Below are positions 1 to 64,000 of a stretch of DNA of 64,000 nt, in pieces (position 1 is the stretch's first letter; each line of letters starts with the position of its first letter). This DNA is from Methanosarcina horonobensis HB-1 = JCM 15518. GTDB taxonomy: Archaea > Halobacteriota > Methanosarcinia > Methanosarcinales > Methanosarcinaceae. Where the stretch lies: assembly GCF_000970285.1 (NCBI RefSeq), contig NZ_CP009516.1, positions 3,389,036 to 3,453,035 on the forward strand, read 5' to 3'. The notes beneath the pieces are model-generated. The model was not told the origin of the DNA. It made no database searches and saw only the letters and a list, made by a program, of their open reading frames with translations. A program made the translations under genes and the position numbers.

Positions 1-63
1 CTGCTGTGCGTGTATCAAAAACTGCCCGCAAAGTGCCAGATCGATGAAACCCGGGCTGGTTAA
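1..63 (+). CDS. C-terminal tail of an unidentified gene
   Basis: The first frame is open from the window edge to a TAA at 61-63, giving about 20 residues that end in ETRAG. Nothing in the tail is diagnostic. It may be the 3' end of a plus-strand gene upstream of the TetR regulator, or chance reading; the gene lies outside the window. Confidence 0.2.
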   Translation: MLCVYQKLPAKCQIDETRAG

Positions 64-154
64 AGATGCATCAGTGCGTCTCCATACGCTCTATAGCCAA
101 CGAAAGGAGCCTGAATATTTTATCTAATGAATATATCCCGAATGGAGTGGAACT

Positions 155-880
155 ATGGGAATCGCCGAGAGAAGACAACGAGAAAAGGAACAGCGAAAAA
201 CCGAGATCATCGATGCAGCCGAGCGTCTCTTTTTTTCTCGAAATTATGAAGATGTTTCTATGGAAGACATCGCCCGCGAGGTCGAACTGAATAAGGCTAC
301 CATTTATCTATACTTTAAAAATAAAGAGGCACTTTACGCTACTATCGTACTCCGTGGTATCGGGATCCTGAAGGAAAAATACACGGAATGCATGGAGAAA
401 CAGGTGTCGGGTATTGTCAAGGTAGCCCTGATGGGCCAGGCTTATTACCAGTTTTCACAGGAATACCCCGATTATCTTCGAATGATCCATTTTTACGGTT
501 CTGAGCGTTTTTCCAAAGAGAACCCGTGTACTGCAGAGATTGGAAAGGGATACGGTACCTGCCGTCTGATTCTGCGGGATGCGATCCAGGAGGGTATCGA
601 TGACGGTACAATCCGGGCCGATCTCGATCCGTTCCTGACATCGATGTACCTTATGATCTCCTTCATGGGTATTCTGTCAATGGAAAATAAATGGAAACTG
701 GTGATCGAGGTTGAGGGGTTCAGCTACGAGCAGTTTGCCAGTGAGTTTTTCCGGTTCATCACTCCTGCTATCTCTTCCGATGAGAAATCCCACAAAATGG
801 ATGTCAAAGATTTCGCATCATTTGGATTCTATTTAACCGAACCTGTGGCACCTGAGAAGAAAAAGAGAAAAGAATCTTAA
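155..880 (+). CDS. TetR/AcrR-family transcriptional regulator
   Basis: A 241-residue protein with an N-terminal TetR helix-turn-helix at about residues 15-62, including the typical recognition-helix end YLYFKNKEAL at 51-60. The C-terminal helical ligand and dimer domain has no recognisable ligand signature. A charged tail (EKKKRKES) closes the protein. The start ATG has a GGAGTGG ribosome-binding site a few bases upstream. No efflux pump or enzyme gene lies beside it, so its target cannot be inferred from context; the next gene downstream is a broken recombinase on the other strand. The family call is firm and the ligand unknown. Confidence 0.9.
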   Translation: MGIAERRQREKEQRKTEIIDAAERLFFSRNYEDVSMEDIAREVELNKATIYLYFKNKEALYATIVLRGIGILKEKYTECMEKQVSGIVKVALMGQAYYQFSQEYPDYLRMIHFYGSERFSKENPCTAEIGKGYGTCRLILRDAIQEGIDDGTIRADLDPFLTSMYLMISFMGILSMENKWKLVIEVEGFSYEQFASEFFRFITPAISSDEKSHKMDVKDFASFGFYLTEPVAPEKKKRKES

Positions 881-987
881 ATTTTAGATTAATCGATTCC
901 GATAATTTAACATTTCACCCCAAACACTGCTCCTTCTATACACATAAGATTCAGTCCAGTTAAGAATAGACTTAATTTCTGCAGCTT

Positions 988-1477
988 TCATCTCTCCGGC
1001 TGAAGGGTTACTATAATGTTCCTGGATAACCCGAGAGTATCATCTATAAGCTTTGCAGCTTCCTCTGGAGTCCAGCCTGCAGCTTGGGTGAACTTTATGC
1101 AGTTGCTCTTAATGCGTGGAAAGGCCTTTTATGAATCCCTGCATGTTCGCAGTAAACCTGGAATCTGTTATATGCGGTCCTCCCAGTAAATGGGAACAGA
1201 AATTCCTCCTTATTTTTTCCCTGGAGTTCCAGACCTTCCGGATCAGGAGTACTATATCATCCAAAAGAGGAGCATCGTACATACTTTTTTTCTTAGCTTC
1301 ATAGAAGTACAGGATATTTTCATTCAGATGAATATGATTATTCTTGATATTGCAGATATCTCCCCTCCAGATCCCTGTGGTTGCTGCCTGCTTGAACAGC
1401 AGTTCATCTTCCAGAACATCAATCACTCCCAAAAGCTTAGAGAATTCTTTTTTGTGAAGGCCGGTTTTCCGGGTCTA
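988..1477 (-). pseudogene. Frameshifted remnant of a tyrosine recombinase (integrase)
   Basis: The minus strand encodes pieces of an XerC/D-type catalytic domain in more than one frame. One frame reads LLFKQAATTGIWRGDI followed by the usual ILYFYEAKKK strand. The catalytic arginine expected in the TGLRRGE motif is replaced by tryptophan. A second frame carries the HALRAT box (HxxR) near 1115, and a further frame shift leads to an AAGWTPEEAAKLIDD tail ending at a TGA at 988-990. An in-frame TAG cuts the upstream side near 1476, and no catalytic tyrosine is evident. A 35-codon ORF (884-991, minus) overlaps its end and is not recognised. It is a dead integrase, probably of the element whose other parts lie at 1600-4140. 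Confidence 0.75.
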
Positions 1478-1606
1478 TAGCTTTCCTGTTTTTTTATTGC
1501 GCAGGAAAGTACTTCCAATGGATTATAAATGACTATGAAAAAAAGAAGAGAAATTTTCCTTTACTGCCCGGAGGTGGAAAACTTAAGATCTTTTATCGGA
1601 AGAAAC

Positions 1607-2554
1607 TTAATAATATGTAATTTTAGCTTCTCTTACATGGTAATATACACTGCCTGTGTTACTCCCATGAGCTGAAGTACCAATTGTACCATCACCTTCA
1701 ATATTCCAATATACTTTCCATTTTACACAAACTTTATCATAACCACTTTCATAAACGTACGTTGAAGAACCTATTCTTTCTGCAATATACTCGAACTGAG
1801 GCTCCAAACTAGGCGAAGCAACTGTTGTACTCTCAAATTTACCGATATCAATTTCAATCCATTTAATTTGATCAAATAATTTCACTTGCGCATTTGGATA
1901 GCCCATCTTATTTAAGTCAAGTTTAATTTTTGATGTTAGATCATTTTCATCTTGGAAGTCATTCTCTGAAACACTATTCTCTGAAGCAATGATATCCTTA
2001 AGTTCTAATAACATTAGATTACTGGGGTCTGATTCAATAGCCATATCAGCATATTTATTTGCTTGATCAATGTCTCCCAATCGCGAGAAAGAGCCTGCTT
2101 TCATGCATAAGGCAAAAGTGTTATTTTCGTTGTTTTTCAAAACTTCATCGGCACATTCGATAGTTTCTTCATAATTATGGAGGTGAAATAATGCCAATGA
2201 CTTCCGGTTTAAAACCTTTTCATTGTATTTTATAGATAAAGATTTATCAAAATACTCAATTGATTGTTCATAGTTTTTAGCTTCTAAGAGTTCATTTCCA
2301 TATTGGCAAAGTTCCTCAGGATTATTTGTACTATTTAGCCTGTCAGATTCAACCTTATATCTCACATCATTAGGGAAAGCATCTATTTCATCGGCACATC
2401 TATCGCCATCGGAATCGAGATGATAATTATAATCTTTTGGAAAAGCATCTATATTGTCTGGATACCCGTCATCATCACTATCGTTACTGATGCATCCTAG
2501 AGAAGCAAGTACTAACAGCAGAATAAGAAAATTTGGAATGCTTTTTTTAATCAT
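1607..2554 (-). CDS. Lipoprotein with calcium-binding TSP3-like repeats and TPR units
   Basis: About 315 residues from the ATG at 2554, preferred over 2584 because it gives a compact MIKK signal peptide ending in the lipobox LASLGC. After the cysteine come two acidic repeats (DSDDDGYPDNIDAF and DSDGDRCADEIDAF) that match thrombospondin type 3/EF-hand-like calcium loops. Three or so tetratricopeptide-like helical repeats follow (about residues 75-195), then an unrecognised C-terminal domain rich in beta-forming residues. It is probably anchored on the outer face of the membrane. It diverges from the small coat/pilin-like gene, and its start region is duplicated at 3815-3825 in front of a different gene. 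The function is unknown. Confidence 0.7.
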   Translation of the reverse strand: MIKKSIPNFLILLLVLASLGCISNDSDDDGYPDNIDAFPKDYNYHLDSDGDRCADEIDAFPNDVRYKVESDRLNSTNNPEELCQYGNELLEAKNYEQSIEYFDKSLSIKYNEKVLNRKSLALFHLHNYEETIECADEVLKNNENNTFALCMKAGSFSRLGDIDQANKYADMAIESDPSNLMLLELKDIIASENSVSENDFQDENDLTSKIKLDLNKMGYPNAQVKLFDQIKWIEIDIGKFESTTVASPSLEPQFEYIAERIGSSTYVYESGYDKVCVKWKVYWNIEGDGTIGTSAHGSNTGSVYYHVREAKITYY

Positions 2555-2738
2555 ACGAATTCCTTTTCTAAAAACAATGTTCATTTTTATTGCTATCGTT
2601 TTTTTCAGTTATTTTTCTTGCTTTCTGTTGGTTAGTAACTACATCTTTTATTTCATATTCTGGAGTAAAACTTCTTTTTTATCTTATTCAACTTAACTCA
2701 TATTGATTTTTTATAATAGTATCTATTTATTCCTATTT

Positions 2739-3035
2739 ATGATCTCTAAATATAAAGAAAAGTTTTCCAGAAAAAACATTAAATCGGTAGCTTTGAAATC
2801 TGCTACCGCAATATCCGGAGGTGTGGCAGTACTCGCTGCTAATGCCTCCGCAGCAATAAACACAACTGCTATCACTGAGTCGATTTCCACAATAACTTCT
2901 ATCCTTCTAAGTATGGGAGATATGGTTTCTGCTGCAATCGGCCCTATAATGACAATTGGAATTGCAAAGTTCTGTCTCAGGTTCTTTGATGATATCCTGG
3001 GAGCAATCAGTACAGGTCTTCGCTTTGGCCGTTAA
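2739..3035 (+). CDS. Small signal-peptide membrane protein, coat- or pilin-like
   Basis: 98 residues from the ATG at 2739, with a TATA-like TTTTTATAATA about 25 bases upstream. The N-terminus is strongly basic (KYKEKFSRKNIK). A hydrophobic stretch follows, ending in the signal-peptidase-like site AANASA before AINTTAI. One or two hydrophobic segments lie in the mature part, and the C-terminus is basic (GLRFGR). This build (basic leader, short mature region, one or two membrane spans, positive tail) is that of filamentous-virus major coat proteins and also of VirB2/TrbC-type pilins. A frameshifted copy lies at 3960-4138. The assignment rests on architecture only. Confidence 0.5.
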   Translation: MISKYKEKFSRKNIKSVALKSATAISGGVAVLAANASAAINTTAITESISTITSILLSMGDMVSAAIGPIMTIGIAKFCLRFFDDILGAISTGLRFGR

Positions 3036-3049
3036 AAGGGGGACTTCTC

Positions 3050-3226
3050 TTGAATTCCTCCCGTTTATTTATTCCTCTGCTTTTTCTTTTATTTCTTCCT
3101 TGCTCAACAATGGCTGCAGATATTAACGTTACATTCAACGACCTTAATTTATATCCCTCTCAGGAATTTTCTTTGTATCAGGTAACTAATCAGGCTTTCA
3201 ATACCTCGGCATTAAAAAAAGCATAA
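3050..3226 (+). CDS. Short secreted protein, possibly truncated
   Basis: A 58-residue frame opens with TTG at 3050, seven bases after an AAGGGGG ribosome-binding site that overlaps the end of the preceding small gene. It has a clear signal peptide (hydrophobic LFIPLLFLLFLP, then STMAADI), and its mature part ends abruptly at KKA. Another frame (3220-3312) continues with protein-like sequence (SIIEGFFSWIESYKK), so the gene may be a larger one broken by frameshift and deletion. Position and spacing suggest co-expression with the coat/pilin-like gene. Confidence 0.4.
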   Translation: MNSSRLFIPLLFLLFLPCSTMAADINVTFNDLNLYPSQEFSLYQVTNQAFNTSALKKA

Positions 3227-3384
3227 TAGAAGGGTTTTTTAGCTGGATAGAATCATACAAAAAAGTGTTTCCAAAGTACGAAATCAAAGAAATATCATAT
3301 CTGGTGTTATAATGTTAGTAGCAATAATGCGGTTAAATCAATTTTTGGGATGAGCTCATTCATTAATTCTACAGTTTCCATTCG

Positions 3385-3825
3385 TTAATTATACAGTTTC
3401 CCATCCTGCAGTGTCTCAGGGAAGAAAATACCCTGCATTAATTTTCCAAAAAGTTGACACGAGTCATTCATACCAACATATTGCCTGCCATTCTTAAAAA
3501 TGGTATCACTGTTTGCTCCTATTTCCATTTTTGAACCATCTCTAAGATAAAATGTGCATATCGTATCTGCAGGTCCGCCATTAGCTTCTCCAAATCGAAA
3601 ACTTAATATTTTTACAATATTGACAGCTTGCTCAATATCTTGATCATCAGTGAGAGTAATGGTTTCGTTTCCCTGCATAATTTGCACAGATACGACATTT
3701 GCTTTTTCGAGTTCGTGAGCAACAGGTAAACCATGTGCAAAATAAAAATATGCTAATAAAATTATAGTTGTAATAGTAGTTGAAATAACAATTTGCAGTA
3801 TAAACTTTGCATTCTTTTTGATCAC
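3385..3825 (-). CDS. Membrane-anchored protein of unknown function
   Basis: 146 residues. One N-terminal transmembrane anchor (about residues 8-30) is followed by a soluble domain of about 110 residues that probably lies outside the cell. I do not recognise the domain; it alternates short beta-like strands and has two cysteines (DTICTF and NDSCQLF) that could pair. Its first codons (MIKKN) and the DNA just upstream resemble those of the lipoprotein at 1607-2554. Both genes therefore seem to have inherited the same divergent promoter module by duplication. Confidence 0.5.
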   Translation of the reverse strand: MIKKNAKFILQIVISTTITTIILLAYFYFAHGLPVAHELEKANVVSVQIMQGNETITLTDDQDIEQAVNIVKILSFRFGEANGGPADTICTFYLRDGSKMEIGANSDTIFKNGRQYVGMNDSCQLFGKLMQGIFFPETLQDGKLYN

Positions 3826-4080
3826 TATATTTTTACTCCATTACGTTTTCTGTCAGTTAGCAACATGCTTTTTTATTCTATATTCAAGCAAAATCACTTA
3901 TCCATCTTATTTCACTTATTTATATTTCTTTTTATAATGATATTAATTTATTATCTTTTATGGTTCCCAAATATAAAAAAAGTTTTCCAGAAAAACCGTT
4001 AAATCAGTAGCTCTAAAATCTACTGCCGTAATGTCCGAAGGCGTAGCGATCCTTTCTGCAAATGCCTCCACAGCAAAAAA
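3815..4080 (+). repeat. Diverged duplicate of the 2550-2870 segment
   Basis: The 3815-4080 stretch aligns by eye with about 2550-2870. The shared parts are the divergent gene start (ATG AT/C CAT context), the T-rich promoter region with CTTTCTGTTGGTTAGTAAC against TTTTCTGTCAGTTAGCAAC, and the start of the coat/pilin-like gene (AAATATAAA followed by AGTTTTCCAGAAAAA). The downstream copy is decayed. The duplication spans a promoter shared by two divergent genes. Confidence 0.65.
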
Positions 4081-4138
4081 GATAAAAAGAATAGAAAAAG
4101 GTCACAGCAGGATGAATGAAACTCCGAATCAAATATGA
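3960..4138 (+). pseudogene. Decayed copy of the coat/pilin-like gene
   Basis: The sequence matches the signal-peptide half of the gene at 2739. One base is missing in the A-rich run near 3975, which breaks the frame. After the shift it reads KFSRKTVKSVALKS, then an EGVAILSANAS leader. Similarity then stops, and the frame ends in unrelated charged residues at a TGA (4136-4138). The mature membrane part is gone. Confidence 0.7.
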
Positions 4139-4154
4139 ATCCGATGAATCCGCT

Positions 4155-5015
4155 TTAAATTTCCAGCCCTTCCTCTTTCAGGAAATGATCAATCAATTTC
4201 CTTGAAATGCTTATCTTTCCGGGCAGGAAAGGCAGTTCGTCTGCTGAAAACCATTTTGCGTCCTCAATCTCAAATCCGTCGGGCCGAATTTCTCCGGAAT
4301 TATATTCCGCGGTAAAGCCGATCATGAGGGAATTAGGAAAAGGCCATGCCTGCGTCCCGAAGTAAGTGACGTTTTTAACTTTTATGCCTACTTCCTCCCA
4401 GACTTCTCTGGAAACCGCAGCTTCAGCCGATTCTCCTGGCTCGATAAAGCCGGCTATCAGGCTGTACATGTCTGGAGGGAAATTCGGAGACCTTGCGAGC
4501 AGGATCTTGCTGCCGTTTCTTATAAGCACAATAATAGCAGGTGAGATCCTTGGATAGAAGAGTTCTCCGCATTCAGGGCATTCTTTTCCCCGTTCTCCTG
4601 GCTTCTGCAGAGTCTTTGTCCCGCACCTGCTGCAGAACTGATTTGTCCTGTCCCACTCCATTACCTGCACTGCTTTATTTACAAGTTCAAAGCACCTTTC
4701 ACTTATCTCGGAATATGCCTGCCTGAGATCAACAAACTCCATCCCCTCAGGTGCTTCTGCATCCGCAGGAAGCTCGACAGAAAAGCAGTGCGTTCCCTCA
4801 AGCACGCCAAGATACTGTTCTCTTACCGCAGGAAGCCCGATCTCCTTATTAATATCAAGCAGCCTGGGAATTGCTCCAGGGTTTTTATGAGTTTTAAGAA
4901 GGATGTCACGCCCCCTGAAAATAAACCAGAGAGCCTTTTCGGTCCTGTCGGCTGGAGGTTTTATACCTGTGATAAATTTCGGATAAATGGGATTTTCTCT
5001 GTTCGTGGGGGTCAT
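4155..5015 (-). CDS. nudC: NADH/NAD-cap pyrophosphatase, Nudix family
   Basis: 286 residues. A four-cysteine zinc ribbon lies in the middle (C128, C131, C146, C149). The complete Nudix box runs from G189 to G210 (GX5EX7REXXEEXG, with REVWEEVG), and the NudC-specific QAWPFPNS signature follows at about 222-229. The enzyme hydrolyses NAD(H) to NMN(H) and AMP, and bacterial members also remove NAD caps from RNA. The N-terminal domain is that of the NudC family. It is a single-gene unit reading toward the accessory patch; no ribosome-binding site is obvious, which fits a short-leader or leaderless transcript. Confidence 0.92.
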   Translation of the reverse strand: MTPTNRENPIYPKFITGIKPPADRTEKALWFIFRGRDILLKTHKNPGAIPRLLDINKEIGLPAVREQYLGVLEGTHCFSVELPADAEAPEGMEFVDLRQAYSEISERCFELVNKAVQVMEWDRTNQFCSRCGTKTLQKPGERGKECPECGELFYPRISPAIIVLIRNGSKILLARSPNFPPDMYSLIAGFIEPGESAEAAVSREVWEEVGIKVKNVTYFGTQAWPFPNSLMIGFTAEYNSGEIRPDGFEIEDAKWFSADELPFLPGKISISRKLIDHFLKEEGLEI

Positions 5016-5236
5016 AGTGCCATACTATTGGGTTTTGTTATATATATGATTACAGGAGTGATTTAAGTTCAATAGAATTTAATTCTTCACTGCTGTAAAT
5101 TTAATTAATAGTATAAAAACAAATCAAATGACCTTTAATTTGTATTAAAAACTCTAAGAACAAACTTATTACATTATATTTATTGTAAAACAGAGATTTT
5201 TTGTGGGGAACGTTAAATTTCAGATAAAAAAAGTAA

Positions 5237-5260
5237 TTGATGGTGCACTCACACCATCAA
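5237..5260 (-). terminator. Hairpin terminator after the substrate-binding protein gene
   Basis: A perfect 9-bp inverted repeat (TTGATGGTG / CACCATCAA) with a 6-base loop lies 26 bases after the minus-strand stop at 5286. On the minus strand it is followed within a few bases by a run of seven T, the form of an intrinsic terminator. Confidence 0.65.
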
Positions 5261-5269
5261 CAATTAATA

Positions 5270-5319
5270 GAATTCGATATATTGATTATCGCTCGAATTC
5301 GATATATTGATTATCGCTC
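5270..5319. repeat. 25-bp perfect tandem duplication across a stop codon
   Basis: 5270-5294 and 5295-5319 are identical 25-mers beginning GAATTCGATATATTG. The first copy lies past and over the stop codon of the substrate-binding protein gene, the second within its last codons. The duplication altered only the last residues (ending IEFER) and left a second in-frame-like ending behind. It looks recent. Confidence 0.9.
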
Positions 5320-6545
5320 CACCTCGAAGCTGTTATATAATCTTCCCACTGGTAACTTCCGTTTTCTTCAGTAACTGTCCAGATATAGTACGTCCAGGAT
5401 TCTCTGTCCCCGTTCTCATTAAGTATCGTCCATCCGCTAATTCCATGATATCTATCTGTATTGGAAGTCATTGCCATTTTTATAATTTCATCATTATCTG
5501 ATGAAATGGGGTCCTGATAAACATATGTAGCTATCCAGAGAGCGTCATATGCGGCCAATGCATAAGATTCAGGAAGCCTTCCAAGTTGCTCTTCAATCTT
5601 GAGTTCAATCGCTTTAGATCTTTTATTATCGTTTAGGTATCCATACATGGGTGCACTTACATTGACTGCTGCAGCAAAACTGGCCGCGTTATTATCGTTG
5701 ATCAGTTCCTTGTTCAGTGCTATACCGTCAGTACCATACCATTTGACCTCTGACAGGGCAGAATAGTTCTGAGCTAAAGCAAAGATCTCTGTTGCTTCTC
5801 CATAGGAACAAAGAAACACAGCCACTGATTCACTAGCATGTTCTGAAGTGGCTGACATTACTTTTTCATTGAGTGCCTCTACTTCTGCTGAATGGTTCGC
5901 ATTTTCGGGTTTATACGCAATTCCCTTAAGTACTGTGCCGTTAAGAGCCTTAAAATTCTTTTCAACCTCATCAGCGAGTCCGTCACCCCATACATCATTC
6001 CTGTATATAGGGATTACAGTACCGATCCCTTCATTTGTCATCAGTCTTGCCAGAACAATTCCCTGGTTGGTGTCGTCAGGTACAAGTCTGAACAGGTTAT
6101 CGTCAGGAATAGCTAAAGATGGAGCTGTTGATGCAGTACTAAGAAGGATGATACCATTCTGATTCGCATAATCCAGGACAGCTTGCGCTTCATCGCTCCC
6201 CTGCGGACCGATAATAATCTTTATTCCCATTTCATCAAGTTCTTTGAGCTTTTCCAGAGCCGTCTCAGGATCACTTTCGGTATCCTTTACAACTAATTTT
6301 ACATTCATTCCGGAACCAAGCCCTGAGAAATAGCCATTGATATCCTCAGATGATACATCAAGTGCTACCTGGCTTGCTTCCCCTATAGAGGCAAGGCTCC
6401 CTGTAAGCGGTAAAAGTACTCCTATGGTTATATTCTCAGATTCACTGGTAGCCCCGAGATTCACAGTCTCTCCGGAGGATTCGATACAGCCTGATAAAAG
6501 AATTGCCAGAATTATACATATTGAAATACATGATTTCCTGTTCAT
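5286..6545 (-). CDS. Substrate-binding lipoprotein, branched-chain amino acid (LivK/Peripla_BP_6) type
   Basis: About 419 residues from the ATG at 6545 (MNRKSC), chosen over 6572 because a TATA-like element sits at 6573-6590, where it would overlap the longer start. The signal peptide ends in the lipobox ILLSGC. The mature protein has the two-lobed type 1 periplasmic-binding fold, with ITIGVLLPLTGSLASIG at its start, IIIGPQGSDEA, and STASTAPSLAIPDDNLFRL. The family binds amino acids, amides or urea outside the cell for an ABC importer. No permease or ATPase gene is adjacent, so it is an orphan here and may serve a distant transporter or a sensory role. A hairpin terminator follows. Confidence 0.88.
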   Translation of the reverse strand: MNRKSCISICIILAILLSGCIESSGETVNLGATSESENITIGVLLPLTGSLASIGEASQVALDVSSEDINGYFSGLGSGMNVKLVVKDTESDPETALEKLKELDEMGIKIIIGPQGSDEAQAVLDYANQNGIILLSTASTAPSLAIPDDNLFRLVPDDTNQGIVLARLMTNEGIGTVIPIYRNDVWGDGLADEVEKNFKALNGTVLKGIAYKPENANHSAEVEALNEKVMSATSEHASESVAVFLCSYGEATEIFALAQNYSALSEVKWYGTDGIALNKELINDNNAASFAAAVNVSAPMYGYLNDNKRSKAIELKIEEQLGRLPESYALAAYDALWIATYVYQDPISSDNDEIIKMAMTSNTDRYHGISGWTILNENGDRESWTYYIWTVTEENGSYQWEDYITASRWSDNQYIEFER

Positions 6546-6572
6546 AAATGTCACAATTAATTTATAGCCCAA

Positions 6573-6590
6573 GACTGTATTTATATATTT
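6573..6590 (-). promoter_or_regulatory. TATA-box promoter of the substrate-binding protein gene
   Basis: On the minus strand the sequence reads AAAAATATATAAATACAG, a good archaeal TATA element. It lies about 30-40 bases upstream of the ATG at 6545, which leaves a short leader. This supports the shorter start. Confidence 0.5.
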
Positions 6591-7032
6591 TTATTGTTTG
6601 TACATATATAATGATTGTTAAAAAAATTGTTAATGGAGTATTTAGAGATCAAAAGAAAGACGTATCCATTTTCGCTTTTGTTTCAATTATTTGAATAAAA
6701 TCTAATTTATCGGGAACTGTATTTGATTAGGCTCCAGAGAAAAGGGCATTTTTTTTGCAGTAAAATAGTGAATTTAAGGGACAAAAAACAGATAATACGC
6801 TTTTTTAAAAACATATGAAAAGTTGAAAAATAGAATCGCTCAAAATCGGGTCCTATTCTTAGATTTTACCTTGTAAATCTTTATTCTGCAAATATTTCGT
6901 AAATCTTAGCTATAAGAATAGTCGAAGTCAGAGGAATGATAACTCCCAATCCAATCCTGGGAAGTGTTTGAAATTAAACTTAATCCATAACTAATATAGG
7001 TATTTTTCTACTGCTTACAGGATTTCTACTGC
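6591..7032. other. Intergenic region, no gene seen
   Basis: About 440 AT-rich bases between the substrate-binding protein gene and hemK2. Stops are frequent in all frames. A duplicated GATTTCTACTGCTTACAGGA motif (about 7010-7037) overlaps the end of hemK2. No RNA gene was recognised. Confidence 0.5.
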
Positions 7033-7641
7033 TTACAGGAGTTTTCCTCTCACCACCATTAATTTCTCAAATGAAACTTTTTTCTTCAGCACAACGTCGA
7101 CCTCGAATCCCAGTTTTTCCATCTTATCCTTCACAGCTTCAAGCCCGGTTATCGAAGAGATTAACACCAGAATTTTCCCTCCGGGACTCAAGTAGTCTCT
7201 GACCTCATCCAAAAAACGGTCGAGAGTCTCCCGCCCGCTTATCCCGCCGTCAAAAGCGTAGTTAAGCCATCCAGGGACTTTTTCGTCTTCGGAAGTGGGA
7301 AGATAAGGCGGATTAAACAGAATAAGGTCAAAAAAAACTCCCCTGTTTCCTGGTTTTATACATTTGAAAAGGTCGGTACGGATTACTTCAACCCCGTTTG
7401 CTTTTGCACAGAGGGCGGCGTGAGGGTTGATTTCAGTTGCAAAGACACGGATGCCTTTAATATTTGCCCTGAGAACGGCAGATACGAAACCCGAACCTGC
7501 TCCTATCTCAAGGACGCGCATGCCTGGTTCTGCCTCTTCGAGGGCAGCATCGGCGAGCAAAAAGGAATCTTCTGCTGGCTCGTAAACAAAGTCTAAGGGT
7601 CCGAGTTTGACCCGGGTATTTCTATATTCTATTTCAACCAT
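7033..7641 (-). CDS. HemK2/Mtq2-type class I methyltransferase, probably for release factor aRF1
   Basis: 202 residues forming a single Rossmann methyltransferase domain. EPAEDSFLL lies at 21-29, the SAM motif EIGAGSG at 45-51, and the N5-glutamine methyltransferase signature NPPY at 110-113. The length and the lack of the N-terminal PrmC domain match the archaeal/eukaryotic Mtq2-HemK2 type, which methylates the GGQ glutamine of the class I release factor. It starts three bases after the stop of rsmA, so the two are co-transcribed. The substrate is inferred from the family; the methyltransferase type is clear. Confidence 0.85.
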   Translation of the reverse strand: MVEIEYRNTRVKLGPLDFVYEPAEDSFLLADAALEEAEPGMRVLEIGAGSGFVSAVLRANIKGIRVFATEINPHAALCAKANGVEVIRTDLFKCIKPGNRGVFFDLILFNPPYLPTSEDEKVPGWLNYAFDGGISGRETLDRFLDEVRDYLSPGGKILVLISSITGLEAVKDKMEKLGFEVDVVLKKKVSFEKLMVVRGKLL

Positions 7642-7644
7642 GGT

Positions 7645-8454
7645 TTATCGGGATTTAAGGTCAAAAATCATGTTTGCAACACAAGCAAGCTCTTCAGGAG
7701 TGAGGTTCTCGGCTCTTTTGCTCATAAAACCTTCAGGGAGCTGGTTTACAACCTCTTTAACGTCCGGGATTTTGAGCATATAATTGGTGTTCAGGATTGA
7801 GTTCCTGAGCTTTTTCCGGCGCTGGCTGAAAACTGCAGCTACAAACTCAAGGAAAAAGGCTTCATCGCGGACCTCGAAAGGAGCAGGGCGGGGAACCAGT
7901 TTGACAACTGCAGAATCGACCTCAGGGGCTGGCTGAAAGGCTCCTTTTGGGACTTTCATGAGGATAGAGGCATCAGCAAAATAATAGGTATCAACCGTGA
8001 GGCGAGAATAATCTTTACAGCCCGGAGGAGAGACCATGCGGGCTGCAAACTCGTACTGGTACATGAGAATTCCGAGTTTGAATTTATGGTGCAGGAGCTT
8101 AAAGGTGATTTCCGAAGAAATTGAGTAGGGGAGGTTTGAGACAACCTTATCAAACTCCGGGAATCTGACTTTAAGAGCATCGCCTTCTATAATCTCTATG
8201 TTCTCGACAGTATCAAAACGGTCATGCAGGACTGAAATAAGGGCAGGATCAAGTTCGACCGCAATTACCTTTTTTGCTCTTCTTGTAAGCCTTTCGGTAA
8301 GGTTTCCGATTCCCGCACCTATTTCGAGAACCGTATCCTGAGGGCTCAGTTCAGCGGCAGCAACTATCCTGTCCAGGTAGCCGGTGTCAATAAGGAAGTG
8401 CTGATCAAAAGTGCCTCCTTTTATATTGTATTTTTTAAGAATAGAACGAACCAG
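7645..8454 (-). CDS. rsmA: 16S rRNA dimethyladenosine transferase
   Basis: 269 residues, KsgA/Dim1 family, which dimethylates two adjacent adenines near the 3' end of 16S rRNA late in small-subunit assembly. The order is GGTFDQHFLID, the SAM motif EIGAGIGNLTERL, then VSNLPYSISSEI (the NLPY catalytic motif) and the C-terminal helical domain (SQRRKKLRNSIL). The frame is coherent upstream to an in-frame TAA, yet contains no ATG, GTG or TTG before residue 131. The family start (VRSILKKYNI preceded by Met) falls on a CTG at 8454-8452. An AGGAGG ribosome-binding site lies eight bases upstream of it. I therefore place the start at CTG; starting at the first ATG (8064) would delete the catalytic core. 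Confidence 0.9.
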   Translation of the reverse strand: MVRSILKKYNIKGGTFDQHFLIDTGYLDRIVAAAELSPQDTVLEIGAGIGNLTERLTRRAKKVIAVELDPALISVLHDRFDTVENIEIIEGDALKVRFPEFDKVVSNLPYSISSEITFKLLHHKFKLGILMYQYEFAARMVSPPGCKDYSRLTVDTYYFADASILMKVPKGAFQPAPEVDSAVVKLVPRPAPFEVRDEAFFLEFVAAVFSQRRKKLRNSILNTNYMLKIPDVKEVVNQLPEGFMSKRAENLTPEELACVANMIFDLKSR

Positions 8455-8616
8455 GGCTGAAACCTCCTGAATAAATTAAATGTTTTAATAGACAAACTCT
8501 GCAAATAAACAAGTTCTATAAATAGACATACTGTAGAAATCCTGAATCTTCAAAAGCCTAACTACGAAGCCTGATAGGCAAAAATTAATTAAAAAATAGA
8601 AAAAAAGATTTCCCAC

Positions 8617-9348
8617 TCACTCGGGTTTCTGGCGGCGAGGAGGGGTAGTGAACAGCCTGTACTTGATGAAGTCGTCCTTGAGTTCTTCTTCGATCCTGTG
8701 AGAGATAACTTTAGCAGGGTCGTGGAGACTTGGAATCCTTTCGCGGATATCCTGAAAACTCTTAAAGTCTCCTTTCTTGCGTTCATCAATAATAGACCAC
8801 ATGAGTTTTTTGCCTATACCGGGAAGGAGTTCAAGCATGTGCAGGCGGGTTGTAATGGAATGGGCATCGTTGAAGAACTTTACAAACCTTTCTTCTTTGT
8901 GCCTGACAACAGCTTCAAGGATGAAGGGTAATTCGAGGTTTGCTCCGGTAGTAAGGTCAGAATAGCCTATCCTCTGCTTTACATGGTCTATTTCATTCCT
9001 GTCTCCGGGCCCGATATAAACCCTTGACTGGATATCAGGAATTACCCCATTTTTTGGAACAAGTTCCATAAGAGTGAATTTTTTATCCCCTATAGCCTGC
9101 ACAAGAGGTTTTTTCTGGTATGCTGACTTTCCATCAACGGATTTCCCGTAGGGAAGATAATCGAGCACCCATACGTATTCCTCTCTGTCCTGTGAACCTT
9201 CTGTGGGTTTTCCGGATGAGCGCGGAGCTCTTTCTGATTGCCTTTCAAATTGCGGTTTGCCTGCCGGACGCCTGCCGCCAGAAGAAGGTTTTTCGGCAGA
9301 GGATCTGCCAGTGTACGGTCTACCTGATTGCGACTTCTCTACTTTCAT
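8617..9348 (-). CDS. DUF655-family putative RNA-binding protein
   Basis: 243 residues from the ATG at 9348, chosen over 9390 because homologous-looking sequence begins near there and a GGTGC site precedes it. The N-terminal 50 residues are low-complexity (Ser, Gly, Arg, Pro). The conserved domain follows, beginning EYVWVLDYLPYGKS, with an OB-like beta region. A helix-hairpin-helix-like part follows (LHMLELLPGIGKKLMWSIID). The family is archaeal and usually sits between rpoF and rsmA, as here, suggesting a role in ribosome or RNA maturation. The biochemical function is not established. Confidence 0.85.
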   Translation of the reverse strand: MKVEKSQSGRPYTGRSSAEKPSSGGRRPAGKPQFERQSERAPRSSGKPTEGSQDREEYVWVLDYLPYGKSVDGKSAYQKKPLVQAIGDKKFTLMELVPKNGVIPDIQSRVYIGPGDRNEIDHVKQRIGYSDLTTGANLELPFILEAVVRHKEERFVKFFNDAHSITTRLHMLELLPGIGKKLMWSIIDERKKGDFKSFQDIRERIPSLHDPAKVISHRIEEELKDDFIKYRLFTTPPRRQKPE

Positions 9349-9702
9349 CAGCACCCATCCTATCAGTAAATATGAAACCCCTTTAAACATGAAATCCCAG
9401 TTAATCTATTTCAGGGTATGCTCAAACTTAGATATGCCCAGCTTCTTTTAGCTCTACCGGTTCAGGATATTTTCCATGTCACTTCGTACTTCCCGAACCA
9501 ATTTTTGGAGACCAGCTGGAAACTGGAGACTGACCTGTATCCCGGTATTCTCAGGTTCAGGGATTTAAAGAACCAGAGAATCCTCTGCTGCTAAATTCTT
9601 CCAGGGTACTCCTATAATTTTAAAGTGTTCTAATCGGATTTTAGGATACTTCTTCATAAATAACAAATAAACTGCTATATAGCTTATTCTCTTTACCTTT
9701 TA
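9349..9702. other. Gap between rpoF and the DUF655 gene, no gene seen
   Basis: About 350 bases, unusually wide for this normally compact gene run. No frame has coding character and no hairpin followed by a T-run is evident. It may hold a promoter for the downstream DUF655-rsmA-hemK2 genes. Confidence 0.4.
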
Positions 9703-10056
9703 TTATTCCATAGCTGCGAATACATAGTCCAGAATTTGATCCAGCTCTTCATTGCTAAGTGTATACTTTTCTTTTGCATAGATTGACCTGAGTTCGTCTC
9801 TGGACTGGGGCAGGATATCCGCTATCCTGATCGCAATAACGGGTTTCATTTTTTCAAGCTCGAGCAACTTATTAACAAGTTCTCTTGACTTCGGTCCGCT
9901 AATCTTGGAGAATTGTTCCGCATGGTGCAGGGCTTTTCTGAAACTGTATGCAACCTCGAGCCCCTGCTCTCTGCGCTCGTCAGCAATCCCGGAAAGTATG
10001 TCTCTGACCTCGGCCAGTGTCAATAACTCCTCGTTGAGTACTTCCTTAACTATCAT
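9703..10056 (-). CDS. rpoF: RNA polymerase subunit F (Rpb4 homologue)
   Basis: 117 residues from the ATG at 10056 (MIVKEVLNEELL), the usual start of the family; the frame is open further up to 10113 without a convincing ribosome-binding site. The protein is the HRDC-like Rpb4 fold: VKEVLNEELLTLAEVRDIL at the start, then KPVIAIRIADILPQSRDEL and the C-terminal LDQILDYV. With RpoE' it forms the RNA polymerase stalk. It lies in the conserved rpl21e-rpoF-DUF655-rsmA order. Confidence 0.92.
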   Translation of the reverse strand: MIVKEVLNEELLTLAEVRDILSGIADERREQGLEVAYSFRKALHHAEQFSKISGPKSRELVNKLLELEKMKPVIAIRIADILPQSRDELRSIYAKEKYTLSNEELDQILDYVFAAME

Positions 10057-10539
10057 TGAAATACACTCTTTTGAATTAAAAACTTCAGGTATTTGTACTT
10101 CTTTACAGAGCAATCTGTTACAATGCTTTATTGTGAGCTCTGATTCCTGCTGCCAGCATTTCTGTCTTTCGGTAACCGGTATTCACCCGATAAGCTGGAA
10201 CGATTTCAAACTATGTCCTGAACTATTTCCACTATACGTTTGCAAATGATATAACTGAACCATATGTTTTACAAATGATATATAATTATAGATGTTCCTT
10301 TATCGGGATAAGAGATAGATTTTAAAAAGCAGTTATTCCGAATCCCTTTTAAACGTGACCTTTTTAAGGTTTTTAAGGGACATTAGTTCTGTTAAATATA
10401 ATCCTTTAGCGGAACATTATTCAGCCTGTTATTTGCTGGAATGTCTGGCAGGATTTCAAACCTCCGGTTGGAGGCCTGCATACCTTAACCCGGAATGAGA
10501 GGGAGATTAGGTTGTAAAACCTAACTGCCTTGCTCGAAA
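10057..10539. other. Gap between rpl21e and rpoF, no gene seen
   Basis: About 480 bases. It contains a direct repeat (TTTGCAAATGATATA near 10240 and TTTTACAAATGATATA near 10266), a short hairpin around 10455-10475 (CCTCCGGTTGGAGG) and another at 10507-10524. The AT-rich part near 10260-10290 could be an rpoF promoter. No open frame is convincing. Confidence 0.4.
10507..10524 (-). terminator. Hairpin after rpl21e
   Basis: A perfect 7-bp inverted repeat (TTAGGTT / AACCTAA) with a 4-base loop lies about 16 bases past the rpl21e stop on the minus strand. No T-run follows, so it may be an RNA-stability or processing hairpin instead of a terminator. Confidence 0.35.
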
Positions 10540-10860
<321 letters not shown>

Positions 10861-11097
10861 TTAGTTTCTCTTTAGTAAAGTTTCTATTTAGTAATTGGTT
10901 TTCCTCTAAATAAGATGGATATTATTTAAATGAACCGTTCGTTAAGCCACTCATTCCCTGTGGCCAGACCGGCCAGTGAAACAGATTGATAGACCCGGAT
11001 TCATTTATTTCAGATAGATCCGGATGATTCAGATCAGACCTATCCAGGTTACTTAGATCAATTTGGTTTTTCAGGGCGGATTCAGATACATTGAAGC

Positions 11098-12393
11098 TTA
11101 AATTTCGACGTTAACCACATCAAGATCTTCTACGAGCGCAGGAATTCCTAAAAGCCCTGTCAGGCTCGGGTTTGTCCTGCCTTCATCTCCGGAAATCAGT
11201 TCTTTGACGTACAGCCCGCCTTCACAGTTTACGGTAATATAAGCATAACCTTCATCTGTCAGCTCGTCAAGCGTTATACTGTGCACGTACCTTTTCCGGA
11301 TAAGGTCTGCCCGCCTGTGAACCACACGCTTTGGGGTCTGCTGGGCGATCTCTGTGCCACTCAAAGACTCAAGGCAGGATTTAAGCTTTTCCTCTGAAAC
11401 AGGCTCTTTAAATGTAACTTTAAGCTTATAAGTTTTATCCGCCTTTGAACTTTTCAGGGTCTCAATCATGCCTTTTTCAACAAAGCGAAGCTCCCTTACC
11501 TCAACTTTTCCTGCAGCATTTTCATTGATTTTTGCAGCAAGCCCCTCAAGATCAGCAATGCGCTTTACAGGAGACTTTGCTTCTACCACAAAGGGTCTGC
11601 CGCTTCCGAGCATCAGGGCATCTATGTCTTCCCTGCCCGACCCGTGAAAAGCTGTGTCAGCAGCTTCAAATGTTTCTATAACAGGTCCCTTGATCAGCTC
11701 GTCTACGGATTCGGGATACTGTTTGCCTGTAAATCCGCACTTCTCGCAGCCTCTGCCCTTGCATTTCCGGCACGGCCATCGAGTCTGGGGGATTCCGCGA
11801 ATCTTTTTCAGATAGCGCCCGTAAATATACACGGAACGGACCTGAAGTTCTGATTTGTTTGCTGCAAGGTCAAGGGTGACTACAATGTCAGGGTTTTGAA
11901 AGTCAACTTCCTTTTCAACCTTTTCCGCAATCCTTTTGCCTACCTCCCGGTTAAGCTCGGTTTTCAACTGTTCGGCGTAGGCAGTCCCTGCCTCAGCCCA
12001 GAGGATCTCTTCGTTTTCACTGAGAAGCCCGCTGACCTTTGTGCCGACAAGGAAAGTGGAGTACTCAAGACCTTCCAGAGCTTTTGCAGCTTCCTCTGCC
12101 CAGAAGTCCAGTTTTTTAAACTGGTCAAGGCAGACCCAGCACTGTTCATCTTCGCCCTCGATTCGGAGGGTTTTCCTTGCAAGGGCACTGCAGGGAGCAA
12201 GTTCTCTTAAAAGGGAATCGTCGTTTTCACTTTTGTAAATTCGGTCCCCTTCCAGGACAAGGGCAAGTTTTACTGCCTGCCCGCGTTCTCTATTGCTGAG
12301 ACCTGTGGATAATTTTGCAAACTGACGGCCCAGGCAATTGTCACAGATGGGACCTTCGTGCAGAATCTTTTTTGAAATTTCGAGTACATCCAT
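11098..12393 (-). CDS. pus10: tRNA pseudouridine(54/55) synthase Pus10
   Basis: 431 residues. The N-terminal zinc/THUMP-like module has CDNCLGRQF (C17, C20) and CWVC (C85, C88). The C-terminal catalytic domain has the motif GREDIDA (253-259) with the catalytic aspartate, then MLGSGRPF and GLYVKELISGDEGRTNPSL. An extra CRKC-KGRGCEKC cluster (208-219) precedes the catalytic domain. In archaea Pus10 makes pseudouridine at tRNA positions 54 and 55. It lies 87 bases downstream of trmY on the same strand, so the synthase and the enzyme that methylates its product are probably one operon. Confidence 0.95.
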   Translation of the reverse strand: MDVLEISKKILHEGPICDNCLGRQFAKLSTGLSNRERGQAVKLALVLEGDRIYKSENDDSLLRELAPCSALARKTLRIEGEDEQCWVCLDQFKKLDFWAEEAAKALEGLEYSTFLVGTKVSGLLSENEEILWAEAGTAYAEQLKTELNREVGKRIAEKVEKEVDFQNPDIVVTLDLAANKSELQVRSVYIYGRYLKKIRGIPQTRWPCRKCKGRGCEKCGFTGKQYPESVDELIKGPVIETFEAADTAFHGSGREDIDALMLGSGRPFVVEAKSPVKRIADLEGLAAKINENAAGKVEVRELRFVEKGMIETLKSSKADKTYKLKVTFKEPVSEEKLKSCLESLSGTEIAQQTPKRVVHRRADLIRKRYVHSITLDELTDEGYAYITVNCEGGLYVKELISGDEGRTNPSLTGLLGIPALVEDLDVVNVEI

Positions 12394-12480
12394 TTTATTT
12401 CACATTCTCTAAGCTTTATTCGGGATACAGGGAAATAGGATATAACTTTTTGGATAAAAGTCAGACGCAAAAATTGTATC

Positions 12481-13116
12481 TCAGTCTTCTGACCCGGAAC
12501 CGGATCCTCCCGGAATTTCTCCTCTTTCGGCTTCAGCCCTGTCAAGTTCGTTATGAATAAGAGTTATGCAGTGGTTGGAGTGAAGGGAAATGGGCCCAAC
12601 GGAAATAATCCGTGCTCCTGCTTCAAGAAGCTGATTTTCCTCTTCTTCCGTAACACCTGTATGGTCTCCCAGAATAAAAACCGGATCCCTGATTTCCCTG
12701 GCAATTTCTCTGATATCCTTCCCGTCTTCCCTAAGGTAGAGCAAAGTCCTGCCTTCAAAAGAAGCCAGAAGAGAATTAAAATCACCGGTGCGTATCCAGA
12801 CGCCGGGCGTGGACCTGATATCATGTTCGGTTGCATTCTTCTGAAGGGCTTTTTGAATAAGAGAACCGCTACTTCTTTCGTCCGGGTTAAGGTATCTCAG
12901 ATGGAGCCCTTCAAACCTGATTATTTTTCCGGGCTCGGGCTCTCCCAGAAGGAGCAGGTGCACATTTACATCCCTGCGCATTCCGAAAGAGAGAAAAAGG
13001 GCAGAACTTACGCAGCGGCATAGTATATCCATTCTTCCTGCAGACCCTGGAAGGTCGTTTAAAGAGAAGTCGCCGCTTGTTTTTGCTTTATGCCCTATGA
13101 TTACGATATCACGCAT
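12481..13116 (-). CDS. trmY: tRNA (pseudouridine54-N1)-methyltransferase TrmY
   Basis: 211 residues from the ATG at 13116 (MRDIVIIGHKAKTSG), the family start; the frame is open 47 codons further up, with hydrophobic filler that is not part of the family. The SPOUT-fold C-terminus contains PVFILGDHTGVTEEEE and ISVGPISLHSNHCITLIHN, which build the knotted SAM site. It converts pseudouridine 54 to N1-methylpseudouridine in the archaeal tRNA T-loop, using the product of the pus10 gene immediately downstream. Confidence 0.95.
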   Translation of the reverse strand: MRDIVIIGHKAKTSGDFSLNDLPGSAGRMDILCRCVSSALFLSFGMRRDVNVHLLLLGEPEPGKIIRFEGLHLRYLNPDERSSGSLIQKALQKNATEHDIRSTPGVWIRTGDFNSLLASFEGRTLLYLREDGKDIREIAREIRDPVFILGDHTGVTEEEENQLLEAGARIISVGPISLHSNHCITLIHNELDRAEAERGEIPGGSGSGSED

Positions 13117-13315
13117 GGGGCAATATATTACGTAAGGGATATAAAACATATGTGCATGTTCACAGAAGAACACACGACATAAGATGTAAAAGAGATTACA
13201 TATAATATTCAAACCAGAATTAGTATCATAATTTAGAACTGGAACTCTAATTAACAACTATGAAATTAAAAGATAAAAATAAGGATAAAAAACTCATAAC
13301 AAGGACAAGATACGG

Positions 13316-13972
13316 ATGAAGATACTCGCTATTTCCGACCCTCACGGGAATTACTCGAAGATTAAAAAGATTATAGAAAAAGCCGGTGACTTTGACATGG
13401 CTGTGGTAGTCGGAGACATAACCAACTTCGGACCCGATGAAAAAGTAAATGAGCTGGCTGAAATGTTTGATAAGCCAATACTTGCAATTCCCGGGAACTG
13501 TGACCAGAGAAGCATCCTGAAAGCCCTTGAGAATTCAAAAGCCATAAACCTGCATGGAAAAACCGAACAGGTTGGAAACATACGTTTTATAGGGCTTGGA
13601 GGCTCAAACCCTACGCCTTTCAATACTCCTTTTGAGCTTTCCGAAGAAGAAATCGAAAATGCTCTTGAAGGCATGGTCTGTTCAGCAGAGAACTCAGAGG
13701 AGTGCGGGACAATAGTGCTTCTTACGCACGCTCCTCCCCACGGAGCCAGGGACGAACTGCCCTTCGGGCACGTAGGGAGCAAAGCCATCCAGAAATTCCT
13801 GGATAGAGTAGATCTTATCGTCTGCGGGCACATCCATGAAGCAAAAGGCATGGAAAAGGTGGGAAAAACAATTGTTGTGAACCCGGGAGAAGCCTGCAAG
13901 GGTTCCTGTGCTTTTATAACCATTGAAGAGACAGAAAACAAGCCAATTGAGGTTGAGTTTGTGGAAGTGTAA
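13316..13972 (+). CDS. Calcineurin-like metallophosphoesterase
   Basis: 218 residues with the five metal-binding blocks of the family in order: SDPHGN (D8, H10), VVGDITNFG, PGNCD, LLTHAPPHG and VCGHIHE. The ending VNPGEACKGSCAFI is common to archaeal members. It hydrolyses a phosphoester, but the substrate is unknown. It is divergent from trmY; the ATG follows a weak AGGACAAGA site. It appears to be a single-gene unit. Confidence 0.9.
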   Translation: MKILAISDPHGNYSKIKKIIEKAGDFDMAVVVGDITNFGPDEKVNELAEMFDKPILAIPGNCDQRSILKALENSKAINLHGKTEQVGNIRFIGLGGSNPTPFNTPFELSEEEIENALEGMVCSAENSEECGTIVLLTHAPPHGARDELPFGHVGSKAIQKFLDRVDLIVCGHIHEAKGMEKVGKTIVVNPGEACKGSCAFITIEETENKPIEVEFVEV

Positions 13973-14171
13973 ACTTCTACTATAGAATTATATTTTTTGT
14001 TTTACATTATTTCATATTATTCTATAACTATATCTCCACCTGTATTGTAGAATCCACTTCAATGAGACTATTTTACTGGAGTACAGAATTACAGATCGAA
14101 AATTTTGCTAACAGATAGAAAATTTTACTAGAATGCATAATTAAAGATAGAAAAAATTTAGAGGGTAAGAT

Positions 14172-15455
14172 ACGGACGTTGTTAACGAGTTCGGTTTCGA
14201 TCCGGTTTTAGTAGACTTCCTGACAAAACTTGCCACCGCCTTTCTGATAGGAATCATGGTAGGTGTGGAGAGAGAGCACAGGGGCCTTGAGCACGAAATC
14301 TTTGCAGGTGTGAGGACTTACAGCATAACCTGCATAACAGGCATGCTTGTTGCTCTTACAAGCGAATCGGCAGGTCCAGGTTTCGTTTACGTAGCCGCGC
14401 TTTTCTTTGCAGCTATCTGTTCCATAATCACCTATTCCAAGATATTTCTTTTCAAGCGAATAGGGGTTACAAGTCCTATCACTCTATTTTTTATTTTCGT
14501 GGTGGGAGTCCTTGTTGGCTATGATTACGGCCTGTATGCGATTGTTTCATCAATAGTAGTAGAATTCCTCCTGATTCAGAAGCAGCTTCTCCACCAGTTT
14601 GCAGGAAACCTGACAAAAGAAGAGCTGTATAATGCAATTCAGTTTCTTGCAGTAGCTTTTATTCTTTATCCGGTAATGCCGGATAAGCAGTTTTTCGGGC
14701 TTATAAATCTGAGATCGGCAATCCTTATTGTGGTCATTGTTTCACTGATCAGTTTCTTAAGTTACGTGCTTCTGAGGAAATTCGGGACAGAACGCGGTCT
14801 CTGTTACTCAGGCTTTCTGGGAGGCTTCGTAAACAGTGAAGCCACAACAGGAGCGCTTGCCGGGCTTTCAAAGAGAGCAGAAAACATAGCCGAACCCATC
14901 CTTATGGGAATCTTGCTTTGTAATATTTCCATGCTCATCAGGAACCTTATGTTAGCTCTGATAGTTGATCCTACAGGCCAGACAACCCTGCTTATGCTTC
15001 CACCCCAGCTTGTAATTATCCTTGTATCTGCCATCATGATTCTCAAGCGCAATAAGAAAGTATGCCCGGCAGGCGGGGGAGAACTTAAAATCGAATCTCC
15101 TTTTTCACTCGGGCAGGCATTTAAATTCGGTATAGCATTTACCCTGATCCTTATTATGGGTAACTTTGCCTATAACACCGTGGGAACTGTCGGAATTTAT
15201 GTTACTGCGCTGGGAGCTCTTGTCAGCAGCTCTGGAGTGATAGTTTCCGTAACCCTTCTTGCCGTGAATGATGGGACCATATCTTATGCAACTGCGGCAA
15301 ACACAGCGGTGCTTGCAAGCCTTGTAAGTACTGTAAATAAAATTCTGCTCTCAAAGATCTCGGGTTCTGCCAGCCTTTTCTCCCTCGCATTGAACACTTT
15401 CGGTATAATTGCATCTATTGGGATTGCTGTTTTGCTTTTATGGAATATCCTGTGA
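14172..15455 (+). CDS. MgtC-like/DUF4010 integral membrane protein
   Basis: 427 residues if started at 14172. The N-terminal MgtC-type part has the first membrane helix (FLTKLATAFLIGIMVG) running into VEREHRG and AGVRTYSITC. A DUF4010-like region with seven or eight further helices follows. The first ATG in frame (14256) would cut the first helix away. The frame stays open upstream to a TAA just before 14169 and lacks ATG, GTG and TTG. An ACG at 14172 lies seven bases after a GAGG site and matches the expected start (ACG GAC GTT for Met-Asp-Val). A near-cognate ACG start is therefore likely. Substrate and role are unknown; an ion or metal link is only a family-level guess. Confidence 0.8.
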   Translation, partial: TDVVNEFGFDPVLVDFLTKLATAFLIGIMVGVEREHRGLEHEIFAGVRTYSITCITGMLVALTSESAGPGFVYVAALFFAAICSIITYSKIFLFKRIGVTSPITLFFIFVVGVLVGYDYGLYAIVSSIVVEFLLIQKQLLHQFAGNLTKEELYNAIQFLAVAFILYPVMPDKQFFGLINLRSAILIVVIVSLISFLSYVLLRKFGTERGLCYSGFLGGFVNSEATTGALAGLSKRAENIAEPILMGILLCNISMLIRNLMLALIVDPTGQTTLLMLPPQLVIILVSAIMILKRNKKVCPAGGGELKIESPFSLGQAFKFGIAFTLILIMGNFAYNTVGTVGIYVTALGALVSSSGVIVSVTLLAVNDGTISYATAANTAVLASLVSTVNKILLSKISGSASLFSLALNTFGIIASIGIAVLLLWNIL

Positions 15456-15933
15456 GAGAAAAATGAGAGCATGCTTCAGGTTAGGAAAATCCATAAAAGT
15501 TGAATTACATGTTTACGGACCGGCTGTTTTTCCCTTTGTAAAATAAAGAATTTTAACGACCGGTTTTATTATCTTTAAATATGTTTACAAAGGTCTAAAA
15601 TATCTTTATACGCGAGCAAAGTGCTTAAACCTCATTAAGAATTTTGCTCTGGATAACAGATAAATAGAAGAAGAATATGAAAAAGAAATGTACAAAGATA
15701 TATAACATATTTTAAACATATAAGAAAAGCTAACAGCTTAAAAAAGAAAAAGTCTATTAAAGCAAGAACTTAAGATTAAATGACATTAACTATTAAATAA
15801 ACAAGAACGGTCAATTAATGCTCGAAAAATTTAGATCCATTAAAGTTAAAAAATCAAAATAAAACTATTGAAACCCAGAATTATTTCTGAGGATTTCCTA
15901 AATCCATAACCAAAAGAGATCGTGGGGAATAAA
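15456..15933. other. AT-rich intergenic region, promoter of the next lipoprotein gene
   Basis: About 480 bases with no gene. Several TATA-like stretches occur (for example near 15690-15722). The last bases hold a GTGGGG ribosome-binding site for the ATG at 15934. Confidence 0.4.
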
Positions 15934-16476
15934 ATGAAAACAAAACTCATTGTTCTGCTTCTGGTTTTAAGCATAGTTTTGTTCTCGGGATGCACTGGAA
16001 ACGAACAACCGTCCCCTGAAGAAAATGCGACACCTGAAGAAACAGTAACCCCGGAAGACATAGCGACTCCGGAAGAAACGGAAACACCAGTAGAGACCGA
16101 AACTTCGGAAGAAGTTGAGACTCCGGTATTAAATGAGACAGAGGACGGAAACGTAACTCAGGAAAATGTGACGGAAGAAGGACCAGCAATTAATACCTCC
16201 AGTATAAGGAAAACTCCCTATACTATAAGACTGGATAACTACAGGGCATATCCTTCAAGTCTTGATATCAAAGAAGGAGAAACAGTTGCCTGGATAAATT
16301 ATCAAGACAGCCCGAGAAGAGTCTTTACCCTTGTTAGCGAACAGGAACTCTTTGAGAACACGAATCTTGTGTACAGGCGTTCCTTTGCCTACACTTTCAA
16401 TGAATCAGGAGCTTACAACTTCACCATTGTCGGGCAGCCCAGGATGAACGTCAATATAACTGTGATCGAACCCTGA
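15934..16476 (+). CDS. Lipoprotein with a Thr/Pro/Glu linker and a cupredoxin-like domain lacking copper ligands
   Basis: 180 residues from the ATG at 15934, six bases after a GGGG site. The lipobox is LFSGC. A linker of about 50 residues made of TPEE/TPVE-type repeats follows. The C-terminal 95 residues have the plastocyanin-like pattern (IKEGETVAWINYQDSP, then FNESGAYNFTI and VNITVIEP). The usual His, Cys, His and Met copper ligands are mostly absent: PRRVFTL stands where a His is expected and QPRM where CxxHxxM is expected. It is therefore probably a structural or binding domain outside the cell, not an electron carrier. The related C-terminal strands recur in the small gene at 16725. Confidence 0.75.
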   Translation: MKTKLIVLLLVLSIVLFSGCTGNEQPSPEENATPEETVTPEDIATPEETETPVETETSEEVETPVLNETEDGNVTQENVTEEGPAINTSSIRKTPYTIRLDNYRAYPSSLDIKEGETVAWINYQDSPRRVFTLVSEQELFENTNLVYRRSFAYTFNESGAYNFTIVGQPRMNVNITVIEP

Positions 16477-16724
16477 ATAAGTTCTCTGAAAAAATTGAAG
16501 GACTTTTGAAATAAACTATTTTCCAAATATTTTTGAATAAAATACCTCAAAGCATATACACATTTGTCTGGAAAGGCAGCAAGACTTTCCAGTAAACTTA
16601 CTTTTTTATATTCCAATACAAATAAACTATTTTTAAAAAATAAGATTTATTATAAGAAAGTATTATTATATTATAGAATTATATTGAATTATGAACAAAA
16701 ATAAATATATTCAAGGGGGAGGCA

Positions 16725-16889
16725 ATGGCAAAAAAAGCTCATCCTGCATCTCAAACAGAAACCGCTGGGGAAATACTGATTCAGGGCGTAGCTGGCGGAG
16801 TTGAAGAAGAGCAAACTGGAAAGACAGGAAACTACAATTTCAGCGTGAACGGGTACCCGAACATACGGATGACCATCACTGTAAAATAA
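16725..16889 (+). CDS. Small protein related to the C-terminal strands of the upstream cupredoxin-like domain
   Basis: 54 residues. The ATG is preceded by a very strong AAGGGGGAGG site. The end (GNYNFSVNGYPNIRMTITV) parallels the end of the upstream lipoprotein (AYNFTIVGQPRMNVNITV). There is no signal peptide. It is either a real small protein that could complete or bind a cupredoxin-like sheet, or a short remnant of a second copy kept open by chance. The strong ribosome-binding site favours translation. Confidence 0.5.
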   Translation: MAKKAHPASQTETAGEILIQGVAGGVEEEQTGKTGNYNFSVNGYPNIRMTITVK

Positions 16890-16913
16890 TATCCCAAAGT
16901 ATAGCAACTTTAG

Positions 16914-18080
16914 ATGATCTGTAGAACTATAGTGGAAGGGACAACAAAGGTTCTGGTTCCGGTCCCGCCTCCGGATGCAAATTTCCCTCCCTCGGCAGCG
17001 CCGGTGTTCTATAACCCGGAAATGGAGCTAAACCGTGATATAAACGTTGCAGCAACTGCGGCATTTGTGGAGAGGCTTCTTTCGAAAAAAGAAATACATA
17101 GAGAGGAGATCCGCTACGTGGATGCTTTTTCGGCATCAGGAATCCGCGGGCTCAGAATTGCGGGGGAAGTAGGAATTCACGCGACCATGAACGATTGGAG
17201 CCCTGAAGCATTTGAACTTATAAAGGAAAATATAAAAATTAACGGGCTTGAAGAAAAAGCCCAGGCTACGCGCAAGAACGCAAATGTTCTGCTTCATGAG
17301 CAGAGATTCCATATCGTTGATGTAGATCCCTTCGGGACTCCTTCACCTTACCTTGATGCAGCTGCAACGTCTGCACATAGTATGCTTTCGGTTACTGCAA
17401 CAGACACTGCTCCCCTCTGTGGAGCCCATCTTAACTCCGGAATCAGAAAGTACGCAGCCGTACCCCTGAACACCGAATATCATAGCGAGATGGGGTTAAG
17501 GGTTCTGCTCGGAGCCTGTGCAAGGGAGCTTGCAAAACACGAAAAAGGCATGTTACCCCTGCTTTCCCATGTTACGCGTCATTATGTCCGTACTTACCTG
17601 GAAGTCCTCCCCGGAACCAGACATGCAGACAGGACTCTAAAGTACATGGGGTTCAATATACACTGCCCCAGGTGCGGGTTCAGGGGACCTGTTTACGGGC
17701 TTGCTGTCCATATTGAACGGGAATGTCCTGCCTGCGGGGGACTGACAAAAATTGCAGGTCCTTTATGGCTTGGGCCATATAAAGAGCCGGAGTTCTGCAA
17801 TGAGGTGATTTCAGAGCTTGAAGCACACCCTCTGAATACAAAAGATAAAGTCAGAAAAATAATTACATTCTGCAGAGACGAACTCGACATTCCCATGTTC
17901 TATGACCAGCACGTAATCTGTAAAGAATTGGGAGCTTCTGCAACAGGTATTGAGAGTTTTATAGAGGCACTTAGAGCCAGTGGGTTTGAAGCTTCAAGGA
18001 CTCATTTCAGTGGAACCTCTTTCAAAACAGATGCTCCTATAAGTGAAATAAAGAACATAATTCTGGCACTTTCAGAATGA
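16914..18080 (+). CDS. trm1: tRNA (guanine26-N2/N2)-dimethyltransferase Trm1
   Basis: 388 residues. [11 protein letters not shown] lies at 32-42, the SAM region [12 protein letters not shown] at 70-81, and the catalytic [14 protein letters not shown] at 136-149. A zinc ribbon follows (CPRCGFRG and CPACGG), with the family's C-terminal helical domain ([13 protein letters not shown]). It methylates G26 between the D-stem and anticodon stem of tRNA. It starts 25 bases after the small upstream gene, and its own ribosome-binding site is weak. Confidence 0.95.
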
Positions 18081-18203
18081 AGAGAATACTCCTTTGAAAA
18101 CTAGAGATAAAAACTGTTCAAATATTATATAAACTATTAATGAATAATAAACGCCTGAGCTCAGATCCGGAAATAGTCCGCTAAAAAAACTCTGTGTGAT
18201 ATT

Positions 18204-18869
18204 ATGTCTGACGAAGATGCAGAAAAATTGTTTTTGCAGGAAAAACCCACGCGTGCACTGCTATTCATAGGTTTGACGGGAAAAACTTATGCTTCAGTTA
18301 TTTCAAAGGAGATAGACTCGACATTTGCGCATACTACGAGAATCCTTTCGAAAATGGAACAGTCTGGACTTATAAGATTCACATTCGAGGGCCGGATAAA
18401 ATTTGTTGAACTTACCGAGTATGGAAAGGAAGTGGAAACGGCCCTTAAAGAGTTCCGGAATGTGATCGCAGAAGAATTTTCCAGAGAAGAAAACCTGACA
18501 GCAGGAGAAAAGGAAACAGTAGAAAAAGGTGAAGAAGGAAAAGGAAAGGAAGAAAAAGAGTCCGAAGAACGGGTAGAAATAGAAAGCGAAAAAACAAAAG
18601 AGCTTGATCCTCTAAGTGCTGAAATTCTTGAAAAGACCATGAATCTGAGGAACAAAATCGAGAGCATTTACAGGGAAGCGGTTGAGAAAGGGCAGAGTAA
18701 GGAAATGGTTTCAAGAAAACTCGGCCCTAACAGTCGGGACGTCAAAAAACTGCAAAATCAGATTGAAAAGGCAGAAACTCCTGTTGATGGAACAGTAATT
18801 TTAGCCCTCGAAGAAACAGAAAGACTCCTCGAATCTTACCTGAAGAGCTCAAAGCCGGAAAGTACGTAA
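18204..18869 (+). CDS. Winged-helix protein with a charged coiled-coil tail
   Basis: 221 residues. Residues about 10-85 form a MarR/ArsR-like winged helix (LLFIGLTGKTYASVISKEID, then HTTRILSKMEQSGLIRF and a wing EGRIKFVELTEYGK). The middle (100-150) is almost all Glu, Lys and Arg and should form a coiled coil. The last 70 residues are helical. It lies 45 bases before the DUF2110 gene on the same strand, so they are likely co-transcribed. It is probably a DNA-binding protein; its targets are unknown. Confidence 0.75.
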   Translation: MSDEDAEKLFLQEKPTRALLFIGLTGKTYASVISKEIDSTFAHTTRILSKMEQSGLIRFTFEGRIKFVELTEYGKEVETALKEFRNVIAEEFSREENLTAGEKETVEKGEEGKGKEEKESEERVEIESEKTKELDPLSAEILEKTMNLRNKIESIYREAVEKGQSKEMVSRKLGPNSRDVKKLQNQIEKAETPVDGTVILALEETERLLESYLKSSKPEST

Positions 18870-18914
18870 TTCACAGCAGTACCAGGCAAAGAATAACAGA
18901 TTGGCAGGAAGAAA

Positions 18915-19610
18915 ATGAGAAAAGTTGTAACTCTCCAGCATATTTATGGAAAAAACCGGGAAAGGATGGCTGAACTCCTGAAAAGCTTGGTTGAGAATGA
19001 ATTGAAGGACCTTGAGGTAAAGGTTGAGGTTTCTATTACCCCGGAAAACTGGGCAGAATTTTCCCTTGAAGGGGAAGATGAAGAGGTGTCAGCAAACCTC
19101 CTGGTATCCAGATACGGAACTCCTGCAGAAAAAGCCGAACCCGGAAGGATATATATAGGTTTCCTTCAGGCTTTTCCAGAAGAAGCTTTTGTGATCAATA
19201 TCGGGATCCCTGTGCAGGTTGAAGCTGAAGAACTCAGAGCCTTGGGCAGCGGAAAGCCGAAACAGCTCGCGTCAAGGTTTGGCCTGATCCCTCACCTGCC
19301 TGTTGAGATTGAGGTACTGGAAGTAAACAAAAAAATAAAAGCCCGCTTCACCAAAAAACAGCTTGACCTCTGGTGGAGCTGGAAAAAAGCAAGTACCGAC
19401 AGAGTTATTATTAATGCTGCTACTCGCTCGGAAATAAAAAATGCGATAAAAAAAACAGGGCATGGCAGGGACATTTACGAAATAGAGCGCCTTGGCCTGC
19501 TTGAACATGCAGTCGTATGTAGGGAAACAACAGACGGGCCGGGAATTGTGGCAGCAATAGGACCTCGTCTTAAATCAGAGATGGGAGTCGTAATAGGGGA
19601 TTCACGTTAA
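18915..19610 (+). CDS. DUF2110-family archaeal protein
   Basis: 231 residues matching the archaeal DUF2110 family in overall sequence (MRKVVTLQHIYGKNRERMAE at the start, and SRYGTPAEKAEPGRIYIGFL). A GGAAGAAA ribosome-binding site precedes the ATG. There are no membrane segments and no known catalytic motif. Its placement after a winged-helix gene suggests a role in gene regulation or transcription, but this is context only. Confidence 0.75.
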   Translation: MRKVVTLQHIYGKNRERMAELLKSLVENELKDLEVKVEVSITPENWAEFSLEGEDEEVSANLLVSRYGTPAEKAEPGRIYIGFLQAFPEEAFVINIGIPVQVEAEELRALGSGKPKQLASRFGLIPHLPVEIEVLEVNKKIKARFTKKQLDLWWSWKKASTDRVIINAATRSEIKNAIKKTGHGRDIYEIERLGLLEHAVVCRETTDGPGIVAAIGPRLKSEMGVVIGDSR

Positions 19611-19778
19611 CCTTCACTAACATGCGTATCAACAGCACCTGCCTGAAAAAACAGACCTGAGCCCGAAAAGTAAATTGTCCGGAGATGTTTCAGGGAGCAA
19701 TTTACATAAGAGAATTACTTCTTAAGTAAAGTTCTCGACAAAAATATCGATGTTAGACTGTAAATATAAAAAATTAGT

Positions 19779-20519
19779 TCAGACTGTTATCTCAAAGAGA
19801 CAGTGGTTGTGTCCGGTCCCGTAACACTCAACTTCCAGGACTCCACACTCTTTTTCTAGTTTTTCTTTGATGATTCCTTCAATAATACCTTCTCTGAGGG
19901 CACAGAAGGGTTTTCCTGTTACAGGCATGGATCCTGCCTTGAAGTCGTCTTCGACCCGAAGAGCAGGAGAGTTTCCTGTGATTACCGAGACACGGCAGTC
20001 TCCGTGAAACTCCAGAAAGCGTGCAATCTCGTTAAACAGGGCTTCAGGAGTACTGGACTCAAAGCTAGCAGAGAGATGCTTCCCAATGTCGATTCCAATC
20101 ATCTTGACAACGGGGGCATTATCAATTCCGTATGCCTCAAAACCAAACCGAAGAACATGAAAAAGAGTTTCCATAAAGCGGAACCTGTCGTTTCCGTTTG
20201 CAGCAACTATTTTCAGCAGACTCCTGTAATGCCCTATAAATGGCTCCTGAGAACAGCCCATGTAACAGGAAGTCAGAGAGTATATCTTTTTACGCCGGTC
20301 TTCAGGATCTGAGTTTTCTTCAACCAGCTCGCAGGATCTGAGGTTATTAAGGTGGACGGAAATAGTGGATTTAGCTTTTGCCGTATATTTTACGATTTCA
20401 TCAAATGACTTTGGCTTTTCCCTGAGCAGATTCAGGATCTGGAGTTTAACAGGACTGTCAACGGCTATGAGCCCTTTTTCGGTATAAAAGAATTCAGTCT
20501 TATTCTCAGGTTTTGCCAT
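19779..20519 (-). CDS. msvR: Redox-sensing transcriptional regulator MsvR
   Basis: 246 residues. The N-terminal ArsR-like winged helix lies at about 16-85 (SPVKLQILNLL, then AKSTISVHLNNLRSCELV). A C-terminal V4R domain carries cysteines at 175, 206, 225 and 232, the spacing known for the Methanosarcina MsvR protein; further cysteines are 63, 85, 89 and 240. MsvR is found only in methanogens. It binds DNA when reduced and releases it on oxidation through V4R disulfides, controlling its own and oxidative-stress genes. An MsvR-type operator sits directly upstream of this gene's TATA box, so it is probably autoregulated. It is convergent with the DUF2110 gene. Confidence 0.92.
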   Translation of the reverse strand: MAKPENKTEFFYTEKGLIAVDSPVKLQILNLLREKPKSFDEIVKYTAKAKSTISVHLNNLRSCELVEENSDPEDRRKKIYSLTSCYMGCSQEPFIGHYRSLLKIVAANGNDRFRFMETLFHVLRFGFEAYGIDNAPVVKMIGIDIGKHLSASFESSTPEALFNEIARFLEFHGDCRVSVITGNSPALRVEDDFKAGSMPVTGKPFCALREGIIEGIIKEKLEKECGVLEVECYGTGHNHCLFEITV

Positions 20520-20547
20520 GATATCTTTAGATAAGTTGCGTTTTGAA

Positions 20548-20574
20548 TATATAAAACGTTCGCGAGACTACGAA
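20548..20574 (-). promoter_or_regulatory. msvR promoter with an MsvR operator
   Basis: TTCGCGAGACTACGAA at 20559-20574 is an interrupted palindrome matching the published MsvR box pattern TTCGTA-N4-TACGAA, with one half-site perfect (TACGAA). On the minus strand it lies immediately upstream of a TATA element (TTTATATA, 20548-20555) about 30 bases before the msvR ATG. Binding there would block transcription-factor access, consistent with autorepression. Confidence 0.75.
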
Positions 20575-20785
20575 TAATCCCGTATTAAATATAATAATAG
20601 AGACATAAAATTATAGAGAAAGAAGGCAAAAATAGAATAAAACAGATGAAAACAAAAACAAAATAAAACAAAGTACAGATAAACTAAAAATATAACTCCA
20701 ACCAAAAGATATAGGAATAAAAGATTGCTTCGAGAAAGAGTGATGGAAATGTATTCAGAAAACCTTACTCCAGAAAAGTAAGGAA

Positions 20786-20840
20786 ATTAAATCCAAGAAA
20801 ATTAAATCCAAGAAAATTAAATCCAAGGAAATAAAATCCA
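20786..20840. repeat. 15-bp tandem repeat upstream of pspA
   Basis: ATTAAATCCAAGAAA is repeated at 20786, 20801 and 20816 (last copy with one change), and a partial fourth copy ends at 20840. It lies 43-97 bases before the pspA start codon, in the leader or promoter region. It may be slippage DNA or a repeated protein-binding site. Confidence 0.8.
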
Positions 20841-20882
20841 GCCCATTTAGAAATAATTTTTGAAAATTAAAGGGGAAAACAC

Positions 20883-21641
20883 ATGGGATTGATCTCAAGA
20901 ATGGAAACGGTGTTCAAGGCCAAAATGAACAAAGTACTTAACAGAATGGAAGACCCGAGAGAAACGCTCGATTACTCTTATGAAAAACAGCTGGAACTGC
21001 TGCAGAATGTAAAAAGAGGCGTTGCAGAGGTAACAACTTCTAAAAAGCGGCTCCAGCTCCAGAGGGCAAAACTGATCCAGAGCAATGAGAAGCTTGAGAA
21101 ACAGGCAAGGGACGCAGTCGCAGCTAACCGTGAAGACCTCGCAAGGCTTGCCCTTGAGAGAAAGGCTGCCCTCCAGCAGCAGGTCGACGGGATTGACAGG
21201 GAAATTGTCGAGCTCGAAAAACAGGAAGAAAAGCTCATAGCCTCGGAAAAGCGCCTTTCTACAAAGGTAGAGATCTTCCGGACAAAGAAGGAATCCATTA
21301 AAGCCCAGTACTCTGCGGCTGAAGCTCAGGTGAAGATAAATGAATCAGTCACCGGAATCAGTGAAGAAATGGCAGATGTCGGCCTTGCTCTTGAAAGGGC
21401 TGAAAACAAAACCGAAGAAATGAAAGCACGTGCTGAAGCAATTGATGAACTGATGGAAGCCGGGACACTTGAGGACCTTACAGGCGGCAGGGACGACATT
21501 GAACGTGAACTGGCAAAAATCAGCACCCAGAGCAGTGTTGAATCAGAACTTGCAAGACTTAAAGCCGAAGCAGGGAAGGAACCTGGAAAGGCAAAAACCC
21601 CTGAAGAAGGTAAAGGTCCGGAAGAAGAAAAGGAGGTCTGA
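20883..21641 (+). CDS. pspA: PspA/IM30 family membrane-stress protein
   Basis: 252 residues, nearly all alpha-helix and coiled coil, with the family start MGLISRMETVFKAKMNKVLN (amphipathic helix) and DPRETLDYSYEKQLELL. A proline/glutamate-rich tail (EPGKAKTPEEG) is added at the C-terminus. PspA proteins bind damaged inner-leaflet membrane and form ESCRT-III-like rods. An AAAGGGG ribosome-binding site precedes the ATG. The stop is three bases before the pspAA start, so the two form an operon. Confidence 0.92.
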   Translation: MGLISRMETVFKAKMNKVLNRMEDPRETLDYSYEKQLELLQNVKRGVAEVTTSKKRLQLQRAKLIQSNEKLEKQARDAVAANREDLARLALERKAALQQQVDGIDREIVELEKQEEKLIASEKRLSTKVEIFRTKKESIKAQYSAAEAQVKINESVTGISEEMADVGLALERAENKTEEMKARAEAIDELMEAGTLEDLTGGRDDIERELAKISTQSSVESELARLKAEAGKEPGKAKTPEEGKGPEEEKEV

Positions 21642-21643
21642 GA

Positions 21644-21922
21644 ATGATTATCAGGATTATGGGGGAAGGTCAATACCGGGCGTCTGAGGCACTCTGCGAT
21701 GAATTAAACCAGATAGATAACAGAATTGTAGCCCTTGTTGCGGAAGGGAAAACAGAGGAATATCGGGCAGAGCTTACAAAGCTGATTTCCGAAATAAAGG
21801 AAAGAGGAGAAGCAGTTGAAGCCGAAGAAATTCTAGAGTCCGATATTATCGTGCCTCCTGAAGACCTGAGCCTTGAAGAAGCAAAAGATGTGTTTAGTGG
21901 ATCAGGAATATTTGAAGATTAA
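21644..21922 (+). CDS. pspAA: PspA-associated protein PspAA
   Basis: 92 residues with the PspAA-domain pattern: MIIRIMGEGQYRASEALCDE, then LNQIDNRIVALV, and a C-terminal DIIVPPEDLSLEEAKDVF. An AGGAGGTCTGA site inside the end of pspA drives translation, showing tight coupling. The family occurs almost only beside pspA-like genes and is thought to act with PspA at stressed membranes. Confidence 0.88.
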   Translation: MIIRIMGEGQYRASEALCDELNQIDNRIVALVAEGKTEEYRAELTKLISEIKERGEAVEAEEILESDIIVPPEDLSLEEAKDVFSGSGIFED

Positions 21923-22189
21923 GGACTTAACTTTCTGTAAAAGCAGGCCAGAAGCCACTATATCTGGAAGAGCCTCTATCTGAAAGAGTTTCTACATCTG
22001 GTTTTGACTGGAGTTATCTTTAACCGAGGAGGCTCTGTCCTGCCCCTTGAGGAAAATAATTGATTGAATCCAATGAGCGGCAGCCAGATCGACCGACTAC
22101 CGATCCTGGAAAAAATGTAAAAATTAACTGTCAGGCTGTCAGGGTTCTTTCAGAACTTATGTCAGGCTTTCAGCCTTTCAAGTTCACGA

Positions 22190-22654
22190 TCACCGTATAA
22201 TCATCACAGGGACCTTTGAGTGCCTGAGCACATTCTCTGCCACGCTGCCGATAAGGAACCTTTTGACTCCTGTCAGCCCCTGTGTGCCCATAACTATCAG
22301 ACCAATATTGTTTTCCTCAGCATATTCAAGAATTTTTTCAGCCGGGCTGCCTTTCAGATACACGGGTTCCACATTAATCCCGGCTTCTTTCCCAAGGTTC
22401 TGTACATAGGCAGTTGCAGCTCCTCCTTTGTTAGCAAGATACTCTTCAAATGCCTCTGTCCAGCCCATAACAGTCCGTGCAGTGCCTGCATGCTCGGTGG
22501 AAATGACATACAGGGCATAAACTTCAGCTCCTGTTACTTTTGCAATATCCATTCCGTAAGAAGCTGCTTTTTCGGCATTTTCAGAACCATCTGTTGCAAT
22601 CAGGATTTTTTTAAAACGGTTTTCATTAATATTATCCACTCCTTTATATCCCAT
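22190..22654 (-). CDS. Universal stress protein, UspA family
   Basis: 154 residues with one Usp domain: ILIATDGSENAEKAASYG at the start, and the ATP-binding signature G-x2-G-x9-GS as MGTQGLTGVKRFLIGS, followed by VLRHSKVPVMII. It probably binds ATP and acts in the stress response. The ATG at 22654 has no ribosome-binding site. An AAAGGAGTGG site lies eight codons in, placed to serve an ATT at 22630 or to be unused. The first eight residues may therefore not be made. Confidence 0.9.
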   Translation of the reverse strand: MGYKGVDNINENRFKKILIATDGSENAEKAASYGMDIAKVTGAEVYALYVISTEHAGTARTVMGWTEAFEEYLANKGGAATAYVQNLGKEAGINVEPVYLKGSPAEKILEYAEENNIGLIVMGTQGLTGVKRFLIGSVAENVLRHSKVPVMIIR

Positions 22655-22986
22655 ATTAAAATATACAGGTATTACTATTAAAATTTCATCCTGAAAGGAA
22701 AATAAGTCTTCAAACGAAAATAATCCAGAGATAAGAGCTAAAAATAAAAAGGCGAATATGATAGAGAATATTTATCAGGTCCAAAAAGTACATTTTTTGT
22801 CAACGGATCTAGTAATGTTGCGATTACATCGAAATTCCCAGAAATTCTTCGATTTCCTGTCTTCCAAGCGAAATTATGGAAGCGAAAATCGGGTGATGCA
22901 ACTCAAGAGGTGGAAAGTCGGGCGTATTGGAATTTAAGATTTTTATCCAGCCATTATTTTACTCAAAACATTATGTCTTTCCAGCT
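22655..22986. other. Intergenic region, no gene seen
   Basis: About 330 bases between convergent or tail-to-head minus-strand genes, with AT-rich stretches near 22660-22760 that could hold the UspA promoter. No RNA or coding pattern was recognised. Confidence 0.4.
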
Positions 22987-24855
22987 TCATACATGTTTAT
23001 TTTTCAGGTTATCCTCTCGAATAATATCCCTGAACTTAATCCTGAACTCTGTGCCGTTTTTTCTTTCCAGCTCAAGATCACCGTCGATCTGACCCACAAG
23101 TGCATTTACAAGCTGTAAGCCAAGAGATTCCGGGTTTTTGATGTCCAGCTCTTCAGGAACACCTTTTCCGTTATCTGCAAAAATGAGAGTAAGCTGTTCA
23201 TACATACCCTGATCTTCATCTGGAACTCTCTGGAGAGTTGTTTTGCCCACCATTTCTTTTTCATCTCTCACTTCACTGGCTTTTTCCCTGAGAAGTTCGA
23301 TGTTAATTTCTCCTCCTCTGCCCTGGGGAAAAGCATATTTAACGGAGTTGGTAAAAAGCTCATTGATTATAATACCCAGAGAAACCGCCGTATCAACTCC
23401 AAGAAAAACTTTGTCTATGTTAAGGTGTACCTGGATAGCCGAGTTATCAGTACCGTAGGACCTGCGGAGGTCAGATATTAAATTGCGGATATAAGAAGAG
23501 AAATCGAGAACGTCAAGATTTCCTGATTTATAAAGTTCTTCGTGTATGAGGGACATTGACACAATGCGGTTTTCACTTTCCCTGAAAGCCTCTATAACCT
23601 GCTTATCGCTGAACTTCTCAGCCTGCAGGTCCAGAAGGGATGAGATAATTTGCAGGTTATTCTTGATTCTGTGGTTGATCTCTTTATTCCGGAGCTGCTC
23701 AGCTCTCTCGAGAGCTTCTTCTGCAAGCTTCCTGTCGGTAATGTCAATCACAACTCCCTGGAAATAAATGGCTCTGCACTCTGCATCTCTCTGGATGAAA
23801 GTTCTCTCATCAACCCAGCGAAGTTCTCCTCCTTTTGTGAAGATACGGTACTCCATTTTGAAGCTCTCACACTTGTCCTCAACGCAGCGAGCAAGCTCTT
23901 CAGTAACATCTTTTATATCCTCCTTGTGGACGAGATCTCCATAAAGGATTCTTCCTGAAGTGAAGTCTTCAACTTCAGACCCGAACTGGGAAATATTTTC
24001 AGATACAAAATCAGCAGGCCATTTAGCTTTATTTCGCCATAAAAAGACTATTGCAGGGCTGTTACTGATTATTGTCCAGAGCACTTTTTGCACTTCAAGG
24101 GCTATTTTCAATGCCTCTTCACTTTCCCTGAAAACACAGATTCCTGGCATCATTCTGGTAAGCTCTCCGGATACTCCCAGGACCCCTCCGTTTTTTCTTT
24201 TATAAATATCTGTAAGCTCCTTTGGAATTACTTTTTCCAGCTCATGCATGGAACCGGTAGCTTTTTTATTTAAAAAACCTGCAGGCTTTCTGGTAGAAAG
24301 TCCAATGTGACTTTGAATTTCCCGGGTTACATCTTTAAAATAAGCGGGATCCGGGACGTTCTCGAGAAGGGACTCTAAAAAGAGTATCCTGTCCTGAATT
24401 TTTGTGCCAACGTTCGTACATTCCTGGACTTTAAGGACCAGAGACAGGATATACCTTAAAAAACGTACTTCTTCAGGGGCAAACTCATCCTTCCCTGTTC
24501 TGTAAAGCATTACAACCATACTGATTTTCCCCTGGCGTCTTATAAAAACACTGATCCCGCCAGCAAATTCCTCCAGTTTATCAGGTTGTCCGACACATCC
24601 GATTTCCTGAACAGAAAGTTGATTTTCCTGAAGACCAATACAGCCGTGATAGAGCCTGAAAATTCTGCAGAATTCGGCTTTGAGAGCAGAAGCTACTACC
24701 TCTGCAGTTCGATCCATCAGGGTTTGAGGATATGCTTCTTTCTGGCTTTCCTCCGGAAACAATGTTTTCTTTCTTGCTGTCATTGAGGTAAGATCCATCC
24801 CGTGATGTGTAAATATCCGTTTCTGCCTGTCCGTGAGTATTCTTTTGCGTTCCAT
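22987..24855 (-). CDS. Sensor histidine kinase, GAF-PAS-HisKA_2-HATPase
   Basis: 622 residues, no membrane segment, so a cytoplasmic sensor. Residues about 60-155 are GAF-like. A worn PAS unit follows from about 165 (LLENVPDPAYFKD, then irregular). A good PAS_3 with its PAC motif lies at about 275-380 (YRIFTKGGELRWVDERT, GVVIDITDRK). The HisKA_2 dimer region has the phospho-accepting His in EINHRIKNNLQIISSLLD, and the HATPase has IINELFTNSVKYAFP, FADNGKGVP and LGLQLVNALV. The start has a GAGGTAAA site. No receiver gene is adjacent, so its partner is unknown. Its transmitter closely resembles those of the kinases at 34723 and 39357. Confidence 0.9.
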   Translation of the reverse strand: MERKRILTDRQKRIFTHHGMDLTSMTARKKTLFPEESQKEAYPQTLMDRTAEVVASALKAEFCRIFRLYHGCIGLQENQLSVQEIGCVGQPDKLEEFAGGISVFIRRQGKISMVVMLYRTGKDEFAPEEVRFLRYILSLVLKVQECTNVGTKIQDRILFLESLLENVPDPAYFKDVTREIQSHIGLSTRKPAGFLNKKATGSMHELEKVIPKELTDIYKRKNGGVLGVSGELTRMMPGICVFRESEEALKIALEVQKVLWTIISNSPAIVFLWRNKAKWPADFVSENISQFGSEVEDFTSGRILYGDLVHKEDIKDVTEELARCVEDKCESFKMEYRIFTKGGELRWVDERTFIQRDAECRAIYFQGVVIDITDRKLAEEALERAEQLRNKEINHRIKNNLQIISSLLDLQAEKFSDKQVIEAFRESENRIVSMSLIHEELYKSGNLDVLDFSSYIRNLISDLRRSYGTDNSAIQVHLNIDKVFLGVDTAVSLGIIINELFTNSVKYAFPQGRGGEINIELLREKASEVRDEKEMVGKTTLQRVPDEDQGMYEQLTLIFADNGKGVPEELDIKNPESLGLQLVNALVGQIDGDLELERKNGTEFRIKFRDIIREDNLKNKHV

Positions 24856-24861
24856 TTTACC

Positions 24862-25080
24862 TCAATGTTTAAAGCTTCTTTCTCCCGGGTTGTTTTTCGG
24901 AAGAAGGCAGGAATTTTCAGGAGAAGCGTTTATCCAGTTTTTATTCCCCAGATGTAAAGCAGAGGAACCGATAATTCGGTTTTTCACCAGGTACAGTTCT
25001 TTTTTTCCAGCCCTCACTATCGGATAAGAGCCTGTTTCAGGAAAAAACATATTAGATACCGGAGTTTTTTTCCCCTGCAT
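24862..25080 (-). CDS. Possible small protein before the histidine kinase gene
   Basis: A 72-codon frame whose TGA lies six bases before the kinase ATG, an operon-like spacing. The composition is plausible but no motif is recognised and the ATG lacks a ribosome-binding site. It may equally be leader sequence of the kinase gene. Confidence 0.25.
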   Translation of the reverse strand: MQGKKTPVSNMFFPETGSYPIVRAGKKELYLVKNRIIGSSALHLGNKNWINASPENSCLLPKNNPGERSFKH

Positions 25081-25234
25081 AAAGCCTGATTTTAGATAGT
25101 ATAATCAAACAGTTTTTATGGACTATCTCACATCTTTATCTCACAAATTGAATTAGAAATAAAACCCTCAAGAGATAAATTTCTGGTAAATAAACAGAAA
25201 CTCCAGGTGAAAACAGAAACTCAGGTGATGAAAA

Positions 25235-25624
25235 TTGTCAAAAAAACAGATATTCCTCATATTACTTATTGCGTCCACTCTTATGGCTTCAGGCTGTACA
25301 GGCGAGGACGGAACAAAATTATCAATTTCAGGCAATGATACCGAAATAAATATCAGCCTCTTCGATCAGACTGAAGACAACTGGTGCCCTGTCGGTTCCC
25401 AGGTTCAGGTAAAAAACCCCACTACAGGAAGAGCTCTGAATATGACAGTAACAGGCACTAAAGAGTTCGAAAACGAAACCTTTTGTAAAGCCGTAATAGA
25501 AACCGGAAGCGAAGAAAATACCAGCAAATTTGAGTACATGTGGTCATAGGACAAAAATACCACGGTCTGGACAAAATACGATGAGGAAGGAAAAATATCA
25601 TTGAGATATGTACACAGAAAGTGA
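25235..25624 (+). CDS. Small lipoprotein with an in-frame UAG, candidate pyrrolysine protein
   Basis: The frame opens with a signal peptide and lipobox (LMASGC). The mature part has two cysteines (DNWCPVG and ETFCKAV). After FEYMWS it meets TAG at 25547-25549. The same frame continues without a break as DKNTTVWTKYDEEGKISLRY and ends at a TGA (25622-25624). The extension has the alternating, charged character of a final beta hairpin and continues naturally from the sequence before it. Methanosarcina decodes UAG as pyrrolysine, so a 129-residue protein with pyrrolysine at 105 is likely; the alternative is termination at 104 residues. The function is unknown and it is probably membrane-anchored outside. 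Confidence 0.65.
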
Positions 25625-25779
25625 ACTCATCTATCCTGCGTTTCAATCACATGGATTAAGAATATCCGGCAAGGGAAAAACGAGCTTTCTGACAACCAGA
25701 GCATCCAGACCGGCAGTATACCCCACCCTTTGTGAGGGGGTAACCAGGGTAACTTGAGTTCAGGTGAAGTTCAAGAGCT

Positions 25780-25935
25780 TTAATCCAGCTTTTCTCCCTC
25801 TACATAACATCCAAAATAGGTGTTTTGCTCCACTTTTTTAAGGACACTGTTGATGCTCTCCAGTGTAGCTTCTATTTTTTCCATTCTCTTTTCGATCTCC
25901 TGCAGTCTGGTAAGAATCTCCTTATCAGTATTCAC
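25780..25935 (-). CDS. Small coiled-coil protein
   Basis: 51 residues with a GTG start, eight bases after a GGAG site. The body is a heptad-patterned helix (LTRLQEIEKRMEKIEATLE, then INSVLKKVEQN) with a short tail containing one cysteine and ending at a TAA. Coding pattern and ribosome-binding site support it. The function is unknown; it may oligomerise or cap a larger partner. Confidence 0.55.
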   Translation of the reverse strand: MNTDKEILTRLQEIEKRMEKIEATLESINSVLKKVEQNTYFGCYVEGEKLD

Positions 25936-26116
25936 AATTTCATCTCCTTATCTCCTTATATGTATACGAGAGTTAGCGTAATGAAGTTTTGAGGTCTATT
26001 TCTTTATACTCTGCAATGTTCTTATAATCAACGTAAAACTTCACTGTTGCTGAATTAAATAAAATCAAGGCTTATTTATTGGGGGGAAAGGAAAAAGAGG
26101 CGGAAGGAAAAAGATT

Positions 26117-26644
26117 ATGCTGAGAATTGCAGTAACCGGCAGTCCCGGTGTCGGGAAATCAACAGTCGTGGCAAAAGTTGCCAAAAAACTTGCCGGCCAG
26201 CCAGGCTTCAAAATAGGGGGCATCCAGACCGCTGAGATACGTGAAGAAGGGCAGAGGGAAGGTTTTTCGATTCTTGATCTTGCTACAGGAAAGACAGGAA
26301 CTCTCAGCCACATTAAAGGCAGCGGACCCAGACTTGGAAAATATCATGTAAATCCTGAAACCCTTGAAAGGATAGGAGCAGGCGCCCTCAGAAATGCCCT
26401 TTCCTGCGATTTTATAGTAATAGATGAGATCGGGCCTATGGAACTTATATCCGGGTCTTTTGTTGCTGCGGTAGAGGAAGTTCTGGAATCAGATAAGCCT
26501 GTCCTGGCTGTACTTCACCATTCAAGCAGGCATCCGCTTGCCCGGAAGGTTAGAAAAGAGTTTGAAGTTTTGACGGTTAATGTAAAGAATCGGGACGAAC
26601 TGCCGGAAAAGATCTATAATTGCTTTGCCAGCCAGCCCCTGTAA
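26117..26644 (+). CDS. THEP1-type nucleoside-triphosphatase
   Basis: 175 residues. Walker A is GSPGVGKST (8-16), Walker B is VIDEIGPMEL (101-110), and GGIQTAEIREEGQREGF (34-50) is typical of the THEP1 family. The family hydrolyses several NTPs, and a nucleotide-kinase or RNA-linked role has been suggested but not settled. A GGAAGGA site precedes the ATG. Both flanks are small unrecognised minus-strand genes. Confidence 0.88.
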   Translation: MLRIAVTGSPGVGKSTVVAKVAKKLAGQPGFKIGGIQTAEIREEGQREGFSILDLATGKTGTLSHIKGSGPRLGKYHVNPETLERIGAGALRNALSCDFIVIDEIGPMELISGSFVAAVEEVLESDKPVLAVLHHSSRHPLARKVRKEFEVLTVNVKNRDELPEKIYNCFASQPL

Positions 26645-26693
26645 ACTTGTCGCGGATACCCACGTGCCTGCACGGTCCTATCAGGCGAATTTT

Positions 26694-26843
26694 TTATCTC
26701 TGAGACAGGATAGCTAACACGATTACAATAGTTATAATTATCAGCTTTGAAGTCACCAGTATCAGTTTGTTTTTCAGCACTCTTTCCTTTTCATCAGACA
26801 GCTCGCCGTTTTTTCCCTTTTTTTCTTTCAAACCTTCTTCCAT
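26694..26843 (-). CDS. Small single-span membrane protein
   Basis: 49 residues with an AAAGGAG site before the ATG. The first half is highly charged (KEKKGKNGELSDEKERVLK). One C-terminal transmembrane helix follows (about residues 27-46, ILVTSKLIIITIVIVLAIL). It has the form of a tail-anchored peptide. It is convergent with the THEP1 gene. No function can be assigned. Confidence 0.5.
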   Translation of the reverse strand: MEEGLKEKKGKNGELSDEKERVLKNKLILVTSKLIIITIVIVLAILSQR

Positions 26844-27383
26844 TTGCTTTTCCGCTCCTTTCTTATTTGATCCTGGTATTAAAGATTGAATAGTTTTTCC
26901 TTTTAAGTTTACTCAAATGGTCCATGAGAAATCAGTAAATATTATCTGAGATACCTCAAAACGGCATACTATTTTTCTCTCCCTGTGCCGCGCGGGTCTG
27001 GAGTCCCACTGCCGGCCAGATAAAAAAGTCAACCGGCACACCAGCACCGCAATTAAGAGAAATAAATAAAAGAAATATCTTCTAGCTTTAGACAATAATT
27101 TTTCCCCGATAGCTGATTTCCAATTAAGGTGAATCTAATAATCCCCACAAATCTATCTGAAGGCTTTTTAAAAAGAGGCGTGGATGAAAGAAATAGAAGA
27201 AAAAAAGATGTGAAAAGTAGTAAAGGGTAAAAAATAGGCTAGAAAGAACATTTTCAGGTGAATATTCAATTCTGTTTTAATCGCATCCCTACAGAATTTT
27301 CATGTTATTTACTTCAGGTTCTTGTTTTTGGTCTTCTTTTTTCTTTTTCTTTTTTTGTGGTTTTCAAACCAGCTATCTTTTTA
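26844..27383. other. Intergenic region, no convincing gene
   Basis: About 540 bases. Frames here are short or poor in coding character. A T-rich run near 27320-27360 lies after the end of the GTPase gene on the minus strand. Nothing else was recognised. Confidence 0.4.
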
Positions 27384-28148
27384 TTAAATAAGAAGAAGCC
27401 CATTTTGCCAGTCATTGATCATTCTGGTAGCTGTCCTCATCTCATCGACCTCGCCTTTCTTCTGCAGGAAATTGCACTGTTTGCCTATCTGTTCCAGGAC
27501 GGAGTAAGAGTTCCGGGTTTCGATAGTAACGCTGTAAAAGGACTCAAGGGCAGCTTTATTTTCGGCAAGCAGTTTTTCTATTATCTTAAGGGCAACCCCA
27601 ATTGGGTCCTGCAGATGAGTTGCATCCTTTATTCCAAGCAAGCCCTGCACATATTCATCGTTTTCATCGAACGGAATTACTCCGGGTGTGTCCATAAACA
27701 TAATACGAGAACCTGCATCCACGTGCTGAACTCCTTTTGTATGACCGGATATGGGAGAGGTGCTCGCCCTGTGCCTGCCTGTAACACCATTTATAACTGA
27801 GGACTTGCCCACGTTGGGATAACCGAGTGTGCCGACAAGGATATCACGTCCTTTTATGCAGGCGGATGCAAGGATCTGGTGCCTTAACATGGTTGTCCCT
27901 GACCTGTCCTTGCTGGATACGAAAACCGTAGGGGCAATTCTGGAGAGGCGAGCTTTGGTTTTATCAAGTTTCTCTTTTGAAACAAGATCACACTTATTGA
28001 TGACGATTATAAACGGTTTATTTAAACGAATAATCTCTTTTTCAACCTCACTATTTCGGGTTTCATCCGGAAACCTGGCGTCTATAACTTCAAGAAGGAC
28101 ATCAGCTTTTTTTATGACATCCCTCACCAGAACTTTGTAGCTTGTCAT
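27384..28148 (-). CDS. Circularly permuted GTPase, YlqF/YawG type
   Basis: 254 residues with G motifs in permuted order: G4 NKCD (51-54), a G5-like SSK (78-80), then G1 GYPNVGKSS (109-117), the switch region SGHTKGVQ, and G3 DTPG (153-156). The N-terminal DVIKKADVLLEVIDARFP is the family start. Such GTPases help assemble the large ribosomal subunit in bacteria and eukaryotes, and an equivalent archaeal role is likely. The last 60 residues are helical. It is a single gene with an AT-rich upstream region. Confidence 0.9.
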   Translation of the reverse strand: MTSYKVLVRDVIKKADVLLEVIDARFPDETRNSEVEKEIIRLNKPFIIVINKCDLVSKEKLDKTKARLSRIAPTVFVSSKDRSGTTMLRHQILASACIKGRDILVGTLGYPNVGKSSVINGVTGRHRASTSPISGHTKGVQHVDAGSRIMFMDTPGVIPFDENDEYVQGLLGIKDATHLQDPIGVALKIIEKLLAENKAALESFYSVTIETRNSYSVLEQIGKQCNFLQKKGEVDEMRTATRMINDWQNGLLLI

Positions 28149-28384
28149 CGACTGTGCTATGAGGGAATAAGGATATAAGGATATCTTCAGTTAAGGACTA
28201 AACTATGAAACTTCTGCTTTCATTGCATGTGAACTGAAGAGCTGAAAAACACAAGAAATACTCGGAAAAAGCAGAAAAACATATCGAAAATATACGGAAA
28301 ATAAAAAGGAACCCTTAGCCAGTAACTGATACCTGCAAACTCAGGCAACCGTTTTTCAGCCGATAATTTTCATCTCAACGGGTT

Positions 28385-30685
28385 TCAGCTGTTGCTTTTC
28401 TGGCAACCCGACATCTCAAGAATGGGTTCAACTGCTTTCTGTCGATTTACCGGCAGTTCAAATCTAAAAGATGAACCTTCTCCTGCTCTACTTTTTACAG
28501 ATATATTGCCGCCATGCATTTCAACGTACTTTTTTACCAGAGTCAGCCCCAGTCCAGTACCTTCAAAAGTTCGGCTCAGAGAAGACTCAAGCTGGATAAA
28601 AGGCTTAAAAATTCTATCAAGGTCATCCTCAGGGATTCCTATTCCCGTGTCTTTGACCGTAATAATTACAAGGTCGCCGCTCTGTTTTAAGAATATATCA
28701 ATTGAACCGTCTGCAGGAGTAAACTTCACAGCATTGCTCAATAAGTTAGTCATAATCTGCCTGAACTTACCTTCATCAGCAGAGATCCACAATGTTCTAT
28801 TTTCTGAATTGTAGTTTAATTTAATGTTCTTCTGATGAATCTGCGGAAGAATCATTGAGATAACTTTTTTGATAGACTCATCAACAGAAAAATCTTCTAT
28901 ATTGAGCTCACCCTCACCTGCTTCTGCTTTTGATAACTCCAGTATGTCATTGATAATATTGAGGAGATTTTTTCCACTTGAAGAAATAAACTGAGCATAC
29001 CTCTTTTGCTTCTCATTCAGTGGACCTGCAATTCCTTCTTTTAGCATGTCAGAAAAACCGATAATAGAGTTTAAGGGAGTCTTCAATTCGTGACTCATGT
29101 TAGTTAAGAATTCGGTTTTTGTACGGTTTGCCACTTCAGCAGCTGTTTTTGCATTTATTAAAGCTTCTTCTGCTTTCTTTCTAACAGTTATATCCCTTAT
29201 AACTACAATATTTGCAGGCTGGCCTCTATAGATAATTTTTGTACCAAGCCCTTCAATCCAGAAGTGTTCACCCGTTGAAGAGACTGCTTTGTAAACACTG
29301 AGGTAACCCCCCTGATCATTGAGGACATTTATCTGGTCTTTAATTGCAACAGGTACTGATTCGGGAGCGAGGTATTTTGCAATGCTCACACCTGTTATCT
29401 TTTCGAGCTGTAGATTAAACATTCTTCCAATAGCAGCGTTTGCCGCTACTACTTCTCCTTCAAAGTTAAGTATAACTATACCGTCAAGAGTATTGTTGAC
29501 AAGAGCACGGAAGTTCTCTTCGCTTGATTTCAGGTCTCTTTCCGCTTTTTTACGTTCTGTAATGTCCCTGACATAAACTATGAGCCTATCTTCATCACCC
29601 AGTTTGAATGCTCGGGTTGCGATTTCAGCTGTAAAGAACGTACCATCCTTTCTTTTGTTTACACTCTCGATAATTTTATTCTCAGGAACTGTTTTACGGG
29701 TTATTATCTCTGGAATGTCTCGCATAAAGTCTTCCCGAAGAATATTATTCACATTCAGCTCCAGCATTTCTTCTTTACCATACCCGAAGATTCGGCAGGC
29801 TGCCTCATTACAGTCAACAATTTTCCCACTACTTGCCCCTATAATTATTCCGTCGATTGAGAGTTCTACAACTTGTTTGAATTTTTCTTCCGATTCAGCA
29901 AGTTCCCTTTCGGTCTTCTTGCTGGCAGTAACATCATAGACATTCGTAAAAAAAAGTTTCTTGTCTCTGGTATTAACTGTATTAATATATACCTCTACAT
30001 GCCTTATTTCTCCACTGGCAAGTTTATGACAGGAATAGAAATGACCTTTTTTTTCGGAAAAAACCCATTGGCTAATTTCTCTATTTCTTTCCTGAGAGAA
30101 TATGTTAATGTCTGAGATTTTTTTTGCAGTTATTTCCTCGTATGTATATCCATAGTAAGCGCATGCAGGATCATTTGCATCGACAATGTGATAATTGAAC
30201 GGGTCTACGAGAAAGGTGACAGCCGGGCTATTGTTAAAAAGTTGTTTATACCTGTTCTCGCTTTCCTGCAGAGCTTCGTAATTCTTTTTTATTCTGATCA
30301 AAGACTTTATTCTTGTTTTAAGCTCAAATCTATCTATTGGCTTATGGATAAAGTCATCAGCTCCGCATTGAGTTGCTTTCACTTTATTAGGTTTCTCAAA
30401 AAATCCGGAAATTATGATTATAGGTATGAACCTGTAGTCGGGATCGTTTTTAAGTATACTGCATATTTCATAACCATCACATTCAGGCAGCATCAAGTCT
30501 AATAAAATCAAATCCGGAAGTTCAGTTTTCACAAGTTCAATGGCTTCTTTCCCGGAATATGCAGGGATCGGAAGATATTCATCCTCAAGCTGCAGGCAAA
30601 GTAGTTCTACCTGATCCCTCTCATCATCAACTATTAGAACTTTTGGTTTATCTGAAACATACAATTCCATCATCTTGAGTGCCAT
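28385..30685 (-). CDS. Receiver-PAS-histidine kinase
   Basis: 766 residues, no membrane segments. A receiver domain lies at about 12-125, with acidic pocket D20/D21 and phospho-acceptor D63 (LLDLMLP). Three PAS domains follow at about 135-250, 260-380 and 385-505, each closing with a PAC-like D(I/V)T. The HisKA has NMSHELKTPLNSIIGFSDML, and the HATPase has TDEG/NLLSNAVKFTP, VKDTGIGIP and GTGLGLTLVKKYVE. This is the HisKA class, unlike the three HisKA_2 kinases nearby. The receiver-first order means it may be controlled by another kinase and pass the signal on. No partner gene is adjacent. Confidence 0.93.
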   Translation of the reverse strand: MALKMMELYVSDKPKVLIVDDERDQVELLCLQLEDEYLPIPAYSGKEAIELVKTELPDLILLDLMLPECDGYEICSILKNDPDYRFIPIIIISGFFEKPNKVKATQCGADDFIHKPIDRFELKTRIKSLIRIKKNYEALQESENRYKQLFNNSPAVTFLVDPFNYHIVDANDPACAYYGYTYEEITAKKISDINIFSQERNREISQWVFSEKKGHFYSCHKLASGEIRHVEVYINTVNTRDKKLFFTNVYDVTASKKTERELAESEEKFKQVVELSIDGIIIGASSGKIVDCNEAACRIFGYGKEEMLELNVNNILREDFMRDIPEIITRKTVPENKIIESVNKRKDGTFFTAEIATRAFKLGDEDRLIVYVRDITERKKAERDLKSSEENFRALVNNTLDGIVILNFEGEVVAANAAIGRMFNLQLEKITGVSIAKYLAPESVPVAIKDQINVLNDQGGYLSVYKAVSSTGEHFWIEGLGTKIIYRGQPANIVVIRDITVRKKAEEALINAKTAAEVANRTKTEFLTNMSHELKTPLNSIIGFSDMLKEGIAGPLNEKQKRYAQFISSSGKNLLNIINDILELSKAEAGEGELNIEDFSVDESIKKVISMILPQIHQKNIKLNYNSENRTLWISADEGKFRQIMTNLLSNAVKFTPADGSIDIFLKQSGDLVIITVKDTGIGIPEDDLDRIFKPFIQLESSLSRTFEGTGLGLTLVKKYVEMHGGNISVKSRAGEGSSFRFELPVNRQKAVEPILEMSGCQKSNS

Positions 30686-31213
30686 TTTTCATGATTTTTG
30701 CGACTGCACTTCAAATTACAGATAATATCTGTATAGTTCCCAACTTATATAATATATTTGCTCAATTTTGATTAAAAATTTACTAATGTTTACAGTTCAT
30801 TTCAGAGAATATTTTTATTTAATTTTGATTACTACATTATATAATTCTGCGAATGTGCCTTCAGATTGGTATTTTATTATCGCGTTCTCTGCATTTTAAA
30901 ATCAATTTATATAACCATTTCCAACAAACAATTTTTTAAAACTAAGATAGTTTTAGCAAAAAATAGTATAGTGTAAAAATTTTATATGCACCTCCCAATT
31001 TTATTATTCAACTTATTCTCAAGGATAGATTGGGTTCAACTTCTGCTATATACCCGTAATTCAGTATACAAAGCAGTTTCTTTTTTAAGCAAGTAATTAT
31101 AACCATTATGCATACATAAAAAACTATGAAAAGAAAAAAATACATAAAAAGTGGTTAGAAACTGAAATAAAGAGAACAAAACAAAATAAAAGTTGCAATA
31201 AAAAAAGTGGGTT
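30686..31213. other. AT-rich intergenic region
   Basis: About 530 bases with very low G+C and no coding frame. TATA-like stretches near 30745-30760 and 30905-30990 could serve the kinase gene on the minus strand. Confidence 0.4.
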
Positions 31214-31498
31214 GCCTGAATGTTGCCAGAAACGGCCGTTCCCTCTTTTTCCTCCGATTTCCTTCCAGATCCGCCTCTTGATATGGTAGGTAGCCGGATT
31301 GCTTTCCTGAAACTGCTGTTTCCTTGTTTGTTTCCGACACCCGCAAACCAGTTCTCAAATTACAAGAGGGTGGTGCGAATGTTGGCCAGAAGCCTTGCGA
31401 GCTCCCTTGTTTGTTTCGACACCGGTGCTGGGCGGCAAGAATGTTAGCCAGAAACCCCTGCCGGGCTTCCTTGTTGGTTTCTGACACCCATGCCTTTT
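31214..31498. repeat. Three diverged copies of a ~60-bp repeat
   Basis: 31373-31435 and 31436-31498 are tandem copies of a unit that runs GAATGTT-GCCAGAA-CTTGTTTGTTTC-GACACC. A third copy is split between 31214-31240 and 31318-31350 by intervening sequence. On the minus strand two copies give the peptide VSETNKEA/VSETNKET, which makes an apparent 150-codon frame. The G+C is higher than its surroundings. It looks like dispersed repeat DNA, not a gene. Confidence 0.6.
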
Positions 31499-31509
31499 CT
31501 CTCGGGGGC

Positions 31510-31689
31510 TCAGACTTCGAGGTCTGCCCCAAGGATTCTCGACTCGACAGATCCTTTTTCCGGGCTCGGCTTTCCGATAGCGGTTCCGAGCAAAACGATC
31601 CAGCCAACAGGAAATAGTATCAGCAGAAGGCTATAAGCGGCAATTGCTGCTACTATCGATTTTCCTGCAAGCTTTTTCAGAGTATCCAT
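31510..31689 (-). CDS. Small single-span membrane protein
   Basis: 59 residues from the ATG at 31689, with GGGGTGG five bases upstream; the frame is open to 31809 but the extension is charged filler. A short basic N-terminus (MDTLKKLAGK) is followed by one long hydrophobic helix (about 12-38, ending FPVGWIVLLGTAIG) and an acidic tail. The stop lies in a near-palindrome (CAGACTTCGAGGTCTG) that may act as terminator. The function is unknown. Confidence 0.5.
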   Translation of the reverse strand: MDTLKKLAGKSIVAAIAAYSLLLILFPVGWIVLLGTAIGKPSPEKGSVESRILGADLEV

Positions 31690-32088
31690 TGGTACTCCAC
31701 CCCTGGCGTGGTTGTCTTTTATTGCTTGCGTCGTTTCGATAGGTGGGCAATTTTTACCCAGTCTTACCCAATGTCTTCGATATTGTGCGTAATACACAAT
31801 AGCATACAATACTATACAGGTTCTGACTTATATAGATTTTCCAAAAATAATATTACAGTCTGTATATTTTTTATACTGATTAACAATGATAGATAAAAGG
31901 AGAGATTTTCATGTTTTCTAATATTCTTTCATATACATACCCTAAAATTACCATATTCTTCAAAACAATAATATATTTAAAGGTTTCGATAAGTCTCCCA
32001 TAAGTCGCCGCAAAGTATCCTCTATCCTGAAAAAAATTCTTTTCCCTGAAAACTTTAAACACCATGCCACCCTAACCGATAAGTATAC
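31690..32088. other. Intergenic region upstream of thiI
   Basis: About 400 AT-rich bases. It probably holds divergent promoters for the small membrane protein and thiI. A repeated AGTCTTACCCA / CAGTCTTACCCAATG motif occurs around 31755-31775. No gene was seen. Confidence 0.4.
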
Positions 32089-33405
32089 ATGACAGGCAAT
32101 TCTGATGAAACTGAACTAAAAAATGCATCTGATGTTTATAAAAAGACAAAAAGAGACAGCAAGAACATGCCAGATACTTTTACAGACAGCATGAATAAAA
32201 AAGACTCGGGACTTTCTCACCAGGGCTTCGAAAGCCAGGCAAATGTAGTTATAGTTCGCTATGGAGAGCTTGCTCTTAAAAGCGCGGGCATTCGAAACTG
32301 GTATGAGAAAATACTTATGAAAAATATCGCTTCAATGCTGGACTCAAGGGACATTCCATACTCCCTCATGCGAAGAGAATGGGGCAGGATATTTATTGAG
32401 ACAAAAGATCCGCGTGCAGCAGACGCGGCAGCAGATGTTTTTGGAGTTGTTTCAACTTCTCCTGCGTTAATAACAGAACCGGATCTTGAGGGTGCGGCAG
32501 GGACCTGTGCCCTACTTGGAACAGATCTTATTAAGGAAGGAGAATCTTTTGCGATCCGAGCCAGAAGAAGTGGAAATCATTTATTCTCATCAGCTGATAT
32601 AGGGAGAACATGCGGAGATGCTGTATGGAATGCACTTGAAAAAGAAGGAAAACATCCCAGAGTGAACCTTAGTTCTCCTGACAGGGAAATTTTTGTAGAG
32701 ATGAGGCAGGATCTGGCTTACGTTTATTTGGAAACAATAAAAGGGGTGGGAGGGCTTCCCCTTGGCACCCAGGGAAATATGGTGGTGCTGATGTCAGGCG
32801 GACTGGACTCCCCTGTTGCCGCGTGGCTGATGATGAGGCGCGGCGTAATGATCACTCCTATTTACTGCAATAATTCTCCTTATGCAGAAGATGCGGCAAA
32901 GGAACGTGCTTTTGACTGTATCCGGCAGCTTCAAACCTGGGCTCCAGGGCATCAGTTCACGACTTATGAGATTCCCCACGGCCCAAACCTGAGATCCTTT
33001 ATAGAAATGTGCCATAGAAAAAACACCTGTCTTCTCTGCAAACGCATGATGTACAGGGAAGCCTACGAGGTCATGAAAAAGGAAGGTGCAAGCGGAGTTA
33101 TTACCGGCTCTTCACTTGGACAGGTAGCCTCCCAGACTGCTGCCAATATGCATGCCGAGATCTATCAGCTTGCTATCCCTATTTATCACCCCTTAATTGC
33201 CTTTGACAAAAACGAGATCGTGGATCTTGCCCGTAAAATAGGAACTTATGATATCTCTACAAGGTCAGCAGGAGGTTGTACTGCAGTCCCGGAGCGTCCA
33301 GAAGTCAAAGCAAACTATGACCTCATAGTTATTGAAGAGAAAAAACTTGATATTGAAACTCTGGTTAACAATGCTTTGAAAGCTGCAAAGGTCCTCAAGC
33401 TCTAA
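32089..33405 (+). CDS. thiI: tRNA 4-thiouridine synthase ThiI
   Basis: 438 residues. After a 50-residue low-homology leader the ferredoxin-like and THUMP domains begin at NVVIVRYGELALKS (about 50). The PP-loop ATP pyrophosphatase motif SGGLDSP is at about 235-241, and a CLLC pair lies at about 314-317. It activates U8 of tRNA by adenylation and inserts sulfur. There is no C-terminal rhodanese domain, as is usual in archaea, where the sulfur donor differs. The true start may be an internal ATG (for example residue 24 or 35), since the first 45 residues are polar and lack family similarity. Confidence 0.93.
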   Translation: MTGNSDETELKNASDVYKKTKRDSKNMPDTFTDSMNKKDSGLSHQGFESQANVVIVRYGELALKSAGIRNWYEKILMKNIASMLDSRDIPYSLMRREWGRIFIETKDPRAADAAADVFGVVSTSPALITEPDLEGAAGTCALLGTDLIKEGESFAIRARRSGNHLFSSADIGRTCGDAVWNALEKEGKHPRVNLSSPDREIFVEMRQDLAYVYLETIKGVGGLPLGTQGNMVVLMSGGLDSPVAAWLMMRRGVMITPIYCNNSPYAEDAAKERAFDCIRQLQTWAPGHQFTTYEIPHGPNLRSFIEMCHRKNTCLLCKRMMYREAYEVMKKEGASGVITGSSLGQVASQTAANMHAEIYQLAIPIYHPLIAFDKNEIVDLARKIGTYDISTRSAGGCTAVPERPEVKANYDLIVIEEKKLDIETLVNNALKAAKVLKL

Positions 33406-33811
33406 ATAGACCTCTGACCTTTTGAATGAGAATTTGAGCTTTAAAAGTAGCTTTAATTCTCTAATATTATTATTTATGTCGGATTCAAATTTTATATATT
33501 TTTACAGTATACATTGCAAATTATAAAAAAATGAATCCTTTATATAAGATCCCTTACTTTTAATATTCTGGGCGTTATACTTCTTAATGGAATTCATAAT
33601 CCAACCTCCAGTTCAATCCACAGGTTCAATCCACAGGTTCAATCCACAGGTTCAATCCACAATTACCAATTTGTAATGCAGTTAACGCCCATTTCTTTCT
33701 CAAACTGCAATCCGAAATACACTTATACATATTTTAAAGAACGATCGAAGACTTTCTCTAAAGCGAACTAATTTAAAAAATTATTTATTTCTTCTTCTGC
33801 TAATCTATTCT
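33406..33811. other. Intergenic region with a tandem repeat
   Basis: About 400 AT-rich bases after thiI. Apart from the 13-bp repeat at 33611-33660 nothing structured was seen. A TATA-like stretch near 33770-33790 may serve the next gene. Confidence 0.4.
33611..33660. repeat. 13-bp tandem repeat, about four copies
   Basis: AGGTTCAATCCAC is repeated exactly at 33622-33634, 33635-33647 and 33648-33660, with an 11-base partial copy before them (33611-33621). It is intergenic. Perfect identity suggests recent slippage. Although GGTTCAATCC resembles a tRNA T-loop, no tRNA body surrounds it. Confidence 0.9.
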
Positions 33812-34045
33812 ATGAATGGTTTTCCCCATCCAGATTCAAAAGCTTCTAGGGTACGAACAGTTTTATTTTTATTTACGATTACAAGTTTCCTGCTGATGAC
33901 TGCCGGTTCTCTGTATATCGAAATATACCCGGAAAATCCGGGCAAAGGTGAATTTCTTATAAACACTGCAGGTCCTGTATTCTGGTTTTTCGGTGGCTTA
34001 TGGTTACTGTTTAATGTAGTCACTATCTTAAATTCCAGACACTAA
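33812..34045 (+). CDS. Two-span membrane protein of unknown function
   Basis: 77 residues, with two hydrophobic helices at about 18-36 and 52-73 separated by a short loop (EIYPENPGKGEF) probably outside the cell. The N-terminus is basic. No family was recognised and the ribosome-binding site is weak. Its amino-acid composition and clean hydrophobic pattern support a real gene. Confidence 0.55.
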   Translation: MNGFPHPDSKASRVRTVLFLFTITSFLLMTAGSLYIEIYPENPGKGEFLINTAGPVFWFFGGLWLLFNVVTILNSRH

Positions 34046-34312
34046 AATATATAGAATTTTTTAAACTGGTTGCTCCAGGCAAACTGTGATCTATGATATT
34101 GTTTAAGAAGAGGTTTGAGATGTATCCAGCAGGGTCAACTGTTTCCTTCCTGAACAGGCCTCCGCGAAATATTCTCATACTCGGGGAACGCTGAGCAATA
34201 AAACTCAGTTAAAATCTGAGTAATATATCTTTTTAAGAACACAAGTTAAATTTATGAGAAGGATATCAGCTCTAACTGAATACAGATTCTCTTTAAGGCT
34301 TATTGAGGAGTT

Positions 34313-34726
34313 TCATTCATCTTTACCTGAGCTTTCAGTCTCTTTTTTTTCAGCTCTGTGCTTATGGAGAGCCATTTCAATATTGCTGTGCAGGTCTTCT
34401 TCTTTGAAAGGCTTAGAAATATAACCTGCCGGTTCTGTCATTTTAGCCCTTTCAAGGGTTTCATCGTCAGTATAAGCGGTCAGATATAGTACAGGAATAT
34501 TAAGGCGGGTTTTTATTTCACGGGCAGCTTCAATACCGTCCATGTCCCCTTTCAACATGATATCCATTAAAACAAGGTCTGCATTCGTCAGCTCTGCTTT
34601 TCTTATTGCTTCCTCTCCTGTGGACGCAGTACCCGGTACAGTGTAACCCAAATTTTTGAGTTTATTCCTGATATTTAGAGCGACGATGTTCTGGTCTTCA
34701 ACAACCAGAATTTTTGCTTTTTTCAT
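34313..34726 (-). CDS. Stand-alone response-regulator receiver
   Basis: 137 residues: a single CheY-like receiver with acidic D11, phospho-acceptor D55 (LVLMDIML), the conserved Thr in LYLTAYTD, and K in YISKPFKEEDL. No output domain follows; the tail is charged (KKETESSGKDE). Its ATG overlaps the TGA of the kinase upstream (ATGA at 34723-34726), so the pair is translationally coupled and very probably a cognate phosphorelay. The output is likely protein-protein contact. Confidence 0.92.
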   Translation of the reverse strand: MKKAKILVVEDQNIVALNIRNKLKNLGYTVPGTASTGEEAIRKAELTNADLVLMDIMLKGDMDGIEAAREIKTRLNIPVLYLTAYTDDETLERAKMTEPAGYISKPFKEEDLHSNIEMALHKHRAEKKETESSGKDE

Positions 34727-37700
34727 TGTATCTCCCCTTTGATACTGGATAAATTTTCAGATGACTGGTAGGGATCCTTAAACCAGATTTTGAACCTGGT
34801 TCCTGAATAACGTTCAAGTTCAATTGTACCCTCAAGCTGCTCGATAAGTATGTTTACGAGTTGCAGGCCCAGAGAGCTCGTGTTCCTGAAATCAACGTTT
34901 TCCGGAAAACCCAACCCATTGTCCGAAACTACCAGTGTGTACTGGATATTTTTGTCAACTGAACTCTTAGCACCAATATTATTAGTGCTATTACTTATAT
35001 TTTTATTCCCGGAATTCTCTTCTGTCCTGCTGAGCTGGATGCGAATTTTTCCTCTTCTGCCTGAAGGAAACGCATGCTTCAGAGAATTGGATACAAGCTC
35101 ATTAATAATTATCCCCAGAGGAACTGCAGTGTCCATTCCCAGAAAAACCTCTTCGATATCGAGCTGCATATCAACGTCCCCTTTTCTGACAATGTATGAG
35201 TGGAATAGATCCGCTGTCAGTTTCTGAAGGTAAGCCGAGAAATCCAGAGTCTCATTGTCTCTTGATCTGTACAGTTCTTCGTGGATTATTGCCATTGTGG
35301 CAACACGGTTCTGACTCTCACGAAAAGCTTCCAGAACTTCCTTATCATTAAATCTCTCGGCCTGAAGTTCAAGAAGGCTTGAAATAACCTGCAGGTTATT
35401 TTTTATCCTGTGATGTATCTCCTTTTTACGGATTTCTTCCACTTTTGCAAGAGATTCTTCAGCTTCTTTTTGTTTGCTGATATCATAGACCATCCCCTGC
35501 AATATTCTCTTTTTGCCTGCGGGATCGGAAACGTTCTGGAGAATCTCACGGATCCATCTTAATTCTCCATCCTTGTGCCTGATCCGGTATTCATGCTCTA
35601 TGAAGAGTGAAGGATCATTTACCAATCTCTCCCTATTCTCAAAAAGCTTTTCCCTATCTACGGAAAGAACATTCTGGTACCAGCCAATTTTTCCGGTGAT
35701 GAAATCCTCTCTTTTATATCCTGTAGTTTCTTCGATATTACCGTCTATGAGAAGCGGAGTAAAGTCAAGTCCCATCTGGAAAGCAATTCCTCTGAAATTC
35801 GTCATGAAGGACCTGTATCGCGCTTCACTTTCCTTCAGCTTTTCGGAGGCCAGTTTTATGCCCGTAATATTTTTCATTACGCCGAAAGCTTTTCGAATGC
35901 TCCCGTTTTTCTCCCTTAGATAAACACCGCTGTCTTCCAGATAGATATAGCTCCCATCTTTCTTTCTGAATCTGTATTCGGTACGGAATTTATTTTCTTT
36001 TTCCTGACACATCCTGAGTTCATTAAGTGCCCTTTCCCTATCTTCAGGGTGGATATGGTCCGCCAATGCGGCATTGTCGAATTTACTAAATTCCTCTATT
36101 GTATATCCTGTAACATCCTGGATAGCTCCTGCCCACTTGATATTTTTATCCCCATGATCGTGTTCGAATACTATCTGCCCTGTCTGTTCGGCAGCTATTC
36201 GGAACCTTTCTTCACTTTCCTGAAGTTTTTCCTGAGTATGTTTTTTCTCCGTAACATCTTTAATTACTCCGGCTGCTATATATGCGCAGCCTTTTTCATT
36301 TTTCAAGTAAATTCCTTCATCCTCAACATAGAAGTAACTTCCATCCTTTCTCCTGAACCTGTAGTTTTGGTGGAAATCTCCTCCATGCTGCAGGCAGTAT
36401 TCGTGAGCATCTCTCACTCTCGGGAGGTCTTCCGGATGAATCAGGCTCATCCAGCCGTCAGTCCTGAATTTCTGGAATTCTTCACGACTATACCCTGTAA
36501 TCTGAGGAATTGCACCTGCCCAATCAATTCTGTCGTCCCTGTAGTTATCGTAATACAGAAGCATTTTAGTTTTTTCTGCGATCAAACGATAGCGACTTTC
36601 ACTTTTTTCCAGTTCATCGTGAGCAAGTTTCCTCTCGGTAATATCTTTTACTGCTCCGAGAACCCGGCATATATTTCCGCTCTCAGTTTTCAGAAAAATG
36701 CCGCCGTCTTCAACGCAAATATAGCTTCCATCCTTTCTTCTGAACCTGTATTCTTCAAGGTATTTCTCCCCATCTTTAATGCACCTGGTATGGGCTTTTA
36801 CTATTTTTTCCAGGTCATCAGGATGAACATGCTGAGCCCAGACCTTAGGAGTAAAACCCTGAAACTCTTCAAAACTGTATCCTGTAAGTTCCTCTATTGC
36901 TCCGGTCCAGGAAATTCGGTTGTTTTCCATATCATAATCATAAACTAACTGCCCTGTCTGTTCTGCGATTATACGGAATCTTTCCTCACTTCGTTCAAGA
37001 ACCTCTCTAGCAAGTTTTCTTTCCGTAGTGTCTTTTATTACCCCTACAATCCTGTAAACCCTGTTAAGATCGTCCTGAAGGTACACTCCGCGATCTTTTG
37101 CATAAAAGTAGATTCCATTTTTCTTTCTGAACCTGTACTCTTCAAGGTACTTCCCCCCGTTTTCCATACATTTTTCATGTGTTTTCCATGCCTTTTCGCG
37201 GTCTTCGGGATGGACGCCTTCTATCCAGTTATCCAGATCTACCTGCCTGAACTCTTCAGGGCTGTAACCTGTAAGTTCCTGTATTGCTCCTGCCCAGTAG
37301 ATTTGCCCTGATTTTGGCTCACAATCGTAAACTAGCTGTCCTGTTTGCTCTGCAGCAAGCCTGTATTTCTCTTCAGTTTTCCGAAGAAATTTCTCAGCTT
37401 CTTTCCGCTGAGTAATGTCCAGCATTACACCCACAATCCCGGCAACTTTTCCAGAACCGTCTTCGTAAGTAGCTTTATGGAACAGGAAATCTCTAACCAC
37501 GTCATCAGCGCAGATAACCGTGGTCTCATAGTAGTGGCTACCCCCATTTTCCAGAAGTTCCCTGTCGTGTTTATAATAAATCTCAGCCAGCTCTTTTGGG
37601 ACTCTCTTCTGAAACTCCATGAATGAGTCCCCTATGACCATCTCTTTCGGAAGCCCCATTATTTGCCTGGCAAAACTCTCGTTACAGTTTACGTAAATCT

Positions 37701-38280
37701 CATTCAGATCCCTCTGGAACACAGGACTTGGAATGCTGTCAAGAAGTGTCTCAAGAAACTGAAGATTATTCCTGAGGGTTTTCTCAATATTTTCTCTCCC
37801 GGTCACTTCCTCTGTAAGTTTTTCATTTACTTCTATGTATTCAAGGGTCTTTAGTTCAGCCAGTTTTTCCAGTCTCTCATTCTGGAACCTGAGTTCCTCT
37901 TCAGCCCGCACCCTGCAACTGATATCAAATCCATAAATATCTACGCAGTCGTCTTCCGGGTCAGCGTAGAACATCAGAGAATACGTAACTTTCTCGATAT
38001 TGATCTCAAGATGTTCAGGATCTTTCTGCGAGATGATTCTTTTGATATCGTTTCTTAGGGACTGAGGGAGCTCTTCTCCTTCTTTTATGCCCCAATGTTC
38101 AAGAAGAAAGCGGGCTGCTCTATTTGCATAAAGAACCTTTCCATTCATTTCTATCCTGAGAACAGGGTTAGGGTTCTCAGAAGGAGAATGCTTCAGTGTT
38201 TTTTCCTGCAGTCCTGTTGAGCTTTCCCGTTCTATTTCCCCAGCCTTTTCTTCTCTCTCGGGTAAGCTGTTACTTTTAAT
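34723..38280 (-). CDS. Multi-PAS sensor histidine kinase (HisKA_2), partner of the adjacent receiver
   Basis: About 1185 residues, cytoplasmic. An N-terminal PAS begins before the first ATG (38148): the frame upstream reads PSENPNPVLRI, a typical PAS entrance. A PAS_4-like domain follows. Four successive PAS_3 domains resemble each other strongly (each QTGQLVYDY-like or ..LLYYDN, GAI..TGYS.EEF, HPED, YRFR.KDGSY), then one more PAS. HisKA_2 has EIHHRIKNNLQVISSLLE, and the HATPase has IINELVSNSLKHAFP, SDNGLGFP and LGLQLVNILI. No ATG, GTG or TTG lies in frame between 38148 and the upstream TGA. An AAAGGGGG site sits before a CTG (38289) and an ATT (38280), so the start is uncertain and probably near-cognate. 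Confidence 0.88.
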   Translation of the reverse strand: MKSNSLPEREEKAGEIERESSTGLQEKTLKHSPSENPNPVLRIEMNGKVLYANRAARFLLEHWGIKEGEELPQSLRNDIKRIISQKDPEHLEINIEKVTYSLMFYADPEDDCVDIYGFDISCRVRAEEELRFQNERLEKLAELKTLEYIEVNEKLTEEVTGRENIEKTLRNNLQFLETLLDSIPSPVFQRDLNEIYVNCNESFARQIMGLPKEMVIGDSFMEFQKRVPKELAEIYYKHDRELLENGGSHYYETTVICADDVVRDFLFHKATYEDGSGKVAGIVGVMLDITQRKEAEKFLRKTEEKYRLAAEQTGQLVYDCEPKSGQIYWAGAIQELTGYSPEEFRQVDLDNWIEGVHPEDREKAWKTHEKCMENGGKYLEEYRFRKKNGIYFYAKDRGVYLQDDLNRVYRIVGVIKDTTERKLAREVLERSEERFRIIAEQTGQLVYDYDMENNRISWTGAIEELTGYSFEEFQGFTPKVWAQHVHPDDLEKIVKAHTRCIKDGEKYLEEYRFRRKDGSYICVEDGGIFLKTESGNICRVLGAVKDITERKLAHDELEKSESRYRLIAEKTKMLLYYDNYRDDRIDWAGAIPQITGYSREEFQKFRTDGWMSLIHPEDLPRVRDAHEYCLQHGGDFHQNYRFRRKDGSYFYVEDEGIYLKNEKGCAYIAAGVIKDVTEKKHTQEKLQESEERFRIAAEQTGQIVFEHDHGDKNIKWAGAIQDVTGYTIEEFSKFDNAALADHIHPEDRERALNELRMCQEKENKFRTEYRFRKKDGSYIYLEDSGVYLREKNGSIRKAFGVMKNITGIKLASEKLKESEARYRSFMTNFRGIAFQMGLDFTPLLIDGNIEETTGYKREDFITGKIGWYQNVLSVDREKLFENRERLVNDPSLFIEHEYRIRHKDGELRWIREILQNVSDPAGKKRILQGMVYDISKQKEAEESLAKVEEIRKKEIHHRIKNNLQVISSLLELQAERFNDKEVLEAFRESQNRVATMAIIHEELYRSRDNETLDFSAYLQKLTADLFHSYIVRKGDVDMQLDIEEVFLGMDTAVPLGIIINELVSNSLKHAFPSGRRGKIRIQLSRTEENSGNKNISNSTNNIGAKSSVDKNIQYTLVVSDNGLGFPENVDFRNTSSLGLQLVNILIEQLEGTIELERYSGTRFKIWFKDPYQSSENLSSIKGEIQ

Positions 38281-38754
38281 AAATACCAGTCCCCCTTTTA
38301 CTCTTTGCCTGGTCTGTAGGTTTCAGAGCGAGAATCAATGTTTTCGCTTAAAAGCAGGGTTAAAAATAGCCTTTTGCGGATTTTCCCATTTTTCCGCTAT
38401 TTATTCCCTTCAATCCCATACATCCGGGGCTTGATTTCAAAAAAATATAAGCTGGTCTATTATGGATCCCATTGTTTAAAAAGCATATGATGTGTCTCTG
38501 CATTTTGCAAAGTTCAGATTTGGATTGTTTGAGTTCAGTTTCTTCAAATATTCATTCAGAATGAAAAATTTAACTAACTTTTTATAAATAAATATTTTTG
38601 TATATTATTTCTTCAATAAAAACCTTATCAAAAGGGAAACAGAGAGAAAGTAAAACTCGGACGAATAGAAGCATAAAAGATCTCGTAACAGGAAAATTGA
38701 ACTGAAATTTATTTTTAAAAGATACCTTTTGAAAGATTATTTATTTGATTATAG

Positions 38755-38823
38755 TGGCCAGGGGGAGCTTCAACTTTCCCTGGCCATCTGAGGGGGTTAT
38801 TCTAGCGTGGGATGACCACACTA
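38755..38823 (+). ncRNA. Candidate structured RNA, two consecutive hairpins
   Basis: The first stem pairs TGGCCAGGG (38755-38763) with CCCTGGCCA (38778-38786), perfect over nine pairs. The second pairs TAGCGTGG (38803-38810) with CCACACTA (38816-38823), seven of eight pairs around a GATGA loop. The G+C is far above the surrounding DNA and there is no coding frame. It could be a small RNA, a 5' leader element of the kinase at 39357, or a terminator. The strand is uncertain. Confidence 0.4.
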
Positions 38824-38983
38824 ATATTTAAAAAGAGTTATTTGTATTTAATTCTTTCTTATTTTTATAAAGTTGTATTATAAACTAAAGTGCAAATAAT
38901 GAGGTATAGAATGTACAGATTTACAAAACATATTAATTTTTTGCATTTAGAGGATTGCGGTGAAGAACAAAGAAAGATTATCT

Positions 38984-39070
38984 AAAACCCAATACTGTTA
39001 AAACCAATACTGTTAAAACCAATACTGTTAAAACCAGTACTGTTAAAAATCAATACTGCTAAAAATCAAT
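38984..39070. repeat. 15-bp tandem repeat, about six copies
   Basis: The unit AAAACCAATACTGTT is repeated from 38984, with exact copies at 39000 and 39015, one-base variants at 39030 and 39045, and a partial copy to 39070. It is intergenic, about 290 bases upstream of the kinase start. Confidence 0.85.
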
Positions 39071-39356
39071 AAACTAATATACCTGTCATAGTATTTTTAT
39101 TTCAATCCAATTATTATTTACATCCATATTAATTCGTTTCTTCTCTTGTAGCTGAAAAAGCATTTAGCTAGAAGCATTTAGCTAGAGTCCGCCACTTCCA
39201 GAATAGCGGATTTTAATAGTCAAGAAAAAGAGATCATAGAGCAAATGGAAAATCTTCTTAGGTTAGCGCGAGTAAGTTTTAAGGCAAAGATGAAATCAAA
39301 TATGCAGACATAAAGAAATTTTTGTCCTGGTATATCAAAAACCGGAGACATTATTG

Positions 39357-42300
39357 ATGGGAAAAGATACTAGAGATTCTGGCATTGATATCATTGGAGA
39401 TGTGCCCTGGGGAACGCACTTCTGCCAGTTCTACCAGACCAGGGAAGATTTGATCGATATACTCGTTCCTTACTTCAAAGCAGGGCTGGAAAATAACGAG
39501 CTTTGCGTTTGGATCGCTTCACAGCCTCTTGAAATCGAGGAAGCAAAAGGAGCTCTTAGAAAAGCTGTTCCTGATATTGATGTTTATCTGGAGAAAGGGC
39601 AAATGGAAATTGTCCCTTACACTCACGGGTATCTGAAGGAAGGTGTTTTCGATCCTGATAGGGTCGTAAATAGCTGGATTGAAAAAATCGATCATGCTAT
39701 GGCAAGGGGCTATGATGGACTGAGGGCTGTAGGGGACAATCGCTGGCTGGAAAAAGAAGGCTGGAACGGTTTCATTGATTATGAAAATAAAGTGGATGTT
39801 ATTATCGACGAACGTCATGTGATAGCTCTGTGCCCATATTATCTTGATATGTGCAGCACAGCCGAGGTTATTGATGTAGTCTCCAACCATCAATTTGCTC
39901 TGATCAAAAGGGAAGGAAAATGGGAGCGGATAGAAAATTCAGGAAGGAAGAGGGCGGAAAAAGAAGCTGTGCAGGCTGCAAAAGACTGGGAGCAAACCTT
40001 TGATGCTGTGCCGGACCTGATAGCTGTAATTGATAATGAATACAGGATTGTCCGTACAAATAGGGCTATGGCGGCAAGATTGGGGGTGACACAAGGAGAG
40101 TGCACAGTGTCAACCTGCTATCGTGTTATCCATGGGACGGACAAACCCCCCTCTTTTTGCCCTCATGAGCAACTGCCTAAAGATGGGGATAAGCATACTG
40201 CAGAGATTTACGAAGATTGTCTTGGTGGTTATTTCTCAGTAAGCACCTCGCCGGTACATGATTCGGACGGAAAACTTACTGGGAATATTTATATAGCCCA
40301 TGATATCAACGAACGCAAACAGGAAGAGCACAGAATACGCAGATATAACCGCGTCCTTGAAGGAATAAATAAGGTCTTCAGCAATGCGGTGCAGGCAAAA
40401 AGTGAAGAAGAAGTGGGAAATGAATGTTTATCTGTAGCCCTGGAAGTGACTGGCAGCGAGTTTGGTTTCATTAATGAAATGGGTACCGACGGGCTGCTGT
40501 ATGATGTTGCAAAAAGCAAGCTGGGATGGGAACGGTGCTTTATGTATGACAAGACAGGACATCGTCCTCAAAACGTTTTTGCTGTCCATGGCCTGTACGG
40601 CAGTGTCATCAACAGCGAGAAAGGCTTCTTTAGCAATGACCCCCAGTCACATCCCGACAGTATTGGAATTCCAGACGGGCATCCTCCAATCACATCGTTC
40701 CTTGGCGTACCCCTTATGCAGGATGGGAATACAATAGGTTTGATCGCTGTAGCAAACCGTGAAGACGGGTATAGCAGTGAGCAGCAGGAAGATCTTAAAG
40801 CTATCGCGCCCGCGGTAGTCCAGGCTCTACAGAGGAAAAAGACAGAACAGAAACGGAAGCAGGCTGAGAAGGCGCTGCAAGCAAGTGAAGAACGCTACCG
40901 GTCTCTATATGAAAACAGCCTAGACGGAATTTTTCTCACAAAACCTGACGGCACTATTCTATGTGCAAACCCTCAAGCGTGTCAAATGTTCGGCATGACC
41001 GAAGAGGAAATTATACTTGCGGGAAGAGAAAGTATGCTGGTCAACAACGAGAAGCTTGCGGCTGCACTTGAAGAAAGAAAACTAACCGGTAGGATGAGGG
41101 CTGAACTGACACACAGAAGAAAAGATGGATCAACTTTTGTCTGCGATACAACCTCCAAGCTCTTTGTAGATGCCGATGGTAATCTAAATTCAAGTCTGAT
41201 CATTAGAGACATCTCAGAACGCAAGAAGACCGAGGAGGCTTTACGGGCTAGTGAAGAAAAATTCCGGCAGATAGTAGAGACCGCAAATGAGGGAATCTGG
41301 TTAATTGACAGTAATGAACGAACTGTCTTCATCAACCGGAAGATGTCCGAAATGCTGGGATACAGTATTGAGGAAATACTGGAACAGTCTCCCCGAAAGT
41401 TCATGTCGCCGGAGTTTCACGAAAAGTTTAATAATCGACTGCGTGAGCACATACAGAGAGTTAACCAGCAAGTAGTCGACTACAGGTTCATCCGGAAGGA
41501 TGGTTCGGAACTCTGGTGCATTGTTTCCTCCAGTTCATTGTTTGATGGCCTTGGAAAATACACAGGGTCACTTGCTATGATCACAGACATTACAGAGCGA
41601 AAAAAAGCAGAAGAAGCTCTTAAAAAAGCACACGAAAATTTGGAAGAAAAAGTAAAAGAACGTACAGAAGAGCTGGAGAAGGCTTATGAATCATTGAAAG
41701 CAAGTGAGACAGGTCTTGCTGAAGCTCAAAAGATGGCTCATATTGGGAACTGGGAATGGGATATTGCAACAGATAATGCATACTGGTCTGAAGAAATGTA
41801 TCGTATTTTCAAACGTGATCCTAAAAAATTAGCACCATCTATAGGTGAATATTTAAGTTATGTTCATCCCGACGACCTGGATCACTACTGTAAAGTCAAT
41901 GATTATACAACAAATATACGTACTTCCGGGCTTGATTTTAGAATTGTTTTAGATAATGGGGAAGAACGTACACTCCACATAAAATCAGATTTTATTTATA
42001 ATGATGAAAATTTCCCTATTCGAGTAAAAGGAATAATTCAAGACATTACTGAACGTAAAAAAACAGAAGAGAAAATTCAGATACTGGCGAATGCTATTGA
42101 ATCGTCGAGTGATGCCATTATAACTGTGTCTCTTGAAGGTATCATTACGAGCTGGAATAAAGCGGCAGAGCAGGTTTATGGCTATTCGGTTGAAGAAGTT
42201 CGGGGAAAAGACGCATCTATCCTGGCTCCGTCCAATCTACGTGACGAAACAAAAAAATTAACTGAAACGGTTATAAAGGGAGAAAAAGTCCACCAGTATG

Positions 42301-43478
42301 AGACTTTACGGTTAAGAAAGGACGGTACTCTTATAAATGTTTCAATTACTCTTTCTCCTGTCTTTGACGTTACAGGAAGGCTTGTGGCAATCTCAGGTAT
42401 TGTAAGAGACGTTACTGAGCGTATCAGGGCGGAAGAAGCTCTGCGTGAGAGTGAAGCGCGCATGCGCCTATTTTACGAATCGGATATGCTCGGCGTGTGT
42501 TACTATAGTCTGGACGGTTCAATCACCGATGCCAACGACAGGTTTCTGGAAATAGTCGGCTACACGCACGAAGACTTGCAGGCAGGAAAGGTAAACTGGA
42601 AAAAGATGACACCGCCTGAGTACCGTTCTCAGGATGAGCAAACTATCGCAGAACTGAAAAATACCGGCTTAAAAGGACCAAAAGAAAAAGAATACCTCCG
42701 TAAAGATGGCTCACGCGTGCCTGTAATTATTGGGGCAGCTACTTTCAATAAGGTGTGTAACGCAGGCACAGCTTTCGTTCTCGATATTACCGAGAATAAA
42801 AAGACACAGAAAGCTCTTGCAAATATTGAGATTACCCGCAAGAAAGAAATTCACCACAGAATTAAGAATAACCTGCAGGTTATCTCTTCCCTTCTTGACC
42901 TTCAGGCTGATAAGTTCAATAATCCGAAAGTTATCGAGGCTTTCAGGGAAAGCCAGAACAGGGTTGTATCTATGGCTCTTATCCATGAAGAACTTTATAA
43001 AGGAGAAGGAACCGATACACTAAACTTTTGTGAGTACATTAAAGAGTTAGCTGAAAATCTTTTTCGAACTTACAGCCTAAATAGCAAAAACATCCACCTG
43101 AAAATGGATCTGGAAAAAAATGCATTCTTTAACATGGACGTTGCTGTCCCATTAGGAATAATTGTTAATGAACTCGTTTCCAATTCCCTCAAACATGCAT
43201 TTAAGGGCAGGGACAGAGGAGAGATCCAGATCGAACTCCGTAGAGAAGAAAATGGAGAACACAAAAAAGAAGGCAATAAGATTACAAGCTTTGTTTTAAC
43301 CGTTTCAGATAATGGAATAGGCATTCCTGAAAATCTTGGCATCCATGATCTCGATACTCTTGGCATGCAACTGATAAGCGCTCTTGTAGATCAATTAGAT
43401 GGGAAGCTTGAACTGAAAAGGGGTAACGGAACCGAATTCGCTATAAGGTTCACAGTAAATGGACTCGGCGGGATTTGA
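39357..43478 (+). CDS. MEDS-GAF-multi-PAS sensor histidine kinase (HisKA_2)
   Basis: About 1373 residues. It starts at the ATG at 39357 (or TTG 39354) after GGAG. The N-terminal MEDS domain (about 5-200; WGTHFCQFYQTREDL, then GYDGLRAVGDNRW) belongs to a sensor family of methanogens and methylotrophs. A PAS with a cysteine cluster (STCYRVIHG, SFCPHEQL) lies at about 210-325, and a GAF at about 340-500. Five PAS domains follow to about 1160, with a coiled coil (EEKVKERTEELEKAYESL) near 760-790. HisKA_2 has EIHHRIKNNLQVISSLLD, and the HATPase has IVNELVSNSLKHAF and SDNGIGIP. Its last six or so codons lie inside the antisense tRNA-Ala gene. No partner receiver is adjacent. Confidence 0.92.
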   Translation: MGKDTRDSGIDIIGDVPWGTHFCQFYQTREDLIDILVPYFKAGLENNELCVWIASQPLEIEEAKGALRKAVPDIDVYLEKGQMEIVPYTHGYLKEGVFDPDRVVNSWIEKIDHAMARGYDGLRAVGDNRWLEKEGWNGFIDYENKVDVIIDERHVIALCPYYLDMCSTAEVIDVVSNHQFALIKREGKWERIENSGRKRAEKEAVQAAKDWEQTFDAVPDLIAVIDNEYRIVRTNRAMAARLGVTQGECTVSTCYRVIHGTDKPPSFCPHEQLPKDGDKHTAEIYEDCLGGYFSVSTSPVHDSDGKLTGNIYIAHDINERKQEEHRIRRYNRVLEGINKVFSNAVQAKSEEEVGNECLSVALEVTGSEFGFINEMGTDGLLYDVAKSKLGWERCFMYDKTGHRPQNVFAVHGLYGSVINSEKGFFSNDPQSHPDSIGIPDGHPPITSFLGVPLMQDGNTIGLIAVANREDGYSSEQQEDLKAIAPAVVQALQRKKTEQKRKQAEKALQASEERYRSLYENSLDGIFLTKPDGTILCANPQACQMFGMTEEEIILAGRESMLVNNEKLAAALEERKLTGRMRAELTHRRKDGSTFVCDTTSKLFVDADGNLNSSLIIRDISERKKTEEALRASEEKFRQIVETANEGIWLIDSNERTVFINRKMSEMLGYSIEEILEQSPRKFMSPEFHEKFNNRLREHIQRVNQQVVDYRFIRKDGSELWCIVSSSSLFDGLGKYTGSLAMITDITERKKAEEALKKAHENLEEKVKERTEELEKAYESLKASETGLAEAQKMAHIGNWEWDIATDNAYWSEEMYRIFKRDPKKLAPSIGEYLSYVHPDDLDHYCKVNDYTTNIRTSGLDFRIVLDNGEERTLHIKSDFIYNDENFPIRVKGIIQDITERKKTEEKIQILANAIESSSDAIITVSLEGIITSWNKAAEQVYGYSVEEVRGKDASILAPSNLRDETKKLTETVIKGEKVHQYETLRLRKDGTLINVSITLSPVFDVTGRLVAISGIVRDVTERIRAEEALRESEARMRLFYESDMLGVCYYSLDGSITDANDRFLEIVGYTHEDLQAGKVNWKKMTPPEYRSQDEQTIAELKNTGLKGPKEKEYLRKDGSRVPVIIGAATFNKVCNAGTAFVLDITENKKTQKALANIEITRKKEIHHRIKNNLQVISSLLDLQADKFNNPKVIEAFRESQNRVVSMALIHEELYKGEGTDTLNFCEYIKELAENLFRTYSLNSKNIHLKMDLEKNAFFNMDVAVPLGIIVNELVSNSLKHAFKGRDRGEIQIELRREENGEHKKEGNKITSFVLTVSDNGIGIPENLGIHDLDTLGMQLISALVDQLDGKLELKRGNGTEFAIRFTVNGLGGI

Positions 43479-43531
43479 ACCCGCGGCCTTTACGTTGCGA
43501 ACGTAACGATCTTCCCCTGATCTACGAGCCC
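43460..43531 (-). tRNA. tRNA-Ala (anticodon CGC)
   Basis: The minus strand folds as a full cloverleaf. The acceptor GGGCTCG pairs with CGAGTCC (one G-U), with discriminator A at 43460. The D-arm is GATC/GATC. The anticodon stem is TTACG/CGTAA with loop TTCGCAA, giving anticodon CGC. The T-arm is GCGGG/CCCGC with TTCAAAT. No intron is present and CCA is not encoded. Its 3' 19 bases overlap the end of the plus-strand kinase gene. Confidence 0.95.
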
Positions 43532-43596
43532 TTTTACGAAAAAGAGAATGATGAAAAAAGTTTTCCGGAAAATATTATCCGGCTCTTTTTTCCTTC

Positions 43597-43866
43597 TCAG
43601 ATGCGGTAGGCTTCCAGAACCTGAACGTTCTCGACGCCGGAAACCTTTGCAAAGGCTTCTTCTGCAGGTTCGGTTCCGCCTTCTTCGTCATTAACGATTA
43701 ATGTTACAATCAGAGCCTTCAAGCCAAAAGCGATAGGCTCCTCAACAATATCTCCGTGAAGGTCTGCCCCTGCAGGAATTACGGCTTTTATTTTCTCTTT
43801 CAATTCTGCAAGGTCGGTTTCAACGCTTTCTGGCATAATCTTAATTTTTGCTGCGACGTCACCCAT
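43597..43866 (-). CDS. ef1b: Elongation factor 1-beta
   Basis: 89 residues, the length of archaeal aEF1-beta, with MGDVAAKIKIMPESVETDL at the start and VEEPIAFGLKALIVTLIVND, a ferredoxin-like fold. It exchanges GDP for GTP on elongation factor 1-alpha. The ATG follows a GAGAGGGA site. The zinc-ribbon gene upstream on the same strand is a usual neighbour and probably shares its transcript. Confidence 0.93.
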   Translation of the reverse strand: MGDVAAKIKIMPESVETDLAELKEKIKAVIPAGADLHGDIVEEPIAFGLKALIVTLIVNDEEGGTEPAEEAFAKVSGVENVQVLEAYRI

Positions 43867-43959
43867 TTCAATCCCTCTCTATGATTAATACTATTATCCT
43901 TCTACCAGTTTCAAGCTGTTCTTACAACGTATGCGGATTTTCTGGCACTCTATCCGAAA

Positions 43960-44145
<186 letters not shown>

Positions 44146-44319
44146 TTATTCCTTATAGCGAACTGTAATGAATTAACCGGTGAATCAGGCACCTTCCTTA
44201 AGCTTCAGTATCCTGCTTTTTCGGCACCTTTATTAACATCAATAAATCTGATGAACTGAATGTAATGATGCTTTTTGGACACGGTTTGCTTCTCTCCCTA
44301 GTCATATACGATATACAAT

Positions 44320-44997
44320 TTAAATATTCCCCTTTACCGCCGTACAGGGCACAGGCTTCCCGTACATCGCCTGAATTATCCTTTCTGGGAATTTTCCATT
44401 TATAACTATGCACTCCATTCTGTTTTTCTGAAGAAATTCAGGCAGAGCAGGGTCAATGCAGCTCTCAAAATTTTCAGATAAATCCGATGTAAAAGTTTCT
44501 CTAATCAGTTTTCCTTCCCTGAATATCCCGTCAACATCCGTGGCCTTAATAAATAAGGCTCCTGTCTGCTTAGCTACCCAGGCAGCAATCGTGTCCGATG
44601 TTACCTTCCATGAGTGGGGTAAAGGGTCTTCTGCCTTCAGCAGTCCGTAGGGAAAAAGAATTGAAACGCCGGGAGGCAATTCTTGTATTGAATCCGTTCC
44701 TGCTGCATGGCTTTTATCCTGCAGATAAAAGGCATATTGTTCCATGCCAAGTATAGCCATCCAGTGAGCGGCATCGTCTCCGAGACCAAAGCTCTCATCA
44801 GCTCTTCTTACGGCATCAGCGAAAATTCCTCCTCCAGGCACTATAAGTATGGAGAAGGATGTTTTTTCGGGATGCTTTATATCCGGAGCAGTACCCTGGC
44901 TTCCTGATCCGAATTCATTTATGAGCCTGTTCACAAGTTCCGGAGCTTCACGGATCAGGCTTCCCCCTATTTTAATGACCACTATCATAGGCTTCAT
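44320..44997 (-). CDS. mfnE: 5-(aminomethyl)-3-furanmethanol phosphate kinase MfnE (amino-acid-kinase fold)
   Basis: 225 residues. The amino-acid-kinase start IVVIKIGGSLI, the glycine-rich LIVPGGGIFADAVR, and the late kinase block IKATDVDGIF are all present. MfnE phosphorylates the furan alcohol precursor of methanofuran, the first C1 carrier of methanogenesis. The assignment rests on the fold plus its neighbours mfnF and mfnD on the same strand. Other members of the superfamily act on amino acids or UMP, so the neighbourhood decides. Confidence 0.85.
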   Translation of the reverse strand: MKPMIVVIKIGGSLIREAPELVNRLINEFGSGSQGTAPDIKHPEKTSFSILIVPGGGIFADAVRRADESFGLGDDAAHWMAILGMEQYAFYLQDKSHAAGTDSIQELPPGVSILFPYGLLKAEDPLPHSWKVTSDTIAAWVAKQTGALFIKATDVDGIFREGKLIRETFTSDLSENFESCIDPALPEFLQKNRMECIVINGKFPERIIQAMYGKPVPCTAVKGNI

Positions 44998-45079
44998 TTA
45001 TAATTCATATCCGTTGCAGTTTTTCCATAGCAACTTTCGGTTCAGTTCTTACTCCTTCGGGACACAGGTTTTTACAGCC

Positions 45080-46069
45080 TCAGTTTCTTAATGTTTCGGC
45101 TTCCAGCAAGCGGGCGGCAGCATATGCCGGAAAGACCTTTGAGATATCTTCTCCCCAGTGCCCGGCAACTGAAACATATTCATATCCAAGCCTTTCTGCG
45201 GCTTCTGCTATCAGAAATTCTCCAAGGCCCGCTGCTGCAATCTTATTAAGTCCATTCCTTTTTGCAACTTCAGAAATAGACTCAGCAAGGGTAGAAACCT
45301 GTTTTTCATTTACCTGCTCTGCAATCTCGTATATCTCCTGCTCCCTTACCTCTGAAAGGTCTGCACAGACCAGCCTTGCAATCCTGCGCATGGAATCTAT
45401 TCTGCTCCTGCCGGCGCCGTCAGCAGTTTCACAGGTGTACGTGTCTTCATTGATTTTTCCGAGTATTAAATAAGCGTCTGCTGTCGTTGCAAAGAGTTCA
45501 GAGGATGTTCTGCAAATGCCTTTTTCAAGTTTTACCTTTTCAAGAAGTGCAGCAAGGTTAGTCCTGAGAGTGCCTGCATAAACAAGTTCACTCCTTAACA
45601 GTCTTTCGAAGTCCGTAAGGCCTGCTCTATGTTCTCCTGATATAATCGGAATAATATCGCTTGTGGTACTGCCGACATCAACAAAAACACAGTCTCCGAT
45701 CTCTTTTCCTATCAATCTGGCTGAGGCTGCCCAGTTTGCGGCAGCAAGCTCTCTCAGGGAATCGGTTTCGCTCTGGAACCTTCCCTGGCTGTTAATATAT
45801 GAAACTCTTTCAGGGCCGAAAGCAGAATCAACAGTTTCTTTTATGAAGAGGATGCCCTGCTCTTTGTCTTCGAAGCAATCGGCAAGTTCTCCAGTCATTA
45901 CAACAGCAACTTTTTCAGGTTTCAGCCTTTGCGAGATTTCTTTTAAAACTTCCGGAAGCCTGGTATTCTTCCAGAGTGGCAGGTAATGAAGTTCCACAAC
46001 AGTTCCGTCCGAGGAAGCAAGTTTTGTGTTTGCCCCTCCAATGTCAATCCCTATAATTTTTGAATACAT
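45080..46069 (-). CDS. mfnF: Methanofuran biosynthesis protein MfnF (hydantoinase/ASKHA-like)
   Basis: 329 residues from the ATG at 46069 (MYSKIIGIDIGGANTKLAS), with AAAGGA five bases upstream; the frame is open 24 codons further up. It shows the ASKHA/hydantoinase-A fold: the phosphate-1-like IDIGGANTK, VAVVMTGELADCF, DVGSTTSDIIPI and AAAGLGEFLIAEAA. MfnF joins the aminomethylfuran phosphate to gamma-glutamyltyramine, building the methanofuran core. It lies between mfnE and mfnD, which make its two substrates or their precursors. Confidence 0.87.
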   Translation of the reverse strand: MYSKIIGIDIGGANTKLASSDGTVVELHYLPLWKNTRLPEVLKEISQRLKPEKVAVVMTGELADCFEDKEQGILFIKETVDSAFGPERVSYINSQGRFQSETDSLRELAAANWAASARLIGKEIGDCVFVDVGSTTSDIIPIISGEHRAGLTDFERLLRSELVYAGTLRTNLAALLEKVKLEKGICRTSSELFATTADAYLILGKINEDTYTCETADGAGRSRIDSMRRIARLVCADLSEVREQEIYEIAEQVNEKQVSTLAESISEVAKRNGLNKIAAAGLGEFLIAEAAERLGYEYVSVAGHWGEDISKVFPAYAAARLLEAETLRN

Positions 46070-46162
46070 TTTAATTCCTTTCCGTGTTTTTTCCAGGTTC
46101 CGAATATCACACATGTAATTATCCATATATTCCCCTGTCATTCTCCATGTTTTCCCGGGTCT

Positions 46163-47125
46163 TCAATTCTTCCCAAAAAGCTCTCCCAGCATATCTTTTG
46201 AGAAGTGATACTCCCCCTCGATCTGCACGGAATCAGGGAGTGTTCCGAATCTGTTCATAAGAAGAAGTTCGCCTATTTCTTCCTTCATGACCCTGCTGAC
46301 CCCGAATATTGAGGCTGTGGGTCTTGGATTTACATCCACGACATAAGGAAGATCGGAAAGCACAATATCCACACCTACATACCCGAAGCAATCAAGGCAT
46401 TTTACTGTAGAGATTGCAGCCTCATAGAGTTCGTCTTTTCTGGAAGTATGATAAGGGGTAAGGCTGCCGTTATATTTTATACCCGAAACCCCGGTTTCCT
46501 CAGGATTTTTTCCTTCCCTTCCCTCTTTTTCATTAAACTCGATGAACTGGCGGTTTACAGTAAGTGGAAGCGGCTTTTTTCCTGCAATAAGGCTTACGCT
46601 CAGATGTTCCCCTTCGATATATTCGCTTGCGATGAATTCCCCGGAATTTTCGAACTCTGTAACCAGATATGTTGCCTCTGCCCCGCACCCGAACCTTGGC
46701 TTTAGAACATACTTTTTTCCCTCTTTGGCTTCTTCAGCAATCTCAGGAGCATTAATTCCCGCTTTTTTCAGGATTTCCGTACACAGGAGTTTGTCTGCAC
46801 AGCATGCTGCAGATTCAGGAGAGCACCCCAGGTTTACGGTATTCTCTTCAAGTATCCTGTTCAGTTCAGGAAGCATTCCGTCGGGAGCAATAAGCAGTCC
46901 GGCATCACACTTTTTTGCTTCCCGTTCAATTACCTGCCTGAAGTTCTCAGCCGTTGATCTCAATGCCGTACCTGCACCTATTTCCACTCCCGCAGCAGGA
47001 TAATACACCTCATGTCCTACACGGACAAAGCTTTCGGCAAGCGTTTTCAACATAGCTGCCCCTTCAGGGATAAGGGACTTTTCAATATCCGTACCTACAG
47101 CGAATTCTGCAATCAGGATTTTCAT
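46163..47125 (-). CDS. mfnD: Tyramine-L-glutamate ligase MfnD (ATP-grasp)
   Basis: 320 residues with the ATP-grasp fold: YVLKPRFGCGAEATYLV (ATP loop), FIASEYIEGEHLSVSLI, and the metal-binding end GVDIVLSDLPYVVDVNPRPTAS. It joins the gamma-carboxyl of glutamate to tyramine in methanofuran synthesis. It is the first gene of the mfnD-mfnF-mfnE series on the minus strand (gaps 93 and 82 bases). The ATG lacks a clear ribosome-binding site, as for a first gene on a short-leader transcript. Confidence 0.87.
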   Translation of the reverse strand: MKILIAEFAVGTDIEKSLIPEGAAMLKTLAESFVRVGHEVYYPAAGVEIGAGTALRSTAENFRQVIEREAKKCDAGLLIAPDGMLPELNRILEENTVNLGCSPESAACCADKLLCTEILKKAGINAPEIAEEAKEGKKYVLKPRFGCGAEATYLVTEFENSGEFIASEYIEGEHLSVSLIAGKKPLPLTVNRQFIEFNEKEGREGKNPEETGVSGIKYNGSLTPYHTSRKDELYEAAISTVKCLDCFGYVGVDIVLSDLPYVVDVNPRPTASIFGVSRVMKEEIGELLLMNRFGTLPDSVQIEGEYHFSKDMLGELFGKN

Positions 47126-47645
47126 CGGAAAAGAAAAACCCGGTCATTTTATATTATTTTTTGTCTCGCCCGAGTCCCGTCTCGGGAGGACGGTGTCCTT
47201 TTCGCTCGCTCCGCTTCGCTCAAGAGGACTAATTTATAAGTTATAGAGTAAACTGGGGCTCAAGAGGACTAAACTATGGATTAATATTAATTTGCTGAGC
47301 GCAGAAGAATTACATACACACACTCCTAACCACCCAATATCATTCACCATACTGAATCATCCCTGTCCCGCTCGACGAATGAAAGAGATCTTTTTTCCTC
47401 TCTTTTTGGAGGGCCTCCAGACGGGCGCGATGAGCATTTATAAGATATGAAATTAAGTCCTCAAACGTCATTATGAAATTTTTAGAGTTATGCAGGAAGA
47501 GACAGGGTAATAGAAAGTCAGGTAAATCAATATATGAATGAATATGAAGGAAAAAGGGAAGCTAAGTAATCGAGTAGGAGATTTAAGTAAAGGTTTATAT
47601 AATTTATATAGTTTATAGCTTAAAAAATAAACATTACAATAATTA
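47126..47645. other. Intergenic region with repeats and a G+C-rich hairpin
   Basis: About 520 bases. CCCGAG/CTCGGG (about 47170-47187) forms a hairpin. GTCCTTTT pairs imperfectly with AAGAGGAC (about 47195-47230) around a CGCTCGCTCCGCTTCGCTC core. GCTCAAGAGGACTAA occurs at 47218-47232 and again at 47258-47272. These look like dispersed intergenic repeat DNA. No gene was seen. Confidence 0.5.
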
Positions 47646-48092
47646 ATGGTGGCTGGTAAAATAAACAGCAGAAATCCGAATTCCCAGTCTTTGTTTGAAA
47701 ATCCTTTTGTCAAAACCCTTTCTATTGCGGTTCTTCTGGGCATATTCCTGGTTGATATGGGGCTAGGGTTATTTGATATATTCTCTACGAAATCGAGTCC
47801 TCTGCCTTCGGCGTTTGTACTCATGATCTTTGCCGTGATGTTTATCGGCGGAATGGTCTTTTATGAGAAACAGGGGCTTAACACTGTAAGCTCCCTTATA
47901 GGAGGAACGTTTGCAGGTTTCGGGCTTTCCTTCGTGTTTGTCACTCTCGTGGGAGGCGTTCAGTTTGCTTTAGGCGGAGGAATTTCTGCTATTGGGTGGG
48001 AACAGGTAATTTCGGCAGTTGCTGCTTGCATGATTGCAGGAATCATAATGCTGAAAGTACTATCTTATAAACTTGAGAACCACTTTTACTGA
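47646..48092 (+). CDS. Four-span integral membrane protein of unknown function
   Basis: 148 residues with a polar N-terminus of about 22 residues and four hydrophobic helices (about 24-42, 57-75, 83-108 and 118-140). Glycine-rich turns (GGTFAGFGLSF, GGVQFALGGGISAIG) lie between helices. There are no charged catalytic residues in the membrane. It precedes grpE by 127 bases on the same strand but has its own AT-rich upstream region. No family was recognised. Confidence 0.7.
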   Translation: MVAGKINSRNPNSQSLFENPFVKTLSIAVLLGIFLVDMGLGLFDIFSTKSSPLPSAFVLMIFAVMFIGGMVFYEKQGLNTVSSLIGGTFAGFGLSFVFVTLVGGVQFALGGGISAIGWEQVISAVAACMIAGIIMLKVLSYKLENHFY

Positions 48093-48219
48093 CTTTCCTT
48101 TTTTTCTTCTTTCTAAAAAGGATCTACTATTAATCCAATAGAAAAGTATTTATAGAATTACAAACAATCACAGATCAGGACGAGCGAAACCGTTAGAATA
48201 ATTTCATGGGGATTGATAA

Positions 48220-48849
48220 ATGAAAAAGTCCAGTAAAAAGGAAAATATGAATTCCAAAGAAGAAAACCAGACAGAGGCTGAAAGTTCCGAAGCCCGGAAT
48301 TCTGAGTCTTCGGCTGGAAAAGCCGGTGAAACAACAGTAAGTCCTGAAAACGAACCTGTAAGTTCCGAGGCTGAAAAAAGCCCTGAGGCTGCTTGCAGGG
48401 AGGAAAACGAACTTCTAAAGGACCAGCTTTTCCGGCTTGCAGCGGATTTTGATAACTTCAGAAAACGGACCGCCCGTCAGATGGAAGAAAACCGGAAAGC
48501 TACGCTTGAACAGGTACTTCTTGACTTTGTTGAAGTGACCGATAATTTCGACCGCGCTCTGAAATCTGCAAGGACTGCAGAGGATATGGGCTCAATAGTA
48601 AGCGGAATAGAGCAGCTTTCAAAGCAGTTCTTCTCTATCCTGGAAAAGTACGGGCTTGAAAGGATAAAATGCGAAAAGGCAGGCGAGTTCGATCCTCACA
48701 GGCATGAAGCTATCCAGCATATAGAAACCTCCGAAGTTCCGGATAACACCATCGTTGATGTTTACAAACATGGATATGCTTTGAACGAGAAGGTTGTCAG
48801 ACCCGCTCTGGTTTCAGTAGCAAGAAGCCCAGAAGAGGCAGAGAAATAA
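48220..48849 (+). CDS. grpE: Nucleotide-exchange factor GrpE
   Basis: 209 residues. The first 60 are acidic and disordered. A long coiled coil follows (REENELLKDQLFRLAADFDNFRKR), then the beta-wing domain with GEFDPHRHEAIQHIET and VDVYKHGYALNEKVVRPALV. It releases ADP from DnaK. GGGGA precedes the ATG. It is the first of the grpE-dnaK-dnaJ set, a bacterial-type Hsp70 system also present in other Methanosarcina. Confidence 0.95.
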   Translation: MKKSSKKENMNSKEENQTEAESSEARNSESSAGKAGETTVSPENEPVSSEAEKSPEAACREENELLKDQLFRLAADFDNFRKRTARQMEENRKATLEQVLLDFVEVTDNFDRALKSARTAEDMGSIVSGIEQLSKQFFSILEKYGLERIKCEKAGEFDPHRHEAIQHIETSEVPDNTIVDVYKHGYALNEKVVRPALVSVARSPEEAEK

Positions 48850-49241
48850 ATTTCAGTTACTTAAAAATAAATTTACGTCTAAACCAGGTTTACGTTTAGT
48901 CCCGGACCTGGATTAAAAATTCAAGATTACATTCAGTTCTTAAACGCAAAGTAAAGCTCTGTAACCCTGTAAGTAACAGAAGAACTTTATTAAATAACTT
49001 GAATTAGTAATTTAATAAAAGATAATCTGCTAACCTCTCAGGCTAAATAAATTAACCAAACTGAATAATTTACTGAGTCCGGATAATTTAACCAATTAAT
49101 AGAACTAATTGGTCAGATTAAGTAAATTTATTAATTATCTTTACTGAGCAATTTAACCGGAAACATAACTGTCTAATCTAACTTACAACTATTAGATAAT
49201 CTAAGTATAATTTAATTGATAATTAACTATGAGGATATAAT
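48850..49241. other. AT-rich dnaK upstream region with an inverted repeat
   Basis: About 390 bases, very AT-rich, with many variants of TTAATT/AATTAA. ACCAATTA (49091-49098) and TAATTGGT (49106-49113) form an 8-bp palindrome with a 7-base spacer that could be an operator. The long gap suggests dnaK has its own promoter apart from grpE. The bacterial CIRCE element was not seen. Confidence 0.5.
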
Positions 49242-51098
49242 ATGGCAAAGATACTGGGTATTGACCTTGGTACTACCAACTCATGTGTGGCAGTGATGGA
49301 AGGCGGGGAAGCTGTTGTGATTCCGAATGCCGAAGGCAGCAGGACAACTCCTTCAGTTGTCGGGTTCTCCAAGAAAGGTGAGAAACTCGTGGGACAGGTC
49401 GCAAAGCGGCAGGCAATTTCAAACCCGGAGAACACCGTTTATTCAATAAAAAGGCACATGGGGGAAGCCAACTACAAAGTTACGCTTAACGGGAAAGCAT
49501 ACACCCCGCAGGAAATTTCTGCGATGATCCTCCAGAAGCTCAAAACAGATGCGGAAGCTTATCTCGGAGAAACACTCAAACAGGCTGTCATTACAGTTCC
49601 TGCTTATTTCAACGATGCACAGAGGCAGGCTACAAAAGATGCAGGCTCAATTGCAGGGCTTGAAGTCCTGAGAATCATAAACGAACCCACAGCCGCATCC
49701 CTTGCTTACGGGCTTGACAAAGGAGATGTAGACCAGAAGATCCTTGTCTACGATCTTGGAGGCGGAACCTTTGACGTATCCATTCTGGAACTCGGAGGCG
49801 GAGTCTTTGAAGTGAAGTCCACAAGCGGAGATACCCACCTCGGAGGCGACGACTTCGACCAGCGGATTATGGATTACCTTCTTGCAGAATTTAAGAAAAC
49901 CGAAGGAATCGATCTCTCCAAAGATAAAGCTGTACTCCAGCGCCTGAAAGATGCTGCCGAAAAAGCCAAAATCGAGCTTTCGGGAGTTGCAAGCACAAAC
50001 ATCAACCTCCCCTTCCTGACAGTCGGTCCTGATGGGGAACCAAAGCACATGGATGTCGACCTGACAAGAGCCCAGTTCCAGAAGATGACTGAAGACCTCC
50101 TGGAAAAGACCCTTGTATCCATGCGCCGTGCACTCAGCGATGCAAAGCTTACACCAAATGATCTTGACAAAGTAATCCTTGTCGGAGGCGCAACAAGGAT
50201 GCCTGCCGTTGTCGAACTTGTGGAAAACTTCACAGGCAAGAAACCCTACAAGAACATTAACCCTGATGAAGCAGTTGCAATCGGTGCAGCTATTCAGGCA
50301 GGAGTCCTTGGCGGAGAGGTAAAAGACGTCCTTCTGCTAGATGTTACTCCCCTTACCCTTGGTATTGAGACCCTCGGAGGCATTGCAACCCCGCTCATTC
50401 AGAGGAACACAACCATTCCGACCAAAAAGAGCCAGATCTTCTCAACTGCTGCTGACAACCAGCCCTCAGTCGAGATCCACGTCCTGCAGGGAGAGCGCGG
50501 AATCGCTTCCGAAAACAAGACCCTTGGAAGGTTTACTCTTGACGGCATACCCCCGGCTCCGAGAGGCATCCCGCAGATCGAGGTCGCATTTGACATTGAC
50601 GCAAACGGGATTCTGCACGTGAATGCAAAGGACCTGGGTACAGGCAAGGAGCAGTCTATTTCCATTAAGAAACCCGGCGGGCTTTCTGACGCCGAAATCG
50701 AGCGCATGGTCAAGGATGCGGAACTCCATGCCGAAGAAGACAGGAAGCGCAAAGAGGAAGTCGAGACCAGGAATAATGCCGAAGCTCTTATCAATGCCGC
50801 AGAAAAGACTATTAAGGAAGCAGGAGACGTAGCCACCGAAGACCAGAAGTCAAAAGTCAATGCTGCAATTGAAGACCTGAAGAAGGCCCTTGAAGGCAAG
50901 GACGCAGAAGACATTAAGGCAAAGACCGAAGCCCTTCAGGAAGCCGTGTACCCGATCTCAACAGCCATGTACCAGAAAGCCCAGCAGGCTGCTCAACAGG
51001 CTGCTGCAGGCGGTGAAGGCGGCACTGATGCAAGAGGTCCTGATGAGAATGTTGTTGACGCCGATTATGAAGTAGTTGACGACGAAAAGCGTAAGTAA
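49242..51098 (+). CDS. dnaK: Chaperone DnaK (Hsp70)
   Basis: 618 residues. The ATPase domain starts [13 protein letters not shown] and contains [31 protein letters not shown] and [10 protein letters not shown]. The linker region [15 protein letters not shown] leads into the substrate-binding domain. A helical lid follows, and the tail is disordered (AAGGEGG) and ends acidic. A GAGG site precedes the ATG. The length and the lack of an insertion gap in the ATPase domain should be checked against bacterial relatives, since the archaeal copy is held to be acquired from bacteria. Confidence 0.97.
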
Positions 51099-51206
51099 GT
51101 AAAGAAGAATTAGATAGAGAAATATGCCTGGGAATTCTCAGGCCTGACCGGAAACCTGTGAACAGGTTCCGTCTCCTTTATTTTTTTAAAACAACAGGGA
51201 ATCCTG

Positions 51207-52376
51207 ATGGCTACCACACGTGACTATTACGAAATTCTCGGATTATCCAAAGATGCTTCAGTCGAGGATATAAAAAAGACATACCGGAAGCTTGCCCTGC
51301 AGTACCATCCTGACAGGAATAAGGAGCCTGGGGCTGAAGAAAAATTCAAAGAAATATCCGAGGCTTACGCCGTTCTTTCAGATACAGAGAAAAGGGCTCA
51401 GTACGACCGCTTCGGACATGCGGGAATCGATAATCAATACAGTGCAGAAGACATTTTCCGGGGCGCGGACTTTGGCGGGTTCGGAGACATTTTTGAAATG
51501 TTTTTCGGAGGCGGCAGAAGAGGAGGTCCCATGGCTCCCAGGAGAGGGTCGGACCTCCAGTATGACCTTTATGTAACCTTCGAAGAAGCTGCTTTCGGAG
51601 TCCGTAAGGATATCGATATTCCAAGGACAGAAAGATGTTCTGCCTGTGCGGGCACTGGAGCAAAAGAAGGTACAAGCCCGAAACGCTGTCCTACCTGTGG
51701 CGGCACAGGACAGATTCGTACTACCCGCTCAACTCTGGGAATGCAGTTCGTGAGCACCACAGCCTGCAGTACCTGTCATGGCAGAGGCCAGATAATTGAG
51801 ACCCCGTGTCCGGTCTGCAGCGGAGCAGGCAGAGTCAGGAGCAGGAGAACGATATCAATCAACGTACCTGCAGGAGCAGACTCTGGTATGACCCTCAGGC
51901 TCAGCGGAGAAGGAGATGCAGGAGAACCGGGAGCACCTTCCGGAGACCTTTACATTATTATCCATGTAATGGAACATAAATATTTCAAGCGGGTCGATTA
52001 CGATGTGATCTCCGAACTGTCAATATCCTTCACCCAGGCTGCACTCGGAGCGGATGTTATGGTTGATACCCTCTATGGCCAGGTCAAAATGAACATCCCT
52101 TCAGGGACTCAGACCCATTCCGTATTCAGGCTCAAAGATAAAGGTATACAGCGCCTGCACGGGCACGGCAAAGGGGACCAGCTCGTAAGGGTAATAGTCA
52201 AGACCCCTACTAAGCTTACCCAGGAACAGAAAGAACTCCTTCGCCAGTTCGAATACCTGAGCAACGGAAAAAAATCCGAAGCAGAGGAAAGGGGCAAAGC
52301 TGAAAAGCAAAAAAGCGAGAAATCCAAGAAAAGCAAGGGACTTTTCGAAAAGGTAAAAGATGCCTTTGAGAGTTGA
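51207..52376 (+). CDS. dnaJ: Co-chaperone DnaJ (Hsp40, class A)
   Basis: 389 residues. The J-domain has HPD at 34-36, followed by a Gly/Phe region (GADFGGFGDIFEMFFGGGRR). Four zinc-binding CxxCxGxG repeats (CSACAGTG, CPTCGGTG, CSTCHGRG, CPVCSGAG) follow, then the C-terminal beta domains. The tail of about 35 residues is Lys/Glu-rich. It stimulates DnaK ATP hydrolysis and delivers substrates. It lies 108 bases after dnaK with an AGGGA site, so it is probably co-transcribed. Confidence 0.97.
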   Translation: MATTRDYYEILGLSKDASVEDIKKTYRKLALQYHPDRNKEPGAEEKFKEISEAYAVLSDTEKRAQYDRFGHAGIDNQYSAEDIFRGADFGGFGDIFEMFFGGGRRGGPMAPRRGSDLQYDLYVTFEEAAFGVRKDIDIPRTERCSACAGTGAKEGTSPKRCPTCGGTGQIRTTRSTLGMQFVSTTACSTCHGRGQIIETPCPVCSGAGRVRSRRTISINVPAGADSGMTLRLSGEGDAGEPGAPSGDLYIIIHVMEHKYFKRVDYDVISELSISFTQAALGADVMVDTLYGQVKMNIPSGTQTHSVFRLKDKGIQRLHGHGKGDQLVRVIVKTPTKLTQEQKELLRQFEYLSNGKKSEAEERGKAEKQKSEKSKKSKGLFEKVKDAFES

Positions 52377-52917
52377 AAATAATATCTCTGGCTCATATTT
52401 ACCCATTAATCTGGTATTTCTCAGATTTCTACTTCTTTTTCTTTTTTAACCTTTTTTGATTATAATTCTTCTTAAAGGATTGTTTTTTATTTAGATTCTT
52501 TCCTGGACCGGGAGCTTGAAAAACATTTATATACACCTGTTTAATTCTATGTCTAGGAACCATAGTTATTTCGTAAAAGCATAGATTTAAGAAATTCTGG
52601 TTTGCAAAAAGTTTAATTTCCAGAGATGGTCAACACGCTGAGAAACTTTGCTTCAATTTATCGTGCTTCAATTTATCATATATCAGGCATCACTTTAAAC
52701 TTTAGTGCTATGTCCGATATCTTCTTTATGTTTGTTTTAGCGTTATTTACTTTAAACATACTTACTTTGACTTTAATTGTTTTCACACCGGTTATTCTGG
52801 TTCTGGTTCTTTTTACTTCAATTGGTTTTATACTTACCATTCCTATAATCATGATTTCTTGTTCAATTATTTCCTCAGTGGTAGATTCATTAAAAACAGT
52901 TTTTTTGAAGGTGTTCT
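52377..52917. other. Intergenic region before trkA1
   Basis: About 540 bases. T-rich runs after dnaJ (52425-52500) may terminate its transcript. A TATA-like TTTATATACACC lies at about 52526. The later part is an open T-rich frame (from 52626) that encodes only low-complexity hydrophobic residues and overlaps trkA1; I treat it as noncoding. Confidence 0.4.
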
Positions 52918-54264
52918 ATGAAGGCTGTAATTATTGGTGCAGGGGAAGTAGGCTATCATATTGCAAAAGCACTCTCTCCTAAAAACGATGTGGTAATTAT
53001 AGAGAAAGATGAGGAAGCATCAAAAAGGGCAGACGAACTTGACGTGCTCGTAATTGAAGGAAACGGCGCAAATGCGGAAATCCTTTCAAAAGTCCTGCAG
53101 AATGCTGACCTTCTTGTAGCTGTCACAGGCGTTGATGAGGTTAATATTGTTGCCTGCATGACTGCAAAGCTGATTACAAAGAACAAAAACGGCTGGAAGG
53201 ATACAAAAACCATAGCAAGGGTCAGTAATCCCGATTACATAGATTCCCCGGTTACATCAAGGGCTCAGGTCGGTGTTGATCTTATGATCTGTCCTGAACT
53301 TGCACTGGCCTCGGAAGTTGCTGATATACTCTCAAGCCCCTCAGCAATAGATGCGGAAATGTTTGCCGAAGGAAAAGTAAGAATGACTGAGTTTGCAATA
53401 AGTCCCGAAAGCAAACTCGTAGGAAAGCATATGCAGGACCTCAGGCTTGCTGACTGCTGCATTGTCAGTGCGGTTTTCAGAGAAGATGAGATAATAATTC
53501 CTCACGGAGACGACTTAATCAAAGCAAACGACCACATGGTAGTTGTGGGTAAGCCGGAAGCTATGGAAAATCTGGAGAACGTTTTCGGAAGCCAGGTGCC
53601 CCACAGAACAAGAATTCTTCTTATCGGCTGCGGGATCGTAGGTTTTTATCTGGCAAAGCTGATCGACAGAGAGAACAACGCTGACCTGAGAATTATTGAA
53701 CACAGAAAGGGGCGCTGCATAGAAGTGGCTGAGGCTCTGGAAAATGCACTTGTGCTCAACGGGGACGGCACTGATGTCAGCCTTCTCAGAGAAGAAAATA
53801 TTGAGGACATGGACGTTGTTGTTGCGGTTACGGACAGCGACGAAAAGAACCTCCTCTGTGCTCTGCTTGCAAAGCAGCTCGGAGCCAAAAAAGTGATTGC
53901 AAGGGCTGACCGCTCGGACTATCTGCCTCTTTTTGAAATGGTCGGGATAGACATGGCTGTAAGTCCCAGGGAAGCGACCGTAAATGAGGTCCTCAAACTT
54001 ACCATGGGAAAAGGTATACAGACACTCACAACTATCGAAGGCGAAAAAGCCGAAATCATAGAATACACAGCTTCCGAGAGATCAAAAATTGTAGGCAAGC
54101 CTTTAAACAAAGTAAAGTTCCCGAAAGGATCTCTTATCAACATGGTCGTGCGCGGAAAAGAAACTATAATTCCAAGAGGGGACTTCGTAATTAATAACGG
54201 AGACCGTGTAGTTATTTTTTCAATGGCTTCAGCTGTTTCTGAAGTAGAAAAATATTTCAGGTAA
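52918..54264 (+). CDS. trkA: Trk potassium-uptake regulatory subunit TrkA, first copy
   Basis: 448 residues made of two RCK units, each with a Rossmann NAD-binding domain (GAGEVGYHIA near 8-17; GCGIVGFYLA near 235) and a TrkA-C domain (EFAISPESKLVGKHM; EYTASERSKIVGKPL). It sits on the cytoplasmic face of TrkH and gates it with NAD(H)/ATP. The ATG follows AAGGTG. It lies 25 bases before trkH1, and the copy at 56312 is closely similar. Confidence 0.95.
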   Translation: MKAVIIGAGEVGYHIAKALSPKNDVVIIEKDEEASKRADELDVLVIEGNGANAEILSKVLQNADLLVAVTGVDEVNIVACMTAKLITKNKNGWKDTKTIARVSNPDYIDSPVTSRAQVGVDLMICPELALASEVADILSSPSAIDAEMFAEGKVRMTEFAISPESKLVGKHMQDLRLADCCIVSAVFREDEIIIPHGDDLIKANDHMVVVGKPEAMENLENVFGSQVPHRTRILLIGCGIVGFYLAKLIDRENNADLRIIEHRKGRCIEVAEALENALVLNGDGTDVSLLREENIEDMDVVVAVTDSDEKNLLCALLAKQLGAKKVIARADRSDYLPLFEMVGIDMAVSPREATVNEVLKLTMGKGIQTLTTIEGEKAEIIEYTASERSKIVGKPLNKVKFPKGSLINMVVRGKETIIPRGDFVINNGDRVVIFSMASAVSEVEKYFR

Positions 54265-54289
54265 ATTTTACGAGATAGGAGTGATTTTT

Positions 54290-55720
54290 ATAGATAATAA
54301 AGCTGTTTTTAATGCATTGGGGAAAATTCTAATACTTCTAGCTTTTACAATGCTTGTTCCCCTTTTAGTGGCTCTATACTATCAGGAGCCTCTGAAGCCT
54401 TTTATTGTTTCTATTCTCGTAACTCTCCTTGCGGGTTTACTCCTTACACGTATCAAAGGTCGTGCCGAATGGCAGCAGAAAGAAGCTCTTGCCATTGTGG
54501 CTCTGACATGGCTTGCAGCGGCTATCTTTGGCGGGATTCCTTTCCTTTTCGAAGGAGTGTCCTTCATTGACGCCGTGTTTGAAACAATGTCCGGTTTTAC
54601 TTCAACAGGTTCGACAATTCTTGTGGATATAGAAAGTTATTCTAGAAGTCTTCTTTTCTGGCGGTCTTTTACCCAGTGGCTTGGAGGCATGGGAATTATC
54701 GTACTTTTCATTGCCATCCTGCCCAAACTGGGAGTTGCCGGCCGTCAGCTTTTCCGAGCAGAAGCTCCGGGCCCTACCGAAGATAAGCTCAAACCCCGGA
54801 TAAAAGATACGGCAAAAATCCTGTGGGCACTTTATATCCTGATTTCTGCTATTGAAGTTGTGGCTCTTATGCTTGCAGGGATGTCACTTTACGATGCCCT
54901 TACGCATACTTTTGCCGGTATGGCTTGCGGAGGTTTTTCTCCGTACGGGGCCGGAATCGAAGCTTTTAACAGCCCTCTTATCGAGTTTATTCTCACGTTT
55001 TTCATGTTTGCAGCCGGAGCGAACTTTGCTCTCTATTATAGGGCGATTTTTATTGATAAGAACTTTATTCTTAAAGACGAGGAATTCAGGGTCTATACTT
55101 CTATTCTTCTGGGCTTTACAGGCTTGCTTACTCTGGTTCTGTACAAGGACATGGAATTTTCTCTTTTCAATTCTTTCCGCTATGCTATATTCCAGATTAC
55201 TTCCATAATGACAGCTACGGGCTTTGCTTCAACTGATTTTAATCTGTGGAAAGATTCGGCAAAGATTCTGATTCTTGCAGTCATGTTTATCGGAGGCTGT
55301 GCAGGTTCTACGGGTGGAGGCATGAAGGTTGTGCGTTTTCTGCTCACGTTAAAGTATGCGAGAAGAGAACTGTTTAAGTTTATTCATCCAAGACTTGTCA
55401 GACCTATCAGATTCAACAATAAAGCAGTACCGGATGATATTTTACAGTCCATACTCTCTTTTGTTGTGATTTACATATCAGTTTTTATCTTCAGTGCAAT
55501 GCTTCTGACCTTGCTTGGGGTCGATATGATCAGTTCTATTACCGCTTCGATCGCGACTCTCGGAAATATAGGGCCTGGATTTAATCTCGTCGGGCCTGTG
55601 GCAAACTTTGAAGGGCTTCCTGCCCTGGGAAAAATTATCCTGATAAACAACATGTGGGTCGGCAGGCTTGAAGTATATACTGTACTGGTTCTCTTTACGA
55701 GTGATTTCTGGCACTCCTGA
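54290..55720 (+). CDS. trkH: Trk potassium-uptake channel subunit TrkH, first copy
   Basis: 476 residues, about ten membrane helices and four selectivity-filter loops ([35 protein letters not shown]). The frame has a GTG at 54281 that lies inside the GGAGTGAT ribosome-binding site itself. Placing the start at the ATA at 54290, four bases after that site, gives (M)DNKAVFNALGK. This aligns residue for residue with the GTG start of trkH2, (M)[11 protein letters not shown], and makes both proteins exactly 476 residues. A near-cognate ATA start is therefore favoured. Confidence 0.93.
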   Translation: MDNKAVFNALGKILILLAFTMLVPLLVALYYQEPLKPFIVSILVTLLAGLLLTRIKGRAEWQQKEALAIVALTWLAAAIFGGIPFLFEGVSFIDAVFETMSGFTSTGSTILVDIESYSRSLLFWRSFTQWLGGMGIIVLFIAILPKLGVAGRQLFRAEAPGPTEDKLKPRIKDTAKILWALYILISAIEVVALMLAGMSLYDALTHTFAGMACGGFSPYGAGIEAFNSPLIEFILTFFMFAAGANFALYYRAIFIDKNFILKDEEFRVYTSILLGFTGLLTLVLYKDMEFSLFNSFRYAIFQITSIMTATGFASTDFNLWKDSAKILILAVMFIGGCAGSTGGGMKVVRFLLTLKYARRELFKFIHPRLVRPIRFNNKAVPDDILQSILSFVVIYISVFIFSAMLLTLLGVDMISSITASIATLGNIGPGFNLVGPVANFEGLPALGKIILINNMWVGRLEVYTVLVLFTSDFWHS

Positions 55721-55727
55721 AAGGAAT

Positions 55728-55776
55728 TTTCTCCATGGCTTCAGCTACTTGGAAGTCGAAAAAAATATTTCAATTA
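55728..55776 (+). pseudogene. Remnant of a trkA 3' end
   Basis: Just after trkH1 the DNA reads CATGGCTTCAGCTACTTGG then GAAGTCGAAAAAAATATTTC. It aligns by eye with the last codons of trkA1 (AATGGCTTCAGCTGTTTCTG, GAAGTAGAAAAATATTTC at about 54222-54258) with a few changes and an indel. It is about 45 bases of a lost trkA copy, marking a duplication joint. Confidence 0.6.
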
Positions 55777-56050
55777 TCGCATTCTTTGAATCAGGGAACA
55801 TGAAAACACCATAAAGAACCCTAAAGAAATGTCAATTATACCAATTTTATCTGCTTATACAAAGTATACAAACACAAGATTCTTTGAAACTTTCAGGATT
55901 TACTGTGACGTTTTTATCAACTATGATTATTATGCAGATGTATTTTCCTGCCAAGTTATGGAAACAAATTGCACTTTTCAGAAATAATACATGAAATTGA
56001 GGTTAATGAAACATTATCAACTGAAATTGCAAGTCAAATAAAAATGAAAA

Positions 56051-56263
56051 TACTTAGATATTACAAAATGGCATCTTTACGATGATACAATTCCTTGTTT
56101 AGAAAGAGCAATAAGTAAAGGTTATGAAAATGTAATAGTTTCAAACCATGTACCTGAACTATCCGGTTTGGTGAAAGATTTAGGAATAAGTAAATATTTC
56201 TACATTCCACTATTTCTTAGAAATCCTCCTATTTACGTCTTCTTTTTTCCAAAGACTACTTAA
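56051..56263 (+). pseudogene. Fragment of a HAD-superfamily hydrolase
   Basis: A frame of 70 residues reads WHLYDDTIPCLERAISKGY, then ENVIVSNHVPELSGLVKDLG and ISKYF. This is the middle of a HAD phosphatase, including the motif II serine (VSN). Neither the N-terminal DxDxT motif nor the C-terminal acidic motif is present, an upstream TGA closes the frame, and no ribosome-binding site is seen. It is a dead fragment in the spacer between the two trk pairs. Confidence 0.6.
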
Positions 56264-56311
56264 GCAAGCAGAGTAATCTATCTGGAGATAGTCTTTTTTC
56301 GAGGAAATCTT

Positions 56312-57655
56312 ATGAAAGCAGTAATTATAGGGGCAGGCCAAGTAGGATTTCATATCGCAAAATTTCTTTCCTTAACACATGATGTAATTGTCATCGAAAA
56401 AGATGAGGACGCACTGAGACGGGCTGATGAGCTGGATATTCAGGTTATGGAAGGGAATGGCGCAAATGCCGATATCCTCGCAAGTATTCTTCCGAGTACG
56501 GATATTCTCGTTGCGGTCACCGGAGTTGATGAAGTTAATATCGTCGCCTGTATGACTGCAAAACTTATTATAAGATCTCATGGCTGGAAAGATACAAAAA
56601 CCATAGCAAGAGTCAGCAACCCTGACTACATCGATGTGCCTGTTACTTCCAGAGCTCAGGTAGGTGTGGATATTATGATATGCCCTGAGCTCGCTCTCGC
56701 CTCGGAAGTTGCCGAGGTACTTTCAAACCCCTCTGCAATAGATGCGGAGATGTTTGCCGGGGGCAAGGTCCAGATGATAGAGTTTGCAATCCGTCCTGAC
56801 AACAGGCTTGTGGGAAAGCATATGTATGATCTCAAGCTTGATGACTGCTGCATTGTCAGTGCGATTTTCCGAGAAAACGAAATAATCATCCCTCACGGAG
56901 ATGATTTGATCAAGGCAAACGACCACGTAGTAGTTGTGGGCAAGCCAAAAGGTATGGAAGACCTTGAAGTTGTTTTCGGGAACAAAGAGCCTCACAGAAA
57001 TAGAATTCTCCTTATTGGCTGCGGAATTGTGGGCTTTTATCTTGCCAAAATTATAGATAAAGATGAGAACGCAGATCTCAAGATTATTGAATATAGGAAA
57101 AGCCGCTGTATAGAAGTGGCTGAAATACTGGAAAACGCCCTTATACTCAACGGAGACGGTACTGATGTCAGCCTTCTCAGGGAAGAAGACATTGAGGATA
57201 TGGATGTTGTTATTGCAGTTACGGACAGCGACGAAAAAAACCTTCTCTGCTCACTTCTGGCAAAGCAAATGGGCGCCAAAAAAGTAATTGCAAGAGCTGA
57301 CCGTTCGGACTATGTGCCCCTTTTCGAGATGGTGGGAATTGACGTTGCAGTAAGCCCGAGAGAAGCAACCGTAAATGAAGTCCTCAAGCTTACTATGGGA
57401 AAAGGTATAGAAGCCCTTGCAACGCTTGAGGGAGAAAAAGCGGAAATTATCGAGTATATTGCATCAGGGCAGTCAAAAATCGTAGGAAAACCGCTCAGCA
57501 AGGTTAAGTTTCCTAAAGGTGCAATAGTTACAATGGTGGTACATAATGATGAAGTTATTATTCCCAGAGGGGAGTTTGTCATTAGGGAAGGAGACAAAGT
57601 TATTGTTTTTGCTCTTTCTTCAGCTGTCCGACCTGTTGAGAAGCTGTTTAAATAA
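56312..57655 (+). CDS. trkA: Trk potassium-uptake regulatory subunit TrkA, second copy
   Basis: 447 residues with the same two-RCK layout as trkA1 (GAGQVGFHIA; GCGIVGFYLA) and long identical stretches (for example VAVTGVDEVNIVACMTAKLI). A CGAGGAAA site precedes the ATG. The divergence from trkA1 is spread evenly, which suggests an older duplication. It lies 64 bases before the trkH2 start and probably forms a second complex, perhaps with a different affinity or regulation. Confidence 0.95.
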   Translation: MKAVIIGAGQVGFHIAKFLSLTHDVIVIEKDEDALRRADELDIQVMEGNGANADILASILPSTDILVAVTGVDEVNIVACMTAKLIIRSHGWKDTKTIARVSNPDYIDVPVTSRAQVGVDIMICPELALASEVAEVLSNPSAIDAEMFAGGKVQMIEFAIRPDNRLVGKHMYDLKLDDCCIVSAIFRENEIIIPHGDDLIKANDHVVVVGKPKGMEDLEVVFGNKEPHRNRILLIGCGIVGFYLAKIIDKDENADLKIIEYRKSRCIEVAEILENALILNGDGTDVSLLREEDIEDMDVVIAVTDSDEKNLLCSLLAKQMGAKKVIARADRSDYVPLFEMVGIDVAVSPREATVNEVLKLTMGKGIEALATLEGEKAEIIEYIASGQSKIVGKPLSKVKFPKGAIVTMVVHNDEVIIPRGEFVIREGDKVIVFALSSAVRPVEKLFK

Positions 57656-57719
57656 AGAATAAATATGAATAGTTATGAGTGCATTAAAAACTCATAAGTT
57701 TCAAAAACAGAGGGTCAGC

Positions 57720-59150
57720 GTGAATATTAAGATTGTTTTTTATGTTCTTGGCGGTTTACTCAGGCTTCTCGGGATACTGATGGTTATTCCTCTCGGAGTT
57801 TCGTACTATTACGGGGAAAGTCTGACACCTTTTCTTGTATCCATAGTAATAACCGTCCTTACCGGCTTAATCCTGCTTTCCTATAAAACCGATGAAGACT
57901 GGATGCGCAAAGAAGGCTTTGCAATCGTTGCCTTGGGCTGGCTTGCTGCAGCGGTTTTCGGAGCAATTCCTTTCGTGCTTGACGGGATTTCTCCCCTCAA
58001 TTCTCTTTTTGAATCCATGTCAGCCTTTACCACCACAGGCTCGACAATTCTGACTGATATAGAAAGCCATCCAAAAGGCATTCTCTTCTGGCGGTCCATG
58101 ATGCAGTGGCTTGGCGGTATGGGTATTATCGTGCTTTTCATTGCTATCCTGCCAAAACTGGGAGTTGCAGGACGCCAGCTTTTCAGGGCTGAAGCTCCGG
58201 GTCCAACTGAAGATAAGTTAAAACCAAGAATAAGGGAAACAGCAAAAATTCTGTGGATGGTTTATTTTGTAATCTCCTTTGCGGAGGTTGTTGCCCTCCT
58301 GCTTGCAGGGCTCTCGCTATACGATGCAGTTACCCATACTTTTACCACAATGGCTTGCGGAGGTTTCTCACCTTATGGATTGAGCATTGAAGCCTTTAAC
58401 AGCCCTCTGGTAGAATATATAATAGTTTTTTTCATGTTCGTCTCGGGTGCAAACTTTGCCCTCCATTACAGGGCGATTTATGTTGACAAAGACTTCCTCC
58501 TCAAAGACGATGAATTCCGCTTTTATACAGCCCTCACCCTTGCAGCTACCGGGCTTTTGACTCTCCTGCTCTATCGCGATCTTGACACAGGGATTTTTGA
58601 TTCTTTCAGGTTTTCGATCTTTCAGGTAGTCTCCATAATGACCACAACCGGGTTTGCCACAACCGACTTTAATCTCTGGTCAGAGTCAGCAAAAATGGTG
58701 CTTCTGCTTGTTATGTTTGTCGGCGGTTGTGCAGGCTCTACAGGCGGAGGCATTAAGGTTGTGCGCGTCCTTATGCTCCTCAGGCACGGGAGAATAGAAC
58801 TTTTCAAATCCCTTCATCCGAGAGCCGTAAAAAGTGTAAAATTCAACAATAAAAACGTGCCAGATGAGGTTATAAACTCTATTTTTTCTTTTGTGGTGAT
58901 CTATCTTCTTGTTTTCATATCGAGTGCCCTTATCCTCTCTGTACTGGGTATGGACATCATAACTTCAATTACTGCCTCCATAGCTACTATCGGGAACATA
59001 GGTCCAGGCCTTAATGTGGTCGGCCCGATGGGTACATTTGATCCCATCCCTCCTCTCGGAAAATTAATTCTGATTGCCAATATGTGGATTGGAAGGCTTG
59101 AAGTCTACACAGTAATAGTGCTCTTTACACCTGAGTTCTGGAACAAATGA
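57720..59150 (+). CDS. trkH: Trk potassium-uptake channel subunit TrkH, second copy
   Basis: 476 residues from the GTG at 57720, seven bases after AGAGGG; an ATG at 57675 would add 15 polar residues without a ribosome-binding site. The layout is as in trkH1, with filter loops [27 protein letters not shown] and ATIGNIGPG. It conducts potassium (with protons or sodium in some members) under control of TrkA. It is the last gene of the block and is convergent with the geranylgeranyl reductase gene. Confidence 0.95.
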
Positions 59151-59263
59151 TTTCACAAAAAAATCAGGTAATCTGGAAAAGTAAATTAGAAAACTTGGAA
59201 AAATTTCCCATTGAAAGTCCAGAATGAAAAATATAATAAAAAAGATGCCTGAAGAAACAGGCA

Positions 59264-60487
59264 TTACGTTCTATTCTTTATTACTTCTTTTGCTGCATCC
59301 TTGAAAAGCACACGAAGGTCCCAGAGCAGTTTTTTATTGGCTTTGAAGAGAGCCTGGAGCAGATCAAGTAGACTCATTCTCTCGAACTTCACATCTTTTA
59401 ATGAATGGGCAAGCGAGTCAAGGTCAGCGTCAGTAAGGTTGATAAAGCAGTTCTTTACGATAAGGCTCATATCGATTTCATGCCCTACCGTAGCTCTCCA
59501 TTTTTTCTCATATTCCTCTTCAAGCTTTCCAAGAGAGACATCCCCTGCAGATATGGCTGCATAAGCAGCTTCTCCAGCCAGCTTACCTGCATCCATGGCA
59601 TTGAGAATCCCCCCGCCTGTGATGGGGTCTGACTGACGTGCAGCGTCTCCCACTAGCATCAACCCGTTAGCTGAGGTTTTCTCGATACTGCCTGACACCG
59701 GGACTCCTCCGAAAACCATCTCAACGATACGAGCATCCGGAAATCTTTTTTGCAGGAAATCATTCAGATAATCTACCGGTCTCGGCTTGAATTTTCCCAT
59801 CTTGCTTCCGAGAATTCCTATTCCCACATTGGCTTTGCCTTCTCCTTTAGGAAAAACCCAGACATAGCCTCCGGGTGCGACCTCGTTTCCTATGTAGAAC
59901 TCGCAGTACTCCTGATTTACGTCCGCGCCTGCTATCAGGTACTGCGCACAGGTTTCAATATCTATGGGCTTCAGGGCTGTATCGATTCCTGCCCACCTGC
60001 CCACCTTTGATTCGACTCCGTCAGCTCCTATTACTATACTGGCACGCACCTCATACTCTTTCCCGAGATGCATGAGTCTGGCTCCTTTTACGAAGTCATC
60101 TTCAATGATAAGACCTGTAGCTCTTGTTTTGACTCTGACTTCAGCTCCGACGGCGGCAGCCTGCTCCGCAAGGGCGCGGTCAAAGACCTTTCTCTCAAGC
60201 ACATATCCGACCTCTCCTCCTGAGATTTCTTCAGCCATCTCTATCCTTGTGCCGTCCGGAGAGAAAATATAAGAGCCTTTAAGGTCAGCGCAAATCCATT
60301 GCTTGTCAATCTCTACATGTTTTTTAAGGTACTCTTTGTTTACGCCTTCGGCACAGCGTACAGGATCACCTATTTCCTGGCGTTTTTCAATTAAAAGTAC
60401 ATCAAGTCCTTTCTCAGCTGCTGTTTTTGCAGCAATAGAACCTGCAGGACCGGCTCCTATAACCAGAACGTCATACCTGTCCTTCAT
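59264..60487 (-). CDS. Geranylgeranyl reductase (digeranylgeranylglycerophospholipid reductase)
   Basis: 407 residues. The FAD-binding start [19 protein letters not shown], the DxG motif in [17 protein letters not shown], and [16 protein letters not shown] belong to the GGR flavoprotein family. It saturates the double bonds of archaeal isoprenoid lipids. Its ATG overlaps the TGA of the ferredoxin gene (60484-60487). In Methanosarcina a matching ferredoxin is needed for full reduction, so the pair is probably one functional unit. A GAGGTA site precedes the start. Confidence 0.93.
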
Positions 60488-60660
60488 TTCATTACCTCAA
60501 TTGCTCCTACAGGGCAGATGCGATCACAGATCCCGCACACGATACAGACACTTTCGTCTACTTCAATCCAGGTTTCTACAAGTTCGAGTGCTCCCTTAGG
60601 GCAAACTCCCACACAGGCCCCACAATATCCACATTTATATCTGTTTATGTTGATGCTCAC
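60484..60660 (-). CDS. Small 2[4Fe-4S] ferredoxin, electron donor to geranylgeranyl reductase
   Basis: 58 residues from a GTG at 60660, four bases after AGGTGA; an ATG at 60762 in the same frame would add 34 residues of no clear family. Two CxxCxxCxxxCP-type clusters are complete ([12 protein letters not shown] and [12 protein letters not shown]). Its stop overlaps the start of the reductase gene, so the two are made together. The start choice is moderately sure and the function strongly supported by context. Confidence 0.87.
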
Positions 60661-60762
60661 CAGCTCACCTGTCAATTTTAAAGGTAAATCACGATCTTTA
60701 ACCGGCAGATATCGCCTTTCTTGAGAACTGTTTAATGTCAATAGAAAGGCTTGACAATACAA

Positions 60763-61264
60763 TGCAACAATATTTAAACTGATGATTTTAATACAGAGTC
60801 TGAAAGTCTCTTCTTAAATTATATTTTGAAATTTATATTCCATCAGTAAACCTTTTTCTGTGTTTTGCTTTTATTGCACAGATCTTCTTTTCAGGAAGAT
60901 AAGATTCGAATTCAGATTCACTCATTTAATAGAATTACTCTTTTGAATAGTTTCCACAATTAATGTATTTATCTAGTTTAAAGTTATTGGCTCTACTGGA
61001 CCGACGCATCCAGTATAAGATATTATTCTGGTCACTTTCTATTGTTATATAAATTATTTATATAATATCCCTATAAATTATATTTTTGCCTTTTAAGAAA
61101 AATTACCATGCTTCTTTTTTTAGACACATACATGATTAAAATTTGCCATTAGTTACTCAAAAAAGGCAACAACTTTGAACCACCGGTATAGTGGCACGGC
61201 TCTTTTTTAAATATACCTCCACCCTCTCCAGGATCTGTTTTTTCTTTGACTCCGGCCTGAAATT
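60763..61264. other. Intergenic region with a short hairpin
   Basis: About 500 AT-rich bases. TACTGGA (60994-61000) and TCCAGTA (61009-61015) form a perfect 7-bp stem. TATA-like runs occur around 61040-61080. No coding frame was seen. On the minus strand, downstream of the TetR gene, the frame past its TAG stop is open for about 35 codons, from 61264 to about 61160. Confidence 0.4.
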
Positions 61265-61876
61265 CTAATCACTCCTTTTTACGATGTTCTCTGCCAGGAG
61301 ATCAATAAGAATATTCATAATTTCCGGAAAATCTTCATCTTCAATTTCATTCCTGAAATGTATAAGGGAAAGAACTGCCTGTGTAGTTTCGGCAAGGATA
61401 CGGGCTGGTTTATCTATTAAGAGACCCGAAGCTGCCCACTCTTCAAAGAAAGGCAGAATCGTTGCCACATTATCTCTGCAAATCTTTTTGATTTCTTCCT
61501 CTGAAGACCGGGAGATTTTCAGTTCAAGATGCTCCTTCTCAATGAAAACTTTTCTCCAGATCGGGTGGTTATTAACAATATGAAGCACATACTGAAGATA
61601 AGCTCTGATAGCTTTATCGGGTTCGGTCCTGTATTTCAGGAAGGAATTTTCGAGTATGCTTTCCCTTAAAGCTTCCCGCTCTTCTTTAAAGATTTGGAGA
61701 AAGAGATCCTCTTTGCTGTCGAAAAAGGAGTAAAAAGAACTTTTCGCAATTCCCAGGCCCTCAGTAAGGTCCTCGATACCTGTTTTTTTGACCCCATATC
61801 TGGCAAAACAGTCTTTCCCTCGGTCCATAATATTTCGCTTTATGATCTCTCTTTCTTCATCTGTAAAGGATCTCAG
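61265..61876 (-). CDS. TetR/AcrR-family transcriptional regulator
   Basis: 203 residues if started at the CTG at 61876, giving (M)RSFTDEEREIIKRNIMDRG. The helix-turn-helix is DLTEGLGIAKSSFYSFFDSKEDL. Starting at the first ATG (61828) would remove part of helix 1. No ATG, GTG or TTG lies between that ATG and the upstream TAA, while an AGAGGTGAG site lies three to four bases before the CTG. The stop is TAG, the pyrrolysine codon here, but LAENIVKRSD is a normal end for the family, so plain termination is likely. The ligand and targets are unknown. Confidence 0.88.
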   Translation of the reverse strand: MRSFTDEEREIIKRNIMDRGKDCFARYGVKKTGIEDLTEGLGIAKSSFYSFFDSKEDLFLQIFKEEREALRESILENSFLKYRTEPDKAIRAYLQYVLHIVNNHPIWRKVFIEKEHLELKISRSSEEEIKKICRDNVATILPFFEEWAASGLLIDKPARILAETTQAVLSLIHFRNEIEDEDFPEIMNILIDLLAENIVKRSD

Positions 61877-62294
61877 TGGCTCACCTCTTCCGGAAATAGC
61901 CTCCCGATTTTTACTGAGTCTATAAATCCGAGTTTATCTGGTCAAAAATTAAAAATCAATTATGTCAATGAATAATCGATTTCTTTGTTCATAGCTTAAT
62001 GTACACGTCGTTTATTTAAAATTTTTGACTGAAAAACAGAAAAAGGATAGAAAATCTTTAGGAAGGATTATAAGATCCCACCTGAAACTACGTTTTTAAG
62101 TATCTTTTTTCTTTTCGTCGCGCTCGACACAGGAGGGCGGGCTTGCAAAAAAAAGAAGAGAAAAAAGAGAATATGTGGATAGCAGCTTAAGTCTGCTTTA
62201 TTACTTTTTACGGTTTTTCCAAGCTTCTTCCTTCCATCTCTTTTTAATTGAAGAGCCAGCAGAAAAGCTGCTGAGATACCTTTTCCTACAGGAC
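61877..62294. other. Intergenic region, no gene seen
   Basis: About 420 bases between cofC and the TetR gene. It is AT-rich, with a G+C-rich patch at 62115-62145 (TCGTCGCGCTCGACACAGG) resembling the intergenic repeat at 47160-47230. No RNA or protein gene was recognised. Confidence 0.4.
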
Positions 62295-62921
62295 TCAAAG
62301 TGGGACCAGTCCGACCCTTCCTCTGCTAACTTCAAGCTTGAATTTACTATTAATGTAGTCCTTTGCAGGTCCCTTCCCATGTATGAGAAGTTCTACCAGG
62401 TCTTCAGGCTCATCTATATCCGTACCTGCTAGGAAGGAGTCATAGACTTCGAAATCCTGTCCGGAGTCTGCTGCAATCGAGCAGTGAGTTAAAAAACTCG
62501 AACCGTAATACCTCACCCGGTAGTTCGAAGGATTCTTTATAAAAAGGAGATTCGTTCCTCCGCCTTTTCCGGGAACGATGCAGATATCCTTTTTAGTTGA
62601 AGTTATTTCCTTTACATGTTCCGGAGAAAGGAGAGGAAGGTCAGCCATAACAATCAAAACAGGTTCTTCTGCCTCTGCAAGATACCTGTTAAGGGCTTCA
62701 TTCAGGTCTTTTTCGTCCAGAAGAACTCTCGCTTTCGTCATGACCTCAAGCCCGTAGACCGAAGGGCTGAGGATATCGACTTTTTTTATTCCGGCTCCTT
62801 TGAGCGAGTCTATCACCTGGTTCAGCATGAGTTCTACAAACTCTTCCCTTTCCTGTAAACTCAGGACAGGCGATAGCCTGGATTTTGCGCCGGCTTTTTT
62901 ATAGGGGATTACGGCTCTCAT
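62295..62921 (-). CDS. cofC: 2-phospho-L-lactate guanylyltransferase CofC
   Basis: 208 residues from the ATG at 62921 (MRAVIPYKKAGAKSRLSP), directly after an AGGAGT site; the longer frame to 63035 adds lysine-rich filler overlapping cofH. The nucleotidyltransferase fold shows AVIPYKK..AKSRLS at the start, VLIVMADLPLLSP and IVPGKGGGTNLLF. It activates 2-phospholactate with GTP for coenzyme F420 assembly. It lies 97 bases after cofH on the same strand, so two steps of F420 synthesis are likely co-transcribed. Confidence 0.95.
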   Translation of the reverse strand: MRAVIPYKKAGAKSRLSPVLSLQEREEFVELMLNQVIDSLKGAGIKKVDILSPSVYGLEVMTKARVLLDEKDLNEALNRYLAEAEEPVLIVMADLPLLSPEHVKEITSTKKDICIVPGKGGGTNLLFIKNPSNYRVRYYGSSFLTHCSIAADSGQDFEVYDSFLAGTDIDEPEDLVELLIHGKGPAKDYINSKFKLEVSRGRVGLVPL

Positions 62922-63018
62922 CTGGACTCCTGCATATTTTCGTTTTTCGTTTTCGTTTTTTCTTTTTTTATTCAGGGGAATTTTTTTAGATATCAGGAAA
63001 ACTCTTTTTTCAGGCGTT

Positions 63019-64000
63019 TTACTCTTTGCTGCCAATTCTTGATTTTGTACAATTCGGAAGTGAACCGTCCTGTCCCGAGAACCCGGGTTCGACCTTTCGA
63101 TAAAGGGTGTCCCTCTGCATGGGAATCCTCCCTGCTCCTTTTATCATCCATTCAAACTCTGCAGGCGACACATATTCCCCGTGGCTGCCCCCTGATGCTG
63201 TGGAGATCTGGTCTTCCATAAGTGTGCCTCCAAGGTCGTTTGCTCCGCACTGCAGGGCTACCTGAGCGAGCTTTTTTCCTAATTTTACCCAGGTAGCCTG
63301 AATGTTTTTAACGTGGGTATGTAGAATTACGCGGGAAATAGCTATGAGCTGCAAGTCCTCAAGTCCTGTGCTTGTGAATTTTCCGGATGCAAGCATCTTT
63401 TCCCCTACAGGGTTATTGTAGGGCAAAAAGGACATAGGGATAAGTTCCGTAAATCCGCCTGTCTCTTTCTGGATCTCGCGGATGGTAAAAACATGGTCAA
63501 GGCGTTCTTCAAGGGTTTCGACATGCCCGTACATAATAGTGGCATTAGTGGAAATCCCTGTTTTATGTGCCGCAGTTATGGTATCAATCCACTGATGAGT
63601 ATTGATTTTTGAGGGACAGATAATCTTTCTTACCCTGTCGGAGAGGATCTCGGCTGAAGTTCCTGTGAGAGAATCAAGCCCGCTTTTTTTAAGCCTTTGC
63701 AGGGCTTCTTCAACCGACATGCCTGAAATTCCTGCTGCATAATTTACTTCCATAGAGGACAGGGCATGAATGCACAGGTCAGGGAATTCAGCCTTTATTG
63801 ATTCTATAATCTCGAGATAGAACTCCATGTCAGCTTCCGGGGTATACCCTCCCTGGACGCAGACTTCAACAGCTCCGGCTTTTTCTGCTTCTTCAGCTTT
63901 TTTCAGGATCTCTTCAACGCTCAGGATATATCCTTTATCTGTCCTGTAGGCGCAGAACCCGCAGTTTCCGACGCATTTGTTTGTGATATAGATATTCCTG
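63019..64000 (-). CDS. cofH: FO synthase subunit 2, CofH (partial, runs off the window)
   Basis: The frame continues past the window edge. Visible are the radical-SAM cluster CVGNCGFC (CxxxCxxC) near 63960, EVCVQGGYTPEAD, SGLDSLTGTSAEILSD, STNATIMYGHVET and QCGANDLGGTLMED, all of the CofH family. With CofG it makes the deazaflavin FO from tyrosine and a ribitylated pyrimidine. The N-terminus is missing. Its stop TAA at 63019 precedes cofC. Confidence 0.95.
   Translation of the reverse strand, partial: RNIYITNKCVGNCGFCAYRTDKGYILSVEEILKKAEEAEKAGAVEVCVQGGYTPEADMEFYLEIIESIKAEFPDLCIHALSSMEVNYAAGISGMSVEEALQRLKKSGLDSLTGTSAEILSDRVRKIICPSKINTHQWIDTITAAHKTGISTNATIMYGHVETLEERLDHVFTIREIQKETGGFTELIPMSFLPYNNPVGEKMLASGKFTSTGLEDLQLIAISRVILHTHVKNIQATWVKLGKKLAQVALQCGANDLGGTLMEDQISTASGGSHGEYVSPAEFEWMIKGAGRIPMQRDTLYRKVEPGFSGQDGSLPNCTKSRIGSKE

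Follow-up and report, generated by a model that had tools for sequence, protein, structure and literature searches.

The window, that is, the whole stretch of 64,000 nucleotides of Methanosarcina horonobensis DNA analysed here, carries on its forward strand a small lipoprotein gene whose reading frame is crossed by one TAG codon and which is laid out as follows.

25224..25229, + strand: ribosome-binding site GGTGAT, read from the sequence, 5 bases upstream of the TTG start
25235..25621, + strand: lipoprotein coding frame, 129 residues with UAG as sense; homologues in 28 of 60 relatives
25235..25297, + strand: signal peptide and lipobox (LMASGC, Cys21), function assigned from the motif
25547..25549, + strand: in-frame TAG, codon 105; CAG in the nearest relatives, GAA, GAG or AAA elsewhere
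25550..25621, + strand: tail of 24 codons after the TAG, with the last two predicted beta-strands and W112, T113, Y115 and G119
25622..25624, + strand: TGA terminator of the full frame, read from the sequence

Translation of 25235-25624 on the + strand meets a single internal TAG only, and together with the homology described below it bears out the preliminary description of this DNA, in which the frame was said to cross the TAG as one gene and to end at the TGA; the coherent tail noticed there also stands, except that it counts 24 codons and not 25 residues. The TTG is taken as the right start because the same TTG, with the same GGTGAT ahead of it, is found in orthologues, among them L002, L003, L004, L005 and L009. 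The N-terminus consists of a hydrophobic stretch followed by the lipobox LMASGC, of which G20 and C21 are invariant across 31 aligned sequences, so by its N-terminal hydrophobic signal, lipobox and Cys the product is an archaeal lipoprotein, whose lipidation is predicted. Searches against Pfam and NCBIfam gave no match above cut-off for the protein and place it outside the methylamine methyltransferase families MtmB/MtbB/MttB, and the sequence search for solved relatives found none, the best E value being 0.11 and covering the signal region only. In the fold search with the predicted model, the best Foldseek E value was 0.073 and the best VIA-align Z, with an OspA-like sheet and phage coat proteins, was 6.0; a widespread beta arrangement can give scores of this size, and no fold family is claimed.

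Homologues were searched for in 60 relatives and matches were obtained in 28, in each of which the best match runs past the TAG site, a stop at this place being present in the window copy only. Alignment with orthologues had been proposed earlier as a check of readthrough, with a stop here in every orthologue as the outcome that would refute it. In the alignment made here (A1, 31 sequences, the window gene and 30 homologues) none of the 30 homologues stops at codon 105: all have a sense codon for Gln, Glu or Lys and continue in frame, seven near relatives having CAG, most of the remaining sequences GAA or GAG, and one AAA. The nearest relative, Methanosarcina sp. DH2 (L002, found also as L032), is 81% identical and reads TGG TCA CAG GAT where the window gene reads TGG TCA TAG GAC, which amounts to one C-to-T transition in codon 105. 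Its locus has the same neighbours, namely a histidine kinase upstream, a conserved short frame and an NTPase downstream. In a search of the genus covering 31 genomes, a TAG at position 105 was absent from all 19 other genomes with a match; the codon is thus private to this species, and this speaks for neutral drift. An intact lipoprotein paralogue elsewhere in the same genome has GAG at the aligned position. Within this paralogous lipoprotein family, one member in another Methanosarcina genome (L065, G027:C1:221698-221967) has an internal TAA. Beside the lipoprotein gene, a frame of 51 codons on the - strand (window 25780-25935) shows coiled-coil-like heptads, and the relatives L032, L006 and L003 conserve this stretch beside their own copies of the lipoprotein gene, so that it is probably a real small gene.

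Open stretches of at least 20 codons after the stop are frequent here, being found behind 29% of the genes that end in TAA and 28% of those that end in TGA, so the open frame after the TAG means little alone. The tail is not a chance continuation, because all 30 aligned relatives have a C-terminal part that is homologous to it at the level of single residues; in the 31-sequence alignment Y115 is invariant and W112, T113 and G119 are near-invariant. The dN/dS values of the tail are 0.13 against L002, 0.04 against L003 and 0.06 against L006, and only one private amino-acid change is found in the tail of the TAG-bearing gene, whereas three sister species have three apiece. Without constraint on the tail for the full length of the terminal branch, some 15 changes are expected (P(<=1) ~3e-6), although this test is blind to a TAG that arose within about the last 0.3 of that branch. 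By this comparison, the tail would either be still translated and constrained or have lost its use very recently.

The AlphaFold2 model made from the alignment has a mean pLDDT of 74, with 91-96 for residues 51-60, 71-90 and 101-129, 88 for 61-70 and 73 for 91-100. It is a beta meander with strands at 56-60, 67-78, 81-90, 97-104, 109-115 and 121-128, in which codon 105 sits in the turn after the fourth strand and the tail supplies strands 109-115 and 121-128 with pLDDT above 90. According to the model, a product truncated at the TAG would be without two of the six predicted strands, that is, one third of the sheet. In addition, relatives extend about 20 further residues at the C-terminus; judged from the alignment, this end is already shortened once in this clade and some loss there is tolerated.

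The genome has the genes for reading UAG as pyrrolysine, as the preliminary description had assumed for the organism. A tRNA-Pyl with anticodon CTA (CUA) lies at G000:C1 4853461-4853532 and is followed by frames with the order and size of pylS, pylB, pylC and pylD, of which the PylC domain scores over the Pfam cut-off, while PylS, PylB and PylD are assigned by order and size only. Furthermore, two mtmB and three mtbB genes are present, each with exactly one in-frame TAG. In a stop-codon survey of 20 kb stretches (1.26 Mb in total, about a quarter of the genome) TAG was the terminator of 23 out of 832 scored ORFs, under 3%, some of these being themselves sense TAGs; in the first sample it terminated 6 of 256. 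Several TAG-ended genes have a short or non-coding continuation, and TAG does also act as a stop in this genome. A TetR-like regulator on the - strand of the window (61157-61828) is TAG-ended and its next 35 codons look non-coding, so this TAG is probably a stop; a TetR cluster has been reported among amber-interrupted ORFs (PMC3639795). The double use of UAG as sense and stop in such archaea has been reviewed (PMC2933860), and in Methanosarcina acetivorans a reporter with an introduced amber codon gave 20-30% full-length product, which contained pyrrolysine (PMC2933860), an efficiency from which most passages at an ordinary UAG are expected to terminate.

The account that we consider probable is that of an intact lipoprotein gene in which a recent CAG-to-TAG change is tolerated through partial decoding as pyrrolysine, so that the gene would give a long and a short form at nearly no cost. 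The TAG would have arisen from a CAG glutamine codon on the branch leading to this Methanosarcina species. As pyrrolysyl-tRNA(CUA) is made in the cell, some ribosomes would insert pyrrolysine as residue 105 and complete the 129-residue protein, and the others would stop at the UAG and release a 104-residue form. Since residue 105 lies at a turn between strands that accepts Gln, Glu and Lys, the change would be near neutral, and such a TAG could have drifted to fixation. The observations are the TAG itself, homology that runs across it, sense codons at this place in the relatives, a set of pyl genes and the rarity of TAG as terminator. From these we infer the insertion of pyrrolysine at residue 105, its efficiency, the two forms and the neutrality of the change.

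The main rival to the pyrrolysine reading is true truncation: the TAG would be a real stop made by a recent nonsense mutation, the protein would have 104 residues and the tail would be a relic yet to decay. It draws on the TAG being private to this species and serving as a stop elsewhere in the genome, on the earlier loss of a C-terminal piece in the clade, and on the fact that a TAG dating from no earlier than about the last 0.3 of the terminal branch would leave the tail looking conserved though untranslated. Against this, truncation would delete two of the six predicted strands together with the near-invariant W112, T113, Y115 and G119, and the UAG codons of mtmB and mtbB are read as sense in this cell, so some full-length product is to be expected by default. 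On balance we regard true truncation as unlikely.

Pyrrolysine outside the methylamine enzymes is already known from Thg1, the tRNA-His guanylyltransferase of M. acetivorans, in which it was physically seen at a non-essential place and for which the UAG occurs in that species only (Heinemann et al. 2009, as reported in PMC2933860). The lipoprotein resembles Thg1 in that it is a non-methylamine protein with one in-frame UAG, in one species only, where relatives have a sense codon, and the position concerned is non-essential in Thg1 and probably so here; the difference is that pyrrolysine was shown physically in Thg1, whereas in the lipoprotein it is predicted from the sequence. In each respect open to testing by sequence the lipoprotein fits the drift-type description of Thg1, and by this analogy it is probably a further example of neutral codon drift. 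The Thg1 gene of the present genome itself has no internal stop. MtmB and MtbB (PF05369 and PF09505) likewise have an in-frame TAG in the same genome, where it is read through, but theirs is a conserved feature of the family, whereas that of the lipoprotein is confined to a single species and stands in place of Gln, Glu or Lys. The gene also belongs to the same class of candidates as the amber-interrupted ORFs listed for pyl organisms (Have et al. 2013, PMC3639795), for which those authors too name neutral drift as a source (PMC3639795). To pass their pipeline an ORF needed 100 bases downstream of the UAG as well as homologous UAG regions (PMC3639795), and the lipoprotein, a single gene whose tail has 24 codons and whose relatives have sense codons only, would be missed by it.

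In the first 464 kb, a coding-potential survey found no excess of long continuations after TAG over those after TAA or TGA, though without homology this survey is blind to tails as short as that of the lipoprotein. Over the 1.26 Mb, the TAG-ended ORFs with a coding continuation included mtbB, which served as the positive control, the lipoprotein, a PAS/GAF sensor kinase, a DUF389-like gene and a gene whose protein family we take to be DUF5996-like. The last (L122, G000:C1:2147654-2148661) has TAG where its orthologues have CAG, CAA or AAA, followed by a homologous tail of 20 residues, and from this comparison it is probably a second species-private case of Gln to TAG. The DUF5996-like copy of a further Methanosarcina genome (G014) contains a TAG too, at the same or a different position. 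For the DUF389-like membrane protein gene (TAG at G000:C1 2647145) readthrough was ruled out, since its later parts lie in other frames and the gene is decayed; an open frame after TAG is therefore no proof of readthrough.

The PAS/GAF sensor histidine kinase (loci L110 and L134) has its in-frame TAG in the second PAS domain, at G000:C1 4124389. The TAG is kept at the same codon in 16 of 16 close orthologues from two genera, the mean divergence of which at fourfold-degenerate sites is 0.50, and only 16 of the 140 other amino-acid-invariant codons are invariant at the codon level in these orthologues; CAG stands at this position in more distant homologues, which come from four genomes of a different genus. 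Its sequence conservation makes the kinase a strong candidate for pyrrolysine conserved outside the methylamine enzymes, and the kept TAG suggests that selection is able to act on such codons. A survey in 2013 named a sensory transduction histidine kinase with an in-frame UAG in M. acetivorans, M. mahii and M. barkeri (PMC3639795), which may or may not be the same gene as the kinase at 4124389. Thus one genome holds two classes of TAG, one private to the species (the lipoprotein and probably the DUF5996-like gene) and the other, in the kinase, kept across two genera. The idea of an unusual or special user of pyrrolysine, attached to the lipoprotein by the preliminary description, finds no support, since its TAG is private to the species, the genome has other non-methylamine genes with TAG as sense and Thg1 is documented (PMC2933860); of that interpretation, the single gene across the UAG and the presence of the pyl genes are retained.

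Selection for the UAG itself was also considered, either because pyrrolysine at residue 105 has a job of its own or because the balance between long and short lipoprotein follows the supply of pyrrolysine and so reports growth on methylamines. The points in its favour are general only, namely that UAG decoding depends on the pyrrolysine supply and that the sensor kinase of the same genome keeps its TAG in all 16 orthologues. Speaking against it, the lipoprotein TAG is common to no relative, position 105 tolerates Q, E and K, and none of the neighbouring genes was recognisable as a methylamine gene. Moreover, no unusually stable stem-loop of the PYLIS type lies right after the UAG (z -0.97; 30 of 200 shuffles fold equally well). 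Selection is consequently very improbable, and its form as a supply-sensitive switch, in which ample pyrrolysine during methylamine growth would put the six-strand domain on the surface and its shortage would leave the truncated form, is more doubtful still; if it were true, the composition of the cell surface would follow methylamine metabolism. An error of base calling or assembly, with CAG as the true codon, is just as hard to credit, for although the TAG is one base from the CAG of the nearest relatives and is known from the assembly of a single strain only, the genome is complete in a single contig, the frame is otherwise clean, one base is substituted whereas errors of long reads are typically indels, and the change yields TAG and not TAA or TGA in an organism tolerant of TAG.

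The drifted glutamine codon, as we read it, makes the lipoprotein a clean and testable case of a UAG drifting into an ordinary protein of an archaeon that uses UAG both as a stop and for pyrrolysine, with the CAG still present in the nearest relatives, and an annotation of the gene may easily end at 104 residues. The sensor kinase is a better place than the lipoprotein to seek a function of pyrrolysine outside the methylamine enzymes. Elsewhere on the - strand of the window, coding frames of 276 and 203 codons stand in phase across a single TAA near 7645, and frames of 326 and 360 codons across a single TGA near 46163; both pairs may be adjacent or interrupted genes.
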